From assembly GCF_002295065.1 (NCBI RefSeq), contig NZ_NSGG01000003.1, positions 434,001 to 498,000 of the forward strand: 64,000 nucleotides of DNA, written 5' to 3'. Position numbers and translations under genes: made by a program. The number at the start of each line of letters is the position of its first letter. Positions within the stretch are counted from its first letter, which is position 1. This DNA comes from Mesorhizobium sp. WSM3859. Lineage in GTDB: Bacteria; Pseudomonadota; Alphaproteobacteria; Rhizobiales; Rhizobiaceae. The notes beneath the pieces were generated by a model. The model was not told where the DNA came from. It ran no database searches and saw only the letters and a list, made by a program, of their open reading frames with translations. Shown piece by piece: positions 1-64,000 of the stretch.

Positions 1-2538
1 GCCCTGTTCCTTCTCTTGCCGCGACTGGCCGGAATAGTCGACGAAGAAGGTGTCGGGCAGGGTCTCCTTGGCAAGGTTCTCCAGCACCTGCAACCCGTCG
101 CCGGTGGTCACGCCAGGCAGGGGCAAGGCCGAGATCGTCGAGGAGTTCAGCTGGTTGAACTGCTCGATGGCCGCCGGGGAGGCATTGGTCGAGATCTTCA
201 CGACCGCCGATAGCGGCACCATCTTGCCGTCGACGCTGCGAACGAAATATTCGCCGAGCTTCTCGGGGTTGTCGCGGAATTCCTGCGGCACCTGCGGGAT
301 GATGTCGTAGCTGTTGGAGTCGCGGTCGAACTGCGCCACCTCGGCGCCGCCGACCAGCAGCGTCAACGTATTGCCGATATCGGCGATCGGCAGGTTCAAT
401 GCCGCCGCGCGCTCGCGGTCGATGGTGACGGTCACCTGCGGCGCATCGTAGGCCATCGAGTTCTGGACGACGATGAAGCGGCCGGAAGCCTGCGCCTTGT
501 TCTTGATCTTCTCCGCCTGGTCGAAGACCTCGGAAGGATCGCCGATCGAGCGAACCACCATGGAGATGGGCAGACCGCCGCCGGAGCCGGGCAACGTCGG
601 CGGCGCGAAGACGAAGGCCTGAACGCCGGCGACCTTGGCGAGCCGTGCGGTGATGTCGGCCTGCAGTTCCTTCGAACTGCGCTTGCGGTCGGCCCAGTCC
701 TTGAAGGCGAAGCCGACGAAAGCACCGTTGGTCGCGCCGCCGAAGGCGACGGCCGAAAACTGCGCCCTGGTCTCCGGGATATCCCTCACCAGGCCGAGCA
801 TCTGGTTGACGTAGGTCTCCGTGTAGTCCGACGTCGCGTAGCGCGGCGCGGTCACGATCGAGAGCAGGAAGCCCTGATCTTCCTCCGGCGCAAGCTCGGT
901 CGAGGTCTTGGTGAACATGAAGCCGGTAAGCGCAACAAGCGCCACGACGATGATCAACGTCACCGGCCGGTTTCTCAAGGAGGCGGTGACCGCGCGCTCG
1001 TAGACATGCTCGACGCGGCCGAAGATGCCATCGACGATGCGCTGGAAGCGGCCATGCGCGCCGGCCTTCAGCAGGCGCGCCGACATCATAGGCGTGATGG
1101 TCACCGCGATCAGGCCGGACAGCACCACGGAGCCGGCAAGCGTGACCGCGAATTCGCGGAACAGCGCGCCCGTCAGACCGCCGGTGAAGGCAAGCGGCGC
1201 AAACACCGCGGCCAGCGTGATGGTCATGGCGACGATGGCCGAGAAGATCTCGCGCATGCCGTTGAAGGCCGCCTGCATCGGCGACATGTGGTCCTCTTCC
1301 ATGTGGCGGTGGATGTTCTCCACCACCACGATGGCATCGTCGACGACGAGGCCGATGGCCAACACCATGGCCAGCAGCGACAGAAGATTGATCGAGTAGC
1401 CGACCGCAAACAGAATGAAGCAGACGCCGATCAGGGACAGTGGGATGGTCACAATCGGCATCATCACCGAGCGGAACGAGCCGAGGAACAGAAGGATGAC
1501 CACCACGACGATGGCGACGGCCTCGCCGATGGTCTTGAACACCTCCTCGATCGAGGCGCTGATCTGGCCGGTAGCGTCGTAGACGACCTCGATCGTCATG
1601 CCTTTCGGCAGCGTTTCCTGAATCACCGGCACGAGCTTGGTGACCGCGGCCGCGGTCGTCAGCGGGTTAGCCGCAGGCGTCGGGAAGATGGCAAGGAAAG
1701 TGCCGGGCTTGCCGTTGAAGCTCACCCTGGTGTCGGTGTTCTCCGCGCCGAGCTCGACACGCGCGACATCGCGCAGGCGCACAACCTCGCCGTTCGTCGA
1801 GCGGATCGGCAGCTGGGCGAAGGCCTCCGGCGTCTGCAGGGTCGAATGCACGGTGATCGAGGAGACCACATACTCGTTCTGGGTGTTCCCGGGCGCCGAC
1901 AGGAAGTTCGAGTTGTTGATAGCGGTGAGCACGTCCACGGCCGTGGCGCCGCGCGCGGCGAGGCGGATCGGGTCGATCCAGATGCGCATGGAATATTCCT
2001 GGGCGCCGAAGACCTGGACATTGGCGACACCTTCCACCGTCGAAATGCGTGGACGAATGACGCGCTCGATATATTCGGTGAGCTGCTCCTTCGTCATGTT
2101 CGGATTCTGCATCGAGATGTACATCATCGCGAACTGCTGGCCGGTGCCCTTGACGATCACCGGGTCCTTGGACGCTTCCGGCAAGGTGCCGCGCACGCCC
2201 TGGACCTTCGACAACACCTCGGTGAGCGCGACGTCCGGATTGGAGCCGAGCTTCATCTGCACCGTCACCGTGCTAGACGACGGACGGCTGGATGAGGTGA
2301 CGTAGTCGATGTTTTCGGTCGAAGCGACGGCGCGTGCGATCGGGGCCGAGATGAAGCCCTGGATCAGATCGGCGCTGGCGCCCGGATAGGCCGTGGTTAT
2401 CGTGATCGCCGTCTCGTCGACCTTGGGGTACTGGCGGATCGACAGGTTGAAGATGCCCTGGAATCCCAGAAGCAGGATCATGCAGGCAAGCACCGTCGAA
2501 AGGACGGGCCGGCGAATGAAGAGGTCGGAAAAGTTCAT
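1..2538 (-). CDS. RND efflux transporter permease (C-terminus beyond window)
   Basis: Inner-membrane proton-driven pump subunit of the AcrB/MexB (HAE1) type. The open frame runs from ATG at 2538 to the window edge, giving 846 residues of a family usually about 1030-1050 long, so only the C-terminal part is missing. The N-terminus MNFSDLFIRRPVLSTVLA is the usual start with transmembrane segment 1. The fourth-helix stretch with AIGLVVDDAIVVVENIHRH carries the two adjacent aspartates of the proton relay. Its ATG overlaps the TGA of the upstream adaptor gene by 4 bp (ATGA), so the two are translationally coupled. Substrate cannot be read from sequence. A divergent TetR gene is the likely regulator. 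Family assignment is certain. Confidence 0.96.
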   Translation of the reverse strand, partial: MNFSDLFIRRPVLSTVLACMILLLGFQGIFNLSIRQYPKVDETAITITTAYPGASADLIQGFISAPIARAVASTENIDYVTSSSRPSSSTVTVQMKLGSNPDVALTEVLSKVQGVRGTLPEASKDPVIVKGTGQQFAMMYISMQNPNMTKEQLTEYIERVIRPRISTVEGVANVQVFGAQEYSMRIWIDPIRLAARGATAVDVLTAINNSNFLSAPGNTQNEYVVSSITVHSTLQTPEAFAQLPIRSTNGEVVRLRDVARVELGAENTDTRVSFNGKPGTFLAIFPTPAANPLTTAAAVTKLVPVIQETLPKGMTIEVVYDATGQISASIEEVFKTIGEAVAIVVVVILLFLGSFRSVMMPIVTIPLSLIGVCFILFAVGYSINLLSLLAMVLAIGLVVDDAIVVVENIHRHMEEDHMSPMQAAFNGMREIFSAIVAMTITLAAVFAPLAFTGGLTGALFREFAVTLAGSVVLSGLIAVTITPMMSARLLKAGAHGRFQRIVDGIFGRVEHVYERAVTASLRNRPVTLIIVVALVALTGFMFTKTSTELAPEEDQGFLLSIVTAPRYATSDYTETYVNQMLGLVRDIPETRAQFSAVAFGGATNGAFVGFAFKDWADRKRSSKELQADITARLAKVAGVQAFVFAPPTLPGSGGGLPISMVVRSIGDPSEVFDQAEKIKNKAQASGRFIVVQNSMAYDAPQVTVTIDRERAAALNLPIADIGNTLTLLVGGAEVAQFDRDSNSYDIIPQVPQEFRDNPEKLGEYFVRSVDGKMVPLSAVVKISTNASPAAIEQFNQLNSSTISALPLPGVTTGDGLQVLENLAKETLPDTFFVDYSGQSRQEKEQG

Positions 2539-3830
2539 TGCTGAACCTCTTTGTTCGCCGATTTGCTGGGATCGATGGTGTTGTCGACGGCAACCGACAT
2601 GCCGTTGAAGAGCCGGTTCTGCCCGGCCGTGACGACCTGGTCGCCATCCTTGAGGCCCTCGGTGATCTCGACCATGCCGTTGTTGCGGCGGCCGAGCTTC
2701 ACAAACACCTGCGAGATGACGAGCGTGGGCTGTTGCGCGGCCTCGGCCGGTTTGGCGTCAGCCGCCTTCGTCGCGTTGTCAGCGGGCTTGGTCGCGTCGG
2801 TGGCGGGTTTGGAAGCATCGGCCTGCGGCTTGGCGGCGTCGGCGGCCGGCTTGTCGGTGGCGGCCTTCTGATCGTCCGGCTTTGCCGGCGTAGCAGCGGC
2901 ACCCTCCGCCGGTTTTGCCGGCACGACCACGAAAACATAATCGCCGTAGAGGCTCGTCGTCACCGCTGTCTGGGGCACGGAGATGACATTGTTTTCCTGC
3001 GGCAGCTCGACACGGATCTGGACGAACTGGCCAGGCGTCAGCTTGCCTTCCGGATTGGCGACCTCGCCGCGGATCGAGACCAGCCGGCTCGCCGGATCGA
3101 TCTTGGGGTCGATGCCGCGGATGGAGCCGGCAAAGGACATGTCGGCGAGACTGCTGCCGAGCTTGACGGCCTGGCCGATCTTGAGCAGCGGAAGCTGCTG
3201 TTCGGGGATGGTGAAGTCGACCCGCATCGTGTCCAGATCCTGGATCGTCACCACCGAGTTGCCGGGGGCAAGATATTGGCCGATATCGATCTTCGGGATA
3301 CCGACCGTGCCGCCGAAGGGCGCGGACAATTGCTTCTGATCGAGCACGGCCTGCAGCTTGTTCACCTGCGCGGCCGAGGCATCCGCGGCAGCACGCGCGG
3401 CGTCGAGCGTCGCGTCGGTACCGACACCGCGCCGCTGCAATTCGATCGCGCGGGTCAGCGCCGCCTGGTCCGAGGCGGCCTGCGCCTTCTGCGCCACCAG
3501 ATCGGCCTTCTCGACCGCGTCGTCCAGCTGCAGGAGCACAGCGTCGGTGGCGACCTTCTGGTTGGCGTGGAAGAGGATGTTCTTGACGATGCCGCTCGTT
3601 TCGACGGTAAGGTCGACGCCGCGCACGGCATTGACGGTACCGATCGCCTCGACGCCAGGCGTCCATTCCGAAGGCTTGACGATCACAGTCGAGACCGTGG
3701 CGGCCGGCGGCTTCATGGTGGCGAAATACTGCTTGATGCCGGCATCGCGCATGAAGTTGAAACCAACGATGCCGACGCAGACCACAGCGAGCAGAATCAG
3801 GAACACGGCGATGGTGATAAAGCGCTTCAC
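2535..3830 (-). CDS. Periplasmic adaptor (membrane fusion) subunit of RND efflux pump
   Basis: HlyD/AcrA-type adaptor that links the RND permease to an outer-membrane channel. I place the start at GTG 3830 (VKRFITIAVF, 431 aa) because AGGGG lies 7 nt upstream; a TTG ten codons earlier is possible but has no such signal. One N-terminal membrane anchor is followed by biotinyl-lipoyl, short alpha-hairpin and beta-barrel regions. The C-terminal third is interrupted by about 70 residues of Ala/Pro/Lys/Asp-rich low-complexity sequence (+ strand about 2735-2935) before the last membrane-proximal strands resume with VFVKLGRR. That insert is unusual for the family. It overlaps the permease by 4 bp. 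Confidence 0.93.
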   Translation of the reverse strand: MKRFITIAVFLILLAVVCVGIVGFNFMRDAGIKQYFATMKPPAATVSTVIVKPSEWTPGVEAIGTVNAVRGVDLTVETSGIVKNILFHANQKVATDAVLLQLDDAVEKADLVAQKAQAASDQAALTRAIELQRRGVGTDATLDAARAAADASAAQVNKLQAVLDQKQLSAPFGGTVGIPKIDIGQYLAPGNSVVTIQDLDTMRVDFTIPEQQLPLLKIGQAVKLGSSLADMSFAGSIRGIDPKIDPASRLVSIRGEVANPEGKLTPGQFVQIRVELPQENNVISVPQTAVTTSLYGDYVFVVVPAKPAEGAAATPAKPDDQKAATDKPAADAAKPQADASKPATDATKPADNATKAADAKPAEAAQQPTLVISQVFVKLGRRNNGMVEITEGLKDGDQVVTAGQNRLFNGMSVAVDNTIDPSKSANKEVQQ

Positions 3831-3923
3831 GGACAGTCCCCTCGAGCCGGCAACCGGCAAAACAATCGATGCCGGGACACATATCGACGACAGGTCCCGT
3901 TTTCAAACGGCGCGCTTTACTGT

Positions 3924-3937
3924 ACCGGCTGGACGGT
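3924..3937. promoter_or_regulatory. Candidate TetR operator between pump operon and regulator
   Basis: ACCG and CGGT half-sites separated by 6 bp lie in the 145-bp divergent intergenic region between the adaptor and the tetR-family gene. Position and symmetry fit a TetR operator, but the arms are short and no second copy is seen. Confidence 0.3.
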
Positions 3938-3975
3938 CTTGTCAATTCCGACTACGCTAATGTAAGGGGGGCGCG

Positions 3976-4509
3976 ATGAGACCACGCAAGGCAAACTCAC
4001 GCGAGAAGATACTTGCCGCAGCCGCCGACGTGGCGCGCGAGGCAGGCCCGGGAAGCCTGTCGCTCGAGGCGGTCGCCAGCCGCGCCGGGGTGTCGAAGGG
4101 CGGCCTGCTTTACAACTTCCCGACCAAGGCCAAGCTGATGCAGGGGCTTGTCGAAAGCTATCTCCGCGACTTCCAGAAGGCGCTGGAAGCGCGCGCCGCC
4201 GGGGCCAGGCACGAAAGCGTTCTCTCGGCCTATATCAAACTGTCGGCCGACGACTGCGAGCGTCCGAAACCCCCGGCCTCCTGGATGTTCTCGGCGATCG
4301 CCGAAGATCCCGATTTCCTGACGCCGATAAAAGCCTTCAAGCACCAGCTGCTCGAACGGTTGAAGGAAGAGACCAGCGATCTCGGCTCGCTGCTGGTCTG
4401 CTTCCTCGCCATCGAGGGGATGCGCAGCATGAACCTTTTCGATTCCGATGTGCTTTCCGAAGACGAGCACAAGCTTCTGGTGGCCTCGCTCCTGAAGATA
4501 GCCGGATAG
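3976..4509 (+). CDS. TetR/AcrR family transcriptional regulator
   Basis: 177-residue repressor-like protein. Residues about 8-55 form the TetR helix-turn-helix domain (SREKILAAAADVAREAG, then SLEAVASRAGVSKGGLLYNF). The remainder is the variable ligand-binding/dimer domain. ATG 3976 is preceded by AAGGGGGG at good spacing. It is divergent from the RND operon with 145 bp between starts, the classic arrangement for a local repressor of an efflux pump. The inducer cannot be inferred. Family certain; target inferred from context. Confidence 0.92.
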   Translation: MRPRKANSREKILAAAADVAREAGPGSLSLEAVASRAGVSKGGLLYNFPTKAKLMQGLVESYLRDFQKALEARAAGARHESVLSAYIKLSADDCERPKPPASWMFSAIAEDPDFLTPIKAFKHQLLERLKEETSDLGSLLVCFLAIEGMRSMNLFDSDVLSEDEHKLLVASLLKIAG

Positions 4510-4600
4510 GTCGCCAGCCGGCCAAGGCGTCACACCAGCTTCATCCTAGGGACATAGCGTCCTTCCCGGTTCTTTGCTGCGATGCAAATGGAGTGGGACA

Positions 4601-6211
4601 ATGGTGGACGTAGTTTCAAGTGGGGCGGGGATCCCGAGACCGGATCATCCCCTAGAACAATCGGGCGGCGCCAAATGGTTCCTGCCGGCTTTCGGCGTGC
4701 TGGTGCTGGTCGGCATCATCTATGTCGGCTACGCGCTGAGCCAGGATTTGGCGATTGCCAAGACGGTTCCCTGGATTCTGCTCGGCATAGCCCTTCTGAT
4801 TGCGCTGGGCTTCGAGTTCGTCAATGGCTTCCATGATACCGCCAACGCGGTCGCCACCGTCATCTATACGCGGTCGCTACCGGCCGAATTCGCGGTCATG
4901 TGGTCCGGCGTCTTCAACTTCCTCGGCGTCCTGACCTCGAGCGGGGCGGTGGCGTTCGGCATCCTGTCGCTGCTGCCGGTCGAGCTCATCCTGCAGGTCG
5001 GCTCGTCCTCGGGCTTTGCCATGGTGTTCGCCCTTCTGGTCGCTGCCATCCTGTGGAACCTGGGCACGTGGTTCCTCGGCCTGCCGGCTTCGAGCTCGCA
5101 CACGATGGTCGGTTCGATCATCGGCGTCGGCCTCGCCAACCAGTTCATGGCCCCGGCCGGAAGCGCCACCAGCGGCGTCGATTGGGGCCAGGCGACCAAT
5201 GTCGGCACCACCTTGCTGGTCTCGCCGATCATCGGCTTCTTCGCCGCTGCCGTGTTGCTCTATGCGATGAAGCTCCTGGTGCGTAATCCCGCCCTCTACG
5301 AAGCACCGAAGGGCAAAACGCCGCCGCCATGGTGGATCCGCGCGCTGCTGATCTTCACCTGCACGGGCGTCAGCTTCGCGCATGGCTCCAATGACGGCCA
5401 GAAGGGCATGGGCCTGATCATGCTGATCCTGATCGGCGTGGTGCCGACCGCCTATGCGCTCAACCGCACGCCCGACATCAACTATCTCGACGCCTATAAG
5501 TCGGCGTCCGTCGCCGTCGAGCAGGCGCTGGGCAAATACGTCAAGCCGGGCGTCACCGTCGCGGATGCCAATGCTGCAAAGGCTGCCGTGCAGGAAGCCG
5601 TGCGTAGCAAGTCGTGGAGCGATCAGACGACGCTCGCGCTGCAGAGCTACATCCACAACACGACCGCCGGGTTGCAGCCTTACGCCTCGGTCGACAATGT
5701 TCCGACCGACCTGGTCAGCAACGCGCGCAACGACATCTATCTGATCGGCGAGGCGCTGAAGCTGATCGACAAAAAGAAGCTGCTGCCGATGCAGGACGCC
5801 GACCTGAAGGCGGTCACCGACTACCACAAGGCGGTCGACAACGCGACGAAGTTCATCCCGCTGTGGGTGAAGATCGCCGTGGCGCTGGCGCTCGGGCTCG
5901 GCACCATGGTCGGCTGGAAGCGTATCGTCGTCACCGTCGGCGAGAAGATCGGCAAGAGCCACCTTACCTATGGCCAGGGCGCCGCCGCCGAGCTGGTCGC
6001 GATGATCACCATCGGCATGGCCGACCGTCTCGGCCTGCCGGTGTCGACCACCCATGTGCTGTCCTCCGGCGTCGCCGGCACGATGGCGGCCAACGGCTCT
6101 GGCCTGCAGTGGTCGACCGTGCGCAACCTTCTGCTGGCCTGGGTGCTCACGCTGCCCTGCTCGATCGCGCTTGCCTTCTTGCTGTTCGTGATCTTCCGCC
6201 ACGTTTTCTGA
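4601..6211 (+). CDS. Inorganic phosphate transporter, PiT family
   Basis: Low-affinity metal-phosphate:H+ symporter of the inner membrane, 536 aa from ATG 4601; GGAG sits 8-11 nt upstream, whereas the earlier TTG at 4574 has no ribosome site. Both PiT signature repeats are present: GFEFVNGFHDTANAVATV near residues 72-89 and FAHGSNDGQKGMG near 260, plus GLPVSTTHVLSSGVAG near the C-terminus. About 130 mostly soluble residues (about 285-416) separate the two membrane halves, longer than in E. coli PitA. No phoU-like gene is adjacent, so phosphate-starvation control cannot be argued from context. Confidence 0.94.
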   Translation: MVDVVSSGAGIPRPDHPLEQSGGAKWFLPAFGVLVLVGIIYVGYALSQDLAIAKTVPWILLGIALLIALGFEFVNGFHDTANAVATVIYTRSLPAEFAVMWSGVFNFLGVLTSSGAVAFGILSLLPVELILQVGSSSGFAMVFALLVAAILWNLGTWFLGLPASSSHTMVGSIIGVGLANQFMAPAGSATSGVDWGQATNVGTTLLVSPIIGFFAAAVLLYAMKLLVRNPALYEAPKGKTPPPWWIRALLIFTCTGVSFAHGSNDGQKGMGLIMLILIGVVPTAYALNRTPDINYLDAYKSASVAVEQALGKYVKPGVTVADANAAKAAVQEAVRSKSWSDQTTLALQSYIHNTTAGLQPYASVDNVPTDLVSNARNDIYLIGEALKLIDKKKLLPMQDADLKAVTDYHKAVDNATKFIPLWVKIAVALALGLGTMVGWKRIVVTVGEKIGKSHLTYGQGAAAELVAMITIGMADRLGLPVSTTHVLSSGVAGTMAANGSGLQWSTVRNLLLAWVLTLPCSIALAFLLFVIFRHVF

Positions 6212-6223
6212 GTGGCAAGACAC

Positions 6224-7105
6224 TCAAGGAAACGGCGCGGCTCGCGGCGCCGTTTCCGTCCACGCCAGCGCGGCCTCAGCCCTGCTGCGGCGGCGCAACT
6301 GGCGCAGCGACAACATGTGCAACAGAATCGAGCTTGGCACCACGAAAGCAGGGGTCAGCACACCCGGATAGGCGCCGGCGCCGATGCTCTGCACATCCGG
6401 AACGATCAGTTGCGCCGGACCGGGCGAGGTGATCACGCCCATGGTAACCGCGACCGCGAAATCGGCGAGGCCGATGATGTTCCAGAGAGTTGCTGCTCTT
6501 CGGCCCCCCACTGTGCCGGTCGCCACCGCCAACGCCGCGGGCAAGGCGAGCAGCCCGGTCAGCACATCGCCGATGCCTGCGGGCACCGCGAACGCGCCTG
6601 GCAGGCCACCATGCAGCCAGGCCGTGAGAGCCCAACCGCCGAATATGCGGTAGAGCTGAAGCGCGACCAGCCAACTAGCCGGCATCGCATCGAGCACCTG
6701 GCCGATCCGCTTCGATAACAACAGCGGCGGCGCGCCTATGATCACCGGCAGGAAGATCGCCGAGGGTAATATCGGTAAAGACAAGGCGTCCGTGTGGAAG
6801 GCACCATTGATCGCGGCGCTCCAGGCGATGGCGAGCCACAGCGCATCCGGGATCATGACCGCCAGCAAGGTCACCCGGCGTTGGTCCGGGGTCAGAGTCG
6901 TCTGTTCGAGACCGAGCCACAATCCCAGCGCGATAAGCCCGTGGGCCGCGAGCTGGTGGGCCGTGGTCGGAACGCCGCTGGCCTGGATCGCCGGGAAGGC
7001 AAAGATCAGCAGCAGCCAAAGCCCCGTGAGCGGCGCAAGCCAAAGCAGGCCGCGCCACGCGTCACCAGACGGAACGATAGCAGGGGGAAGAGCTTCGGTG
7101 GTCAC
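6224..7105 (-). CDS. Polytopic membrane protein of unknown function
   Basis: 293 aa from GTG 7105, with GGAG 9-12 nt upstream. Hydrophobicity by eye gives seven or eight membrane segments (for example GLLWLAPLTGLWLLLIFAF near residue 20 and AGIGDVLTGLLALPAALAVA near 190) with a basic C-terminal tail. I recognise no catalytic or transport motif and no family name. It ends 13 bp after the convergent phosphate transporter and shares the hairpin at 6230-6259. It stands alone transcriptionally. Confidence 0.75.
   Translation of the reverse strand: MTTEALPPAIVPSGDAWRGLLWLAPLTGLWLLLIFAFPAIQASGVPTTAHQLAAHGLIALGLWLGLEQTTLTPDQRRVTLLAVMIPDALWLAIAWSAAINGAFHTDALSLPILPSAIFLPVIIGAPPLLLSKRIGQVLDAMPASWLVALQLYRIFGGWALTAWLHGGLPGAFAVPAGIGDVLTGLLALPAALAVATGTVGGRRAATLWNIIGLADFAVAVTMGVITSPGPAQLIVPDVQSIGAGAYPGVLTPAFVVPSSILLHMLSLRQLRRRSRAEAALAWTETAPRAAPFP
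6230..6259. terminator. Hairpin between convergent genes
   Basis: An 11-bp perfect inverted repeat (GGAAACGGCGC / GCGCCGTTTCC, 8-nt loop) lies 19 bp after the phosphate transporter stop and inside the 3' end of the convergent membrane-protein gene. There is no clear T-run on either side, so a bidirectional terminator is plausible but not proved. Confidence 0.5.
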
Positions 7106-7293
7106 CGGCGATACTCCGTTGAGCTCAGCGCTTTTGCGCTGCTGTCCGGATGTACGCCTGCTTTACGCGAGCGGCTATTCGCGACAATGTTGACAGGCTA
7201 TGAAGAACGACTTCACAGTCGGCGAGCGTTTCCAAGCGCGCCGCATCGCAACTTCCGCGGCCTTTCCTGCCCCGCCTGTGCTGGATGCAAGGA

Positions 7294-8454
7294 TCAGGTC
7301 GGGTCTTCGCGGTGCAGGTCGTGGATGGTGACGCCTTCGGCATTGTCGGGCAGCATCAGCCATTTCTTGTGGCGTAGCGTCCGCTCGGTGTCTTCCAGGC
7401 CCATCTCCCAGTGCTCGCGCATCGAGGTGCCGGAGAACTCATAGTCCTTGGCGTGGCCTTCATAGCCTTTGTGCTGGTAAATCAGGTGGACGATGTTGAC
7501 CACGCCGGCGTCGGAATAGTCGGCTATCAGCTCTTTCTCGCCGTCCTTGAGCTGCTCCGGCGGCACGCGCTTCAGCGCGTCGAGCAGTTTCATTTTCAGC
7601 GCATGGATGCGCTCGAAATTGTCGGTGTTCTGACGCGTGCGGCTGGAATACATGATGTCCTTGTGCCGCGACAGGACATCGGCCATGCCGCGCGGCAGCA
7701 CGCCGCGCGCGCTGAACAGGTCGACTTGGAACACCAGCGAGGAGCGATCCTCCTCCTGGTCGAGCAGATATTGCAGCGGCGTGTTGGAGACGATGCCGCC
7801 GTCCCAATAATATTCGCCCTCGATGCGGATCGAGGGGAAGGCCGGCGGCAGCGCGCCGCTCGCCATGATGTGCTCCGGCCCGATGCGCACCTTGTCGGTG
7901 TCGAAATAGACGAAGTTGCCGGTCCTGACATTGACCGCGCCGACGCTCAAGCGCTTTCTGCCGTCGTTCAGCACGTTGAAGTCGATCAGGCTCTCCAGCG
8001 TGTCCTTGAGCTCGGCGGTGTCGTAGAAGCTGGTTGCACCTTCGGCGCCCGAGAGCTGGAACCAGGGGTTGGGGCTGCGCGGCTTGAAGAAGCCGGGCTG
8101 GCCCATGGTCATTGTCATCAACGACGAGGTCTGGTTGCGGATATCGCGATAGATGTCGCCTTCGGGCGTATAGGCCCAGATCTTGCGGCCCGAGACCGTC
8201 TGCCAGAACTGTTCCAGCCGCTGCAGGCGGCGGCTCGGTTCGTTGCCGGCGATGATCGAGGCGTTGATGGCGCCGATCGAGACGCCGGACAGCCAAGTCG
8301 GCTCGCAGCCGGCATCGGCAAGCGCCTGATAGACGCCGGCCTGATAGGCGCCGAGCGCGCCGCCACCCTGGAAGACCAGGGCGACGCGGTCATATTGCGC
8401 GGTGATTTCAGCGATGGTGGCGGCGGCCGCCTTGTTGCGGGTACGCTCAAGCAC
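7294..8454 (-). CDS. Patatin-like phospholipase family protein
   Basis: Serine acyl hydrolase with a Ser-Asp dyad. From GTG 8454 (386 aa) the glycine-rich oxyanion loop GGGALG is at residues 30-35, the nucleophile elbow GVSIG at 57-61 (Ser59), and the catalytic Asp lies in DGGIVSN in the middle of the protein. The C-terminal third matches the extension (DUF3734 type) often seen on rhizobial patatins. GTG 8454 overlaps the end of acetoacetate decarboxylase by 8 bp and has GGAGAAA at good spacing, so I prefer it over ATG 8514. Coupling to adc suggests a role in lipid or polyhydroxybutyrate turnover, which is inference. Confidence 0.9.
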
Positions 8455-9235
8455 CAGCTTTCTCCAGCTTGTTCGCGACGGCAGCCGATCGGCCGCGGTC
8501 CGCGAGATAATCATGCACGACTTCGCCGAGGCCGAGCGTCAGATCGGCCTTGAAGTGCACGGCCGAAACGATGTCGAGCACCGGCAGCCTGGCCACATCG
8601 GCCATGACATGCGGGCGCAGGTCGAGCGCGGCGGGCGCCGTCCAGGCTTCCTTCAGCGTGATGTCGGTGAGGTAATAGCGGACCAACTCGCAAATGCGCG
8701 GGCTGCCGTCGACATGCGGGATGATCTTGATCAGAAAATTGGGCGCGGCGAGCGAAGCGAGCACCTGGTCGTGATCGGCTTCGCGGTGCTTGTAGCCCAT
8801 GGTGCCGGTGGCGCACAGCACGCTGCCATAATGCAGCGTGCCGACCACCACCTCGCCCTCATGCACGATCTTGGGGCTGGCGAGCTTCTTGGGAAAACCC
8901 CAGAGCTCGCGCCCGCCAGCGATCGGCGCGTCGTCGTCGAGATACATGGAATGCACATAGCCGCCATGCTGGCCCTTGTAGCGCACCGGGATGACCTGGC
9001 CGGTCTCGGTGTAATCGCCGAAGCCGGTCGAGTCCGGCATGCGGATGAACTCGTATTTGACCAGCGGCTCGTCGATCTCGAGCGGCGCCGGCACCACCGC
9101 TTCCAGCGCCTCGCGCGTCGTGCGGTAGGTGATGATGATGTATTCGCGATCGAAGAAACGATAGGGGCCGGGCGGGAAGGACGGGTTGGTGAGCGGCATC
9201 GCATAGGCGCGCTTCACGACATCGGCGATTTCCAT
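8447..9235 (-). CDS. adc: Acetoacetate decarboxylase
   Basis: Converts acetoacetate to acetone and CO2 through a Schiff-base lysine. 262 aa from ATG 9235 ([14 protein letters not shown]); in-frame sequence upstream to 9352 lacks a better start. The active-site stretch [12 protein letters not shown] contains the paired lysines of the family, and [15 protein letters not shown] and [10 protein letters not shown] are typical ADC blocks. It is the first gene of a two-gene transcript with the patatin gene and is divergent from 3-hydroxybutyrate dehydrogenase, whose product acetoacetate is its substrate. Confidence 0.93.
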
Positions 9236-9300
9236 ACTGTTCACCCGTCGGTTCAGGAAATGATACGCGCGAAAGGCGCAGGAGGGGTATGTTGCACGGC

Positions 9301-9405
9301 ACCATGACAGTGCCATGTCATGGTCTTCGAGCGCCAGCTCCAGGGCTCTCACACCGCATCACAACATTGTAATCGCAACGACATCTGACCATGGCATTGT
9401 CATGC
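9301..9405. promoter_or_regulatory. Paired dyads in adc/bdh divergent promoter region
   Basis: A perfect 9-bp dyad ACCATGACA / TGTCATGGT (9301-9309 and 9316-9324, 6-nt spacer) is followed 65 bp later by a related site, ACCATG then TGTCATG, at 9389-9405. Both sit in the 225-bp gap between the divergent adc and 3-hydroxybutyrate dehydrogenase starts. Two copies of the same half-sites suggest a shared dimeric regulator. No regulator gene is adjacent. Confidence 0.45.
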
Positions 9406-9460
9406 TGCGGCGCACAAACTATGTGCCTTAGATTCCTTCCCTCCTGTCGCGAGATCTCCC

Positions 9461-10249
9461 ATGGGTTCCCTGTCTTCGAAGAACGCGCTCGTCACCGGCT
9501 CGACCAGCGGCATCGGCCTTGCAATCGCCCGCGCCTTCGCCGCGGAGGGCGCCAACATCACCATCAACGGCCTGGGCGATGCCGCGGCGATCGAGCAGGA
9601 GCGGGCCGGCATCGAGAAGGATTTCGGCGTCAAGTGCCGTTACTCGGACGCCAACATGATGGATGGTGCCGCCGTCACCGCCATGATCCACGAGGCCGAG
9701 GAGGCGTTCGGCAGCCTTGACATCCTGGTCAACAATGCCGGTATCCAGCATGTCGCGCCGATCGAGGAATTTCCCGACGACAAGTGGGAGGCCATCATCC
9801 GCATCAACCTCCTGGCCGCCTTCTACGCCATCAAGGCGGCGGTGCCGGGCATGAAGCAGCGTAAGTGGGGCCGCATCATCAACACGGCTTCCGCGCATGC
9901 GCTGGTCGCATCGCCGTTCAAGTCGGCCTATGTCTCGGCCAAGCACGGCATTGCCGGCCTGACCAAGACGGTGGCGCTGGAAGTGGCGCAAGACCGAATC
10001 ACGGTGAATGCGATCGCGCCCGGTTATGTGTGGACGCCGCTGGTCGAAAAGCAGATCCCCGATACGATGAAGGCGCGTGGGATGACCGAGGAGCAGGTCA
10101 AGCACGACGTGCTGCTGGCGGCGCAGCCGACCAAGGAATTCGTCACCGTTGAGGAGCTTGCCGCGCTTGCGCTGTTCCTTTGCACCGACGCGGCCAAGCA
10201 GATCACCGGCACCACCCTGCCGATGGATGGCGGCTGGACGGCACAGTAG
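9461..10249 (+). CDS. bdhA: D-3-hydroxybutyrate dehydrogenase (SDR family)
   Basis: NAD-dependent short-chain dehydrogenase, 262 aa, interconverting 3-hydroxybutyrate and acetoacetate in PHB/ketone-body metabolism. The cofactor motif TGSTSGIG is at residues 12-19, NNAG at about 91, the catalytic Ser in NTASAHAL and YxxxK in YVSAKHG. The motif NAIAPGYVWTPLVEKQIPD and the C-terminal TGTTLPMDGGWTAQ are characteristic of bacterial 3-HBDH. It is divergent from adc-patatin. The substrate call rests on family resemblance plus the adc neighbour; the symbol is by analogy. Confidence 0.9.
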   Translation: MGSLSSKNALVTGSTSGIGLAIARAFAAEGANITINGLGDAAAIEQERAGIEKDFGVKCRYSDANMMDGAAVTAMIHEAEEAFGSLDILVNNAGIQHVAPIEEFPDDKWEAIIRINLLAAFYAIKAAVPGMKQRKWGRIINTASAHALVASPFKSAYVSAKHGIAGLTKTVALEVAQDRITVNAIAPGYVWTPLVEKQIPDTMKARGMTEEQVKHDVLLAAQPTKEFVTVEELAALALFLCTDAAKQITGTTLPMDGGWTAQ

Positions 10250-10429
10250 TCCCAACGGCTTTTTTGCAGAGCAAGGCGGGGCGAAGGTTCCGACTTTCTC
10301 GACAATTGGATTCTTGACAATCGCTGGGGAGCGTTCCAGCATCCTGGTCAAGGGGTTCCCCGCGACGACCCCGTGAGGCGTCAGCCCAACGATCGCGTCC
10401 AAACTCTCTTCATTCTGGAGGTGGACGCC

Positions 10430-11248
10430 ATGCCGTCAACTACCGCAATTACCGTTTCGCAGCTTTCCCGCCTTGTCGGCCTACCGGATGCGCCCGTTCT
10501 CATCGACGTGCGCGTCGACGACGACTACGCGGCCGATCCGCGCCTGCTGCCGGCTTCGTGCCGGCGCGACTTCAAAACCGTCTCGACCTGGGCGGCCGAG
10601 TTCTCCGGATCGAAAGTCGCCGTCATCTGCCAGAGAGGCCAAAAACTCTCGCAAGGCGTGGCGGCATGGCTGCGCCACGAAGGCATTCAGGCGGAGTCGC
10701 TGGAAGGCGGCTTCGAGGCCTGGGTCGCCGCCAAGGCGCCTTTAGTCACTGCCGGCGCAATCCCGCCGCGCGACGAGAAGGGGCGCACAGTGTGGGTCAC
10801 CCGTTCCCGGCCGAAGGTCGACCGCATCGCCTGCCCGTGGCTGATTCGCCGCTTCGTCGATCCCAAGGCGGTGTTCCTGTTCGTCGATCCGGCCGAGGTG
10901 CCTCTTGTGGCCGATCGCTTCGCCGCGGTGCCCTTCGACATCGAAGGCGTGTTTTGGAGCCACCGTGGCGAGCGCTGCAGCTTCGATACGATGATCGAGG
11001 AATTCGGCCTGCGCACCGAGCCGCTCGACCGCCTGGCGCTGATCGTGCGCGCGGCAGACACGGCGCGGCTCGACCTCGTGCCTCAGGCGGCCGGGTTCCT
11101 CGCTGCCTCGCTCGGCCTGTCGCGCATGTTCCGCGACGATCTCGAGCAGCTCGAAGCCGGCATGCTGCTCTACGACGCCTTTTTCCGCTGGTGCCGCGAC
11201 GCGGCGGACGAGACGCATAACTGGCCGGCCGGAGGCAAGGCGCCATGA
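10430..11248 (+). CDS. chrB: Rhodanese-ChrB fusion (chromate resistance protein)
   Basis: 272 aa from ATG 10430, preceded by TGGAGGTGG; upstream in-frame codons to 10373 have no ribosome site. Residues about 1-115 are a rhodanese domain (APVLIDVRVDDDY; loop ICQRGQKL with Cys67). Residues about 125-265 match the ChrB C-terminal domain (TRSRPKVDRIACPWLIRRFVD, GERCSFDTMIEEFGL), associated with chromate sensing or resistance. The stop overlaps chrA by 4 bp. Whether this form regulates chrA or acts as an enzyme is unknown; there is no N-terminal DNA-binding region as in classical ChrB. Confidence 0.88.
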   Translation: MPSTTAITVSQLSRLVGLPDAPVLIDVRVDDDYAADPRLLPASCRRDFKTVSTWAAEFSGSKVAVICQRGQKLSQGVAAWLRHEGIQAESLEGGFEAWVAAKAPLVTAGAIPPRDEKGRTVWVTRSRPKVDRIACPWLIRRFVDPKAVFLFVDPAEVPLVADRFAAVPFDIEGVFWSHRGERCSFDTMIEEFGLRTEPLDRLALIVRAADTARLDLVPQAAGFLAASLGLSRMFRDDLEQLEAGMLLYDAFFRWCRDAADETHNWPAGGKAP

Positions 11249-12633
11249 CTGTCCTTGCCAAGGATGGAGCCGCGCGTCCGGCCGAGGCTCCGGCCATGCC
11301 GAGTTTTCGCGAAGCGACGCGGCTCTGGGCCAGGATCGGCCTGCTGTCCTTCGGCGGGCCGGCCGGGCAGATCGCGCTGATGCACAAGGAGCTGGTCCAG
11401 GAGCGCCGCTGGATCGGTGAGGAGCGTTTCCTGCACGCGCTCAACTATTGCATGCTTCTGCCTGGGCCGGAGGCGCAGCAGCTTGCCGTCTATATCGGCT
11501 GGCTGCTGCATCGTACGGCGGGCGGGCTGGTCGCCGGCACGCTGTTCGTGCTGCCCGGCGCGCTGGTGATGCTTTGCCTGAGCAGCTTCTACATGCTCTA
11601 CAACGACACGCCGGTCGTCGAGGCGCTGTTCTTCGGCGTCAAGGCGGCGGTGCTGGCCGTCGTCGTCGAGGCGGTGATCCGCATCGGCAAGCGGGCACTG
11701 AAGAACCGTGCCATGGTGGCGATCGCGGTGGCGGCCTTCCTGGCCATCTACATTGCCAAGCTGCCGTTCCCGCTGATCGTGCTTGCGGCAGGCCTCATCG
11801 GCTGGATCGGCAGCCGCTTCGCACCAGGCCTGTTCTCTGGCTCGGCGCATGGCAAGGGCGGGGCCAGCATCGACAGAATCGGCGTGGTCGACCTGATGTT
11901 CGAGCGCGGCGAGTTGGCCCACACCGTGCCCACCAGATGGCACGCGACCCGCACCGTCGCCATCTGGCTGCCGCTCTGGCTCGGACCGGTGGCGCTGATC
12001 GCCTTGCTGGCGGGGCCGGGCAGCGTGTGGGCGCAGATCGGCGGCTTCTTCAGCCTGATGGCCGTCGTCACCTTCGGTGGCGCCTATGCGGTTCTGGCCT
12101 ATGTCGCGCAGGCCGCGGTGGCCTCATTCGGCTGGTTGTCGCCCGGCGAGATGGTCGACGGGCTCGGCCTTGCCGAGACGACGCCCGGGCCGCTTATCCT
12201 GGTGCTGCAATTCGTCGGCTTCGCCGCCGCCTATCGCCATGCCGGTTTCGCCAGCCCGTTGCTGGCCGGATCGCTCGGATCGCTGCTGACGCTCTGGGCG
12301 ACCTTCGTGCCCTGCTTCTTCTGGATATTCTTGGGCGCGCCCTACATCGAGCAGCTAAGGCAAAACAAGGCGCTGGCGGCGGCGCTCGGCGCGATCACGG
12401 CGGCAGTAGTCGGCGTGATCATGAACCTTGCGCTGTGGTTCGCGCTGCATGTCGTGTTCGGCAAGGTCGGGAGCGTCGGCTGGGGCGTCGAGGTGCCGGT
12501 CCTGTCCTCGCTCGACTGGCGCGCCGCGCTGCTGTCGACGGCGGCGATGGTCGCCATGTTCAGGTTGAAGGCCGGCATGCTGCCGACGCTGGCCGGATCG
12601 GCGCTGGCCGGGCTGGCGCTGCAGGCGCTGTGA
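11245..12633 (+). CDS. chrA: Chromate transporter ChrA
   Basis: Long-chain CHR-family efflux protein, 462 aa with about 12 membrane segments, exporting chromate from the cytoplasm. The N-terminal CHR repeat is LWARIGLLSFGGPAGQIALM with NYCMLLPGPEAQQLA; the second half repeats it (FGGAYAVLAYVAQAAV, GLGLAETTPGPLILVLQFVGF). The ATG overlaps the TGA of the rhodanese-ChrB gene, so both are one operon. A role in sulfate-like anion export cannot be excluded. Confidence 0.94.
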   Translation: MTVLAKDGAARPAEAPAMPSFREATRLWARIGLLSFGGPAGQIALMHKELVQERRWIGEERFLHALNYCMLLPGPEAQQLAVYIGWLLHRTAGGLVAGTLFVLPGALVMLCLSSFYMLYNDTPVVEALFFGVKAAVLAVVVEAVIRIGKRALKNRAMVAIAVAAFLAIYIAKLPFPLIVLAAGLIGWIGSRFAPGLFSGSAHGKGGASIDRIGVVDLMFERGELAHTVPTRWHATRTVAIWLPLWLGPVALIALLAGPGSVWAQIGGFFSLMAVVTFGGAYAVLAYVAQAAVASFGWLSPGEMVDGLGLAETTPGPLILVLQFVGFAAAYRHAGFASPLLAGSLGSLLTLWATFVPCFFWIFLGAPYIEQLRQNKALAAALGAITAAVVGVIMNLALWFALHVVFGKVGSVGWGVEVPVLSSLDWRAALLSTAAMVAMFRLKAGMLPTLAGSALAGLALQAL

Positions 12634-12688
12634 GAGACGGCCCGAGAAGTCGATCACGCCAGGCTTGAACAAAAAAAGCCGACCGACC

Positions 12689-12716
12689 GGGAATAAACGG
12701 CCCGGTCCGCCGGTCT
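12689..12716 (+). promoter_or_regulatory. Candidate ECF sigma promoter (GGGAATA ... GTCT)
   Basis: GGGAATA followed 17 bp later by GGTCT resembles promoters recognised by several proteobacterial ECF sigma groups. It lies 41 bp upstream of the small ORF at 12757 that leads the ECF operon, as expected for autoregulation. It overlaps a GACCGGG / CCCGGTC dyad (12685-12707). Confidence 0.45.
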
Positions 12717-12756
12717 TCAGGGCATGCGCCACGTGCGCAACAGCAGGAGACCACCC

Positions 12757-12879
12757 ATGAAGCGACACGAAGACAAATACGTACGGGCTGACGAGGGCGA
12801 GGGCGTCAGTCGCCGCCGCCCCTTGGAGCGTTGGCGCTGGGCGCATCTGTTCTGGGCGATACCGCGCCGCCGGCCCTGA
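12757..12879 (+). CDS. Small basic protein leading the ECF operon (40 aa)
   Basis: ATG 12757 is preceded by AGGAGA at ideal spacing and opens a 40-codon frame ending at TGA 12877-12879. The product is arginine/tryptophan-rich (SRRRPLERWRWAHLFWAIPR) and may be membrane-associated or nucleic-acid binding; no family is recognised. It lies between the candidate ECF promoter and the sigma gene. Coding status rests only on the strong ribosome site and position. Confidence 0.5.
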   Translation: MKRHEDKYVRADEGEGVSRRRPLERWRWAHLFWAIPRRRP

Positions 12880-12882
12880 TCC

Positions 12883-13092
12883 GTGCCGATCGCAACCATC
12901 GAGATCCACGACCATGACGGCGAGCACCCCGTTGCAGCCAGCGATGCGCCGTCCCCTTGCGAGGCGCCCCTTGCTTCCGAGACTCTTGACTCCGGTGACA
13001 CCAATGCCTTCTCCTCCCTCGAAGCAGGCGCCATCGCCTGCGGTCGCGATCTTCACCCGCACGAGCAGGGACAGATCGTCGCCTCCCGCTGA
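12883..13092 (+). CDS. Possible small acidic ORF ahead of the sigma gene
   Basis: A 69-codon frame starting GTG 12883 and ending 16 bp before the sigma start. The predicted product is acidic and Ala/Ser-rich with no recognisable domain and no ribosome site. It fills the 230-bp gap before the sigma gene, whose own in-frame upstream extension looks like non-coding Pro/Arg-rich translation. It may be only a long 5' leader. Confidence 0.25.
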   Translation: MPIATIEIHDHDGEHPVAASDAPSPCEAPLASETLDSGDTNAFSSLEAGAIACGRDLHPHEQGQIVASR

Positions 13093-13108
13093 GGGAAGCG
13101 GCAGACCC

Positions 13109-13681
13109 ATGGCGGGAGCGCCCGATGGCGGAACGGTTTTGAGCGAAAAGATGCTGGCCGCGCGTTTTGCCGAGGTGGTGCTGCCGCATCTCGGCGATGC
13201 GCTGTCGCTCGCGCGCTGGCTGACCGGCAACACGGCCGATGCCGAGGATGTGGTGCAGGAGGCCTGCCTCAAGGCGCATGCGGGTATTGCCGGGTTCGCT
13301 GGGGGAAACCCCCGCGCGTGGCTGCTCACCATCGTGCGCAACGCCTCCTATACATGGATGGCGAAGAACCGTCCGCGCGGCGTGGTGGCGGTCGGCGACC
13401 TCGCCGATCTCGACGACGTCTCGCCGCCGCCCGACAGTGATTCCAACAGCCCGGAAGCGGCGCTGATCGCCAAGGCGAATTCGGCGGCGGTGGAAGCGGC
13501 GATCGCAAGGCTGCCGCAAGCCTTCCGCGAAACGGTGGTGCTGCGCGACATAAACGGTCTCAGCTACCGCGAGATCGCCGCCATGCTCGGCGTGCCGCAA
13601 GGCACGGTGATGTCGCGGCTGGCACGGGCCCGCGGCCTGTTGATGACGGAACTTGGAGGGCGCCACCATGAGCCCGCATGA
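13109..13681 (+). CDS. ECF-family RNA polymerase sigma factor
   Basis: 190 aa from ATG 13109 (GAGGGAAG upstream). Sigma region 2 includes ARWLTGNTADAEDVVQEACLKAH and NPRAWLLTIVRNASY; region 4 is RLPQAFRETVVLRDINGLSYREIAAMLG with GTVMSRLARARGLL as the recognition helix. The frame continues upstream to 12914 but that part has no sigma similarity. Its 3' end overlaps the anti-sigma gene by 14 bp, so the pair is co-translated. A GGGAATA-type promoter upstream suggests autoregulation. Confidence 0.92.
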   Translation: MAGAPDGGTVLSEKMLAARFAEVVLPHLGDALSLARWLTGNTADAEDVVQEACLKAHAGIAGFAGGNPRAWLLTIVRNASYTWMAKNRPRGVVAVGDLADLDDVSPPPDSDSNSPEAALIAKANSAAVEAAIARLPQAFRETVVLRDINGLSYREIAAMLGVPQGTVMSRLARARGLLMTELGGRHHEPA

Positions 13682-14603
13682 AAATGGCCCGCATGAAAAT
13701 CGCCCGCGTGAGGATGGATTGCCGAAAGACCCGCAGGATATGAAGCTGATGATCCACGCCCTTGTCGATGGCGAGCTCGATGCCGCGGCCGCACTGGCCC
13801 TCGAGCGGCGCATGGCCGCCGATCCTGACCTTGCCGCCGAGCATGCACGCCTTGTGGCGCTGCGCGGCGCTGTCGCCAATCTGCCGCGTCCGGCCCTCAG
13901 CGACGATTTCCTGGCGCGCATCGCCGCCATTGCCGAGGTGAAAAGCCCGGAAGAAGCGGAGGCGCCGGAAGCCGCTTCCGCAAAGGCGGAGCAGCAGCCG
14001 CAAATGCAACAGGGCAAAGTCATAGAGATGCGGCCACGCGCGTCGCGCTGGTTCAACTCCTTCGACTGGCGCCAGATGGCGGCCTCGATCGTGCTGACGG
14101 CGTTTCTCGCCAGCGGCGCGACGCAGTGGCTCGCGACGGCGGATAACGGGTCCGAAAGTTTCGCCGTGGCCGTCGCCAACGGCCATCGCCGCAGCCTGCT
14201 CGCTTCGACGCCGGTCGACATCGTGTCGTCCGACCGCCATACGGTGAAACCATGGCTCGACGGCCGCATCGGCGTGTCGCCGGCGGCGCCGGACATGGCC
14301 AAGGACGGCTACGCGCTGCTTGGCGGACGCGTCGAGGTGATCGGCGACAGGCCGATGCCGGCGCTGGTCTACCGCCATCACGAGCACCTGATCACGCTGG
14401 TGGCCGCGCCGCGGCAGAACGAGGCCAAGTCGGTGCCGGTGGCGGACGACCTCGAGGCAGGCGGCTTCCTCCTGGTCCACTGGACCGACGACGCCTTTTC
14501 CTACTGGGCGATCTCGGATGCCGAACGCCCCGCGCTCGACGATTTCGTCGCCCGCTTCCGGGCGGCGGTCGTCGCCAATCCGGCGGCGGGTAGTCCGGGT
14601 TAG
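13668..14603 (+). CDS. Transmembrane anti-sigma factor
   Basis: 311 aa from ATG 13668 with GGAGGG upstream. The N-terminus has a short SPHENGPHENRPRED repeat encoded by a DNA duplication, then an anti-sigma domain (LMIHALVDGELDAAAALALERRMAADPDLA) resembling RsiW/ChrR-like cytoplasmic domains but without the HxxxCxxC zinc motif. One membrane segment (MAASIVLTAFLASGATQWL) is near residue 135, followed by about 160 periplasmic residues. It should hold the upstream ECF sigma inactive until an envelope signal is sensed. The signal is unknown. Confidence 0.85.
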   Translation: MSPHENGPHENRPREDGLPKDPQDMKLMIHALVDGELDAAAALALERRMAADPDLAAEHARLVALRGAVANLPRPALSDDFLARIAAIAEVKSPEEAEAPEAASAKAEQQPQMQQGKVIEMRPRASRWFNSFDWRQMAASIVLTAFLASGATQWLATADNGSESFAVAVANGHRRSLLASTPVDIVSSDRHTVKPWLDGRIGVSPAAPDMAKDGYALLGGRVEVIGDRPMPALVYRHHEHLITLVAAPRQNEAKSVPVADDLEAGGFLLVHWTDDAFSYWAISDAERPALDDFVARFRAAVVANPAAGSPG

Positions 14604-14801
14604 GGCAACGAAACTTTTTATCGCCGCTATCTTTTGAGGCCGAGAACCCGTTTGGTCGGATGAAGGCCGATGCCTGTCCGTCCGAGACAATTGCGCGAAA
14701 GCACTTGCCCCGATGCGCCGGCCCCAAGGCGCGCAAGTAGATAGGTCAAGGTCGACTTTGGTATGTTATAAACGCTCCGTTCTCGTGGCGGATACGGGGC
14801 A

Positions 14802-15695
14802 ATGGATCAGGAAAGACTTCTAGCCGCAGTCCTCCTAGCTGATGTCGTGGGCAGCACGCCGCTCTATGAGCGCATCGGCGACGATGCCGCCCTGCGGCAG
14901 GTCTCGGATTGCCTCGATGCGATACGCGCGATCGTCGCCCAGCACGGCGGTGACTTCATTTACTCGAAGGGCGATGACGTGCTCAGTCTGTTCGAGAGCT
15001 CGGAGGCGGCGCTGAGGGCCGTGTGCCAGATCAACAGCCAACTGACGAGAGGGCCGTTGAGCGCCCGGATCGGATTGCATTTCGGGGCGGTCATTCGCGC
15101 GCGTGGCGCGGTTTTCGGCGACGTTGTCAATGTCACCGCAAGACTGTCCACCACGGCCAATCCGGGGGAGGTGCTGATCAGCCAGAGCTTCTTCGAAGCG
15201 CTTTCTGCGGGCAGCCGCGGTGCCTTGCGGCTCCTTGACAAAATGGCGTTCAAGGGCAAGCAGGAACTCTTCGATGTCTATACGCTGAGGAGCGACGATG
15301 GGGTCCCCAGCACGAACGTCGCCAGCCGGGGCACCATTATCGAAAGGCGCTCCGCGCCGCCGCGGCAGATCAATCTGGTCATCCGCTATGGAGATCAGTT
15401 GGGATCTTGCCGAAACAATGAATTGGTGACGATCGGCCGATCTCCGGAATGTGACATCGTCGTCCAGCGGCCCTGGGTCTCAAGGCACCACGCGACCTTC
15501 ACCATTTCGAACGGCAAGGCACGGCTTGTCGAGCGGAGCTCGTCAGGCACATTTGTCTCGATGGGACCCGGCCAAGAAGAAGTATTCGTACGCCGCGAAG
15601 ATATCCTCCTCTTCGGCTCCGGCGTCATCTCGCCGGGACGCAGATCGTCCCTTGGAGACGCCCAGATCCTGCACTATGAGATTATCTCCGGCTGA
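14802..15695 (+). CDS. Class III adenylate/guanylate cyclase fused to FHA domain
   Basis: 297 aa. Residues about 5-165 form a class III nucleotide cyclase catalytic domain: LLADVVGST with metal-binding Asp14, YSKGDDV with Lys56 and second metal Asp58, and FGDVVNVTARL with the Asn/Arg transition-state pair. Residues about 195-290 form an FHA domain: TIGRSPECDIVV, VSRHHA and SSSGTFV are the phosphothreonine-binding loops. All key residues appear intact, so it should make a cyclic nucleotide under control of a phosphoprotein. It lies 66 bp upstream of the integrated element and has no operon partner. Confidence 0.9.
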   Translation: MDQERLLAAVLLADVVGSTPLYERIGDDAALRQVSDCLDAIRAIVAQHGGDFIYSKGDDVLSLFESSEAALRAVCQINSQLTRGPLSARIGLHFGAVIRARGAVFGDVVNVTARLSTTANPGEVLISQSFFEALSAGSRGALRLLDKMAFKGKQELFDVYTLRSDDGVPSTNVASRGTIIERRSAPPRQINLVIRYGDQLGSCRNNELVTIGRSPECDIVVQRPWVSRHHATFTISNGKARLVERSSSGTFVSMGPGQEEVFVRREDILLFGSGVISPGRRSSLGDAQILHYEIISG

Positions 15696-15760
15696 ATCTG
15701 CCGGTTGCGGGAGGGGCGCGGCACCGCCGGCCCGCATTTTTCACCGGTCGGTTGAAGAGA

Positions 15761-15804
15761 TGGTGATCCCGACAGGAATCGAACCTGTGACCTACAGATT
15801 AGGA
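15761..15804 (-). repeat. attL: displaced 3' end of tRNA-Arg
   Basis: 44 bp matching the 3' end of the tRNA-Arg at 23240-23316, including the T-arm, acceptor strand and encoded CCA. The uninterrupted identical core is GACCTACAGATTAGGA (15789-15804 and 23268-23283), spanning the anticodon-loop region. The three mismatches outside it include a compensating pair in the T-stem, so this copy came from a functional tRNA. Confidence 0.85.
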
Positions 15805-15905
15805 AGCTGTGCCCGGAGCCGACTTGGTTTGGCAGAGAAGCCCTTGCGTCACATGGTTCGTCTCCAAGCGAAATAAGGCTTGCAGAGTAGACCCAACGTA
15901 TTTAC

Positions 15906-15984
15906 ACGTCCCCAAGACGGCCCCAGAAATACCGGGAACGCAAGGGGTACGGTGGCGGCATCGAACGTCCCCATAGCGTCCCCG
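15906..15984 (+). repeat. Integrase arm-type site cluster (ACGTCCCCA repeats)
   Basis: ACGTCCCCA occurs at 15906-15914 and 15965-15973, with the variant GCGTCCCCG at 15976-15984, all between attL and the integrase start. A third exact copy is at 23171-23179 near attR. Repeats confined to the two ends are what arm-type integrase binding sites look like. Confidence 0.5.
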
Positions 15985-16015
15985 GCTGGGTCCCCCATCG
16001 GAGAGAGGAACGACA

Positions 16016-17206
16016 ATGCGGCTGAAGATCACCAAGCGGCTCATCGAGCGAGATTTGCCCAAGCAGGTTACCACGGAGACGTGGATTTGGGACACCGAGG
16101 TTCTGGCGTTCGGCATTCGGCTTCGGCCCGGCAGGAGGCCGACCTACGCGATGCGTTGGAAGGACGACACCTTCGGGGGCCGGAATGGCCGTGATCGCAA
16201 AATGAACATTGGCCCAGTGGAGCAGATCGACCTTGATGACGCAAGGGCAATTGCAAGGCAACGGTTTGGGGAACTCGCTGCGGGCGACGATCCAGCAGAG
16301 AAGCAGCGGGAGCGGAAGCGAACTGGCGTGACCGTGTCCGACCTGATCAAGGAAGTTGTCGAGACGATGGAAGCGAAAGGGAGAGCGGCGCGCTACGTCC
16401 GCGATTTCAAGCAACAGATGCGTGACCACGTTGAGCCGGCCATTGGGTCTCGGTTTCTGAGGGACGTGACGGCCACAGAGATTGACCGCATTCTGACGAA
16501 ACTCGCCCGTCGACCGGCCCTGCACAATCACGTCAGAGCAGGCCTTTCGAGCGTGTTCACGGCGGCATTACGGGGGCGCTACCGGGCCGACAATCCAGTC
16601 ATGGGTAGCACTAAGGCCGAAGCTCGACATCGGGAGCGATTGTTGACGAACACCGAGATTGACGGCCTGTTGAAGGTGCTGGACACCAATGCCGGGCAGA
16701 ACGCCGACGCCATGCGGCTGTTGTGGTTGACTGGGAGCCGGCCCCAAGAAGCGTTTGCGATGCGATGGGACGATGTCGACCTTGACGCAGGCGTTTGGAC
16801 GAAGCCGGCACAGACAGTGAAGCAGCGGCGGACCCATCGTGTGACGCTGCGGGCGGAAGCTGTGGCGCTGCTCAGGCGCATGATGGAAGAGCGCGGTGAC
16901 AGCCCGTTCGTGTTCCCGTCAGACGGAGCGAAGGGCACACGGCAGCGGGGCTATAGGGCCGCAAAGACTGGGCACCTGACCACGATCAAGAAGTTCGCGG
17001 CTAAGGTGTTCGAGGCGGCCGGACTTGTGGACGTTCGACCGTATGACTTGCGTAAGGCGTTCGCCTCCCGTCTGGTGGCATCAGGGGCCGACCTCAAGAC
17101 GGTGATGTCCTTGACCGGGCACACACAAGTGGCGGTGCTGTTGAAGCACTATGCGCATGTGATGGATGGGAAGCAGACCGAGGCGCTGGAGAAGGCGTTC
17201 GGGTGA
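16016..17206 (+). CDS. int: Tyrosine-type site-specific integrase
   Basis: 396-residue tyrosine recombinase adjacent to attL, expected to catalyse integration and excision at the tRNA-Arg core. ATG 16016 is preceded by GAGAGAGGAA. An N-terminal arm-binding part (residues 1-90) and a core-binding SAM-like domain (about 105-185) precede the catalytic domain. Catalytic residues: Arg in LTGSRPQEAFAMRW near 242, YDLRKAFASRL near 343 (Tyr replaces the usual His before xxR), GHTQ near 368 and nucleophile Tyr in LLKHYAH near 378. The His-to-Tyr change occurs in some active integrases. It seems full length. Confidence 0.93.
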   Translation: MRLKITKRLIERDLPKQVTTETWIWDTEVLAFGIRLRPGRRPTYAMRWKDDTFGGRNGRDRKMNIGPVEQIDLDDARAIARQRFGELAAGDDPAEKQRERKRTGVTVSDLIKEVVETMEAKGRAARYVRDFKQQMRDHVEPAIGSRFLRDVTATEIDRILTKLARRPALHNHVRAGLSSVFTAALRGRYRADNPVMGSTKAEARHRERLLTNTEIDGLLKVLDTNAGQNADAMRLLWLTGSRPQEAFAMRWDDVDLDAGVWTKPAQTVKQRRTHRVTLRAEAVALLRRMMEERGDSPFVFPSDGAKGTRQRGYRAAKTGHLTTIKKFAAKVFEAAGLVDVRPYDLRKAFASRLVASGADLKTVMSLTGHTQVAVLLKHYAHVMDGKQTEALEKAFG

Positions 17207-17381
17207 TGCGGCGCTGGCGGTACAGAAGTCTCTGGGCGCAACTTGATGCGGCTGGAACCCCGCAGGCATTCGTGCGTTTGTCCCGTCAGCGGTCGTCCCT
17301 TGGGTGTAGCAAGACGCTGCTAATACCCTCGCGCGTGCCGAGGGACGTTCTGCTCCCGTCTGAACAGACCGGAGGCACACC

Positions 17382-17561
17382 ATGTCCGATCATCGTGTCG
17401 ACCCTGAACACCCGGAGTACGAGAGGGACCTTGTTGCTGAAGCGAGAAGTTGCATCGAACGCTCGAAACAAGTGCTGCTCGATACCGAGGCACAGCTTGA
17501 TCCGCATAGATCGCTCCACCAAGAACTACGCCGAAGGGACCCGGATAAGGTTGGGTCTTGA
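17382..17561 (+). CDS. Small acidic/charged protein of the element (59 aa)
   Basis: ATG 17382 has a strong GGAGG 6 nt upstream and opens a 59-codon frame with a protein-like, hydrophilic composition (MSDHRVDPEHPEYERDLVAE at the start, Arg/Asp-rich C-terminus). It is soluble and probably helical. No family is recognised. It sits downstream of the integrase in the same direction, 175 bp away. Overlapping longer frames here look like shadows. Confidence 0.6.
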   Translation: MSDHRVDPEHPEYERDLVAEARSCIERSKQVLLDTEAQLDPHRSLHQELRRRDPDKVGS

Positions 17562-17674
17562 CACGGTGACTTTGACTTAGCCATTTTCAGCTACTGTCCA
17601 CCACAGGGTGCCGTTGGGGCAGACTGGTGAGGAACTTGGTAACAAGCACCGGGTTTCGTGGGAGGTGCATCGGT

Positions 17675-17912
17675 ATGACGTACCTTGGCTTCGTTCCCCC
17701 GGACGACGTCAAAATGCTCGCGGACGTCCTTTCGGAGTACTGCAGAAGCACGATAACGACCCACCGAGGAAGAACGAGAGCGCCTTGCACTCCGACTACT
17801 GGGGTTCTATCGAGCCGGATTAGAGACCCGAGAGGCTCTCCTGTCACAGCTGGAGGCCGAAGAACGTCGGGCTCTGCCGGAAATCGGCGTCAATCGATGT
17901 TCCCTCGGGTGA
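17675..17912 (+). pseudogene. Small gene broken by two single-base losses
   Basis: ATG 17675 follows GGAGG (17661-17665) and begins MTYLGFVPPDDVKMLADV, continuing to EYCR. Adding one base near 17744-17748 and one near 17760-17763 restores a continuous 79-residue frame: KHDNDP, then TEEERERLALRLLGFYRAGL and QLEAEERRALPEIG, to the TGA at 17910-17912. The observed 238 bp plus two equals 240, exactly 80 codons. The rebuilt protein resembles small helical proteins common in rhizobia. Two sequencing errors so close together are the main alternative. Confidence 0.6.
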
Positions 17913-18084
17913 TCCTGCGCTTCGTGTCGAAGACGTTCAGAAGGTCCACAAGATCGTCGGCATAGCCTTTGTCGAGGCCTTTCGCTGGTCGACCCCAGGC
18001 GTCAGCCGGCAGTCCGGTAGACACCTCGAACACCGTCCACGTCCCGTCCGGTTCCTGCCTGAGGTTGAACCTTTGCTGCACCAT
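17890..18084 (-). CDS. Small conserved-looking hypothetical protein (64 aa)
   Basis: Frame from ATG 18084 to TGA at 17890-17892. The product (RFNLRQEPDGTWTVFEVSTG, then ADDLVDLLNVFDTKRR) has the compact beta-rich start and amphipathic end of small rhizobial proteins of unknown function, from general familiarity only. The Shine-Dalgarno match is poor. It is convergent with the broken gene at 17675-17912, overlapping its end by 23 bp, and divergent from the ORF at 18235. Confidence 0.55.
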   Translation of the reverse strand: MVQQRFNLRQEPDGTWTVFEVSTGLPADAWGRPAKGLDKGYADDLVDLLNVFDTKRRITRGNID

Positions 18085-18234
18085 GAGGTGAACATAGGGA
18101 AGGCGGAAATGTTTGGTAGAAAAATGCGAGCGGTTGATCGGATAACAGACACGCGCGCCGACCCCCCGTACCCCCAGTTCGGCACGACACCTAGAGCCCG
18201 TATCTTACATGGGCGAGAGCTGATACGTTGAGGG

Positions 18235-18438
18235 ATGCGCAACGAAACGGAACTCCAAATGGTTGAGCGGCATGTCCGCGAATGCGAAGGGCATATTGCG
18301 CGGCAGCGTGAAATCGTCGCGCGGCTGGTCGAACGGGGACAGCCGACGGACCTCGCCTTGGAGCTGTTGTGGCTCTTCGAGTGGGTCCAGACAGACCACC
18401 TAAGGCATCTGCGTCGGCTCCAGCTTCAGGCTGGGTGA
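18235..18438 (+). CDS. Small helical hypothetical protein (67 aa)
   Basis: Predicted product is almost entirely helical and charged (MVERHVRECEGHIARQREIV, then LWLFEWVQTDHLRHLRRL). ATG 18235 has GAGGG too close upstream; ATG 18259 after GGAAC is an equally good start. It resembles small host-type rhizobial proteins rather than phage proteins. No motif is recognised. It is divergent from the 64-residue ORF and 110 bp upstream of the serine recombinase. Confidence 0.55.
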   Translation: MRNETELQMVERHVRECEGHIARQREIVARLVERGQPTDLALELLWLFEWVQTDHLRHLRRLQLQAG

Positions 18439-18467
18439 CCGGCACCTCGCGTACAAAAAGGTAATCC

Positions 18468-18510
18468 TTACCTCACATCGCGGTTGACATGTGAACTTCG
18501 TGTGAGGTAA
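18468..18510. promoter_or_regulatory. 10-bp perfect dyad upstream of the serine recombinase
   Basis: TTACCTCACA (18468-18477) and TGTGAGGTAA (18501-18510) form a perfect 10-bp dyad around a TTGACA -35-like box (18484-18489). TGTGAAC also recurs at 18490-18496 and 18515-18521. This looks like a promoter embedded in repressor-binding sites. It could alternatively be a recombination site for the recombinase. Confidence 0.5.
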
Positions 18511-18548
18511 GTCGTGTGAACATTGGCTCTAAGGAGATAGTTCACACC

Positions 18549-19121
18549 ATGGCAATCGTCGGATACGCCCGCGTCAGCACGACCGACCAGAACACGGCAG
18601 TCCAGATCGACCAGTTGAAGGCGGCAGGGGTGACGGACGACCACCTCTTTGAAGACCGGCTGTCGGGACTTGACGACAAGAGACCGAAGCTCGCCGAGAT
18701 GCTGCGGCACGCCCGCAAGGGTGACACGGTGGTGGTGACGAAGGTTGACCGGCTGGCACGGTCGGCGGCACATCTGCACCAGATCGTGGACGACCTCGAC
18801 AAGCGGGGTGTTGGGTTCCGGGTTCTGAACGACCCGTCGCTGGACACGACCAAGCCGCACGGCAAGCTGATGTTTGGCATCCTCGCCAGCATTGCAGAGT
18901 TTGAGACCGCCCTCAGGAAGGAGCGGCAGATGGAAGGCATCGCCAAGGCGAAGGCTCGGGGTGACCACCTCGGGAGGCCAAAGACGGTGACTTCCGAGAT
19001 TGAACAGAAGGTGCGCGACATGCGGGCCGGTGGGGCGTCCCTGAGGGCCATTGCGGCTGCTGTCGGGTACTCCACCGCCACCGTGCAAAGCGTTCTCAAA
19101 GGAGATGAGACAACAGGATGA
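18549..19121 (+). CDS. Serine recombinase (resolvase/invertase family)
   Basis: 190 aa from ATG 18549, with AAGGAGAT 10 nt upstream; an in-frame GTG at 18516 lacks this. Small serine recombinase: VGYARVSTTDQN with nucleophile Ser10, RLSGLDDKRPKLAEML, TVVVTKVDRLARS (active-site Arg), then an E-helix and a C-terminal HTH (RAIAAAVGYSTATVQSVLKG). Length and domain order match Tn3 resolvase/Hin/Gin. It could resolve circular dimers or invert a segment; no clear paired recombination sites were found. It is coupled to the next gene by ATGA overlap. Confidence 0.93.
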   Translation: MAIVGYARVSTTDQNTAVQIDQLKAAGVTDDHLFEDRLSGLDDKRPKLAEMLRHARKGDTVVVTKVDRLARSAAHLHQIVDDLDKRGVGFRVLNDPSLDTTKPHGKLMFGILASIAEFETALRKERQMEGIAKAKARGDHLGRPKTVTSEIEQKVRDMRAGGASLRAIAAAVGYSTATVQSVLKGDETTG

Positions 19122-19642
19122 AGAAGGGCAGGAAGTTCCTTGGCGGCAAGACCGGGCGCTATGAGGGCGCTGGACCGAAGCGGTATCAAGGGGGCTGGGA
19201 GCATGACGGCCTGAGCTTCGCGGAAGTGGTCAAGGTCAAGTTCCCGAAGACGGGAGAGGAAAGTCGCGCGGTGAGACGGGAGCGGATACGGAAGGCGCTC
19301 CGATACTGGGCGCGCGGGCAGCTTCGGGCTTGGACCGCTGACTGGGAAGTCTACAAACCGATGGTGGCCGAGATTGACGCGATGGTGAAGGCCAGACGGT
19401 CGGTGGGAGCCGTCCAGGCCATGGTGATGGAGCGAGTGACGGCACGGAGCTTCGTGGTTGGGACCTCCGAATACCAGAAGTGGGACGGAAGACAGCCGGG
19501 GATGGCCGATAGCATTGAACAAATAGAGGACCATTTCAAACCAGTGGAAAGGCCAGATGACGGAGAGCGCGTTCGGAAGAGCGAGAAGGAACTCTTCAAT
19601 GAACTTCAGGCCATCTTGAGGGATGCTCCGAGGGGCCGGTAG
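19118..19642 (+). CDS. Unknown protein coupled to the recombinase (174 aa)
   Basis: The ATG overlaps the recombinase stop by 4 bp, so the two are one transcript. The product begins with a Gly/Lys-rich basic segment (MKKGRKFLGGKTGRYEGAGP), then an alpha-helical Arg/Trp-rich middle (KALRYWARGQLRAWTADW) and an acidic C-terminus. No family is recognised. Coupling suggests it works with or is dosed by the recombinase, perhaps as an accessory DNA-binding factor; that is inference. Confidence 0.7.
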   Translation: MKKGRKFLGGKTGRYEGAGPKRYQGGWEHDGLSFAEVVKVKFPKTGEESRAVRRERIRKALRYWARGQLRAWTADWEVYKPMVAEIDAMVKARRSVGAVQAMVMERVTARSFVVGTSEYQKWDGRQPGMADSIEQIEDHFKPVERPDDGERVRKSEKELFNELQAILRDAPRGR

Positions 19643-19886
19643 AGGTTACTTGGCCGGCTAAGACCCACCTGTTCGGACGACAACACCCTCTCCTCACGGC
19701 TTCTCACCTACCGATCTGTCCAGCGTTCTCCCGCTGCCTGCCCTGTTCCCTTCTGGGGCTGTGGCGCGCTGTGGCTGTGGCCGGTCGGTAGATGCGAGGC
19801 CGTGTGTGCCTCTATCTGTTTCCCCTTTTGGACTGGACGGTTCAGGGCAGCGGGGTTCCTCATACAACACAATCTGAAAGGTGAAC
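19643..19886. other. Structured non-coding stretch upstream of the ParB-like gene
   Basis: No convincing gene in 244 bp. It contains nested inverted repeats: CTACCGA (19708-19714) with TCGGTAG (19785-19791) and TGCCCTG (19739-19745) with CAGGGCA (19843-19849), plus direct CTGTGG repeats. It could be a long leader, a small RNA or a replication/partition site. A minus-strand frame across it is not convincing. Confidence 0.3.
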
Positions 19887-20666
19887 ATGATCACAGGAGC
19901 GGTCGAGGCATTGGCCGGCCTCATTGAACTATCAGGGTCCCACCAGGACACCCTCAGCCGGCCCGACAGGTTGCCCCTTGGCGAGGTGAAGGTGCTGCCG
20001 GACCTGTTCCAGCCACGCGGCGGGATGGACGAGCGACACCTGTCCGACCTTGTGAAACTCCTCAGGAGCCGGAAGGACCTCGACCCCGTGACCGTATTGG
20101 TTGTTGGGGACGCCTACGTCTTGATCGACGGACACCACCGGCACGAAGCGTACCAGCGGACGGGCAACGAGAGCATCCCCACGGTCTTTTTCGAGGGGTC
20201 CCCCGAGGAGGCCGTGCTGGAGGCAGGGAAGGCGAACGCTAAGGCCAAGCTGCCGATGTCGTCCAGTGAGCGGCAAGACTTTGCGTGGCGGCTTGTCGTG
20301 CTGGACCGCTACAGCAAGGCGAGGGTGGCAGACGCATCGGGGACCTCGACGTCACAGGTGGCAACCATGAGGAAAGCCAAGAAGGCACTGGGGGTCGACG
20401 CCCGGAACTACTCGACGTGGTTCAAGGCGAGGAAAGCAGCGGAAGGGAAGGACATGGAAGGTGTGGACGGGTTCGATCCTGAGGAGTGGAAGCAACAGGT
20501 TGCAGATCGGTACGCGGACACGCTGGCGAAGACGTTCTCGGGGCGATTGTTACGGGACCCTGAGATTGCCGCTATGGCCCTCGCCACGTACTTCGGCAGG
20601 AGACTTCCCGAGGTGGTCGGTGAACTTCAAGAGTTCCTGCCCGAGGTGGCCGACGAGGAGTTCTGA
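19887..20666 (+). CDS. ParB/Spo0J-like nuclease-fold DNA-binding protein
   Basis: 259 aa from ATG 19887 (AAAGGTG upstream). Residues about 25-105 match the ParB N-terminal domain: a conserved box of the type LPDLFQPRGGMDERHLSDLV, and VLIDGHHRHEAYQRTG corresponding to the DGHHR/GxHR motif. A helix-turn-helix follows (ARVADASGTSTSQVATMRKA). No ParA is adjacent, so it is more likely a transcription or replication regulator of the element than a true partition protein. ParB-like proteins of this kind occur on phages and integrative elements. Confidence 0.82.
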   Translation: MITGAVEALAGLIELSGSHQDTLSRPDRLPLGEVKVLPDLFQPRGGMDERHLSDLVKLLRSRKDLDPVTVLVVGDAYVLIDGHHRHEAYQRTGNESIPTVFFEGSPEEAVLEAGKANAKAKLPMSSSERQDFAWRLVVLDRYSKARVADASGTSTSQVATMRKAKKALGVDARNYSTWFKARKAAEGKDMEGVDGFDPEEWKQQVADRYADTLAKTFSGRLLRDPEIAAMALATYFGRRLPEVVGELQEFLPEVADEEF

Positions 20667-20677
20667 GAACCCTCAGG

Positions 20678-20708
20678 TGTACAACCACTACGGTGTACGA
20701 ATTGTACA
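20678..20708. promoter_or_regulatory. GTAC-centred repeats before the small-gene cluster
   Basis: TGTACAA (20678-20684) and TTGTACA (20702-20708) form a perfect 7-bp dyad with a third GGTGTACGA motif between them, in the 107-bp gap between the ParB-like gene and the next ORF. Position suggests an operator. Confidence 0.35.
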
Positions 20709-20773
20709 GGCTGGGACCCAGAGAGGCCCGGCGACAACATCAACGCAACAGCAGAGAAGCAGAGGAATTTGAG

Positions 20774-20974
20774 ATGCAGGACGAAGCAACGCGCCGGAAA
20801 TGGCGTGAGTACAAGCGCAAGTGGCGCGAAGAGAACCCGGAGCGCAACCGGGAACTGGACAGCCGGGCCTATCACCGGAACCGAGAGACCATCAACCGGA
20901 AGCGCAAGGAGGTGCGCAAGCTGTTCACCGAGTGGCGGCAGACCTTGAAGCCGGTGGAGACCCCAGCCCAATGA
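20774..20974 (+). CDS. Highly charged small protein (66 aa)
   Basis: ATG 20774 follows AGAGGAA. The product is nearly all Arg/Lys/Glu/Asn (KWREYKRKWREENPERNREL, then YHRNRETINRKRKEVRKL). This resembles the basic N-terminal repeats found before HNH nuclease domains in phage proteins, but no HNH motif follows, so it may be a detached piece or a nucleic-acid-binding peptide. It overlaps the next gene by ATGA. Confidence 0.6.
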   Translation: MQDEATRRKWREYKRKWREENPERNRELDSRAYHRNRETINRKRKEVRKLFTEWRQTLKPVETPAQ

Positions 20975-21390
20975 GGGGCGTCCACCAGATCACCCCCACA
21001 CTTCGAGTTGTCGAGAATGACCGCGAATGGGTCGTCCAGGCGGTCGAGACGAAGCGGACCCGTCGGCGCGGCACTCAGTCGACCGGCGAATGGACCGACC
21101 GCGCATACCTCACCACCCGGACGATGCTGAACGGCGAACTTAAACGCCTTGTTGGCAACGACGCGATGACGTCAGGCCTTGTTGGGCATGTCAGCCAAGA
21201 GGTTCTGGACTGGCTCGATAGCCTGCCGGATCGGCACCCATCGCGGGAGGTCCCCACGGTCTTGGACATGCTGGAGGCGTCGACAGCGGGCAGCGAGCAT
21301 GGTGAGACTTTCCATGACCATCTCCCGCTGATCGTGAAGCACGGGCCGCTAAGGTGGCGTAACGACCGGAACGCTCGCTTTGACCCCTGA
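20971..21390 (+). CDS. Unknown protein (139 aa)
   Basis: ATG 20971 overlaps the upstream TGA. The N-terminal part is beta-like (ITPTLRVVENDREWVVQAVE), followed by a basic RTRRRGTQSTGEW segment and a helical region ending VSQEVLDWLDSLPDRHP. No family or catalytic motif is recognised. Tight packing with neighbours indicates one operon from 20774 onward. Confidence 0.6.
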   Translation: MRGVHQITPTLRVVENDREWVVQAVETKRTRRRGTQSTGEWTDRAYLTTRTMLNGELKRLVGNDAMTSGLVGHVSQEVLDWLDSLPDRHPSREVPTVLDMLEASTAGSEHGETFHDHLPLIVKHGPLRWRNDRNARFDP

Positions 21391-21871
21391 CGAGATCAAG
21401 CGGCGGGACTGGGTTGCAACCTACCCGACGCGAGAGGCGGCTCTTGCGTTGATCGAGTGGCTGAAGGCTGACGACTGGGAAATCTCATCGGAGCTTGACC
21501 GTAGGCTGCCGGGCATCGGCATCGACTGGACGAGCAGTTTTTCCGTGGCAGCCGAGCGGTGCTTTGAAGTCTATGGCTACCCTGAATTGGGTGCTGTGGC
21601 GATTGCCCGGAGAGTTGCCGAAGTGTGGATGCGACCCACCCGCTCAGCGCCACAGGAAGGGGTCACCGGAGGCAGCACCAGCCTTTCCCGTCCAGCCACT
21701 CCAGCCGCCCCTTGCGCGCGTCCTGAGAGCCCTGAGGCGTTGACCTACGGTTTCAGCCTCGGCGCTGACCAAGCACCACCACAGCATCAAGCAGACCAAG
21801 CCTCGGGGCAATTCCGCTCTGGGGATCACATCAACGTTGAAGGAACGAAACGAAATGACCGACTACATTGA
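21380..21871 (+). CDS. Unknown protein (163 aa), TTG start
   Basis: The frame opens at TTG 21380, overlapping the previous gene by 11 bp. Residues 1-90 look globular (YPTREAALALIEWLKADDWE, FEVYGYPELGAVAIARRVAE); the last 70 are Pro/Ser/Ala-rich and disordered. No family recognised. The weak start leaves the N-terminus uncertain. It overlaps the next gene by 17 bp. Confidence 0.5.
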   Translation: MTPDEIKRRDWVATYPTREAALALIEWLKADDWEISSELDRRLPGIGIDWTSSFSVAAERCFEVYGYPELGAVAIARRVAEVWMRPTRSAPQEGVTGGSTSLSRPATPAAPCARPESPEALTYGFSLGADQAPPQHQADQASGQFRSGDHINVEGTKRNDRLH

Positions 21872-22298
21872 CAACCCGAACAAGTACCAGACCGACAACA
21901 CGCCCGTGGCGCAGGCCATGATGAGGGCGCGGGAAGCGCAAGCCGAAGCCGACAGGGCAAAGCAAGGTGCGCTGGCTGCCGAGGCCGCAGAGCGGGCGAA
22001 GCAGGAAGAAATTGACCGTGCGGTCGAACTCTCGATGTCCCGCATGAACCAGCAGCTTCAGGCCCAGCGCATGGGTGTGAAGACCCAAGGAGCGATCCGG
22101 TCTCAGGATGTCGGGGTTGTGCCACCCATGGCAGAGGTCGAGAAGACCACGGTCAAGGTTCTTGGCGGTATCGAGGTCAGCTTTAGTCAAGCGAAGGATA
22201 TGGCCGAGACAGGGCAGATCACGCAGGCCGAGTTCAACAAGGCCGTGGTCGATGGTCTGGCTGTTCGGGGCTACGCGGCACCGAAGTCTTTCGCCTGA
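21855..22298 (+). CDS. Coiled-coil protein of the element (147 aa)
   Basis: ATG 21855 follows AAGGAAC; an in-frame TTG at 21837 is less likely. After a polar start (MTDYIDNPNKYQTDN) residues about 20-75 form a long Ala/Glu/Arg coiled coil (AREAQAEADRAKQGALAAEA), then a compact C-terminal domain ending GYAAPKSFA. It could be a structural or scaffolding-type protein, but no family is recognised. The next frame opens 42 bp downstream in the -1 register. Confidence 0.6.
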   Translation: MTDYIDNPNKYQTDNTPVAQAMMRAREAQAEADRAKQGALAAEAAERAKQEEIDRAVELSMSRMNQQLQAQRMGVKTQGAIRSQDVGVVPPMAEVEKTTVKVLGGIEVSFSQAKDMAETGQITQAEFNKAVVDGLAVRGYAAPKSFA

Positions 22299-22339
22299 CC
22301 ACGGAGGCCGAGAGTGACGAGGGGGCTTCGGCCCCTGAG

Positions 22340-22768
22340 TTGCCTGCCGTGGACGACAAGACCGAAGAGGAGGAACTGACCGACGACGAGAAGGAAGACA
22401 AGCAACATGCCGAGTTTGTGCGCATGGCCGACCAGAGCCTTGACCGCTTCAGGGACACCCACAGCGAACCCCAGCAGCAATTCATTGTGGACGCCTTCGT
22501 GGAGACCGGAGAGATACCAACCGGGGAAGCCTTCGGGATCGAGGAGGTGGAAGCGGCTGTGGTCGAGACTGCATTCACTCAGCACCTCGACCGCAACGTT
22601 CTGCGGCAGCATGGGCTGACGCTGGCGACCTACTTCGAGCATGTCGCCGAGGCTGATTACCCGGCGCTCCGCAGGGCTGCAGCCAAGGGGGAATGGCACG
22701 TCTTCCACGAGCATGCCCAAGCCATAGCAGCGGCACGGAAGGCGGGAACAGCCTTCGCCGACGAATAG
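22340..22768 (+). CDS. Acidic unknown protein (142 aa)
   Basis: Frame from TTG 22340 with no good ribosome site. The N-terminus is strongly acidic (TEEEELTDDEKEDKQHAEF), followed by helical segments and an alanine-rich end. The same reading frame is open well upstream of 22298 and reads plausibly (TTEAESDEGASAPELPAVDD), so it may be expressed as a -1 frameshift extension of the coiled-coil protein rather than from its own start. Confidence 0.5.
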   Translation: MPAVDDKTEEEELTDDEKEDKQHAEFVRMADQSLDRFRDTHSEPQQQFIVDAFVETGEIPTGEAFGIEEVEAAVVETAFTQHLDRNVLRQHGLTLATYFEHVAEADYPALRRAAAKGEWHVFHEHAQAIAAARKAGTAFADE

Positions 22769-22951
22769 ACTTTGGCCCTCGTCGCATCGCCCCAAGAGGT
22801 GCGGCGGGGGCTGAGCCGTTGTAGCAGAAATCGTTCCACTGGCGGGATGTCTCCGCCAAGGGAGAAGTTCCGCTAACGCATTGAATTTATTTGAGTTGAC
22901 GGGCGGGGCGCACGTCCGCTACCGACGCAGGCGACAACAGGAGTGGGTGCA

Positions 22952-23155
22952 ATGCAGACCGTGCGAGTTGAGTACAGCAACCTTGAGGCCGAGGTGACCG
23001 CGTGGATGAAGGGCCACGTTGCACAGGTCAAGGAAGACTTTGGCCAAGGCGAAGCATACGCCGAGGCGGTGAGGTTACTGGACGATGACCCGTGGCAGGC
23101 GCTGCAATGGTATGTCGAAGACGTGAGGCGAGGCCTGAGGACGGCTGGAGTGTGA
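22952..23155 (+). CDS. Small acidic protein (67 aa)
   Basis: ATG 22952 follows AGGAGTGG at good spacing. The product (MQTVRVEYSNLEAEVTAWMK, then DDDPWQALQWYVEDVRRGL) is acidic, Trp-containing and probably a helical bundle. It is the last gene before attR, 84 bp from the tRNA. Unknown function. Confidence 0.6.
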   Translation: MQTVRVEYSNLEAEVTAWMKGHVAQVKEDFGQGEAYAEAVRLLDDDPWQALQWYVEDVRRGLRTAGV

Positions 23156-23170
23156 CGCAGTTGGCAGATC

Positions 23171-23179
23171 ACGTCCCCA
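23171..23179 (+). repeat. Right-end ACGTCCCCA arm-type motif
   Basis: Third exact copy of the ACGTCCCCA motif that occurs twice beside attL, located 60 bp inside attR and in the same orientation. Likely an integrase arm site. Confidence 0.45.
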
Positions 23180-23239
23180 GCGGCGCCCCCATGCGATTTT
23201 GCTTCGCGACGTTTAAACCCGTAACACCTTGATTTTGCT

Positions 23240-23316
23240 TGGTGATCCCGGCAGGGATCGAACCTGCGACCTACAGATTAGGAATCTGCCGCTCTATCCT
23301 ACTGAGCTACGGGACC
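23240..23316 (-). tRNA. tRNA-Arg (anticodon CCU)
   Basis: 77 nt including encoded CCA. The 7-bp acceptor stem (GGTCCCG / CGGGATC, one G-U), D-arm TAGCTCAGTAGG, anticodon stem-loop GCAGA-TTCCTAA-TCTGT with anticodon CCT, and T-arm GCAGG-TTCGATC-CCTGC are all clear. It is the integration target: its 3' 44 bp are repeated at the far end of the element, so the present 3' half was probably supplied by the element. Confidence 0.97.
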
Positions 23317-23427
23317 ACGCGGCCCGACACATAAACGCTTCGGGCCGGTTCGCCAAGAGGAGTCTGAAAGCCGGTCAGGCGGCCGTCTTGCGATGGGCGG
23401 CCGCCTCCTATTGCCAAGCCTGTGCCG

Positions 23428-24591
23428 TCACGCGGCCAGCGCCGTCTCGGCCAGCTTCACCCAGTAGCTCATGCCGTGCGGGATGACCTCGTCGTTGAAG
23501 TCGTAGGCCGGATGGTGCAGGCCGGCGGTGTCGCCGTTGCCGATGAAGATGAAGGCACCGGGGCGCGCTTCGAGCATGTAGGAGAAATCCTCGCCGCCCA
23601 TCACCGGCTGTATGGCGCGGTGGACGTGGTTGTCGCCGGCGATGTCGGCCGCGACATCTCCGGCAAACGCGGTTTCCTCGGCATGGTTGAAGGTGACCGG
23701 GTAGTTGGCGTCGTAGTCGACCTCGATCGTGGCGCCGAAGGCGGTCGCGATGCCGGCGCAGATGGCGCGGATGCGCTCTTCCGATTTCTTGGCCACTTCC
23801 TTCTTCAGCGTGCGCACGGTGCCGGCTATCTCGGCGGTTTCGGGGATGACGTTATAGGCGTCGCCGGCGTGGAACTTCGTCACCGACACCACCACGGCCT
23901 CGACCGGATCGGTGCTGCGCGAGGCGATGGTCTGCAGCGCGCCCACCAGCTGGCTGGTGATGACGATCGGATCGATCGTGCCATGCGGCATTGCGGCATG
24001 GCCGCCGCGGCCCTTAACGGTGATGGTGAACTCGGCGGTCGCGGCCATGATCGGGCCGGGCTTGATGGCGAACTGGCCGACCGGCAGGCCCGGCATGTTG
24101 TGCATGCCGAAGACCTTTTCGATGTCGAAGCGCTCCATCATCCCGTCCTTGACCATCTCGTTGCCGCCGCCGCCGCCTTCCTCGGCTGGCTGGAAGATCA
24201 CAGCAACGGTGCCGGCGAAATTGCGCGTCTCGGCAAGATATTTGGCGGCGCCCAGCAGCATCGCGGTGTGGCCGTCATGGCCGCAGGCATGCATCTTGCC
24301 CGGCACGGTCGAGGCCCATGGCTTGCCTGTGATCTCGTCGATCGGCAGCGCGTCCATGTCGGCGCGCAGCCCGATGGTCGGGCCATCGCCCTTGCGGCCG
24401 CGGATAATGCCGACGACGCCGGTCTTGCCCAGTCCCGTCACCACTTCGTCGCAGCCGAAGGTCTTCAGCTTCTCGGTGACGAAGCCGGCGGTCTGGAAGA
24501 CGTCGAAATTCAGCTCCGGGGTCTGGTGCAGATGTCGTCGCCAGCCAGCGACTTCTTCCTGCATTTGCGCGGCGCGGTTCAGAATCGGCAT
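23428..24591 (-). CDS. M20 family amidohydrolase (hippurate hydrolase-like)
   Basis: 387-residue cytoplasmic metallo-amidohydrolase cleaving N-acyl amino acids. Metal-site motifs: HACGHDGHTA at residues 101-110, QPAEEGGGGG near 135-143, a GMHNMPG box, and GGEDFSYML near the C-terminus. The internal lid/dimerisation domain includes KGRGGHAAMPHGTIDP. The start, MPILNRAAQMQEEV, is typical. Substrate (hippurate, indole-acetyl-amino acids or another N-acyl amino acid) cannot be distinguished. It is monocistronic, next to the element. Confidence 0.93.
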   Translation of the reverse strand: MPILNRAAQMQEEVAGWRRHLHQTPELNFDVFQTAGFVTEKLKTFGCDEVVTGLGKTGVVGIIRGRKGDGPTIGLRADMDALPIDEITGKPWASTVPGKMHACGHDGHTAMLLGAAKYLAETRNFAGTVAVIFQPAEEGGGGGNEMVKDGMMERFDIEKVFGMHNMPGLPVGQFAIKPGPIMAATAEFTITVKGRGGHAAMPHGTIDPIVITSQLVGALQTIASRSTDPVEAVVVSVTKFHAGDAYNVIPETAEIAGTVRTLKKEVAKKSEERIRAICAGIATAFGATIEVDYDANYPVTFNHAEETAFAGDVAADIAGDNHVHRAIQPVMGGEDFSYMLEARPGAFIFIGNGDTAGLHHPAYDFNDEVIPHGMSYWVKLAETALAA

Positions 24592-24808
24592 GATCGGTCC
24601 ATTTCTTGGTTGACGGCAGGCGGTTCAGAGCGGCTGCCCAGCAATTGTGATTGTCTTGAACTTTGCCATTTTGGCGTCACATAGGGTAAATAGCACCGCA
24701 ACAAAGGGGTCCGGGTCGAGAGGTCGGGCCGCATTTATGCTGGCGATGGGTAACGAAATCTTACGGACCCAGCGGCGATTACGGCAAGAGGCGATTTCGG
24801 ATTTGATC

Positions 24809-25981
24809 ATGCGGCAGAGGCATTTTCTCAACCTGTTGCTGGCGGGCGCGTTGGCGCTTCCGGTGTTCGCCGGCATTGCGCGCGCCAATCCGGTGGTCCT
24901 GTTCGACCTCAAGAGCGGCTCCATTCTGGAGCATCAGGACGCGTTCAAGCGCTGGTATCCGGCCTCGCTCAGCAAGCTGATGACCGCCTATGTCGCCTTC
25001 CGTGCCATCCAGGCCGGCGAGGTGGCGCTCGATTCGCCGATCAAGGTGACGAAGCATTCGGCCGGCGAGCCGCCGAGCAAGATGGGCTTCAAGCCGGGCT
25101 CGGTGATGCGCCTCGACAATGCGCTGAAGATGATGCTGGTCAAATCGGCCAACGACATCGCCATGGCCGTGGGCGAGAATATCGGCGGATCGCAGGCAGC
25201 CTTCGCCGACCGCATGAACGCCGAGGCGGCCCGGCTTGGCATGGTCGGAACGCATTTCGTCAATCCGAACGGGCTCTATTCGCCGGAACAGTACACCACA
25301 GCGCGCGACCTCGCCGTGCTGGTGACGGCGCTGCGCAATGACTTTCCGCAATACGCGCCCTGGTTCTCGATTGAGGGCCTTGCCGTCGGCAAGAAGGCGC
25401 TCCCGAACTATAATCTCCTGATCGGCCGCTATCCCGGTGCCGATGGCATGAAGACCGGCTTCGTCTGCTCTTCCGGCTTCAACATGATCGGCTCCGCGAC
25501 GCGCAACGGCCGCACGCTGGTCGCGGTGGTGCTTGGCGAGAAATCGGCGGTCAGCCGCGCCGAGGCGGCGGCAAAGCTGCTCGACCAGGGTTTTGATACG
25601 CCGGCGGCGGGTTCGACCACGCTGGCCGCGCTCAAGCCCTATGGCGACACGCTGTCGCCCAACGACATGCATGACGAGATCTGCAAGAAGAAGCCGAAGG
25701 AGGAGCAATCCGAGGCGGCCCCCGAGGTCGCTGTCAAGGATAAGCCGAAATCCCCCTACCAGGTGAAGCTCGACCATCCGACGCTGATCGCGGTCGGCTT
25801 GGGCGGCGCCACCGGGCCGGCGCCGAAGGCATTCGTCGACCAGGCCGATCAGAACTATGCCGACGTGCCGCTGCCGAGTTGGCGGCCCGACAGGCCGGCG
25901 CCGGCCGGCGTCGAGCCGGCGGCGACCGGAACGGCGGCTGCCGCGGCGCAAGGCGACCAGCCCGCCAAGGCGGCGAACTAG
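24809..25981 (+). CDS. D-alanyl-D-alanine carboxypeptidase (S11, penicillin-binding protein)
   Basis: 390 aa from ATG 24809, giving a clean signal peptide (MRQRHFLNLLLAGALALPVF, cleavage after ARA). Longer in-frame starts exist to 24647 but would bury the signal. Active-site motifs are complete: SLSK (Ser53, Lys56), SAN (113-115) and KTG (215-217). It trims stem peptides in periplasmic peptidoglycan. The C-terminal 110 residues are Lys/Glu then Pro/Ala rich. A GTPase gene follows after 5 bp. Confidence 0.93.
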   Translation: MRQRHFLNLLLAGALALPVFAGIARANPVVLFDLKSGSILEHQDAFKRWYPASLSKLMTAYVAFRAIQAGEVALDSPIKVTKHSAGEPPSKMGFKPGSVMRLDNALKMMLVKSANDIAMAVGENIGGSQAAFADRMNAEAARLGMVGTHFVNPNGLYSPEQYTTARDLAVLVTALRNDFPQYAPWFSIEGLAVGKKALPNYNLLIGRYPGADGMKTGFVCSSGFNMIGSATRNGRTLVAVVLGEKSAVSRAEAAAKLLDQGFDTPAAGSTTLAALKPYGDTLSPNDMHDEICKKKPKEEQSEAAPEVAVKDKPKSPYQVKLDHPTLIAVGLGGATGPAPKAFVDQADQNYADVPLPSWRPDRPAPAGVEPAATGTAAAAAQGDQPAKAAN

Positions 25982-25986
25982 CCATT

Positions 25987-27141
25987 ATGATGGGCGGCTT
26001 TCCCATTCCCGTTTCGGTGCTCACCGGCTTTCTCGGCGCCGGCAAGACGACGCTGCTCAACCGGCTGCTCAAGGATCCGGCGCTTGCCGACACGGCGGTG
26101 ATCATCAACGAGTTCGGCGAGGTCGCGATCGACCATCTTTTGGTCGAGCAGGCGTCCGACGGCATCATCCAGCTTTCCGACGGGTGCCTGTGCTGCACGG
26201 TGCGCGGCGACCTGGTCGACACGCTTGCCGATCTCGTCGACCGGCTGCAGACCGGCCGCATCGCGAAACTCGCCCGCGTCGTTGTCGAGACGACGGGACT
26301 GGCCGATCCGGCGCCGGTGCTGCAGTCGATCATGGCGCATCCTGCGCTGGTGCAGGCTTTCCGGCTCGACGGCGTCGTCACGCTGGTCGACGCCGTCAAT
26401 GGCGAGGCAACGCTCGACGCGCATGTCGAGGCGGTGAAACAGGCGGCGGTGGCCGATCGCATCGTGCTGACCAAGACGGACCTTGCCGACGCGGCCGAGG
26501 TCGAGGCGTTGCGCGCGAGGCTGAAGCAGGTCAATCCGGGCGCCGTCGTGCTCGACGTCAACGAGGCCGGCGCCGCGGCGCTGTTCAATTGCGGCCTCTA
26601 TGATCCTCGGACCAAGTCCGCCGACGTGCGGCGCTGGCTTGGCGAAGAGGCGGCGCATGATCAAGATCATCACCATGATCAGGATCATCACCATGATCAA
26701 TATCATCACGATGATCATGGCCATCATCACCATGACGGCGACCATGATCACCACCATCATGAGCATCGCCATGACGCGCGCGTGCGCACCCATTCGCTCG
26801 TCCATGACGGCCCGGTGCCGTTCTCGGCGATCGAGATGTTCCTCGACCTTCTGCGCTCGACGCATGGCGAGAAGCTGCTGCGGATGAAGGGCGTCATCGA
26901 GCTTGCGGAGGATCCGTCGCGGCCACTGGTCATTCATGGCGTGCAGAAGATCCTGCATCCGCCGGCAAGGCTGCCGTCATGGCCCGACGGCCAGCGCGGC
27001 ACCAGGCTGGTGCTGATCACGCTGGACATGCCACAGGACTATATCCAGCGGCTGTTCGCCGCCTTCACCAACAAGCCGTCGATCGACACGCCCGACCGGG
27101 CCGCGCTGGAAGCCAATCCGCTGGCGATTGCAGGTTTATAG
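25987..27141 (+). CDS. COG0523/CobW-type GTPase with His-rich metal-binding loop
   Basis: 384-residue P-loop GTPase of the metallochaperone family. GFLGAGKT (14-21), the CXCC metal motif GCLCC (66-70), and the TKTD G4 motif are present, followed by a long His/Asp run (about residues 223-263, DNA 26656-26781, made of CATGATCA-type repeats) and the CobW C-terminal domain. The His-rich loop points to zinc or nickel rather than cobalamin. It begins 5 bp after the carboxypeptidase stop, so they share a transcript; metal supply to that operon is inference. Confidence 0.93.
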   Translation: MMGGFPIPVSVLTGFLGAGKTTLLNRLLKDPALADTAVIINEFGEVAIDHLLVEQASDGIIQLSDGCLCCTVRGDLVDTLADLVDRLQTGRIAKLARVVVETTGLADPAPVLQSIMAHPALVQAFRLDGVVTLVDAVNGEATLDAHVEAVKQAAVADRIVLTKTDLADAAEVEALRARLKQVNPGAVVLDVNEAGAAALFNCGLYDPRTKSADVRRWLGEEAAHDQDHHHDQDHHHDQYHHDDHGHHHHDGDHDHHHHEHRHDARVRTHSLVHDGPVPFSAIEMFLDLLRSTHGEKLLRMKGVIELAEDPSRPLVIHGVQKILHPPARLPSWPDGQRGTRLVLITLDMPQDYIQRLFAAFTNKPSIDTPDRAALEANPLAIAGL

Positions 27142-27158
27142 GCCGAAACGACCCCGGC

Positions 27159-27410
27159 TCAGGCCGCGTTGCCGCGTTCGACCAGAAAACGGTGGCCGCC
27201 GGTGACCGCGGCCGTTTCGACCAATTGGTGGCCGGCATCGGCGCAGAAGGCCGGGATGTCGATCACGGCCAGCGGATCCGTGGTTTCCAGCCAAAGCCTG
27301 GCGCCCGGCCGCATGGCGGCCAACCGCTTGCGGGCTTTCAGCACCGGCAGCGGACAATTCAGTCCCTTGAGATCGTAGGTGGCGGCCGGTTTTGCCCTTT
27401 GTTCATGCAT
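27159..27410 (-). CDS. TusA-like sulfur carrier protein
   Basis: 83 aa from ATG 27410. The TusA/SirA fold signature TYDLKGLNCPLPVLKARKRL contains the reactive Cys19 in a CPxP motif. Such proteins relay sulfur for tRNA thiolation or molybdenum cofactor chemistry. The start codon lies inside the left arm of an interspersed palindrome (27406-27452), an odd position. Convergent with the GTPase, 17 bp apart. Confidence 0.9.
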   Translation of the reverse strand: MHEQRAKPAATYDLKGLNCPLPVLKARKRLAAMRPGARLWLETTDPLAVIDIPAFCADAGHQLVETAAVTGGHRFLVERGNAA

Positions 27411-27452
27411 GTCGTTATCCCAAAACCGCCTTACACTTTTGGGCGACATGCA
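27406..27452. repeat. Interspersed palindromic repeat, copy 1
   Basis: TGCATGTCG / CGACATGCA 9-bp arms enclose a second stem CCCAAAA / TTTTGGG. A diverged copy lies at 55074-55118. It sits between the L,D-transpeptidase stop and tusA and includes the tusA start codon. Confidence 0.75.
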
Positions 27453-27459
27453 TTGGCTC

Positions 27460-28749
27460 TCAGCCGCCGAACATGCCGAGCAGCTTCTTCTTCAGCTTCG
27501 ACACGGTGCCCTGGTCGGCGTCGGCCGCCTGCTGGGTTTCCTGCGCGGGCGCTGGCTCGACGCCGGCGGTGACGACCGGCTGCTGCGCGGCCTGCTTGGC
27601 GGCTTCCTTCTCGGCCAAAGCCTGCTGCTTGGCTGCTTCCTTGGCGGCCTTGGCCGCCTCGATCGCCGCCAGGCGCTGCTCCTCGGCCTTACGCTTGGCT
27701 TCCTTCTCGGCGTCGAGCGCGGCCATCTTGCGGCCGGCCGGCGAATCGATGCGGCCCATGCGGGTCGTTTCCGTCACCGAGCCGTCCGCATTCATCGACG
27801 GCGGTTCGATCGGCACGCGCTCGCCGCGGGCGCGGCGCTTCGACCAGTCGGAGACGATGCTGGCTTCCTTGATGCCGGCAATCGTCGGCTTCGGCGGCTG
27901 GGTGCTGGAATTTACGGCCGAATTGAAGGCCGCGTCGTAGCTCTTCTCGTAATTCGTGAAGGCGGTCTTCAGCGAATCCGGCTGCGTCGTCGCGGGGCAG
28001 GGGCCGGTCGGGTCGAAGGTCGTGCCTTCCGGCGCCACTTGGTTGAAGACGTAGCGCTTCTCGCAGACGTCGACCTTCGGCGGCACCTTGGTGATCTCGA
28101 AATTGTCGTAACCGACCTTCAGCATCTTCCAGAACTCGTAGTTCGGGTCGTTGCGGTAGCGCGCCATGTTGGCGGCGGTCATGCGGAAAGGGAAGGCCTC
28201 GATCTGGAACTCGGTCTGGCCGCCCTGGAAGGCGTCGCGGCCGAAGGCATAGATCTGCTCGATCTGCGCGTCGGTCATCGAATAGCAGCCGGACGAGGAG
28301 CAGGCGCCGTGCACCATCAGATTCTGGCCGGTGCGGCCATTGGCGCGGTCATAGGCGTTGGGGAAGCCGATGTTGAAGGACAGATGATAGTTCGAGCGCG
28401 GATTCATCTGCGAGGGACGCACCGTGTAGAAGCCTTCCGGCGCCTGGCGGTCGCCCTCGGTGTATTTTGGACCGAGCTTGCCCGACCATTTGCAGATGTC
28501 GTAGCTGGCGACGAGATCGTAGCGGCCGTTGGTCTTGGCCTTCCAAATCTCGAGCTTGCCTTCTTCCTTGAAGATGCGCGCCATCACCGAGGAGGTGCGG
28601 ACCATGCCCTTGGCCTTCATGTCGGCGAGGATCTTGTCCGGCAGCGGCTTGTTGGCCTCCGGCGCGAAATCCTTCATCGACGAATCATTGCAGCCGGCGA
28701 CGCCGACGGCGGCGATCAGGATTCCGGTGCGGGCAAGCTTGGCAAACAT
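27460..28749 (-). CDS. L,D-transpeptidase (YafK/YkuD type) lipoprotein
   Basis: 429 aa. Signal peptide with lipobox VAGC (Cys20). The catalytic YkuD-like domain (about 45-215) includes MVHGACSSSGCYSM with His147 and nucleophile Cys155. It should form 3-3 peptidoglycan crosslinks or attach proteins to the wall. The C-terminal 120 residues form an Ala/Lys/Glu coiled coil (AAIEAAKAAKEAAKQQALAE) and a basic tail. Upstream of the tusA-like gene on the same strand. Confidence 0.88.
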   Translation of the reverse strand: MFAKLARTGILIAAVGVAGCNDSSMKDFAPEANKPLPDKILADMKAKGMVRTSSVMARIFKEEGKLEIWKAKTNGRYDLVASYDICKWSGKLGPKYTEGDRQAPEGFYTVRPSQMNPRSNYHLSFNIGFPNAYDRANGRTGQNLMVHGACSSSGCYSMTDAQIEQIYAFGRDAFQGGQTEFQIEAFPFRMTAANMARYRNDPNYEFWKMLKVGYDNFEITKVPPKVDVCEKRYVFNQVAPEGTTFDPTGPCPATTQPDSLKTAFTNYEKSYDAAFNSAVNSSTQPPKPTIAGIKEASIVSDWSKRRARGERVPIEPPSMNADGSVTETTRMGRIDSPAGRKMAALDAEKEAKRKAEEQRLAAIEAAKAAKEAAKQQALAEKEAAKQAAQQPVVTAGVEPAPAQETQQAADADQGTVSKLKKKLLGMFGG

Positions 28750-28982
28750 GGGTACGGCTATGCTTTTCTCTCGGGTCTCGGGCCAACGGCTCTCGGCATG
28801 GCCGGGCCCGCAGGCTGAACACCAGTGGACCGTAAGCCCGTTAACCTTGAAAATTCCTTACCGCAAGTCTCGCCAGAAAATCTTGGCCAACCCCTCGCGA
28901 CAAGTTTCATTGAGCCGAATGCGGCGGCATTTTTGTGGCGAAATTGCTCGGTGATGCCACAGTTTACCGCCAGATGCCCGAT

Positions 28983-29933
28983 TTAGAGGCTGCGGCCCAT
29001 CGCGAGATACTTCTCGCGGCGCTGTTCACGGAAATCGGTGTTGGCGCCGGCAAAGTCCTTCATCGTCTTGGCGATGAGGTCGCCGGTGGAGGCGATCACC
29101 GTTTCCGGCGCCCGCTGGGCACCACCCATCGGCTCGGGAATGATGGCGTCGATGATCTTCATCTCGAGAAGATCCTGCGCGGTGATCTTCATGTTGGTCG
29201 CCGCGTCCTTCGAGCGGGTGGTGTCGCGCCACAGGATCGAGGCCGCACCTTCGGGCGAGATCACCGAATAGATGGCGTGCTCCAGCATGTAGACGCGGTT
29301 AGCGGTGGCGATGGCGATGGCGCCGCCGGAGCCGCCTTCGCCGATGACCACCGAGATTGACGGCACTTTCAGCGAAAGGCACGCCGAGGTCGAACGAGCG
29401 ATCGCTTCGGCCTGGCCGCGCTCCTCGGCGCCGACGCCGGGATAGGCGCCGGCGGTGTCGACCAGCGTCAACAGCGGGATGCTGAAGCGATCAGCCAGTT
29501 CCATGAGGCGCACCGCCTTGCGGTAGCCTTCCGGCCGCACCGAACCGAAATTGTGCTTGATGCGGCTTGCCGTGTCGGAACCCTTCTCCTGCCCGATCAC
29601 CGCAACCGGCTCGCCGCGGAAGCGGGCGAAGCCGCCGACGATCGCCTGGTCGTCGCCGAAATTACGGTCGCCGGCCAAGGGCGTGAAATCGGTGAACAGC
29701 GCCTTGATGTAGTCGACGCAGTGCGGGCGGTCGGGATGGCGCGCGACCTGCACCTTCTGCCAGGGCGTGAGCGCCTTGTAGAGGTCGCGCAACGCGTCGC
29801 GCGAGCGCTTTTCCAGCCGGCTGATCTCTTCGGCGACATCGACCGCCTCGCCGTTCTCGGCAAGCTTCTTCAGCTCAAGGATCTTGAGCTCCAGATCCTG
29901 CACCGGCTTTTCAAAGTCGAGGTAGTTGTACAT
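28983..29933 (-). CDS. accA: Acetyl-CoA carboxylase carboxyltransferase subunit alpha
   Basis: 316 aa, usual length. Carboxyltransferase alpha chain for malonyl-CoA synthesis in fatty-acid synthesis. Starts [18 protein letters not shown]; conserved stretches [40 protein letters not shown] and [20 protein letters not shown] are unmistakable. No accD nearby. Downstream of xerD on the same strand, 101 bp apart. Confidence 0.97.
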
Positions 29934-30034
29934 GCTTGAGCGGACCGATCCGTCGGAAGGCGAAATGGCTGGCGGAACCGCTGAAATGCCGGCTCCGGGC
30001 GGTGGAACGTCGCCCTCACATAGCGATATGAGGC

Positions 30035-30949
30035 CTAGTCGGCAAGCGGATGATGATCGTTGACCAGCCGCACCAGCCGCTCCTCCAGCACATGGGTGTA
30101 GATCTGGGTCGTCGAGATGTCGGCATGGCCCAGGAGTTGCTGAACGGCTCGGAGATCGGCGCCGTTTTGCAGGAGATGGCTGGCAAAGGCATGGCGAAGG
30201 ACATGCGGCGAGATTTTCGCCGCCGCGATGCCTGACCGCGCGGCCAAGCCCTTGAGATCGCGGGCGAAAACCTGCCGGGAAAGATGGCCGCTGTCGGAGG
30301 AGGCCGGAAACAGAAACGTGCTCTCGGCAAAGGCCGGCCGCTCGGCCCTGGCGGCGAGCCAGGCGCGCATGGCAGCGCGCGCCTTGGTCGAGAGCGGCAC
30401 CATGCGCTCCTTGTCGCCCTTGCCGCGCACCATGAAGAAGCGGTCGTCGCGCAGCGCCACCGTCACCGGCAGGCCGACCAGCTCAGACACGCGCAGGCCC
30501 GTGGCGTAGAGCACCTCGACCAGCGCGTGCAGGCGCAACGCCGCCATCCGGTCGCCATCCGGACCAGCTTCGCCGGCTTCCTGCGCCGCCCGGTCGAGCA
30601 GGCGGCCGGTCTCGGCCTCGCTCATCGTCTTCGGCAGCGGCCGGCCCTTGCGCGGGCTGTCCAGCGTGCCGGTCGGATCGTCGCCGCGCAGGCCCTCGGT
30701 GTAGAGGAATTTGAAGAACTGGCGGATCGCCGACAATTTGCGCGCTTGCGAGGTCGGCGCGAAGCCGCGCGCGGCAACGTCGTCGAGATAGGCGCGAATG
30801 TCGGCCGATCCGGCGCCCGCAAGTCCGCCCTTGATCGCTTCGGAAGCGTCCTCCAGGTCGCGGCGGTAGGAGGCAAGCGTGTTTTCGGCCGCCCCCCGTT
30901 CGGCGCTCATCATTTCGAGGAAGGCTTCGATGCGGGCGGCGCTGTTCAT
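30035..30949 (-). CDS. xerD: Tyrosine recombinase XerD
   Basis: 304 aa, the standard Xer length. Resolves chromosome dimers at dif with XerC and FtsK. N-terminal SAM-like domain residues about 5-95; catalytic residues in [11 protein letters not shown] (Arg), [11 protein letters not shown] (His-x-x-Arg), [14 protein letters not shown] (His, Tyr). Position beside accA and aroK is typical of XerD in rhizobia. A 50-codon gene immediately upstream probably shares its transcript. Confidence 0.94.
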
Positions 30950-30962
30950 CGGGCCGGGTTTG

Positions 30963-31115
30963 TCAGTTCTTCTTGGGGTTGAGCTTTTCGGCGGGAATGC
31001 GGATGCTCATCTCCGCCTTTTTAGGCTCCACGAACATCGCCAGCGCGAACATCGCGCCATAGGCAATACCCGCAAGAACCGCCAGCGTCACGACGAAGCG
31101 AAACAAAGTCGGCAT
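30963..31115 (-). CDS. Small single-pass membrane protein upstream of xerD (50 aa)
   Basis: ATG 31115 to TGA 30963-30965. [20 protein letters not shown] then [13 protein letters not shown] forms one hydrophobic helix followed by a charged Lys/Pro tail ([11 protein letters not shown]). It ends 13 bp before xerD on the same strand. The composition (Leu/Val/Ala helix, basic end) is protein-like and I recall similar small proteins beside xerD in rhizobia. Function unknown. Confidence 0.7.
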
Positions 31116-31213
31116 TCAAATTTCGCCCGTCTTGTTGTTCTGCGTTTCCAAAGCCCTGTGCCCTTATGGGACGCCAAACTGGGCAATTCAAGGACGAAGG
31201 ATTCCGGTCGCCG

Positions 31214-31343
31214 CAGGTTTTGCCGGAAAAGCTCCTAAGCAGGCATTCGCGGGCAAGCCCACGAATGCCTGCTTAGGGATTGTTTGTTTTTCGCAGGTTC
31301 TCTTCGCAAAACCTTGGGCCACTTTTGCGGAACCTGCTTAGGA
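31214..31343. repeat. Nested palindrome array upstream of aroK
   Basis: CCTAAGCAGGCATTCG (31234-31249) pairs perfectly with 31262-31277, and inside it GGGC/GCCC pair across an AA turn, giving a nearly unbroken 21-bp hairpin. A second imperfect dyad (GCAGGTTC...GCAAAA, 31293-31311, with 31323-31337) ends in another CCTGCTTAGG (31334-31343) that can pair with the first arm. No ORF overlaps it. It could be a mobile palindromic element, a terminator or an attenuator. Confidence 0.7.
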
Positions 31344-31407
31344 CGTTTGTCCGGCCGTGCTTGACGCAAACAGGCTTTTGATGTCGATACGGCGCAAAGA
31401 GGCCCTG

Positions 31408-32037
31408 ATGAACGCTCTGCCCGCAAATCCAACGGACGAAGGCCATGCCGCGCTGGTCGAACGGCTCGGCGGCCGCTCGATCGTCTTCGTCGGGCTGATG
31501 GGCGCCGGCAAGACAGCGATCGGCCGCAAGGTGGCGACGATGCTGTCGCTGCCCTTCATGGATAGCGACCAGGAGATCGAGAGCGTCTCGCGCATGACGG
31601 TGCCGGAACTGTTCGAGCGCTATGGCGAGCCGGAATTCCGTGCGCTGGAGCAGCGCGTGATCCTGCGCCTGCTGGAGAACGGACCGCAGGTGCTGTCGAC
31701 CGGCGGCGGCGCCTTCATGAACGCGCACACGCGCGAGGCGATTTCGGCGCATGGCGTATCGGTCTGGCTGAAGGCCGATCTGGACCTCTTGATGGAGCGG
31801 GTTTCGAAGAAACAGAACCGGCCGCTGTTGAAGAACCCCGATCCGCGCGGCGTGCTGGAAAAGCTGATGGGCGAGCGTTATCCGGTCTACGCCATGGCCG
31901 ACCTGACCGTGCCGACGCGCGATGACCGCAAGGAGATCATTGCCGGCGAAGTCGTCGGGGCGCTCTGCGCCCATCTTGGTGTCGAGGCGATCGCGACGGG
32001 CGCTACAGGCGCCACAACGGACGAGGTGCAGTCGTGA
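31408..32037 (+). CDS. aroK: Shikimate kinase
   Basis: 209 aa from ATG 31408 (AGAGG 5 nt upstream); ATG 31381 is an alternative. Phosphorylates shikimate in aromatic amino acid synthesis. Walker A GLMGAGKT at 29-36, shikimate-binding [14 protein letters not shown] and the LID segment [12 protein letters not shown] are intact. The stop overlaps aroB (GTGA). The N-terminal 20 residues extend beyond the E. coli enzyme, common in rhizobia. Confidence 0.95.
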
Positions 32038-33203
32038 GCCATGCCGAACCGGTGAAGGTCGAGGTCGGGCTGGGCGACCGCGCCTATGACATATTGATCG
32101 GCTCGGGGCTGCTTGCGCGCTCCGGCGAGGAGATCGCGCACCGGCTTCCCGGCACCCGCGCGGCCATCGTAACCGACGAGAACGTCGCCGCCGCGCATCT
32201 CGACACGCTGAAGGCGGGGTTGGAGAAAGGCGGCATCCAGTCCGCCGTCATCACGCTGCCGGCCGGCGAGAAGACCAAGAGTTTCGCCCATCTCCAGGAG
32301 GTGGTCGACGGCGTACTCGCCGCAAAGCTCGAACGCCGCGACGTGGTGATCGCGCTCGGCGGCGGCGTCATCGGCGACCTGGCCGGCTTTGCGTCCGGCA
32401 TCGTGCGGCGCGGCATGAATTTCGTGCAGATCCCGACCTCGCTCCTGGCGCAGGTCGATTCCTCCGTCGGCGGCAAGACCGGCATCAACAGCCCGCGCGG
32501 CAAGAACCTGGTCGGCGTCTTCCACCAGCCCAGGCTGGTGCTCGCCGACACTCAAGTGCTCGACACGCTGCCGATCCGCGAGTTCCGCGCCGGCTATGCT
32601 GAGCTTGCCAAATACGGGCTCATCGATCGCCCGACCTTCTTCGACTGGCTGGAACAGAACTGGCGTGACGTCTTTGTCGGCGGCCCGGCGCGGGTCGAGG
32701 CGATCGCCGAGGCCTGCCGCGCCAAGGCTGACGTCGTCGCCCGCGACGAGTTCGAGACCGGCGACCGCGCGCTGCTCAATCTTGGCCACACGTTCGGCCA
32801 TGCACTGGAGGCTGCCACCCACTATGACGGCGCGCGCCTGGTGCATGGCGAGGGCGTCGCCATCGGCATGGCCCTGGCGCATCGTTTTTCGGCGCGGCTC
32901 AACCTGGCGAGTCCGGACGACGCGGAGCGCGTCGAAGCGCATCTGCGCGCCGTCGGCCTGCCCTGGCGCATGGCGGATATTCCGGGCGAACTGCCCGACG
33001 CCGAGGCGCTGCTCGGCTTCATCACCCAGGACAAGAAGGTCTCGCGCGGCGCGCTGACCTTCATCCTCACACACGGCATCGGCCAGTCGTTCATCGCCAA
33101 GGACGTGCCGCCCTCGGAAGTGCTCTCCTTCCTCAAGACAAGCCATCCCGCGGCGCTCAAGGTGAGCCATCCCGAACGGTCCAAGAGGGGCCGTTCCGGA
33201 TGA
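32034..33203 (+). CDS. aroB: 3-dehydroquinate synthase
   Basis: 389 aa from GTG 32034, overlapping the aroK stop. Converts DAHP to 3-dehydroquinate using NAD and a divalent metal. Conserved NAD and metal blocks: [32 protein letters not shown], and metal-site [14 protein letters not shown] with [13 protein letters not shown]. The last 15 residues are a basic extension. Its stop overlaps the CBS-protein gene, making a three-gene operon. Confidence 0.96.
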
Positions 33204-34096
33204 CCGACGCCGGCTGGATCGTCGCCGCCGTCCTCGCCGTCATCCTGCTTTCGGCGCTTCTGTTCCGCGCCCGCTTGCTTGCCGCTTTTGGCTACGCGCT
33301 GCGGCCGATCGAGCCGCCGCAGCGATCCGAGCGCAACGGCAAGGATCATGACAGCGACGATTCCCGTCGCGACGGCGAAGCCGGCCGCGAGGAGCGCAAC
33401 CGGCTTGAGGGCCTCTTCGACCTCGAAGAGCTCGAGGTGTCGGATATCATGGTCCATCGCACCAATATGCGCTCCGTCAATGCCGACAATGCGCCCGAAG
33501 CGGTGGTGCGCGAGATCCTGACGAGTCCGCACACCCGCATGCCGCTGTGGAAAGGTTCGCTCGACAACATCGTCGGCGTCCTGCACGCGAAAGACCTGCT
33601 GAGGGCCCTCAATGAGGTCGGCAACGACTTTTCGCAGATCGACGTCATGAAGATCGCGGCGAAGCCCTGGTTTGTGCCGGACACCACCACCTTGCAGGAA
33701 CAGCTCAACGCCTTCCTGCGGCGCAAGACGCATTTCGCCATCGTCGTCGACGAGTATGGCGAGGTCGAAGGGCTGGTGACGCTGGAAGACATCATCGAGG
33801 AGATCGTCGGCGAGATCGCCGACGAGCACGATGTCGACATGCAGGGCGTCAAGAAAGAAGCCGACGGCTCGGTCGTCGTCGACGGCACCGTGCCGATCCG
33901 CGACTTGAACCGCGCGCTCGACTGGGACCTGCCCGACGAGGAAGCCACGACGATCGCCGGCCTCGTCATCCATGAGACGCAGTCGATCCCGGAAGAGAAG
34001 CAGGCTTTCACCTTCCACGGCAAGCGTTTCGTGGTGATGAAGCGCGACAAGAACCGCATTGCGAGATTGAGGATCAGGCCCGCGGGCGAAACCTGA
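33200..34096 (+). CDS. CorC/TlyC-type CBS-pair protein lacking the DUF21 membrane domain
   Basis: 298 aa. Starts with a single hydrophobic segment ([20 protein letters not shown]), a polar linker, then two CBS domains ([35 protein letters not shown]) and a CorC_HlyC C-terminal domain ending RIRP. The same locus in related rhizobia usually encodes a protein over 400 aa with a four-helix DUF21 (CNNM) domain; here only its first helix remains, as if about 170 residues were lost in frame. E. coli CorC is similarly short. Role in Mg/Co efflux is by family only. Confidence 0.85.
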
Positions 34097-34123
34097 CGCG
34101 TCCCAAGATCCAAGCCGTGTCGC

Positions 34124-35668
34124 TCAGAGTTCTTTCGTCCAGCGCTCGCTGAGCGTCGCGCCGGTTCCGGCGTCAATTGCCGCCAGGCTGACCTCGTAGC
34201 CCCAAAGGTTGCGGATATGGCGCAGGGTTGCATCGCGGCTCTGGCCCTCGAGCATGATGCCGTCCTTGACCTTGTGCTGCAGCCGCAGATGCCGGTCGCC
34301 CAGCAGGTCAACGTCGACCACCTGGATGTCGGGGCGGCTGGCGCCGATATCGTAGCTTTGCGCCAGCGCCGACCGTATCCTGGCATAGCCGCGCTCATTG
34401 TGGATCGAGGCCACCTCGTAATGCGGCTCGTCGGCACCGTCGGCCAGCATGAAGAGCCGCCATTTGCGGATCAGCGTCGGGCTCAGATACTGGCGGATGA
34501 AGGATTCATCGCGGTGGTTGGCCCAGGCGTCGAGCAGGGTGTCGCGCCAGTCGCCGCGGCCAGCGATGTCCGGGAACCAGTCGCGGTCCTCGGCGGTGGG
34601 CGCGGTCGAGATGCGCTGGATATCCTGCATCATGTCGAGGCCCAGCGCATAGGGATTGATGCCGGAATAGCGCGGGTCGTCATAGGTCGGCTGGAAGACC
34701 ACGTTGGAGTGGTTGCGCAGGATCTCGAGCATGGCGCCTTCGCTGATGCGGCCGCGATCGAAAAGCGTGTTCATGATCGTATAGTGCACGAAGGTGGCGC
34801 AGCCTTCGTTCATCACCTGGGTTTGCCGCTGCGGGTAGAAATATTGCGCGATGACGCGCACGATCCTGACGATCTCGCGCTGCCAGGGCTCAAGGACGAG
34901 GCTGTTCTTCTCGAGGAAATAGAGCAGGTTCTCCTCCGGCAGCTTGAGCGATTTCTTCCGCTCGGCAAGGATTTCGTCCCCCGCTTCCGGCTTGGTCTTT
35001 CCCTGCGAAGGCGGCAGCGTTCGCCACAGATCGTTGAAAGAGCGCTCCTCGTATTCGAGGCGCTCACGCAGCCCCTCGCGCTGCTGCTCGGACGACAGTT
35101 TCGGCGGCCGATGATAGCGGAACACGCCCTGCTCCATAAGCGCGTGGGCCGAGTCCAGGATCGCCTCCACAGCGGCCAGGCCATGCCGTTCCTCGCATCG
35201 GGCGATGTAGCCTTTGGCAAAATCAAGATAGCTCAAAATGCCGCCGGCATCGGTCCATTGCCGGAAGAGATGATTGTTCTTGAAGAAATGGTTGTGCCCG
35301 AGCGCGGCATGCGCGGTCACCAGGGCCTGCAGGGCCATGGTGTTCTCTTCCATCAGATAGACGATGCAGGGGTTGGAGTTGATGACCAACTCATAGGCCA
35401 GGCCGCGCGCGCCCTTGCGGTAGAGAAACTCGTCGTAGAGGAAACGCTTGCCGAAAGACCAATGCCGGTACATCAGCGGCATGCCGACCGAGGAATAGGC
35501 ATCGAGCATCTGCTCGGAAGAGATCACCTCCATCTGCACAGGATAGATGTCGAGGCCCAGCTCTTCGGTCCCGAGCGCCTCGATCTCGTCATAGACGCGG
35601 GACAGCTTTGCAAAATTCCAGTCCGAGCCGGAAAACAGCAGTTCGGATTTGCGCGCTTGGCTGACCAT
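34124..35668 (-). CDS. spoVR: SpoVR family protein
   Basis: 514 aa, full length. SpoVR proteins accompany PrkA and YeaH in bacteria that do not sporulate; biochemical role unknown, linked to stationary-phase and stress survival. Family blocks include YPVQMEVISSEQMLDAY, ALGHNHFFKNN, MNEGCATFVHYTIMN and NPYALGLDMMQDIQRI. It is third in a prkA-yeaH-spoVR operon, 12 bp after yeaH. Confidence 0.95.
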   Translation of the reverse strand: MVSQARKSELLFSGSDWNFAKLSRVYDEIEALGTEELGLDIYPVQMEVISSEQMLDAYSSVGMPLMYRHWSFGKRFLYDEFLYRKGARGLAYELVINSNPCIVYLMEENTMALQALVTAHAALGHNHFFKNNHLFRQWTDAGGILSYLDFAKGYIARCEERHGLAAVEAILDSAHALMEQGVFRYHRPPKLSSEQQREGLRERLEYEERSFNDLWRTLPPSQGKTKPEAGDEILAERKKSLKLPEENLLYFLEKNSLVLEPWQREIVRIVRVIAQYFYPQRQTQVMNEGCATFVHYTIMNTLFDRGRISEGAMLEILRNHSNVVFQPTYDDPRYSGINPYALGLDMMQDIQRISTAPTAEDRDWFPDIAGRGDWRDTLLDAWANHRDESFIRQYLSPTLIRKWRLFMLADGADEPHYEVASIHNERGYARIRSALAQSYDIGASRPDIQVVDVDLLGDRHLRLQHKVKDGIMLEGQSRDATLRHIRNLWGYEVSLAAIDAGTGATLSERWTKEL

Positions 35669-35680
35669 TGCCGAAGCCCC

Positions 35681-36991
35681 TCAAGCGCTCTTGCGCAGGG
35701 CGGGCTGCCTGGCGAAGAGCTCGCGGAAGACCGGGTAGATATCGGCCGGCGCGGCAATGCGCCTCATCTGGAAGTTCGGCCATTTGCCGTCGACGGCGTT
35801 GTAGGCGCGCCAGAGCGACGTGCCGTTCTCGGTCGAGCCGAAGATGTGGCTTTCCCGCTCGTCGATGATCTCCACATAGGCGAAATACTGGCAAAGCCGC
35901 ATGAGCTTGCGGTCGAGCAGTTCTATGCAGCGCTCGGAGTCGGTGGCGAAGTTGTCACCGTCGGAGGCCTGGGCGGCGTAGATGTTCCATTCGGCGACCG
36001 GATAGCGTTCTTTGATGATGCGATGCATTTCCTCGAGCGCGGTGGAGACGACCGTGCCACCGCTTTCGGTGTGATAGAAGAATGTCTGCTCGTCCACCTC
36101 CTTGGCTTGGTGGGTGTGGCGGATGAAGACGACCTCGATGCGTTCGTAGCGGCGCGTCAGGAAGAGATGCAGCAGCACGAAGAAGCGTTTGGCCAGATCC
36201 TTCTCGCGCTCTCCCATCGAGCCGGAGACGTCCATCAGGCAGAACATGACCGCGTTCGCATTGGGCACGGGCTGGGGATCGAAGCGGTTGAAACGGATGT
36301 CGACCGGATCGACATAGGCAATCCGCCTGCGCCGGCGCTCAAGCCGCTCAAGCTCTTCGCGCAGCGTCGTGATGCGTTCGCGCACAGCGGCGCTTGCCGG
36401 CTTCGCTTCCAGCTCGGCGATCTGCCGGGCGATTTCGTCCACTTCCGCCTGCTTGGGGCGCCTCAGCGCGATGCGCCGCCCGTGGCTGTTGCGCATCGTG
36501 CGTCCGACATTGATGTTGGTCGGCGCCCCGCTTGCCGCGAAACCTGCCCGTCTCGGCTTGAAGCTCAGTATCTGTTTGAGGTTGAGCTTGACCAGATCCG
36601 GCAGTTCGAGGTCCTCGAAGAAAAGGTCGAGCACTTCCTCGCGCGACAGCACGAAGCGGAAGTCGTCCTCGGATTCCGTGGTCCCCGGAGCCGATCCGTA
36701 ACCTCCGCCGCCGGCAGGCTTGTCGATGAGATCGCCAGGGCTGAACGTCCTGTTGCCGGGTAGGATGTGCTGGCGCCGGCCGCTTTCCCTGTCGTCGCCG
36801 AAGGTCGGTTCGTCGGTGCCCTTGCGCGGCATCGGCACGGCGTGTTCGCGGTCGAGCTCGGCGATGCCGCCGGTGCGGACCTTGTCGCGGATGCTGCGCT
36901 TGAGATCCTCGCGGGCACGCCTAAGGAAGCGCTGGCGATTGCCAAGGCTCTTGTCTTTCGGGTTCAGACGGCGGTCGATGAAGATCGGCAT
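35681..36991 (-). CDS. yeaH: YeaH/YhbH family protein (DUF444, VWA-like)
   Basis: 436 aa, the usual length. A von Willebrand A-like domain carries VMFCLMDVSGSMGEREKD (MIDAS Asp-x-Ser-x-Ser) near residues 245-262. The N-terminus has the characteristic DRRLNPKDKSLGNRQRFLRR and a glycine-rich PAGGGGYGSAPG. It works with the PrkA kinase in stress physiology, probably as an adaptor or substrate. It lies 16 bp after prkA in the same operon. Confidence 0.95.
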   Translation of the reverse strand: MPIFIDRRLNPKDKSLGNRQRFLRRAREDLKRSIRDKVRTGGIAELDREHAVPMPRKGTDEPTFGDDRESGRRQHILPGNRTFSPGDLIDKPAGGGGYGSAPGTTESEDDFRFVLSREEVLDLFFEDLELPDLVKLNLKQILSFKPRRAGFAASGAPTNINVGRTMRNSHGRRIALRRPKQAEVDEIARQIAELEAKPASAAVRERITTLREELERLERRRRRIAYVDPVDIRFNRFDPQPVPNANAVMFCLMDVSGSMGEREKDLAKRFFVLLHLFLTRRYERIEVVFIRHTHQAKEVDEQTFFYHTESGGTVVSTALEEMHRIIKERYPVAEWNIYAAQASDGDNFATDSERCIELLDRKLMRLCQYFAYVEIIDERESHIFGSTENGTSLWRAYNAVDGKWPNFQMRRIAAPADIYPVFRELFARQPALRKSA

Positions 36992-37007
36992 GGCACTGCT
37001 CGGGCGT

Positions 37008-38957
37008 TCAACCCGCCTTGTTCACGCGCATGTACCAGTCGACCAGTCGGCGCACCTGCCGCTGGGTATAGCCGCGCTCCACCATGCGCTGCACGAATTC
37101 ATTGTGCCGCTTCTCCGTGACGCTGTCCTGCTTGGAGCCGAAGCTGATCACCGGCAACAGGTCCTCGACCTGGCCGAACATGCGCTTCTCGATAACCTCG
37201 CGAAGCTTTTCATAACTCGTCCAGGAAGGATTGCGGCCATGGTTGCGCGCACGGGCGCGCAAGGTGAATTTGACCACTTCGTTGCGGAAGTCCTTGGGGT
37301 TGGCAATGCCGGCCGGCTTTTCGACCTGCGACAACTCCTTCTCCAGAACCTCGCGGTTGAGGATCTGGCCGGTGTCAGGGTCCTTGTAGTCCTGATCCTC
37401 GATCCAGGCGTCGGCATAGGCGATGTAGCGATCGAAGAGGTTCTGGCCGTACTCGCTGTAGGATTCCAGATAGGCCTTCTGGATCTCGTGGCCGATGAAC
37501 TCGGCATAGCGGCTAGCGAGTTCCGACTTGATGAACTCAAGATAGGCGGCCTCCGTTTCCTTCGCGAATTGCTCGCGCTTGATCGCCTCTTCGAGGATGT
37601 ACATCAGGTGGACGGGATCGGCGGCCACCTCCTTGGTGTCGTAATTGAAGGTCTGCGACAGGATCTTGAAGGCGAAACGTGTGCTGACCCCGGTCATGCC
37701 CTCGTCGACGCCGGCGGCATCGCGATATTCCTGGACGGACTTCGCCTTCGGATCGATCTCCTTGAGGTTCTCGCCGTCATAGGCGCGCATCTTGGTGTAG
37801 AGCGGCGAGTTCTCATGCTCGGCAAGGCGGGTCGACACGGTGAAGCGGCTGAGAATGTCCAGCACTTCGGGCGCGCAGGGGCTCTTTGCCAGCTCGCTTT
37901 CGCGCAACAGCTTCTCGTAGATTTGCCGCTCCTCGGTGATGCGCAGGCAATAGGGAACCTTGACCACGAGGATGCGGTCGAGGAAGGCCTCATTGTTCTT
38001 GTTGTTCTTGAACTGCTGCCATTCCGATTCGTTGGAATGGGCGACGACGATGCCCTGATAGGGGAAGGCGCCGAAATTCTCGGTGCCGTTGTAGCTGCCT
38101 TCCTGGGTCGCGGTCAGCAATGGGTGCAGGACCTTGATCGGCGCCTTGAACATCTCGACGAATTCGAGCAGGCCTTGCGTGGTCCGGTTCAGGCCGCCGC
38201 TGTAGGAATAGGCGTCCGGGTCGGACTGGCTGAAATGCTCCAACTGCCTGATGTCGACCTTGCCGACCAGGGCCGAGACATCCTGATTGTTCTCGTCGCC
38301 GGGCTCGGTCTTGGCGATGGCGATCTGGCGCAGCCGCGACGGAATCAGCTTGACGACGCTGAATTTCGAGATGTCGCCCGACAGCTCATCCAGGCGCTTG
38401 GCCGCCCAGGGCGAGATCAGTCCGTTCAGGCGGCGGCGGGCGATGCCGTATTTATCCTCCAGCAGGTCGCCCATGCGGTCGGGATGGAAAAGGCCGAGCG
38501 GCGATTCGAAGATCGGGCTGATCTGGTTGCCGACCTTGAGCGTGTAGATGGGCCGCTCCTCCATCAGCTTCTTCAGCCGTTCGGCGAGCGAGGATTTGCC
38601 GCCGCCGACCGGGCCTAAGAGATAGAGGATCTGCTTGCGCTCCTCGAGGCCTTGCGAGGCGTAGCGGAAATATCCGGCGATGCGCTCGATCGTATCCTCC
38701 ATTCCGTAGAAGTCGGAAAAGGAAGGATAGATCTTGATGGTGCGGTTGGAGAAAATGCGGCCGAGCCGCTCGTCCTTGCTGGTATCGACCAGGTTCGGCT
38801 CGCCGATCGCCTCGACCATGCGTTCGGGCGCCGAGGCGTACATGGATTTGTCCTCGCGGCATGCCAGCAGATATTGCTGGAGGCTGATCTCTTCCTGGGC
38901 CGCGTTGGAATAGATCTCCGAAAACAGATCGAAGACGTCGGATTGGTTCTCGCGCAT
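37008..38957 (-). CDS. prkA: PrkA family serine protein kinase (AAA+)
   Basis: 649 aa. N-terminal AAA+ ATPase region with Walker A GPVGGGKSS (115-123) and C-terminal PrkA kinase domain; VAHSNESEWQQFKNNKNNEAF and AYDGENLKEIDPKAKSVQEYR are family blocks. In other bacteria it acts in stationary-phase and nitrogen/carbon stress adaptation, with kinase or AAA+ protease-like activity reported. First gene of the operon, preceded by an EcfG-like promoter. Confidence 0.96.
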   Translation of the reverse strand: MRENQSDVFDLFSEIYSNAAQEEISLQQYLLACREDKSMYASAPERMVEAIGEPNLVDTSKDERLGRIFSNRTIKIYPSFSDFYGMEDTIERIAGYFRYASQGLEERKQILYLLGPVGGGKSSLAERLKKLMEERPIYTLKVGNQISPIFESPLGLFHPDRMGDLLEDKYGIARRRLNGLISPWAAKRLDELSGDISKFSVVKLIPSRLRQIAIAKTEPGDENNQDVSALVGKVDIRQLEHFSQSDPDAYSYSGGLNRTTQGLLEFVEMFKAPIKVLHPLLTATQEGSYNGTENFGAFPYQGIVVAHSNESEWQQFKNNKNNEAFLDRILVVKVPYCLRITEERQIYEKLLRESELAKSPCAPEVLDILSRFTVSTRLAEHENSPLYTKMRAYDGENLKEIDPKAKSVQEYRDAAGVDEGMTGVSTRFAFKILSQTFNYDTKEVAADPVHLMYILEEAIKREQFAKETEAAYLEFIKSELASRYAEFIGHEIQKAYLESYSEYGQNLFDRYIAYADAWIEDQDYKDPDTGQILNREVLEKELSQVEKPAGIANPKDFRNEVVKFTLRARARNHGRNPSWTSYEKLREVIEKRMFGQVEDLLPVISFGSKQDSVTEKRHNEFVQRMVERGYTQRQVRRLVDWYMRVNKAG

Positions 38958-39007
38958 GATGCTTTGCCTCGGAGCCGATAGGCTGCCAATCGGCTCATCG
39001 CTTCATC

Positions 39008-39032
39008 AACCGCCGGAAAGCATTGTGGTTCC
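39008..39032 (-). promoter_or_regulatory. EcfG/RpoE2-type general stress promoter for prkA
   Basis: On the minus strand GGAAC is followed after 16 bp by GGTT, one base from the rhizobial general-stress consensus GGAAC-N16-CGTT. It lies 51-75 bp upstream of the prkA start. A 14-bp perfect palindrome CCTTCACGTGAAGG (39032-39045) abuts its upstream edge. Confidence 0.55.
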
Positions 39033-39250
39033 CTTCACGTGAAGGAAGAGCGCACAATACACTCCGGTATTGGCCTTCGGGCCACCCCGATTCGGCCGTA
39101 AATGCTCGCCTATGAACATACGTGGTGATTGCCAGCGGACGGTCAAGGAGCGGATTTGGTTTCGCACCGAAAGTTGTCATTTTTGCTTCTTAAAGGAGAC
39201 GCTTGGCGAGCACCCGTGACCGCCGGGACACAGCCTGGCCGGAGATGGCG

Positions 39251-40057
39251 ATGATCGATCGACGCAGTTTCATCGTGGCAACCCTGGCGGCGCTGTTGCC
39301 GGCGGGGGCGTCAGCCGCCGAGCGTTCGAGCCAGCCGGAACCGCAAACACTCGATTACGGCCCGGCCAAGCTCGACGTCTACGCGCCGGCCGGCGCGAAG
39401 AACCTGCCGGTGGTCTTCTTCGTCCATGGCGGCGCCTGGCGGTTCGGCAAGCGCAGCCAGGTCGGCTCAAAGCCGGACTTCCTGCTCGCCAATGGCTTCG
39501 TGTTCGTCTCGATCGACTATCGAATGCTGCCGGAAGCGGATGTCGCCACCCAGGCCGGCGATGTCGAAAAGGCCTATGCCTATGTGCGCGCCAACATCGC
39601 CCGGCATGGCGGCGATCCGGACCGCATCGTCGGCATGGGCCATTCGGCCGGCTGCCATCTTGTTGCGCTGACCGGCATGCGCGGAGGGTTGCCGGGCGTC
39701 GCCGCGCTGATTCTGGACGACACCAGGGCTTATGATCTCGCCGCGCTTTCGAGAAATGGCGGCATGGTGCGCGCCTATGCGCGTGTCTTCTCCGACCCGA
39801 AACAATGGGCGGCGCTGTCGCCGTCGAGCTATGTCGACGGCAAAAAACATCCGCCGACCTTCATCGCCTATTCGCGCGCGCCCGGGCGAGGCGAGGAGTC
39901 CAAAGCCTTCGCCGAGCGCATGCGCGCCACCGGCACCAAGGTCACGCTGTTCGACGGCAGCGCCTATACGCATATGTCGATCAACGGCGATTTCGGCGAG
40001 GAGGGCGATGCCCTGACCGCGGCGGCGCTGGCGTTCCTGAAGGCGACGGTGGCCTGA
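39251..40057 (+). CDS. Secreted alpha/beta hydrolase (esterase/lipase, HSL-like)
   Basis: 268 aa from ATG 39251 (GGAG 5-8 nt upstream). The N-terminus MIDRRSFIVATLAALLPAGA is a signal peptide with a paired-arginine Tat-like start. Oxyanion HGGA (59-62), nucleophile GHSAG (Ser132), and a C-terminal THMSINGDFG His complete the catalytic set. Substrate unknown. Convergent with bolA, whose stop abuts its own. Confidence 0.88.
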   Translation: MIDRRSFIVATLAALLPAGASAAERSSQPEPQTLDYGPAKLDVYAPAGAKNLPVVFFVHGGAWRFGKRSQVGSKPDFLLANGFVFVSIDYRMLPEADVATQAGDVEKAYAYVRANIARHGGDPDRIVGMGHSAGCHLVALTGMRGGLPGVAALILDDTRAYDLAALSRNGGMVRAYARVFSDPKQWAALSPSSYVDGKKHPPTFIAYSRAPGRGEESKAFAERMRATGTKVTLFDGSAYTHMSINGDFGEEGDALTAAALAFLKATVA

Positions 40058-40360
40058 TTACCAGCGCGTCTTCTCACCGGGTGCCGCCGGCTCGATCGCC
40101 AGCGCGTGCACGCCTGCCTTCAGTTCGTCGGCAAGCAGTTCGTTGATGGCGCGGTGGCGGTCGATGCGGCTCATGCCGGCAAAACTCGGCGAGACAATGC
40201 GGACGCGGAAATGCGTCTCGCCTGTGCCGTCGAATGTCGCGTGATGGCCGGACTCGACATGGTGATGGCCGGCGTGAAGGTGGCTTTCATTGATGACGGC
40301 GAGCCGTTCGGGCGAAAATGCCGCTTTCAGCTTGTCTTCCATCTTGGCCTGTATGGACAT
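40058..40360 (-). CDS. bolA: BolA family protein
   Basis: 100 aa. BolA-fold protein that pairs with monothiol glutaredoxin in Fe-S/iron regulation. Characteristic ERLAVINESHLHAGHHHVES with histidines for cluster or metal binding and HFRVRIVSPSFAGMSRIDRHRAIN. Its start is divergent from the J-domain gene (136 bp between), an arrangement common beside cobS-cobT in rhizobia. Confidence 0.94.
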   Translation of the reverse strand: MSIQAKMEDKLKAAFSPERLAVINESHLHAGHHHVESGHHATFDGTGETHFRVRIVSPSFAGMSRIDRHRAINELLADELKAGVHALAIEPAAPGEKTRW

Positions 40361-40496
40361 CAGGGCTTCCCTTCACCACATATGCGGCACAGCCGCAAAA
40401 TCTTGAATTTCGACCGCTTTTAAGCCGCGATTCAGCGGTTAGGGCGATCATCGGCGAAATGTCAATTCTTGTTTCGCATATGCGAACAGCCCATAA

Positions 40497-41120
40497 ATGG
40501 GTGAGATGAAAGCGTACCCCAAATATTTCGAAAAGATCCGGATCCGGCCGGAGAAGGACGCCGAGCTGAAGTCGCGCGCGCCGGTCTGCCAGTGGGACGG
40601 CTGCAACGAGGCCGGCACGCATCGGGCGCCGGTCGGGCGGCTCAAGGAAGGCGAGTATTTCCGCTTCTGCTTCGACCACGTGCGCGAATACAACAAGGGC
40701 TTCAACTATTTCTCCGGCGTGTCGGACAGCGAGATCGCACGCTTCCAGAAAGAGGCGCTGACCGGCCACAGGCCGACTTGGCGCATGGGCGCCAATGGCG
40801 GCGGGACGCGCTCGGCGCCGGATTTCGCGCAGCAGCGCTCGGGGCGCGCCGGCTACTACAACCGCATGCGCGACCCGTTCAACCTGTTCGGCTCGGGCGC
40901 GCGCGAACCGCGCGAACGCAAGGCAAAGCCGCTTGAGGCCAAGGCGCTGGAAACGCTTGGCCTTGATACAAAGGCGACTGGTCAGGACATCAAGGCGCGT
41001 TATAAGGAACTGGTTAAGCGTCACCATCCGGATGCGAATGGCGGCGACAGAGGTTCGGAAGACCGGTTCCGCGATGTGCTGCAGGCCTATCGCGTGCTCA
41101 AGCAAGCAGGATTGTGCTGA
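40497..41120 (+). CDS. J-domain (DnaJ-like) protein
   Basis: 207 aa with a C-terminal J domain: [23 protein letters not shown] then HHPDANGGD with the HPD motif at about 176-178. The N-terminal 130 residues contain [16 protein letters not shown] with two Cys and a His that could bind zinc, a module seen in rhizobial J-proteins next to cobST. It should stimulate DnaK on specific clients. It lies 124 bp upstream of cobS, with a hairpin between. Confidence 0.92.
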
Positions 41121-41142
41121 GCGGCCTTATGGTCCCAAGTCG

Positions 41143-41169
41143 TTTTCCAACTTTCATAAGGTTGGAAAA
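41143..41169. terminator. Hairpin between dnaJ-like gene and cobS
   Basis: A 9-bp perfect inverted repeat TTTTCCAAC / GTTGGAAAA with a 9-nt loop, 22 bp after the dnaJ-like stop. No T-run follows, so it may be an interspersed palindrome or processing site rather than an intrinsic terminator. Confidence 0.5.
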
Positions 41170-41244
41170 GGCTCTAAGACCGCCCCCGGACAAAATCGGT
41201 TGCCGGCGAAACGCGGCGTTTCGCCCGTGGAGACGTTGATAGAG

Positions 41245-42231
41245 ATGAACAAGGTCGATCGCGACATCGCCAACCTGCCCGATACGACGGTGTCGGTGAA
41301 GGAGAAATTCGGTTTCGACTCCAAGATGATCGTTCCCGCCTATTCGGCGGCGACCGAGCATGTCCCGGACATCGACCCGGATTATCTGTTCGACAAGGCG
41401 ACGACATTGGCGATCCTCGCGGGCTTTGCCTACAACCGCCGCGTGATGGTGTCGGGCTATCACGGCACCGGCAAGTCGACGCATATCGAGCAGGTGGCGG
41501 CGCGGCTCAACTGGCCTTGCGTGCGCGTCAACCTCGACAGCCATGTCAGCCGTATCGACCTCGTCGGCAAGGACGCCATCGTCGTCAAGGAAGGCCTGCA
41601 GGTCACCGAGTTCCGCGACGGCATCCTGCCCTGGGCCTATCAGCACAATGTGGCGCTTTGCTTCGACGAGTATGACGCCGGCCGGCCGGACGTGATGTTC
41701 GTCATCCAGCGCGTGCTGGAATCGTCGGGGCGGCTGACGCTGCTCGACCAGAGCCGTGTCATCCGCCCGCATCCGGCCTTCCGGCTGTTCGCCACCGCCA
41801 ACACGGTCGGCCTCGGCGACACCACCGGCCTCTATCACGGCACGCAGCAGATCAATCAGGCGCAGATGGACCGCTGGTCGATCGTCACCACGCTCAATTA
41901 CCTACCGCACGACAATGAGGTGAACATCGTGCTGGCCAAGGCCAAGCACTATCGCGACAACAAGGGCAGGGACATCGTCAACAAGATGGTGCGCGTCGCC
42001 GACATGACGCGCTCGGCCTTCATCAATGGCGACCTGTCGACCGTGATGAGCCCGCGTACCGTCATCACCTGGGCCGAAAACGCCGAGATCTTCGGCGATA
42101 TCGGCATGGCGTTCCGGCTGACCTTCCTCAACAAATGCGACGAGCTGGAGCGTTCGGTGGTAGCCGAGTTCTACCAGCGCGCCTTCGGCGAGGATCTGCC
42201 GGAGAGCGCCGCCAACGTGGTGCTGGGCTAG
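41245..42231 (+). CDS. cobS: Cobaltochelatase subunit CobS
   Basis: 328 aa from ATG 41245 ([20 protein letters not shown]); TTG 41236 is an alternative. AAA+ ATPase of the aerobic cobaltochelatase CobNST that inserts cobalt into hydrogenobyrinate a,c-diamide in vitamin B12 synthesis. Walker [10 protein letters not shown] at 71-79, Walker [10 protein letters not shown], sensor [11 protein letters not shown]. Followed by cobT after 56 bp. cobN is not in the window. Confidence 0.96.
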
Positions 42232-42287
42232 GCGCGCAGCTGAAAGGCCTCCGGCTTTTCAGCATGAAAACGCGCAGGGAATGATCA

Positions 42288-44186
42288 ATGGCGGGTCCGG
42301 GCGACAACACGCGCAACAAGCCGAAGAACGGGTCTGAAGCGGACAGCTTCAAGCGCGCCGTGACCGTCTGCATGCGCGCCGTCGCCGGCGACAAGGACCT
42401 CGAGGTCGGCTTCGCCAAGGACCGGCCGGCGCTGGCCGGCAACCGCGCCCGGCTGCCCGAGCTGCCGAAGAAGGCTTCCCGCAACGACATCGCGATCACC
42501 CGCGGCCTAGGCGACTCCATGGCGCTGAAGCGCGCCTGCCACGATCAGCGCATCCACAACAAGCTGGCGCCGGAAGGCAAGCTGGCGCGGTCCATCTTCG
42601 ATGCCGTCGAGCAGGCGCGCGTCGAGGCGATCGGCAGCCGCGCCATGCAGGGTGTGGCCGACAATATCGGTTCGATGCTCGAGGACAAATACGCCAAGGC
42701 GAATCTCGTCGACGTCAGGGATAAGGCCGACGCGCCGCTCGAGGAAGCGATCGCGCTGATTGTGCGCGAAAAACTCACCGGACGCGCGGTGCCGAAGAGC
42801 GGCGAGCGGCTGGTCGATCTCTGGCGGCCCTGGGTCGAGGAAAAGGCCCGCGGCGACCTCGACGGCCTGTCGGCCAAGCTGGAGGACCAGCAGGCCTTTG
42901 CCCGCGTCGTGCGCGACATGCTGGTGTCCATGGAGATGGCCGAGGAACTCGGCGACGACCAGGAAACCGACGACTCCGAGGAAAACGAAGAGAACGAGCA
43001 GCAGGGCGAGGAACAGAGCGAGGAAGGCGGCGAGGAGGATTCGGGCTCCGAGCAGTCTCAGTCGGAGGATGCCGAAGCCTCCGCCGACGAGGAAGAGTCG
43101 GCCGAGACCGAAGCGACGGACGCCACCTCGGACGACCTCTCCGATGAAGACGATTCCGACGCCGAGACGCCGGGCGAGGCCAAGCGCAACGACAACCCGT
43201 TCCTCAACCTGCCGAAGGAAATCGACTATAAGGTCTTCACCACCGCCTTCGACGAGACGGTGGGGGCCGAGGACCTTTGCGAGGAAGAGGAACTCGACCG
43301 GCTGCGCGCCTTCCTCGACAAGCAGCTCGCCAACCTGTCCGGCGTCGTCGGACGGCTGGCCAACCGGCTGCAGCGCCGGCTGATGGCGCAGCAGAACCGC
43401 TCCTGGGATTTCGACCTAGAGGAAGGCTATCTCGATCCGGCGCGCCTGGTGCGCGTCGTCATCGATCCGATGCAACCGCTGTCCTTCAAGCAGGAGCGCG
43501 ACACCAAGTTCCGCGACACGGTGGTGTCGCTGGTGCTCGACAATTCGGGCTCCATGCGCGGCCGGCCGATCACGGTCGCCGCGACCTGCGCCGACATCCT
43601 GGCGCGCACGCTGGAGCGCTGCGGCGTATCGGTCGAGATCCTCGGCTTCACCACTCGCGCCTGGAAAGGCGGGCAGGCGCGCGAGAAATGGTTGAAGGAC
43701 GGCAAGCCGCCGAATCCCGGCCGGCTCAACGACCTGCGCCATATCATCTACAAGTCCGCCGACCATCCATGGCGGCGCGCGCGGCGCAATCTCGGGCTGA
43801 TGATGCGCGAGGGCCTGCTCAAGGAGAACATCGACGGCGAGGCACTGCTTTGGGCGCATAACCGGCTGATCGGCCGGCCCGAGCAGCGCAAGATCCTGAT
43901 GATGATCTCTGACGGCGCGCCGGTCGACGATTCGACGCTCTCGGTCAATCCGGGCAACTATCTGGAGCGGCACCTGCGGGCGGTCATCGAGCTGATCGAG
44001 ACGCGCTCGCCGGTCGAGCTTTTGGCCATCGGCATCGGCCACGACGTCACGCGCTACTACCGCCGCGCCGTCACCATTGTCGACGCCGAAGAACTGGCCG
44101 GCGCCATGACCGAGCAGCTCGCCTCACTGTTTGGCGAGGAAAGCGCGCGCGATACCCGGCGCGGCGGGCTGCGGCGCGTCGGATGA
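42288..44186 (+). CDS. cobT: Cobaltochelatase subunit CobT
   Basis: 632 aa, partner of CobS in the AAA+ chelatase ring. The N-terminal domain, then a strongly acidic linker (about residues 220-300, Glu/Asp/Ser runs) and a C-terminal VWA domain with [23 protein letters not shown] and [12 protein letters not shown]. Length and architecture match CobT. Stop overlaps the phytase-like gene by 4 bp. Confidence 0.96.
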
Positions 44187-45199
44187 TCTTTTTGGGGCGG
44201 CGTACGCGGCGTACGCTCTTCGCCTGCGTGCTGATCTGCTCCTCGCCGGCCATTGCCGCCCAAAGAGCTTCCGTCGAGACCGTCGAGATTTCGTCACGGC
44301 CGATCACCCAGTTCCATGTCGGCCATGACGAGACGCGGTTTGGGCCGTTCGAATTCGTCGGCGGGTTGGAGATGACCTCGCCGACACGCGATTTCGGCGC
44401 GCTGTCGGCGCTTCGTTTCTTGAAGCAGGGCAGCGACTTCATCGGAGTCGCCGACACCGGCTTCTGGTTCTTCGGCACGATCGCGCATGACGCCGGCAAG
44501 CGCCCCTCGGGTGTTAAGAATTTCCGCATGCAGCAGATGGTCGACGCCTCGGGCCGGCCGATCGACCGGAAATGGGAGGTCGACGCGGAAGGGCTCGCGG
44601 TCAAGGACGGCATCGCCACCGTCGGTTTCGAACGCGACCAGCGCGTCGCCCAGTTCAAGATCGATCCCGACAATATGAAAGCGCCGGTCCGGCAGCTCGA
44701 CTATCTGGTTCCCGCCAGGGAACTGCGCCAGAACCGCGGCTTCGAGACCGTCACCCACGCCAACCCTTACGGGCAGCACGCGGGCGGCCTAGTCGTGGTC
44801 TCGGAAAGGAGCCTCGACAAGGCGGGCAACGTCTACGCCGCCATTATCGAAGGGCCGCACAAAGGCGTCTTCACCATCAAGCGCAACCGCGATTTCGACA
44901 TCACCGACGGTGCCTTCCTGCCGGACGGCGACCTGCTGCTCCTGGAGCGCAGCTTCTCGATCGCGCGCGGGGTGAAGATGCGGCTGCGGCGCATCTATGG
45001 CGAGAGCGTCGAGAAGGGCGCGGTCGCCGACGGGCCGGTGCTGATGGAAGCCGACATGGGCTACCAGATCGACAATATGGAAGGCCTCGACGTCTGGACC
45101 CGGGACGACGGCGCGCTGATGGTGTCGCTGATATCCGACGACAACCAATCGATCCTGCAGCGCAGCCTCTACCTGGAATTCATCCTGCACCAGGACTGA
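44183..45199 (+). CDS. Secreted esterase-like phytase family protein
   Basis: 338 aa with a signal peptide ([20 protein letters not shown], cleavage near AIA). The body matches the phytase-like (esterase-like activity of phytase) family: [49 protein letters not shown] and [13 protein letters not shown] are beta-propeller blades. ATGA overlap couples it to cobT, an arrangement kept in several rhizobia, though no functional link with B12 is known. Confidence 0.88.
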
Positions 45200-45228
45200 G
45201 CAAGACCGGCCGGCGAAGCGCCGAGAGA

Positions 45229-46041
45229 TTACCGGCCGACGTGGCGGACTTCGTTCATCAGGAAATTGGCGGCGCGCTTGCTCCGGTTGCGGATCTTGAG
45301 CGTCGCGGTGTTGTCGACGAAATAGGTGTGAAGGATGCTGTCGCGGGTGCGGACCTCCGGTCCGACGGTGTCGACCGCGTGCCAGGTGTCGGTGCCGACC
45401 GCAAAGGCGTAGCCCGTGTTCGGCGAAAACGACATCCGGTGTGAATTCTCGAAACCGCCTCCGCCCGGCTTGCGCTGGGCGAAGCGCGTGCCGATGTGGT
45501 TGATGCTTTCGTCCTCCGGCAGGTAGAACTGTACCGTGATGCCCTTCCATTTCGTGTCGGTGTGGAAATTGATCTTGTAGCCCGGCACGTCGCGCGTCAG
45601 CATCGGCACCGGATACATACCGACCTTCATGAAGTCCGACCCGAACCGGCGCTCCAGGCCGGGGGCAAGGCGGCGCATGAAGGCGTCCTTCAGCTCCGGC
45701 GCATGCAATGCCTTGCCGACCAGGGCCCAGACGGCCCGTTTCTCGTTGGGCAGATGGCGGATATATTCGGGGTAGAGATCGATCTTGACCCGTGTCGCGC
45801 TGCCGTCGGCCTTGATGTTCACATTGTTGCGGCCCTTGAGCGCGCGATATTCGCGCGCTTCGGGCATGGCCGCGCGCATGCGCTGATAGAGGTCCGCCGG
45901 AAAGACTTCCGTCATCTCAAGATGCCAGAAGGGCTTTTCCACGAAGGCGGCGCGGTTCACCGCCTCCACCATGTGGGAGACAACATGCTGCAGCGTTTGT
46001 GTGGCTGATGCTGGCGCCGCCGCGCCGTCTATGACCAACAT
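45229..46041 (-). CDS. 2-oxoglutarate/Fe(II)-type oxygenase-like protein
   Basis: 270 aa from ATG 46041 with GGGGAGAG upstream. A double-stranded beta-helix is suggested by the metal triad His160-x-Asp162 (INFHTDTKWKG) and His221 (TDTWHAVDTV), with Arg231/Arg233 (VRTRDSILHTYF) as the 2-oxoglutarate anchor. Substrate unknown; resembles prolyl-hydroxylase-like or sugar-modifying enzymes of polysaccharide loci. It is convergent with the phytase-like gene and alone. Confidence 0.72.
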   Translation of the reverse strand: MLVIDGAAAPASATQTLQHVVSHMVEAVNRAAFVEKPFWHLEMTEVFPADLYQRMRAAMPEAREYRALKGRNNVNIKADGSATRVKIDLYPEYIRHLPNEKRAVWALVGKALHAPELKDAFMRRLAPGLERRFGSDFMKVGMYPVPMLTRDVPGYKINFHTDTKWKGITVQFYLPEDESINHIGTRFAQRKPGGGGFENSHRMSFSPNTGYAFAVGTDTWHAVDTVGPEVRTRDSILHTYFVDNTATLKIRNRSKRAANFLMNEVRHVGR

Positions 46042-46261
46042 GGATATTCTCTCCCCAACTGAAACCCCGAATCCAAATTTCCTGCTCGGATATATCGCTG
46101 CTCGGGCGAAATGCTAACCAAAGCACAGGCTGGATTGCAATGATCCACAGGACTGATCTTAATCGCGGTTTGCCGCCTCACAAAGTGAAGATGGTTCAGC
46201 GCAAGAGTAGTGCGGTGCAAAGCGTGATGCCGACGATGCTGATCTGGCTCCAGGCCGATAT

Positions 46262-48037
46262 TCAACGAACCTTATAGATCTCGATCGGCTTTCCCACGGT
46301 CGAGGGGGTCAGTTCGAGCCAATCCGGCAGGTCGCCCCGCAGCAGTGCCGCGGCAAGGCCCTTGGGCGCGTCCAAGCCCAGCGATATCTCTTCCGTGTTG
46401 CCGCGACAGATCGCGATCAGTCCCACTTGCTCGCGCCGGATGACGGCGCGGGCTATCTCCGGCGTTCCCATAAAAGCGTCGAGCATGGCGAGGTTGCCGC
46501 CGACATTGCGGTGGTAAGGGCCAGCCAGCGCCCGGTGTCCGGTGAACATCAATATCCCCGAGCCGAGATTGGACGAGGCAAGCACCGTCGTCGCCGGCAT
46601 GGCGGCAAGATATTGGAAGTCGCCCGGCTTGCCGCAGCTCACCGCATGATCGGGATCGGAATTGATGCGCTGCGGCGCCTTCTGGACCACGGATTGCGCC
46701 GCCACCGCGACCCCGGCCCAGGTCGCATTGAGCGAGACCAGCCACGCCATGACAATACCGGTGGAAAGGCGCCACGAGGGCGCGGTGTCCGCCCGCAGGC
46801 GGATTTTCGCGATCCAGGCCGAGAGCGGTAGCACGGCGAAGGCGACGGAGAAGGTTGAGCCGCGCACCTGCCAGAGGCTGACGACGAAGGCGACGACCAG
46901 CAGGATGGCGGCAAGCATCTCCTCGCGGCGCAGGCGACGGCTTCGCAACTGAAAGCCGATCAGCAGCATGGCGATGAAGGGCGTCACATAGCGCGCCGCC
47001 ATCAGCTTCGGCTGGTGGATGGCGACGCTCCAGAAGGGCTGCGCTTCGACCACGTCGGCCAGCCAATAGGTGCGAATGCGTTCGTCCATGCCCGCATAGG
47101 GCGATGCCAGGCATTGCGGGAAGAACACGATCGCCACGGCCGCGACCACCGCCGCGAGCGCCAGCATCGAGACAAGCCTGGCCCGCGTCGTCGACGGGGT
47201 CAACGCGCTGGCGATCGCGAGGCCGAAACCGGAAAGTGCCGCAACCGCGAACTGGAAGGACGAGAAGGCGTCGCATTGGGCGACGCCCCAGTCGGCCGGC
47301 CGGATGGTCGCCACGAACACCAGGAAGGCGACGCCGGCAAATCCAAGGCCGAAGCCGCGCGCCGGGAGGCGGTCCTTATCGTTAAGGATAAACAGGACCG
47401 CGGCGCAGACACCGAGCGTCGCCACATAGGGAGCGGTCTCCATGCCGACAGCCAGCGTCAGGCCGGCGCAAATGCCCGAAAGAAGGCCAGCAGGGCGCCA
47501 GGAGGGCGCTTCCATCAGAAGCCAGAGGCCGGCCGCCGTCAGCAGCAGCTGGACATTGTGGTGATCGATCACGCCCGGGCTGTAGATCACCAGATAGAAC
47601 AGCGCCGCCGTCGACAGAATGAGCGAGGGCATCGCGACGTTGGCGCCGGCGAAGCGCCGCGAGGCGCGCATGAGCACGAGTATGGTCAGTCCATAGAGCG
47701 CGGTCGGCCAGATGATCTGCGCGGCGCGTTCGGCGGTGGCGGTGCTGGCGCCGAGCGCATCGAAGGCCATGACAAGCAATGCGAGCGGCGCATCCACCAG
47801 CCGCGACCAGTGCATGACGAAGCCGCCCGCCGTGCCCATCCTGTACTGATGGAGATCAAACCAGCTTTGGCCGCCGAGCAGGTCGCGGACCTCGACCAAC
47901 CGCAGCATGCTGTCATTGTCGGCGCCGTAATCGCGAAGCGACGGAAAACCGGAGACGGCGTTGATCGTCAGCACCACCAGGGTGGCGCATGCAGCAAGCA
48001 GGAGATCGTTTTTCCAACCGGTGCCTTGCACGGTCAT
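46262..48037 (-). CDS. Polytopic GT-C-like membrane glycosyltransferase candidate
   Basis: 591 aa with about 12 membrane helices and a C-terminal periplasmic domain. The first periplasmic loop has DYGADNDSMLRL (acidic D-N-D) and WFDLHQYRMG; a later loop has SPGVIDHHNVQ with a DHH motif at 158-160. Both features recall the catalytic loops of STT3/PglB and other GT-C enzymes using polyprenyl-linked sugars. No partner glycan genes are adjacent. The fold assignment is by motif resemblance, so function is tentative. Confidence 0.68.
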   Translation of the reverse strand: MTVQGTGWKNDLLLAACATLVVLTINAVSGFPSLRDYGADNDSMLRLVEVRDLLGGQSWFDLHQYRMGTAGGFVMHWSRLVDAPLALLVMAFDALGASTATAERAAQIIWPTALYGLTILVLMRASRRFAGANVAMPSLILSTAALFYLVIYSPGVIDHHNVQLLLTAAGLWLLMEAPSWRPAGLLSGICAGLTLAVGMETAPYVATLGVCAAVLFILNDKDRLPARGFGLGFAGVAFLVFVATIRPADWGVAQCDAFSSFQFAVAALSGFGLAIASALTPSTTRARLVSMLALAAVVAAVAIVFFPQCLASPYAGMDERIRTYWLADVVEAQPFWSVAIHQPKLMAARYVTPFIAMLLIGFQLRSRRLRREEMLAAILLVVAFVVSLWQVRGSTFSVAFAVLPLSAWIAKIRLRADTAPSWRLSTGIVMAWLVSLNATWAGVAVAAQSVVQKAPQRINSDPDHAVSCGKPGDFQYLAAMPATTVLASSNLGSGILMFTGHRALAGPYHRNVGGNLAMLDAFMGTPEIARAVIRREQVGLIAICRGNTEEISLGLDAPKGLAAALLRGDLPDWLELTPSTVGKPIEIYKVR

Positions 48038-48257
48038 GCTGGTTGCAATGCCCTGGAGAGTTTTCGCGATCCTCCACCATCAGCCGTAACAAAGCGTAAA
48101 GCCGCCGTGGCAATCCGGATTACAGCTTGGCCGTTGGCAGCGGGGCACCCGCGTTTCGGTCTCGCGCAGGATGCCGATGTCCTGCTTCGTCGTGAACGTC
48201 TTTCCATGCTGTTCCTCATCCCCCGCAAACCGGTGGAGAATGGCAGGACTCACTTAG

Positions 48258-49205
48258 TCAACTCGGAGTCACTTCAGTAGAGCGGGCCAATTCCGATAGA
48301 CCCACCAGTTCCGGTCCAATGAAGGACAGCAGAGCTTCGGCTCGCCGCGATCGACGGCTGGCGCGGCGATGGATGACATAGATTGGTATGTCTGTGGACT
48401 GCCAATCGGCAAAAAGCCTGACAACGTAGCCGGATTGGACATGCCGGCGCACGAAGAAATCGGGCAGGACGGCGATACCCAAGCCCTGCGCGGCTCCTTC
48501 GAGCAAGGCTGGATAGGTGTTGGCGCTGAAGCGGTCCGAGCGAACCGTCACTGTGGCGGTTTCGTCCTCGCGCGACAAGGCAAGTTCGCTTTCGCCATCG
48601 CCGAAGGCCAGCATGGGCAAAGTACTGGCCACGGCTGTCAGGTCCTTGCCGGCCAGGCTATCGGCGATGGCCCGGTTCGCGACGAGTACCCGCCGGAATT
48701 GGCCGATGCGGCGCGCAATCATGGCATCGTCGACGACTGCCCCGACTCGGAACGCAAGATCGAGGTGGGGATCGAACAGATCCTGATAGGCATAGTCGAG
48801 ACGGAGAATCAGGCGAATACGGGGATGCAACTCCAGGAACGGTGCAAGACACGTCTGCAAAAGCCAAGTGCCGAGTTCGGGCGGCGCGCAGACACACAAG
48901 GGGCCTGCGAGACCATCGGCCTGCGCCTCCAGGGCTCGCGCCAAGTCATCAACGTCGCCCAGCAGGGCCTGCCCGCGCTGGCGTAGCAGTTCACCGGCCG
49001 GTGTGATGATAAGACGGCGAGTGGTGCGCTCAAGCAAGACGCATCCCAGCTGCAGTTCGAGCCGCCGGATAGCCTTCGACACGGCACTCTTTGTCGTACC
49101 CGCCTGCAAGGCAGCTCTGGTCAGCGAGCGCTCGCGCGCGACCTCAAGGAACAGGGCCAGGTCGGCTAGCGATATCGTTTCCTTTTTGGCAACAGTTTTA
49201 TTCAT
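48258..49205 (-). CDS. LysR family transcriptional regulator
   Basis: 315 aa from ATG 49205; the frame is open further upstream but not LysR-like. The HTH is at residues about 11-70 (LADLALFLEVARERSLTRAA then GTTKSAVSKAIRRLELQLG), followed by the substrate-binding domain. Divergent from a dienelactone hydrolase family gene, which it probably regulates. It is of the CrgA-like subgroup by its C-terminal style; inducer unknown. Confidence 0.93.
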   Translation of the reverse strand: MNKTVAKKETISLADLALFLEVARERSLTRAALQAGTTKSAVSKAIRRLELQLGCVLLERTTRRLIITPAGELLRQRGQALLGDVDDLARALEAQADGLAGPLCVCAPPELGTWLLQTCLAPFLELHPRIRLILRLDYAYQDLFDPHLDLAFRVGAVVDDAMIARRIGQFRRVLVANRAIADSLAGKDLTAVASTLPMLAFGDGESELALSREDETATVTVRSDRFSANTYPALLEGAAQGLGIAVLPDFFVRRHVQSGYVVRLFADWQSTDIPIYVIHRRASRRSRRAEALLSFIGPELVGLSELARSTEVTPS

Positions 49206-49337
49206 TGAGCTTATCTTTTTCGTTTCTTGGAAACAAAATATGTTGCGGGCCAACCTGTCAATCGGAGTGTAGTCACCATGCTGAATCACCCTACCGGGCG
49301 GCCCACGACCGCGCTGCCGGCCTCTGGAGGCATCCTG

Positions 49338-50093
49338 ATGTCCGAGACCGCGACCGGTCAGTTGGCAGCCTCCGGTCAGTCCCTGGTCTATCACGAGGGT
49401 GGAATCGATTTTTCCGGCCAAATAGTCATGCCCAACGGCACGGTAAGCGGAGGCCTTATCTATGTTCCCGACTGGTATGGCATCTATGACTATCCGCTCG
49501 CCGAGGCGCGACGGTTCGCAAGCCTGGGCTTCGCTGTGATGGTAGTAGATATCTATGGTGCTGGCGTGCGCATCACTTCCGACGCCGAGGCGACGCAAGC
49601 CAGCCAATTCCTACGGGACAATCCACGCACCGCGTCGCGCCGCGTGCAAGCCGGGGTCCGGGCATTTCGTGACATCGTGCCAGAGGCACCTTTCCTTGCC
49701 GCCGTCGGCTTCTCGCTCGGTGGTTTCTGCGTCCTGGAAATGCTTACGGACGCACCGCTGGTTCATGGAGCCGTCATCCTATCCGGGGCGCTCGGTCAGC
49801 CGGACGGCGACTATGCCGCCATCGAGACGCCTATCAGGTTTCATCATGGAACGCGTGACGCGGTGGCCGATGTGGCGCGGGTCACGAAGGTCATGGCCTG
49901 GCTCGACGCCAAGGGTTGCGACTGCGCCTTGACCCTCTATGCCGGCGCCAAGCATGCCTTCACCAATCCCAACCTTCCATCCGGCGGCGACGGCTGGCTT
50001 GGCTATGACGCCCGCTATGCTGGGGAGGCCAACGCAGCGACAGAGTCGTTTCTACTGTCGTTGAAGGGTAATACTGGGGCCTTGGCGGCCTAA
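49338..50093 (+). CDS. Dienelactone hydrolase family protein
   Basis: 251 aa from ATG 49338, which has GGAGG exactly 7 nt upstream; ATG 49278 is in frame but weak. Alpha/beta hydrolase: GLIYVPDWYGIYDYPLAEAR, nucleophile GFSLGG (Ser126; classical DLH has Cys), Asp in HHGTRDAVAD, His in GAKHAFTNP. Substrate unknown; such proteins hydrolyse lactones or esters. Divergent from the LysR gene with a 132-bp shared region. Its stop overlaps the convergent methyltransferase-like gene. Confidence 0.9.
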   Translation: MSETATGQLAASGQSLVYHEGGIDFSGQIVMPNGTVSGGLIYVPDWYGIYDYPLAEARRFASLGFAVMVVDIYGAGVRITSDAEATQASQFLRDNPRTASRRVQAGVRAFRDIVPEAPFLAAVGFSLGGFCVLEMLTDAPLVHGAVILSGALGQPDGDYAAIETPIRFHHGTRDAVADVARVTKVMAWLDAKGCDCALTLYAGAKHAFTNPNLPSGGDGWLGYDARYAGEANAATESFLLSLKGNTGALAA

Positions 50094-50770
50094 AATCTAT
50101 CCGCGACAGTGGCGATCCAGATGACGTGGCGGGCGCCGCGCTTGCCGTGGGCGCGCGTGTTGACTTCCTCGACGGCGAAGCCTGCCTGCTTCAGCCGCCG
50201 GGTGAAGCCGCTGTCCGGTCCCTGCGACCAGACCGCCAGCACGCCGCCTGGCTTCAATGCGGCGCGCGCGGCGGCCAGCCCGGCCAGGTCATAGAGTGAG
50301 TCATTGCCCTTGTAGACGATGCCCTCGGGACCATTGTCGACGTCGAGCAGGATGGCGTCCCAAGCGGCTTTCTGCGCCCTTATCAGCTGACCGACATCAG
50401 CCTCGCGAATGCTGACGCGAGGATCGTCGAGGCAGCCGCCGAAGATCGTCGACATCGGGCCGCGCGCCCAGCCGACGACCGCTGGGACAAGCTCCGCGAC
50501 TGTGACGGTGGCGTCCTTCTCTAGTGCGGCGAGGGAGGCGCGCAAGGTGAAGCCCATGCCCAGCCCGCCGATGAGGATGCCTGGCTGGTTGCGGCCGGCG
50601 ATCCGCTCGCAGGAAAGCCTGGCAAGCGCCTCCTCCGAGCCGCTGAGGCGGCTGTTCATCAGCTCGTTGGTGCCGAGCATGATCGAAAATTCAGTGCCGC
50701 GCTGCTTCAGGCGCAGTTCCTGGCCGCCATCGGGCGTGCGGGCGGAATCAAGCTGGACCCAGGGGATCAC
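50090..50770 (-). CDS. Spermidine synthase-like / class I methyltransferase-fold protein
   Basis: 226 aa from GTG 50770 (AGAGAGA upstream). Rossmann-fold with GGLGMGFTLRASLAALE and acidic VAELVPAVVGWAR, then LLDVDNGPEGIVYKGN, as in spermidine synthase-like proteins. The polyamine-transfer residues are not clearly conserved, so substrate is uncertain. Convergent with the dienelactone hydrolase gene, stops overlapping by 4 bp. Upstream lie two palindromic repeats. Confidence 0.8.
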   Translation of the reverse strand: MIPWVQLDSARTPDGGQELRLKQRGTEFSIMLGTNELMNSRLSGSEEALARLSCERIAGRNQPGILIGGLGMGFTLRASLAALEKDATVTVAELVPAVVGWARGPMSTIFGGCLDDPRVSIREADVGQLIRAQKAAWDAILLDVDNGPEGIVYKGNDSLYDLAGLAAARAALKPGGVLAVWSQGPDSGFTRRLKQAGFAVEEVNTRAHGKRGARHVIWIATVADRF

Positions 50771-50787
50771 GGTCTCTCTTTTGGTTT

Positions 50788-50836
50788 GAGCATGATCTTT
50801 TCCAAAAACCGGGGCCCCGTTTTTGGGATCATGCTC
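50788..50836. repeat. Rhizobial interspersed palindrome, copy A
   Basis: GAGCATGAT / ATCATGCTC outer arms with inner CCAAAAACCGGGG / CCCCGTTTTTGG stem. A near-identical copy follows 15 bp later. This palindrome type is familiar from rhizobial intergenic regions. Confidence 0.8.
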
Positions 50837-50850
50837 TCTCTTTTTGTTTG

Positions 50851-50899
50851 GAGCATGATCTTTTCCAAAAACCGAGTCCCACTTTTTGGGATCACGCTC
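50851..50899. repeat. Rhizobial interspersed palindrome, copy B
   Basis: Second tandem copy with arms GAGCATGAT / ATCACGCTC and inner CCAAAAACCGAGT / ACTTTTTGG. Its right end overlaps the last codons and stop of yhhQ, so the repeat supplies the protein C-terminus. Confidence 0.78.
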
Positions 50900-51578
50900 C
50901 GGCCGCGACCGCCGGCTGGCTCCAGCGGGCGGCGAGCAGCCGGTAGGGGATCAGCGCCACGACAGCGATGATCAGCTTGACCGAAAGGTCGCCAAGCGCC
51001 CAGGAGACCCAGCGCATCGTCTCGACCGGCAGCACGCCCATCAGCGGCGCGGATTCCAGCGCGAAGCTGTCGTTGGGGCCGGCAAAGGCGAAGGCGGCGG
51101 AAAAGGCGACGCCGAAGAAGACGATCGTATCGAACACCGAGCCGACCAGCGTGCCGACGATCGGCGCCCGCCACCAGCTCTGCCGGCGCAGCCGGTTGAA
51201 GACGGTGACGTCGAGCAATTGCGCGGCGAGGAAGGCGGCGCCGGAGGCGGCCGCGATGCGCACCAGCCGGTCGGCGGCGGTCTCGAACTCAATCAGGCCA
51301 TGACGGAACAGGAAGGGCGGGACCAGGATCGAGCAGGTCACCGCCGTCATGAAGCCGACGAACACCACCTTGCGCGCCACGGCCGGGCCGTAGCGGCGGT
51401 TGGCTAGGTCGGTGACCAGGAAGGAAAAAGGATAGGTGAAGGCGCCCCAGGTCAGCAGGTCGGCGAGCGACAGGCCGCCGACCTGGCCTTGCATCGGGAA
51501 CTGCACAAGGATGTTCGACGCCACGACGACAAGCGCCATGGCGGCCACGAAGGGCAGGTATCGCGTCAGGAAATTCAT
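50892..51578 (-). CDS. yhhQ: Queuosine precursor transporter (YhhQ/VUT family)
   Basis: 228 aa, six membrane segments. Imports preQ0/preQ1 or queuine for tRNA queuosine modification. YhhQ blocks: LTWGAFTYPFSFLVTDLANR, VFFGVAFSAAFAFA, VKLIIAVVALIPYRLL. The start codon ATG 51578 and its Shine-Dalgarno AGGA sit inside a probable preQ1-I riboswitch, which independently supports the substrate. Downstream of rpmB, 111 bp apart. Confidence 0.94.
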   Translation of the reverse strand: MNFLTRYLPFVAAMALVVVASNILVQFPMQGQVGGLSLADLLTWGAFTYPFSFLVTDLANRRYGPAVARKVVFVGFMTAVTCSILVPPFLFRHGLIEFETAADRLVRIAAASGAAFLAAQLLDVTVFNRLRRQSWWRAPIVGTLVGSVFDTIVFFGVAFSAAFAFAGPNDSFALESAPLMGVLPVETMRWVSWALGDLSVKLIIAVVALIPYRLLAARWSQPAVAAGA

Positions 51579-51605
51579 TTTTTTATCCTGGGTAATGGAA
51601 CCAGC
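51576..51605 (-). promoter_or_regulatory. preQ1-I-type riboswitch overlapping the yhhQ start
   Basis: Read as RNA from 51605: P1 5' strand CUGG, loop UUC, CAUU, A, CCC, P1 3' strand CAG-G, then an A-rich tail AUAAAAAAAUG. P1 pairs CUGG with CCAG. CAUU in the loop pairs with AAUG in the tail, forming the H-type pseudoknot; that AAUG contains the yhhQ start codon. GGUUC, ACCC and the AUAAAAAA tail match the preQ1-I consensus. It would block translation when bound. Confidence 0.75.
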
Positions 51606-51626
51606 CGAGCGTCGTGCCGACGCTCG
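51606..51626. terminator. Hairpin between rpmB and the riboswitch
   Basis: CGAGCGTCG / CGACGCTCG, a perfect 9-bp stem with a 3-nt loop, directly abutting P1 of the riboswitch and 64 bp after rpmB. It may terminate rpmB (no T-run) or act as an extra switch stem. Confidence 0.45.
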
Positions 51627-51689
51627 CTCTTGTTGCGAGTAACGGTTTTGGCCGATGCTCGAGGCGGTCGTCCCCCGCCTGACAGCTGT

Positions 51690-51986
51690 TTAAGCGGCCG
51701 ACTGCTCGGCAAGCTTCTTGGCGATCTGCTTCTTCAGCAGACGAGCGCGCTGCGACAATTCCTTGACGTCGGCCTTGACCAGGAAGGCGTCGAGGCCGCC
51801 GCGATGCTCGACCGAACGCAGCGCGTTGGCCGAAATGCGCAGGCGAACGTTCTGGTTCAGCGCTTCGGAAATCAGCGTCACATTGACCAGGTTCGGCAGG
51901 AAGCGACGCTTGGTCTTGTTGTTGGCGTGGCTCACATTGTTGCCGGTCTGGACTGCCTTGGCAGTGAGTTCGCAGGTGCGGGACAT
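51690..51986 (-). CDS. rpmB: 50S ribosomal protein L28
   Basis: 98 aa, usual alphaproteobacterial length. [20 protein letters not shown] and [20 protein letters not shown] identify L28 beyond doubt. Zinc-ligand cysteines are absent apart from Cys5, so it is the non-zinc form. Divergent from the DUF3108 gene. Confidence 0.97.
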
Positions 51987-52244
51987 CTTGACTAACCTTC
52001 AGTTTCTAAACCTGCCAAACCATTCTGCCCGCGCCAGGCGGCGCGCGGTCTCGGTCAGGCGGCCTTTGGAAAAGTTGGCGTTCCATAGTGGCATTTCACC
52101 ACTGCGTCAAGCTCCGGCACGTAGCCTGCCGTGCGGCGCGCTCCATATAAAGGCCGGATTTCACATTATAAGCCCTTCGCGAAGGGATATGCCAGGCTGG
52201 AACCTTCGCGTTTCGGCCGAACTGCCAGGGATTCGCCAGCCGCC

Positions 52245-53036
52245 ATGCTCCGTCCTTCTCGTGCACTTGCCAGCCTGCTTGCCCTTGCCGTGCCGGCAAC
52301 AAGCTCCGCCGCCACCTCGCCACGGTCCTTCAAGGGCGAATATACGGTCTCCTTTCTTGGGCTTTCGATCGCCAGGGCGACTTTTTCCAGCCACTACGAA
52401 GGCGACAGCTATGCCATCGACGGCACCGTCTCGGCTGCGGGGCTCGGCCGGCTGTTTGACGACACCAAAGGCACGATTTCGTCGAAAGGCATCATTTCGG
52501 ACAAGCGGATGACGCCGCAGGTGTTCAGGGCCGATTACACGTCCGGCAAGAAGGCCTCGATGGTCGACATCCGCTTCAGCAACGGGTCGGTCACCTCCAC
52601 GCAAGTTGTTCCCGCTCCGAAGAAGCGCGATCCGAAGAGCTGGGTGCCGATCGGCGACGGAGACCTGAAATCGGTGCTCGACCCGATGGCCGCGACCGTC
52701 ATCCACGCCGACAGCCTGGACAAGGTCTGCGGACGCACGGTCAAGTTCTATGATGGCGAGATGCGCGCCGACCTGACACTGACCTATGCCTCCAAGGGCT
52801 CGATCTCGGTGCCGGGCTACAAGGGCGACACGGTGACCTGCAGGATGGGTTTCGAGCCGGTGGCGGGCTACCGCAAGGGCCGCAAGGCGCTGAATTACCT
52901 CAAGAACAGGAGCCGCATGCTGGTGACGTTTGCACCGGTCGGTCAATCCGGCGTATATGCGCCGATCCGCGCCACGGTCGGGACCCAGATCGGTCCGCTG
53001 ACCATCAGCGCCGGACGGTTCGAGGCAGTTAATTAA
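52245..53036 (+). CDS. DUF3108 domain periplasmic protein
   Basis: 263 aa from ATG 52245, giving a signal peptide (LRPSRALASLLALAVPATSS). The rest is a beta-rich DUF3108 domain: GEYTVSFLGLSIARATFS, GYKGDTVTCRMGFEPVAGYR and TISAGRFEAVN. Function of the family is unknown; a secreted or outer-membrane-associated role is likely. Divergent from rpmB with a 258-bp gap that contains nothing I can name. Confidence 0.82.
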   Translation: MLRPSRALASLLALAVPATSSAATSPRSFKGEYTVSFLGLSIARATFSSHYEGDSYAIDGTVSAAGLGRLFDDTKGTISSKGIISDKRMTPQVFRADYTSGKKASMVDIRFSNGSVTSTQVVPAPKKRDPKSWVPIGDGDLKSVLDPMAATVIHADSLDKVCGRTVKFYDGEMRADLTLTYASKGSISVPGYKGDTVTCRMGFEPVAGYRKGRKALNYLKNRSRMLVTFAPVGQSGVYAPIRATVGTQIGPLTISAGRFEAVN

Positions 53037-53068
53037 GTCAGGCGCCTGGCGCGCCGCCGGGGAAACGC

Positions 53069-53956
53069 ATGGGGCGCGCAACACTGATCGGTTTTTCGGC
53101 GGTCGCCATGTGGGCGCTGCTGGCGCTGCTCACCGACGCCTCGGGCCAAGTGCCGCCGTTCCTGCTGTCGGCCATCACCTTCGCCATCGGCACATGCGTC
53201 GGGCTGGCGGCGCGGCTGGTGATGCCGGCGCCCGATCGCAGTGAGAAGATCCCGCCACAGGTCTGGGTGATCGGCATAGCCGGGCTGTTCGGCTACCATT
53301 TCTTCTACTTCACGGCGCTGCGCAACGCGCCGGCTGTCGAGGCGAGCCTCATCGCCTATCTGTGGCCGTTGCTGATCGTGCTGGGTTCCGCGCTGATGCC
53401 GGGCGAGCGGCTGGCCTGGAACCATGTCGTCGGCGCTCTGCTCGGCCTTGCCGGCACGGTCCTGATCGTCACCAAGGGCGGCGGGCTGGCCTTCGACGCG
53501 CGCTATGCCTTCGGCTACGCGATGGCCGCCGTCTGCGCGCTTTTGTGGTCGTCCTATTCGCTTCTGTCGCGGCGCTTCCCCTCGGTGCCGACCTCCATCG
53601 TCACCTGGTTCTGCGCAGCGACGTCGGTCCTTTCGCTGGCCTGTCATCTTCTGCTTGAGAAAACGGTGCTGCCGGAGGGTCTCGGACAGTGGCTGGCCGT
53701 CATCGGGCTCGGCCTGATGCCGGTTGGCGCGGCCTTCTACGCCTGGGATATCGGCGTCAAGCGCGGCAACATCCAGGTGCTTGGCGCCGCGAGCTATGCC
53801 GCGCCGCTGTTGTCGACCCTGGTGCTGATCGCCGCCGGCGTCGCCGAGCCGTCGCTGCGCATCCTCGCGGCCTGCGTGCTCATCACCGGGGGTGCTGCGC
53901 TGGCCGCGAAGTCGCTGCTGATGCGCAAGCCGGCGGCCAAAGAGGTGAACGCATGA
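53069..53956 (+). CDS. DMT superfamily exporter (EamA, YddG-like)
   Basis: 295 aa, ten membrane helices in two EamA repeats. Begins MGRATLIGFSAVAMWALLAL and includes FGYHFFYFTALRNAPAVEAS and AYLWPLLIVLGSALMPGE, close to aromatic amino acid exporter YddG. Substrate inferred only by resemblance. Its stop overlaps the YhhN gene (ATGATG), so the two are co-transcribed. Confidence 0.9.
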   Translation: MGRATLIGFSAVAMWALLALLTDASGQVPPFLLSAITFAIGTCVGLAARLVMPAPDRSEKIPPQVWVIGIAGLFGYHFFYFTALRNAPAVEASLIAYLWPLLIVLGSALMPGERLAWNHVVGALLGLAGTVLIVTKGGGLAFDARYAFGYAMAAVCALLWSSYSLLSRRFPSVPTSIVTWFCAATSVLSLACHLLLEKTVLPEGLGQWLAVIGLGLMPVGAAFYAWDIGVKRGNIQVLGAASYAAPLLSTLVLIAAGVAEPSLRILAACVLITGGAALAAKSLLMRKPAAKEVNA

Positions 53957-54624
53957 TGCCGTTTCCCGGCGGCATCGAGGCCAATGCCAACGCGGCGCTT
54001 CTGTTCTCGTTTGTCGCGGCGGTGATCTATGCCTTTGCGCTCGACATGCCGCCGAAATGGACGCGCACGGCGGCAAAGACGCTTGCCGTCGCCTTGCTGG
54101 CCGTGCTTGCCGCCATGCAGGGCGGTCCGCCGCTGCTCGTCGCGGCGCTGGCACTCAGCGCGGCCGGCGACGCCTTCCTGTCGCGCGACGGCGAAAAGCC
54201 CTTTCTCGGCGGGCTGGCGAGCTTCCTCGCCGGCCACGTCGCCTATGTCGCGCTGTTCGCGCAGTCAGGCGGCGGGCTCGGCCTTTTGAGCGCCGAATCC
54301 TGGCGGGCCGCGATCGCGCTCGCCATGGCCGCGTTCAGCGTCGTCATGCTTGCCGCGCTCTGGCGCCGCGTCGGTCCGCAACTGCGCATCCCGATCGCCG
54401 TCTATGTCGCGGCGATCCTCGCCATGGGCATTTCGGCGCTCACCACCGGCAGCGCATGGGTCATCGCCGGCGCGGTGCTGTTCATCGCCTCGGACGGGTT
54501 GCTGGCGTCCGAGCGGTTCCTGCTCGCGGCGATCTCGCCGCATCGCGTGTGGATGCGCTACACGGTCTGGGTGCTGTATTATGCGGCCCAACTGACCGTC
54601 ACGCTGGGATTTCTAATCAGTTAG
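53953..54624 (+). CDS. YhhN family membrane protein (lysoplasmalogenase-like)
   Basis: 223 aa from ATG 53953, eight hydrophobic segments. YhhN/TMEM86 signature ALALSAAGDAFLSRDGEKPF with the conserved Asp residues and FIASDGLLASERFL. Some members hydrolyse lysoplasmalogen; bacterial roles are unclear. Coupled to the upstream DMT exporter; stop overlaps the convergent cupin gene by 4 bp. Confidence 0.88.
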   Translation: MMPFPGGIEANANAALLFSFVAAVIYAFALDMPPKWTRTAAKTLAVALLAVLAAMQGGPPLLVAALALSAAGDAFLSRDGEKPFLGGLASFLAGHVAYVALFAQSGGGLGLLSAESWRAAIALAMAAFSVVMLAALWRRVGPQLRIPIAVYVAAILAMGISALTTGSAWVIAGAVLFIASDGLLASERFLLAAISPHRVWMRYTVWVLYYAAQLTVTLGFLIS

Positions 54625-55061
54625 CCGATCCTCGGCTGCCAGCCCGGCTCGGCCAGCTCGAAAGCGGCAAAGTCGAAGCCCGGCGCCACCGTGCAGCCGA
54701 CCAGCGTCCATTCGCCAAGGCTGCGCGCCGACTGCCACCAGCCGGCCGGCACGATGAGCTGCGGCCGCTCGCCGGCGGCAAGGACTGTGCCCAGCACCTG
54801 CTCGATGACCACGCCTGCGCCCTCCTCATGCATCGACAGCGCCAGCGGCGCGCCGGCATAAAAGTGCCAGACCTCGGCTGCGTCCTTCACCCGGTGCCAT
54901 GCCGAAAGCTGGCCTTGCTCGAGCAGGAAGTAGATCGCGGTCGAATGACCGCGCGGGCCGCCAGCGGCGTCGCGAAACGTCTCGGCATACCAGCCGCCCT
55001 CGGGGTGCGGCTCGAGGCCAAGCGTTGCGATGATCTCGGCGGCGCTGGTGGTCATCCGCAT
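54621..55061 (-). CDS. DUF985 cupin domain protein
   Basis: 146 aa, RmlC-like cupin. EIIATLGLEPHPEGGWYAET opens the family; WHRVKDAAEVWHFYAGAPLA supplies the His/Glu metal ligands; PAGWWQSARSLGEWTLVGCT closes the barrel. Possibly a sugar isomerase or dioxygenase fold, function unknown. An interspersed palindrome lies just upstream of its start. Confidence 0.88.
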   Translation of the reverse strand: MRMTTSAAEIIATLGLEPHPEGGWYAETFRDAAGGPRGHSTAIYFLLEQGQLSAWHRVKDAAEVWHFYAGAPLALSMHEEGAGVVIEQVLGTVLAAGERPQLIVPAGWWQSARSLGEWTLVGCTVAPGFDFAAFELAEPGWQPRIG

Positions 55062-55073
55062 TCTTTGCCTTGA

Positions 55074-55118
55074 TGCATGTCGTTATCCCAGAACCGCTGC
55101 ACACTTTCGGGCGACATG
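55074..55118. repeat. Interspersed palindromic repeat, copy 2
   Basis: TGCATGTCG / CGACATG arms with inner CCCAGAA / TTTCGGG, about seven differences from the copy at 27406-27452. It lies between gloB and the DUF985 gene, again just upstream of a start codon. Confidence 0.72.
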
Positions 55119-55120
55119 GA

Positions 55121-55894
55121 TCAGAAATTATCCTTGCGCTTGCGGATCTCGGCAAACACCTCGACGTCCGAAGCTTTCTCCATACCGAGATGCTTGCGGA
55201 TCGCCGGGTCGTGCCAGCGCAGGAACGGATTGGTCGACAGTTCCTCGCCAATGGTCGTCGGCAGCGTCGGCTTGTTGTCGGCGCGCAATGCCTCGACCCT
55301 GGCCGCGCGCTGCCTCAGCAGCGGGTTGCCCGGATCGACCGTCACCGCGAAGCGGGCGTTGGCGAGAGTGTATTCGTGGCCGCAATAGATGGCGGTTTCC
55401 GCCGGCAGCGCCGCCAGCTTCTTCAGCGATTCATACATCACCGGCGGCTTGCACTCGAACAGGCGGCCGCAACCCAGCGCGAACAAAGTGTCGGCGGTGA
55501 ACGCCACCTTCGAGGCCGGAAGATGGTAGGAGACATGGCCGGCAGTATGGCCGGGTGTCTCGATGACCTCGATCCGTTCATCGCCAAGGCGCACGACCGA
55601 GCCTTGGCTGACTGTCTCATCGATGCCCGGAATCTTTGCCTTCTCGGCTTCCGGGCCGACGACGCGCAATTTGAAGCGCTCCTTCAGCGCCAGATTGGCT
55701 TCGACATGGTCGGCATGATGGTGTGTGGTGAGGATCAATGTCGGCGTCCAGCCGGTGCGCTTGATCGCCGCCAGGATCGGCGCTTCTTCCGGCGCGTCGA
55801 TGATCGCCGTCTCCCCGCTTTTCGGATCGTGAACCAGCACGCCGAAATTGTCGGTGCGGCACATGAACTGCTCGATCTCGACGGCCATCGGCAT
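55121..55894 (-). CDS. gloB: Hydroxyacylglutathione hydrolase (glyoxalase II)
   Basis: 257 aa from ATG 55894 (GGAGAAAG upstream). Binuclear metallo-beta-lactamase fold: THHHADH (57-63), GHTAGHVSYHLP, FTADTLFALGCGRLFE, CGHEYTLANARFA. Hydrolyses S-D-lactoylglutathione in methylglyoxal detoxification. Length and motifs match GloB. Divergent from the methyltransferase gene, with a tandem repeat between. Confidence 0.95.
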   Translation of the reverse strand: MPMAVEIEQFMCRTDNFGVLVHDPKSGETAIIDAPEEAPILAAIKRTGWTPTLILTTHHHADHVEANLALKERFKLRVVGPEAEKAKIPGIDETVSQGSVVRLGDERIEVIETPGHTAGHVSYHLPASKVAFTADTLFALGCGRLFECKPPVMYESLKKLAALPAETAIYCGHEYTLANARFAVTVDPGNPLLRQRAARVEALRADNKPTLPTTIGEELSTNPFLRWHDPAIRKHLGMEKASDVEVFAEIRKRKDNF

Positions 55895-55945
55895 CTTTCT
55901 CCGTTATTGCCGCAGACATAGGGCGACCGGCCGCCGATGTCATCC

Positions 55946-56017
55946 GCGTTTATCGAACTTGGCGCGTTTATCGAACTTGGCGCGTTTATCGAACTTGGCG
56001 CTTTTGTTGAACTTGGC
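55946..56017. repeat. 18-bp tandem repeat, four units
   Basis: GCGTTTATCGAACTTGGC repeats exactly at 55946, 55964 and 55982, with a fourth unit at 56000 carrying three changes. The unit is a multiple of three and one frame reads AFIELG, but no gene uses that frame convincingly. It separates gloB from the methyltransferase start. Confidence 0.9.
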
Positions 56018-56042
56018 ATGTATCGCGGCTACCGTCCCGCGC

Positions 56043-56819
56043 ATGCATTCGGACATCGTCGACCTGCGTTCCTTCTACTCGTCCACGCTCGGCCGCCTGG
56101 CCGAGCATTCGATCACCACGGCGCTGTCGTCCATTTGGACGAACGTGCCCAACGAGCGGCTGGTCGGCCTCGGCTATACGCTGCCGTGGCTGGAACGCTT
56201 TGGCACCGATGCCGAGCGCGTCTTCGCTTTCATGCCGGCGACGCAGGGCGCCGTGGTGTGGCCGGCGATCGGGCCGGCGGCGACGGCGCTGGTCTTCGAC
56301 GAGGAATTGCCGCTGGTCGATTCCTGCATCGATCGCGTGCTCCTGGCGCATTCGCTCGAACACGCCGAAAACCCGCGCGAGACGCTGAACGAGATCTGGC
56401 GCGTGCTGTCGCCGGCGGGCAGAGTCGTCATCGTCGTGCCCAACCGGCGTGGTGTGTGGGCGCGCTTCGAGCACACGCCCTTCGGCAACGGCCGTCCGTT
56501 CTCGCGCGGCCAGCTGACCGAGTTGCTGCGCGAGGCGAACTTCACCCCGGCGACGTGGAGCGATGCGCTGTTCTTCCCGCCGTCGCCGCGGCGGTTCATG
56601 ATGCGGTTCCACAACGTGCTGGAGCGGGCCGGCCGGCGGTTCTGGCCGATCTTTTCCGGCGTCATCGTCGTCGAGGCGCAAAAGCGGCTCTACCAGGGCG
56701 TGCCGGTCGCGCAGCGCGCCTCGCGCCGCGTCTTCGTGCCGGTCTTCTCGCCACAGGGCGCGACGCGGCTTGGCCGGCGGGCGGCCGACGCCGCGCCCGG
56801 CCAAGTGACGAGTTCGTGA
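56043..56819 (+). CDS. Class I SAM-dependent methyltransferase (type 11-like)
   Basis: 258 aa from ATG 56043; the upstream open frame across the tandem repeat is not protein-like. Methyltransf_11-like C-half: LPLVDSCIDRVLLAHSLEHA and IWRVLSPAGRVVIVVPNRRG are post-I and motif II/III regions; the N-terminal glycine loop is degenerate. Substrate unknown. Next to gloB, which fits many rhizobial genomes. Confidence 0.85.
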   Translation: MHSDIVDLRSFYSSTLGRLAEHSITTALSSIWTNVPNERLVGLGYTLPWLERFGTDAERVFAFMPATQGAVVWPAIGPAATALVFDEELPLVDSCIDRVLLAHSLEHAENPRETLNEIWRVLSPAGRVVIVVPNRRGVWARFEHTPFGNGRPFSRGQLTELLREANFTPATWSDALFFPPSPRRFMMRFHNVLERAGRRFWPIFSGVIVVEAQKRLYQGVPVAQRASRRVFVPVFSPQGATRLGRRAADAAPGQVTSS

Positions 56820-56936
56820 TCGCGGCAGCGCCTTGCATCGCGCGGCGATCGTCACCCTATCTGAGGCATGCTCGATCTGAGCCATGCTCGTTTGGCGCGG
56901 CATTCGTGACCGCCGCGGAAATCAGGAATATCCTTC

Positions 56937-58766
56937 ATGGACGACCAGACCAATAAAAAGCCGGCGCCGCAAAGGGCCACTGTCTCGGTCGAGGCAAGCA
57001 GCCTCGCCGACCAGGTGGCGACGATCAGGCAGGGGCTCAAGTCCTCGCCGGTGCGCCGGCAGCTTGCCTGGGTCTCGATCGGGATCGTCGCGGTCATCGT
57101 CGCAACCTCGATCGGCCAGGTTCTGCTCAACCGCTGGAACCAGCCTTTCTACGATGCGCTGGCGCGGCGCGACATGGCGGACTTCCTGGACCAGCTTCTC
57201 GTCTTCGCGATGATCGCCGGCGGGCTTCTGGTGCTCAATATCGGCCAGACCTGGCTCAACCAGATGATCCGGCTGCGGCTGCGCGAGGCGCTGACGCTCG
57301 ACCTCATCGATCAATGGATGCGTCCGGCGCGAGCCTTCCGGCTGGCCAATGCCGGCGCCATCGGCGTCAATCCCGACCAGCGCATGCAGCAGGACGCCGC
57401 CCATTTGTCGGACCTGTCGACGGATCTCGGCGTCGGCCTGCTGCAGTCATTTATCCTGCTCGTCTCCTTCATCGGCGTGCTGTGGGAGCTGTCCTCGGGC
57501 TTCGTCTTCCACATCGGCGGCTATTCGCTGGCGATACCGGGCTACATGGTCTGGGCGGCCTTCCTCTATGCCGGCATTGCCTCCTGGCTGAGCTGGCTGG
57601 TCGGGCGTCCGCTGATCGGACTCAACAGCGAGCGCTATACCCGCGAAGCGGAGCTGCGCTCCTCGATGGTAAGGGTCAACGAGAATGTCGACGCCATCGC
57701 ACTCTACCATGGCGAGCCCGATGCCCGGCGCCGGCTCGAGCTTGACCTCGGCATGGTGCTGGTCGCCATGCGGCGCATCTTTACCGCGCAGATCAACCTG
57801 TCCTGGGTGACCGACACCTATGGATGGATAACGGTGGTGGCACCCATCCTGGTGGCCTCGCCGGTCTACTTTTCCGGCGACATCTCGTTCGGTGGGCTGA
57901 TGATGGCGGTCGGCGCCTTCAACCAGGTCCATTCGTCGCTGCGCTGGTTCATCAACAACATCGGCAGCATCGCCGACTGGCGCGCCACGCTGATGCGCGT
58001 GGCGGACTTCCGAATCGCGCTCACCGAAACCGACGCGCTGCATGGTACCGAAAAACGCATCCAGTTCGGTGAAAACGCCAATGGCCTGCTGACCTTCGAC
58101 AAGCTTCAGGTGTCGTCGCCGGAAGGCTGCACCAAGCTTGTCGAGGCGGAGGTCGAAATCCATGCCGGCGAGCGCGTCATGATCACCGGCGAGCCGGGCG
58201 CCGGCAAGACTTTGTTCTTCCGCGCCATTGCCGGCCTGTGGCCATGGGGAAGCGGGCGGATCGGCCTGCCGGCAGGCGAGGCTCCGATCTTCGTGCCGCG
58301 CGTGCCGTATTTCCCGGCAGGCACCTTGCGCGAGGTTCTCGATCATCCGTACGGGAGGGCCCCAGCCAGCGATGCCGAAATAACGGCGGTGCTTGCCGAG
58401 GTTGGCCTTGATCGGCTGTCAGTCGATCTGGACCATCCCGGGCGGTGGGAACGCGAGCTCAGCGATGACGAACAGCGAGCGCTGGCCTTTGCCAGGCTCG
58501 CCTTGCGCAAGCCGAACTGGGTGATCATCGACGAAGCCCTCGATGCGTTCGACGGCCCCTCGCTGCGGCGGGTGCTGGCGATGATGGAAAAGCACCTGCC
58601 GGGGACCGCCATCCTCAACATCGGACGCGGCCTGCACAACACCCAGTTCTTCCCGCGCGCGCTGAGCATCGTGAAGGACACCGGGGCTCAGGCCTTGAAG
58701 CCGGCCCGCGTCCGCGCCGGAGCAATCGAGCCACCACCCATTCTTGCCCGCCGCAAGAAGAAGTAG
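56937..58766 (+). CDS. ABC transporter, SbmA/BacA-like fused permease-ATPase
   Basis: 609 aa. The N-terminal 330 residues are the ABC_membrane_2 (SbmA/BacA/ABCD) permease: NRWNQPFYDALARRDMADFL, NIGQTWLNQMIRLRLRE and YTREAELRSSMVRVNENVDA. The C-terminal ATPase has Walker A GEPGAGKT (about 419-426), a degenerate signature LSDDEQRALAFAR (about 507) and Walker B WVIIDEAL. Related proteins import peptides or lipids; BacA of rhizobia (no ATPase) is needed for symbiosis, but this is a paralogue. RBS AGGAA. Confidence 0.9.
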   Translation: MDDQTNKKPAPQRATVSVEASSLADQVATIRQGLKSSPVRRQLAWVSIGIVAVIVATSIGQVLLNRWNQPFYDALARRDMADFLDQLLVFAMIAGGLLVLNIGQTWLNQMIRLRLREALTLDLIDQWMRPARAFRLANAGAIGVNPDQRMQQDAAHLSDLSTDLGVGLLQSFILLVSFIGVLWELSSGFVFHIGGYSLAIPGYMVWAAFLYAGIASWLSWLVGRPLIGLNSERYTREAELRSSMVRVNENVDAIALYHGEPDARRRLELDLGMVLVAMRRIFTAQINLSWVTDTYGWITVVAPILVASPVYFSGDISFGGLMMAVGAFNQVHSSLRWFINNIGSIADWRATLMRVADFRIALTETDALHGTEKRIQFGENANGLLTFDKLQVSSPEGCTKLVEAEVEIHAGERVMITGEPGAGKTLFFRAIAGLWPWGSGRIGLPAGEAPIFVPRVPYFPAGTLREVLDHPYGRAPASDAEITAVLAEVGLDRLSVDLDHPGRWERELSDDEQRALAFARLALRKPNWVIIDEALDAFDGPSLRRVLAMMEKHLPGTAILNIGRGLHNTQFFPRALSIVKDTGAQALKPARVRAGAIEPPPILARRKKK

Positions 58767-58819
58767 CTTTATTTTCGCCGCGATCGCCGGGAAGATTCGC
58801 TGGGTCGTTCGAGGCTGCC

Positions 58820-59620
58820 ATGCTTGCGAAACTTGGCCTGCTTGCCTGCCTTGCCTGCGCCGCGGCGGTGCCGATGCCAGCGCCAGGCGACGGCGCGCCG
58901 GTGGATGTCGAACTCGTGCTTGCCGTCGACATCTCGCAGTCGATGGACGAGGACGAGTTCGCGCTGCAGCGCGCCGGTTATGTCGAGGCGCTGCGCCATC
59001 GCGATTTCATCAACGCAGTGCGTTCGGGGACGAACGGGCGCATCGCGCTTGCCTATTTCGAATGGGCAGGGGTGGTGCGCGACGACGGGGTCATTACCTG
59101 GCAAATCATCGATGGGGAGGCCAGCGCCAACGCTTTTGCCGACAAGATCGCCTCCCGGCCGTTCCGGAGCTTTCGCGGCACCTCGATCTCGGGCGCGCTG
59201 GGCTTCGGTTCCGGGCTTCTGGAGAAAAGCGCTTTTTCGGCCCCCCGCCGGGTCATCGACATATCTGGCGACGGCCCCAACAATACCGGACTGCCCGTCG
59301 CCACGACCCGCGACGCCGCTTTGGCCAAAGGCATCGTCATAAACGGCCTGCCAATTCTGATCAGCCCATCGCCGAGTGTCGGCCATCTGGACAGCTACTA
59401 TGCCGACTGCGTGATAGGCGGTCCAGGATCCTTCGTGCTGCCGATCCATGCGGAGTCCGAGTTCTCGACAGCCATCCGCCGCAAACTCATCCAGGAGGTG
59501 AGCGGTCTTGCCGACGCCAAGCCTATTCACATCGACGATACGGCACCCGTCGATTGCCTGCTGGGCGAGCGTCTCCGGCAGCGGTTCTCCGATCCCTATT
59601 TTCCGGAACTCGACAAATAG
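58820..59620 (+). CDS. DUF1194 (VWA-like) secreted protein
   Basis: 266 aa with an N-terminal signal (MLAKLGLLACLACAAAVPMP). The domain is VWA-like with MIDAS VLAVDISQSMDEDEF (Asp-x-Ser-x-Ser) and RVIDISGDGPNNTG. Probably a periplasmic metal-dependent adhesion or binding protein of unknown role. Its TAG stop begins a strong hairpin. Confidence 0.85.
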   Translation: MLAKLGLLACLACAAAVPMPAPGDGAPVDVELVLAVDISQSMDEDEFALQRAGYVEALRHRDFINAVRSGTNGRIALAYFEWAGVVRDDGVITWQIIDGEASANAFADKIASRPFRSFRGTSISGALGFGSGLLEKSAFSAPRRVIDISGDGPNNTGLPVATTRDAALAKGIVINGLPILISPSPSVGHLDSYYADCVIGGPGSFVLPIHAESEFSTAIRRKLIQEVSGLADAKPIHIDDTAPVDCLLGERLRQRFSDPYFPELDK

Positions 59621-59658
59621 TGCGTTTCACCGTTGCACGGAAACGGTGAAACGCACTA
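59618..59658. terminator. 17-bp hairpin at the end of the DUF1194 gene
   Basis: A perfect 17-bp inverted repeat (TAGTGCGTTTCACCGTT and its complement, 7-nt loop) starts in the stop codon and is followed by TTTCCTTGTTTTT. It fits an intrinsic terminator, although the sequence also looks like a dispersed repeat. Confidence 0.65.
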
Positions 59659-59673
59659 TTTCCTTGTTTTTAC

Positions 59674-59716
59674 GCAATTCCGGACGGAAAACCGCTCACA
59701 CTTTTCCTGGAATTGC
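59674..59716. repeat. Interspersed palindrome GCAATTCC ... GGAATTGC
   Basis: Outer arms GCAATTCC / GGAATTGC and inner GGAAAA / TTTTCC. This is a familiar rhizobial intergenic palindrome, here between the DUF1194 hairpin and a glycosyltransferase gene. Confidence 0.75.
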
Positions 59717-59730
59717 TCTAGCAGTCCGTC

Positions 59731-60660
59731 TCAGACCGCGCGGGCGCCGTATTTGGCGCGGAACTCGTCATAGCAGTCGCGGCGCCAACGCCGGCCGACG
59801 ACATAACCACGCAGCAGTTGCGGCAGCGAATAGCCGAGCACCCTGGACGAGCGGTTGGCGAGATAGCCGGAAAATGCTTGGTGCAGACGGCCTCTCAAGA
59901 TATCGGCGATGATCTGGCGCGCGATCATATAGGGCGGAACATCGGGAAAGCGGTCGGCAATATAGGGGTGCTTGTCGATCAGATTGGCATAAGCCTCGAC
60001 ATAGCCGTCGCGGCGGCGGGAGATCGAATCCTCCGAATTGTACTTCTTCCAGTCGATGTCCTCGGACAGCAGAGCACCGCCGCGCTGGGCAAAGCGCAAC
60101 AGCAATTCGCGGTCCTGCATGCGCGTGATGTCGCTATCGTAGCCGCCGATCGCAAGCAGCGACTCGTGCCTCGCGGTGATCGCCGAGCCTGCGATGAAGA
60201 TGGTCTGCGAGACCAGGGCTCGCTGCAGTTTGCTTTTGTCGAGAAAGGCGCCGCGATTGATGCATTTGGTGCTGCGGCTCCCCTTCAGCGACAGGAACGA
60301 ACTGATCAGCACCTCCAGCGAAGGATTCTCGTCAAAGTGCGCCAACGTCTGCTCCAGCCGGTCCGGCAGATAGACATCGTCCGAATCGAGGAAAGTCACC
60401 ACAGGCGCCCGGGCGCGCTCGATGCCCGCATTGCGCGCGGCATTGGCGCCGCGCCATTTGGCGCCGACATAGATCAGCCTGGGGTCGCGGATTTCAGCAA
60501 GCGCGGCGGCCGTTCCGTCCGTCGAACCATCGTCGACCACAATGTGCTCGAAGCGGGTAAGCGTTTGCGCCAGAACGCTTTCCACCGCCCGCACGACCTG
60601 GCTGCGCCGATTGTGCGTCGGCGTGATCACTGTGATCAGCGGAACGTCTTCGCTCGACAT
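59731..60660 (-). CDS. Family 2 glycosyltransferase
   Basis: 309 aa. GT-A fold: ITVITPTHNRRSQVVRAVES start, DDGSTDGT (43-50) for the nucleotide, FLDSDD (DxD at 92-94) for metal/UDP-sugar, and a GGYDSDITRMQDRELLLRF acceptor-side block. Probably adds sugar to a surface polysaccharide. No polymerase, flippase or other glycan genes adjoin except a second GT2 1.7 kb away. Confidence 0.9.
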   Translation of the reverse strand: MSSEDVPLITVITPTHNRRSQVVRAVESVLAQTLTRFEHIVVDDGSTDGTAAALAEIRDPRLIYVGAKWRGANAARNAGIERARAPVVTFLDSDDVYLPDRLEQTLAHFDENPSLEVLISSFLSLKGSRSTKCINRGAFLDKSKLQRALVSQTIFIAGSAITARHESLLAIGGYDSDITRMQDRELLLRFAQRGGALLSEDIDWKKYNSEDSISRRRDGYVEAYANLIDKHPYIADRFPDVPPYMIARQIIADILRGRLHQAFSGYLANRSSRVLGYSLPQLLRGYVVGRRWRRDCYDEFRAKYGARAV

Positions 60661-60984
60661 CGGCCTGCCACTGCCGGTCGGATCTGGCGTTTGTCGGATG
60701 GGTCTGATGGCTCACCTTTGATTTGCGGCTGACGCTACAAAAAAGCCGCCTTTGTGTCACGCCGAGCGGGCTGGGAAATGCCGAAACTGGCGGCTTTTCC
60801 GCAACATTGCGGTTTGAGGGCAACAGGATCGGCCTTCCCGGTCCGCGGGGCCGTCCGCCGGCAGGCGCGAAAGAGCCGGCCTTGTCTCGATGACGCCTGA
60901 GGTAATCGACCGGACTACCTGGCTCCCGCATCGTGATCTCCGCGAGGCCGGCCGATCGGCTTCGACCCATCAAGGAGCAGGATC
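60661..60984. other. 324-bp intergenic stretch
   Basis: No convincing gene. It has a 10-bp dyad AAAAGCCGCC (60741-60750) / GGCGGCTTTT (60789-60798) with a 38-nt loop and, at its right end, AAGGAG for the DUF1330 gene. Probably carries the divergent promoters of the glycosyltransferase and DUF1330 gene. Confidence 0.5.
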
Positions 60985-61305
60985 ATGACCGCTTACGCCA
61001 TTGCCCATATGCGCCAAGTCACGCCGGGTCCCTGGATGATCGAGTATCTTGAGAAGATAGACGCCACGCTGGCGCCATTCGGCGGGCGTTTCATCGTCCA
61101 TGGCGGCGACGTCGAGGTCGTCGAGAACAGCTGGTCCGGGCACCTGATCGTCATCGAGTTCCCGGACAGGCGGCGTGTGCGGGACTGGTACAAGTCGCCG
61201 GCCTATCAGGCGATCCTTTCGCTGCGTACCGAGAATTCGCGGTCCGACGTCATCTTCCCCGACGGCGTCGAACACCCGCACAAGGCCACGGACGTGCTTG
61301 GCTAA
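60985..61305 (+). CDS. DUF1330 domain protein
   Basis: 106 aa, ferredoxin-like dimeric alpha/beta-barrel. MTAYAIAHMRQVTPGPWMIE, FGGRFIVHGGDVEVVENSWS and WYKSPAYQAILSLRTENSRS define the family. ATG 60985 follows AAGGAGCAGG. Function unknown; often stress- or detoxification-associated. Confidence 0.92.
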   Translation: MTAYAIAHMRQVTPGPWMIEYLEKIDATLAPFGGRFIVHGGDVEVVENSWSGHLIVIEFPDRRRVRDWYKSPAYQAILSLRTENSRSDVIFPDGVEHPHKATDVLG

Positions 61306-61322
61306 GCAGGCAGGGTCGCTGT

Positions 61323-62315
61323 CTAGGTATGCCCGACGTAGTTCGGTATCATTTCGGCCTCGTCGCGAACGAGGCTGGTCGCGAGGCCGAAATGGCCGAA
61401 AAACGCCAGCGTGTAGAAGGCCAGGCCGACCATCATTGCAAACGGGATCTGCCACAGCGGCATGCCGGTTTCGGACGCGAGGCTCGTCACGCGTCGGATG
61501 GTGCGCCAGGACATTGTTCCCCAGCGTGTAAATGATTTGACCACGCGTTGCGCGCGATTAGGGGAATAGAGCGCGGCATACTTACGGTCGGCATCCCTGC
61601 CGGTCACCAGCGCGCGCCAACAAAAGAAACGCCAACCCCGTGGGGGGTAGTGATAGACTCGCGCGTCGGCATGGACGATTTCGTGGCCCTCGCTCCGAAG
61701 CTGATGCATCAGCAAAGTGCAGGAGACCTTGAAGCCGTTGTTTCGCGGGAAGGGATGGCCGGCAATCCAGTCGCCCCGGAAGGCGACGTTGTTGGCGTTG
61801 ATCGCCCGTTTCGCGGCGAATCTCTTGTCTCCCCGAGCCATAGGGAAGAACCAGATCAAGGCGAAGGTTCGCGTGAAGAAGTCATCGTAGAAAAGATAGG
61901 TGTAGCCATTGACGCAAACCGTCGCGGGGTCCCGAAACGGGTCGAGCAGGATCGAGAGCCAGTCCGGTTCCGGAACCGTATCGGAGTCCATGAAGATCAC
62001 GACATCTGCGTCTGTCGCCTGGATGCCGTTGTTCTTGAGTTCGTAATAGCGGCCTTCGGGACAGGCAGCCAGACGGAGCTCGGCCACCTCTTCCAGCCGG
62101 GGTGCGTGTCTGTTGATGTGGCTTTGCAGCGACGGCGCGTCCGCGTCGTACCCGGCGTGCGAGATAATGACTTTCGGCCTTGCGAAGCCGGCCGCCGAAA
62201 CGGAGGCGATTTCATTCGCCAAAGCGGTTAGCCCAACGCGGATCTCATCCCACTCGATCGTCCTGGCGTTTTCCATCTCGATGACGATTGAATAAGTTGG
62301 AAGGTTGCCGATCAT
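61323..62315 (-). CDS. Family 2-like glycosyltransferase
   Basis: 330 aa. A GT-A core (YSIVIEMENARTIEWDEIRV, VVIFMDSDTVPEPDW with DxD at 110-112, NNVAFRGDWIAGHPF) and two C-terminal hydrophobic segments (MMVGLAFYTLAFFGHFGLAT). Third positions look less GC-rich than in flanking genes, hinting at transfer. Acceptor unknown. Convergent with DUF1330. Confidence 0.87.
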   Translation of the reverse strand: MIGNLPTYSIVIEMENARTIEWDEIRVGLTALANEIASVSAAGFARPKVIISHAGYDADAPSLQSHINRHAPRLEEVAELRLAACPEGRYYELKNNGIQATDADVVIFMDSDTVPEPDWLSILLDPFRDPATVCVNGYTYLFYDDFFTRTFALIWFFPMARGDKRFAAKRAINANNVAFRGDWIAGHPFPRNNGFKVSCTLLMHQLRSEGHEIVHADARVYHYPPRGWRFFCWRALVTGRDADRKYAALYSPNRAQRVVKSFTRWGTMSWRTIRRVTSLASETGMPLWQIPFAMMVGLAFYTLAFFGHFGLATSLVRDEAEMIPNYVGHT

Positions 62316-62399
62316 CGCTGTGTCTTCAAAAGGCTGCCTTAGTTCAGGTCGGTATAGCCGCTACTGTTCGCTGTCAAATGACAGGAACGATAAGCGTTG

Positions 62400-63014
62400 C
62401 TACCGCTTCAACAAAAACACCGCCTGCTGGCCGAAGAAATTCCAGAACCACCAGGGCATCGACAGGCCGATCTTCTGGCCGTTGGCGTCGAGCGCGGTCG
62501 CCTTCTCGACGGTCGCGCCAAGCTCCTCGCACAGATTGACGAAGTCGCGGATGGTGCAGAAGTGGATGTTGGGCGTGTCGTACCAGGAATAGGGCAGGTC
62601 CTTGGTGACCGGCATCCTGCCCTTGATCAACAGCGAGAAGCGCACGCGCCAGTGACCGAAATTGGGGAAGGAGACGATGGCGCGGTTGCCGATCCTGAGC
62701 AGTTCATCGAGCACCACCTTCGGGTTGCGCGTCGCCTGCAGCGTCTGCGACAGCACGACGAAGTCGAAGCCCTTGTCGGCGTAGAATTTCAGATCCGTGT
62801 CGGCGTCGCCCTGAATGACTGATAGCCCGCGCGCCACGCATTCGTTGACGCCGCGCTGCGACAGTTCCAGCCCGCGGCCGTCGACCTGCTTGGTCTCCTG
62901 CAGCAGTTCCAGGAGCACGCCGTCGCCCGAGCCGACATCGAGCACGCGCGACTTGGCCGGAATGAGATCGGTGACGACTTCGAGGTCGACACGCTGGGCG
63001 CGATTGACGCTCAT
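62400..63014 (-). CDS. metW: Methionine biosynthesis protein MetW
   Basis: 204 aa. SAM-methyltransferase fold, [20 protein letters not shown] and [20 protein letters not shown] typical of MetW. It supports homoserine O-acetyltransferase activity of MetX. Its ATG overlaps the metX stop by 4 bp, so they are coupled. Confidence 0.95.
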
Positions 63015-64000
63015 AGGCTGAGCCCCCTGGCGCGGGCGGCTGAGGCGATGAAGCCGTTGATGGCCGCGAACAGCTCCGGCTCGTCGAGCAGGAAGGCGTC
63101 ATGGCCGCGATCCGTCTCGATCTCGACGAAGGAGACGGAAGCGCCCGCCGCGTTCAAGGCGTGCACGATCGAGCGGCTCTCCTCGGTCGGGAACAGCCAG
63201 TCGCTGGTGAAAGAGACCAGGCAAAAACGCGTCCTTGTGCCCGCGAAGGCGTCGGCGAGGCGCCCGCCATGATCGGCGGCAAGGTCGAAATAGTCCATCG
63301 CGCGGGTCAGATAGAGGTAGGAATTGGCGTCGAAGCGGTCGACGAAGGTCATGCCCTGGTGGCGCAGATAGCTCTCGATCTGGAAATCGGCGTCGAATCC
63401 GAAGGTGAGCGCCTCGCGATCCTGCAGGTTGCGGCCGAACTTGCGGTGGAGCGCCGCTTCCGAAAGATAGGTGATGTGGGCGGCCATGCGCGCGACGGCG
63501 AGCCCCTTTTCCGGGCGCTTGCCGAACTCGAGATATTTGCCGCCATGCCAGTCCGGATCGGCCATGACGGCCTGCCGGCCGACCTCATGGAAGGCGATGT
63601 TCTGCGAGGAATGGCGGGCGCCGGTGGCGATCGGCAGCGCGCAGAACACCCGCTCCGGATAGCTCGCCGCCCATTCCAGCACCTGCATGCCGCCCATCGA
63701 GCCGCCAAGCACGCAAAACAGCTTTTCGATGCCGAAATGATCGACCAGCATGGCCTGCGCGCGCACCATGTCGCGGATGGTGATGATCGGCAGGTCGAGG
63801 CCGTAGGGCTTGCCGGTCGCCGGATTGGTCGAGGCCGGGCCGGTCGAGCCGAGGCAGCCGCCGATGACGTTTGCGCAGATGACGAAGAAGCGGTTGGCAT
63901 CGATGATCTTGCCGGGACCGATCAGCACCTCCCACCAGCCCGGCTTGCCGGTTACCGGGTTGGTGTTGGCAACGTGCTGGTCGCCGGTCAGCGCATGGCA
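63011..64000 (-). CDS. metX: Homoserine O-acetyltransferase (5' part beyond window)
   Basis: Open frame from the right edge to TGA 63011-63013, 329 residues visible; the first about 40-70 are outside the window. Alpha/beta hydrolase acetylating homoserine for methionine synthesis. Oxyanion/nucleophile [15 protein letters not shown] (Ser), Asp in [13 protein letters not shown], His in [13 protein letters not shown]. Visible sequence begins [12 protein letters not shown]. Upstream regulation (for example a SAM-II switch) cannot be seen. Confidence 0.96.

Follow-up and report, generated by a model that had tools for sequence, protein, structure and literature searches.

A predicted type III-like preQ1-I riboswitch with the start codon of yhhQ in its pseudoknot

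The transporter gene and its leader

The DNA analysed here is a stretch of 64,000 nucleotides (the window) whose nearest named relatives belong to Mesorhizobium. On its minus strand lies a gene of the VUT/YhhQ group, the product of which had been taken for a queuosine precursor transporter in a sequence-only reading of the window. That assignment holds, as the protein matches the Pfam family Vut_1 (E 4.9e-28) and the queuosine precursor transporter model TIGR00697 (107.7 bits against a cut-off of 50.95). The gene upstream of the leader encodes ribosomal protein L28, and no sigma-70-like promoter was found between positions 51540 and 52120. Just 3' of the transporter gene, at 50779-50899, are two copies of a 58-nt repeat containing a palindrome, which are 88% identical and have a spacing of 63. 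Homologues of tgt, queF and queC are present in the genome from which the window comes, and preQ1 should therefore be made and used there. Two strong QueC matches occur on contig C7 of this genome (48509-49126 and 147131-147802), about 100 kb apart, and one of the two copies may come from another 7-deazaguanine pathway.

Positions 51576-51605, at the 5' edge of the transporter gene, have the minus-strand sequence GCUGGUUCCAUUACCCAGGAUAAAAAAAUG, the last three letters of which are the transporter start codon. The block is divided as CUGG-UUC-CAU-UAC-CCAG-GAUAAAAAA-AUG, and its parts are listed below with the basis for each.

51576-51605, minus strand: whole element, from the base preceding P1 through the AUG (sequence and family conservation)
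51601-51604, minus strand: P1 5' strand, CUGG (complementary to 51588-51591)
51598-51600, minus strand: L1, UUC (comparison of 168 leader sequences)
51595-51597, minus strand: P2 5' strand, CAU (complementarity with the AUG)
51592-51594, minus strand: L2, UAC, with its final C (51592) as the predicted specificity base that would pair with preQ1 (homology with E. coli)
51588-51591, minus strand: P1 3' strand, CCAG (alignment and pair count)
51586-51589, minus strand: Shine-Dalgarno sequence AGGA (sequence; first two bases within P1)
51579-51584, minus strand: A tract (L3) (conservation; docking in the P1 minor groove predicted by homology)
51576-51578, minus strand: AUG of the transporter gene, which is the P2 3' strand (sequence and pairing contrast)
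50892-51578, minus strand: VUT/YhhQ queuosine precursor transporter, 228 amino acids (Pfam, TIGR00697)

The preQ1-I layout proposed in the sequence-only reading and the overlap it noticed between the P1 3' strand and the ribosome-binding site AGGA are borne out by these positions. The same reading had placed the element at 51576-51626 and had proposed a four-pair pseudoknot, CAUU/AAUG. Both proposals need trimming. The element ends at 51605, and 51606-51626 is a separate feature. The start codon does lie in P2, but the loop position of the supposed fourth pair is U, C or A among relatives; this variability led to rejection of the four-pair version, and P2 is taken as the three pairs CAU/AUG. 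The base before the specificity C is A in 154 of 168 leaders, C in 10 and U in 4, and positions -6 to -1 relative to the AUG are A in 99-100% of 87 leaders. The last A of the L3 tract is predicted, by analogy, to touch preQ1.

The separate feature at 51606-51626 is a strong GC hairpin on the minus strand that ends just 5' of P1. Hairpins of differing sequence end near P1 in many leaders, and the 45 nt upstream fold with a mean of -16.4 kcal/mol over 168 leaders, versus -11.9 kcal/mol in mononucleotide shuffles. The hairpin upstream of P1 is possibly the end of the rpmB mRNA or an insulator.

Conservation and distribution

In the family sample the transporter is encoded in 188 of 199 genomes, and the leaders of 157 of these were examined, comprising 149 with better-matching transporters and 8 from reduced genomes. 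Leaders were recounted with a pattern that constrained neither the start codon nor the 5' strand of P2. By this pattern the block is found in 145 of the 149 leaders preceding better-matching transporters; it is missing from leaders L135, L143, L165 and L373. The reduced genomes have the block in one of eight cases and nothing close in six. The remaining one, L241, has an apparently decayed copy before the gene, CUGGUUCCAUUACCAAGAUUAAGAAUG, as if the switch were being lost. Among the loci of named genomes, some of whose leaders are identical copies of leaders in the other family sample, 79 of 80 match, and L068 has one P1 base changed. Although the pattern prescribes neither P2 nor the start codon, CAU and AUG occur together in all 225 matching alphaproteobacterial leaders. 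Over 87 leaders, mean column identity is 0.90 in the 26 bases 5' of the AUG; it is 0.36 in the upstream flank and 0.49 across codons 2-10.

Forty leaders taken from other families in the order all lack the element, and an order-wide pattern search matched none of 340 genomes outside the family versus 16 of 17 within it. A model built from the alphaproteobacterial leaders finds a single copy in the genome of origin; when stricter filters were applied to a scan of 385 genomes from the class, it returned this copy and two weak matches only. A wider spread in the class was rejected, since the weak matches (E 0.04 and 0.09) are at loci without the transporter. On this evidence the element seems restricted, among alphaproteobacteria, to a single family, which we infer to be the Rhizobiaceae in the GTDB sense.

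Relationship to the E. coli yhhQ riboswitch and other systems

Judged by sequence, the element is the counterpart of the type III preQ1-I riboswitch of E. coli yhhQ, so that the earlier label "preQ1-I-like" is right as to class and can be narrowed to type III-like, with the E. coli element as the direct parallel. In E. coli the leader of yhhQ has the sequence UUGGG-UUC-CCU-CAC-CCCAA-linker-AAAAAGG, and the AUG follows six bases on. In its structure the P2 pairs are U11-A28, C10-G29 and C9-G30, with A27 on the ligand and A28 forming the ceiling of the pocket (PMC10622847). Type III riboswitches have been called almost exclusively gammaproteobacterial (PMC10622847) or pseudomonadotal (PMC11625349), and they are described as acting by occlusion of the Shine-Dalgarno sequence (PMC10622847, PMC11625349).

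The two elements precede the same gene and have in common UU after P1, which is a type III feature (PMC11625349), AC before the P1 3' strand, a pyrimidine-rich loop, an A tract and a three-pair P2 with identical first and last pairs. In the alphaproteobacterial element UU flanks the P1 5' strand as UUC in 130 of 168 leaders (UGG in 28 and UGC in 10), AC precedes the P1 3' strand (UAC-CCAG), P1 has a G-C top, 4-5 A residues precede P2, and yhhQ begins at the AUG of the element. The elements differ in that P2 here is CAU with the start codon AUG, whereas in E. coli it is CCU with the Shine-Dalgarno sequence AGG. The Shine-Dalgarno sequence of the alphaproteobacterial element is shifted into the P1 3' strand, the linker is shorter (about 3 nt), P1 is CUGG/CCAG, and the element is present in one alphaproteobacterial family. 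As the P2 3' strand is AUG in place of the AAGG Shine-Dalgarno sequence of type III elements, the element is named a type III-like variant rather than canonical type III.

Types I and II (Can, Tte and Bsu) likewise have an H-type pseudoknot, a C before the P1 3' strand and an A-rich tail, but they differ in loop consensus and act by indirect or partial occlusion of the Shine-Dalgarno sequence or by transcription termination (PMC11625349, Table 1). The start codon is also made unavailable in the add adenine riboswitch and the Mtb-ileS T-box (PMC10907184). In both of these the AUG lies in a hairpin of the expression platform (PMC10907184), while here it is predicted to lie within the ligand-binding pseudoknot itself. 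Occlusion of the start codon as such is therefore already known, from separate hairpins (PMC10907184). No description of a start codon in a preQ1 pseudoknot was found, the available passages of PMC5372724, PMC12519234 and PMC10907184 containing none; the 2014 paper that defined type III lay outside the scope of the literature covered.

A descriptor of the published type III features, with the P2 sequence free but complementary and written after the element had been seen, has one match in the 64 kb, at the element, and none in 300 dinucleotide shuffles; a looser descriptor has one match, again at the element, and four in 300 dinucleotide shuffles. A scan against Rfam, the check suggested in the sequence-only reading, gave no match to the element at gathering score. 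In a scan of 151 bases the PreQ1 model RF00522 scored 12.5 bits, short of its gathering score of 39. The E. coli yhhQ element, for which a crystal structure has been solved, has no RF00522 match up to E 10 in a scan of the same size, and RF00522 has no match in the whole loci of E. coli, five other non-alphaproteobacterial yhhQ genes and three genomes of the family. Because RF00522 misses the structurally solved E. coli element, the silence of Rfam is uninformative for type III. The lack of a preQ1 match in Rfam 15 for the E. coli yhhQ leader (L213, about 3180-3218) is a gap in the library, and the Rfam preQ1 model is shown to miss type III elements. Elsewhere in the window, at 10347-10432 on the plus strand, Rfam reports a chrB-a RNA (60.7 bits against a gathering score of 43.9).

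Pairing in P1 and P2

Type III-like elements were sought in 398 genomes of the phylum with the pattern GGTTCCNTNACCC-gap-AAAANG, in which the middle P2 base was free on both sides, and 73 genomes matched. Sixty of these matches were examined as loci and, together with E. coli, form a contrast set of 61, of which 51 are linked to yhhQ and 10 are not. P2 is CCU/AGG in all 40 of the non-alphaproteobacterial yhhQ-linked matches, which come from E. coli and from genomes of the same phylum outside the class, presumably Gammaproteobacteria. The 11 alphaproteobacterial yhhQ-linked matches, all from the family, have CAU/AUG without exception, and mixed combinations occur only among the 10 unlinked matches. 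This split indicates that a change from a C-G to an A-U pair moved the pseudoknot from the Shine-Dalgarno sequence to the start codon. A genuine P2 would predict CAC in leaders that start with GUG. Start codons GUG or UUG with the corresponding loops CAC or CAA were therefore searched for in 394 family genomes; matches occurred in 74, and the 20 loci examined all lack the transporter, the test for which recovers the transporter in 11 of 11 positive loci, so that these loci yielded no such covariant.

Pairs were counted in 48 distinct sequences (23 alphaproteobacterial and 25 other) in alignment A3, from which the linker was omitted. Leaders lacking the motif were removed before the count, as were L117, L119 and L163, in which the loop has a single inserted base, and an earlier joint alignment, A2, in which 3' ends were left-justified and two alphaproteobacterial cores with loop insertions were omitted, was excluded from counting. 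Over the 48 rows, 93.5% of pair cells are standard compared with 75.8% after shuffling, 82 cells are changed on both sides compared with 36.9, and the covariation score is 0.429 compared with 0.139; none of 500 shuffles reaches any of these values. Slid controls gave covariation scores of 0.004-0.193. Two other measures are not above the shuffles: four pairs show a double change, a value equalled in 491 of 500 shuffles, and there are 10 further pair types, equalled in 231 of 500.

When alphaproteobacterial and other rows are taken together, three of the five pairs in P1 and one of the three in P2 are changed on both sides. The covariation that the sequence-only reading had called for in homologous leaders is thus present, but P2 is invariant inside the alphaproteobacterial set, as is CUGG/CCAG. 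P1 covaries among the E. coli-type homologues as well as between those and the alphaproteobacterial elements. The top P1 pairs, G4-C16 and G5-C15, and the specificity C are present in 48 of 48 rows of A3, and the third P1 pair is U-A in the alphaproteobacterial rows and mostly G-C in the others. Only the outermost P1 position varies among the alphaproteobacterial rows, forming a standard pair in 7 of 23 and being unpaired in 16. Covariation of P2 is thus seen in the comparison of alphaproteobacterial with E. coli-type elements, and as the change in P2 coincides exactly with the split into two groups, it possibly reflects a single evolutionary event.

Proposed mechanism and alternatives

The analysis shows that the element is conserved, has the layout described and is linked to the gene, and that P1 and P2 covary when compared with E. 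coli-type elements. With a probability of roughly 0.86, the leader is a class I, type III-like preQ1 translational riboswitch in which preQ1 would cause CAU to pair with the AUG and translation to stop. We infer preQ1 binding, repression and the direction of switching as follows. When preQ1 is low, the P1 hairpin and the A-rich tail would be loosely folded, the ribosome could reach AGGA and the AUG, and the importer would be made. When preQ1 is high, the ligand would pair with C51592, the A tract would dock in P1 and CAU would pair with the AUG. P1 would then hold two Shine-Dalgarno bases and P2 the AUG, and with the Shine-Dalgarno sequence, spacer and start codon wrapped in one pseudoknot of 29 nt, translation would be off. 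By analogy with E. coli, the A of the AUG would occupy the ceiling of the ligand pocket in the manner of A28 and the preceding A would contact preQ1. Since the target is a transporter and preQ1 the likely ligand, feedback repression of import by preQ1 would be the simplest reading.

Some observations count against this model, among them the invariance of P2 within the alphaproteobacterial clade, the two pair measures that do not rise above shuffles, the lack of GUG or UUG covariants at the 20 loci examined and the low score of the Rfam model. Four of 149 family leaders lack the block, seven of eight reduced genomes have no intact copy, and the UGG and UGC variants (38 of 168 leaders) alter bases that build the pocket in E. 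coli. In the minimum-energy fold computed without pseudoknots, the Shine-Dalgarno sequence pairs with a UCCUG in the gene; this alternative was rejected as a conserved fold because no more than 25 of 168 leaders have UCCUG within 30 nt of the AUG.

The main rival to direct pairing with the start codon is a preQ1 aptamer that silences translation indirectly by its fold, CAU being kept for ligand binding. There is precedent in the type I Can element, where translation is attenuated by the fold as such and does not need Watson-Crick pairing of the Shine-Dalgarno base (PMC11625349). The middle P2 base, however, differs between the two groups on both sides and is changed on one side in none of the 51 yhhQ-linked copies, which points to the pairing itself and makes indirect silencing rather improbable. 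It is also possible, though unlikely, that the alphaproteobacterial element has a separate origin and came to resemble type III by convergence. The absence of the element from the leaders and genomes of other families of the order is in keeping with such convergence, as is the identity of only about 32-39% between the YhhQ proteins of the two groups, but transfer or loss elsewhere explains the gap in distribution equally well, and 14 of 27 columns are invariant in both groups, before the same gene. Function would be identical whether the resemblance is due to convergence or common descent.

Explanations that dispense with a riboswitch fare much worse. The gene could begin farther upstream, with GSITQDKKM as an N-terminal extension of the protein, and in the window the frame does stay open for a distance 5' of the block, the open frame having 265 codons against the 228 amino acids of the query. 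Coding was nevertheless rejected as a general explanation and is very improbable, since in 108 of 168 leaders no in-frame start codon follows the upstream stop before the block is reached (in 11 more the stretch has no stop) and the distance from P1 to the AUG, which is 26 nt in 159 of 168 leaders, is 25, 27 or 30 nt in the other nine, each of which breaks the frame. In codon 2 of the supposed extension, moreover, the first two bases vary and the third is fixed. Hardly more credible is the view that the block is just a strong ribosome-binding site, for which AGGA and an A-rich spacer would be typical. A plain ribosome-binding site leaves the conserved bases 5' of AGGA, the complementarity and the covariation of P1 and P2 unexplained, and it was rejected on account of the upstream conservation and the covariation.

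Start-codon pairing by a type III-like riboswitch may define a family-wide preQ1-I subtype, "type III-AUG", in which the AUG would be both a P2 strand and the ceiling of the pocket, and aptamer, Shine-Dalgarno sequence, spacer and start codon would form a single 29-nt unit; the balance tips modestly in favour of this proposal. If true, no translational riboswitch would be more compact in design than type III-AUG, which would also be, to our knowledge, the first natural riboswitch to read its ligand against a start codon. The modes of regulation tabulated in a 2024 review of preQ1 riboswitches all involve the Shine-Dalgarno sequence, a domain that docks it, or transcription (PMC11625349, Table 1). 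The natural exchange of Shine-Dalgarno sequence for start codon through a single compensatory pair would make it possible to test cleanly what in the initiation region needs to be hidden, and a plant-associated family would join a type that has been called almost exclusively gammaproteobacterial (PMC10622847).

Loop L1 provides a further natural variation. In the UGG leaders (for example L120, L146 and L152) and the UGC leaders (L137 and L140), UUC is replaced at the bases that contact the ligand layer in E. coli, and these variants might alter ligand preference.
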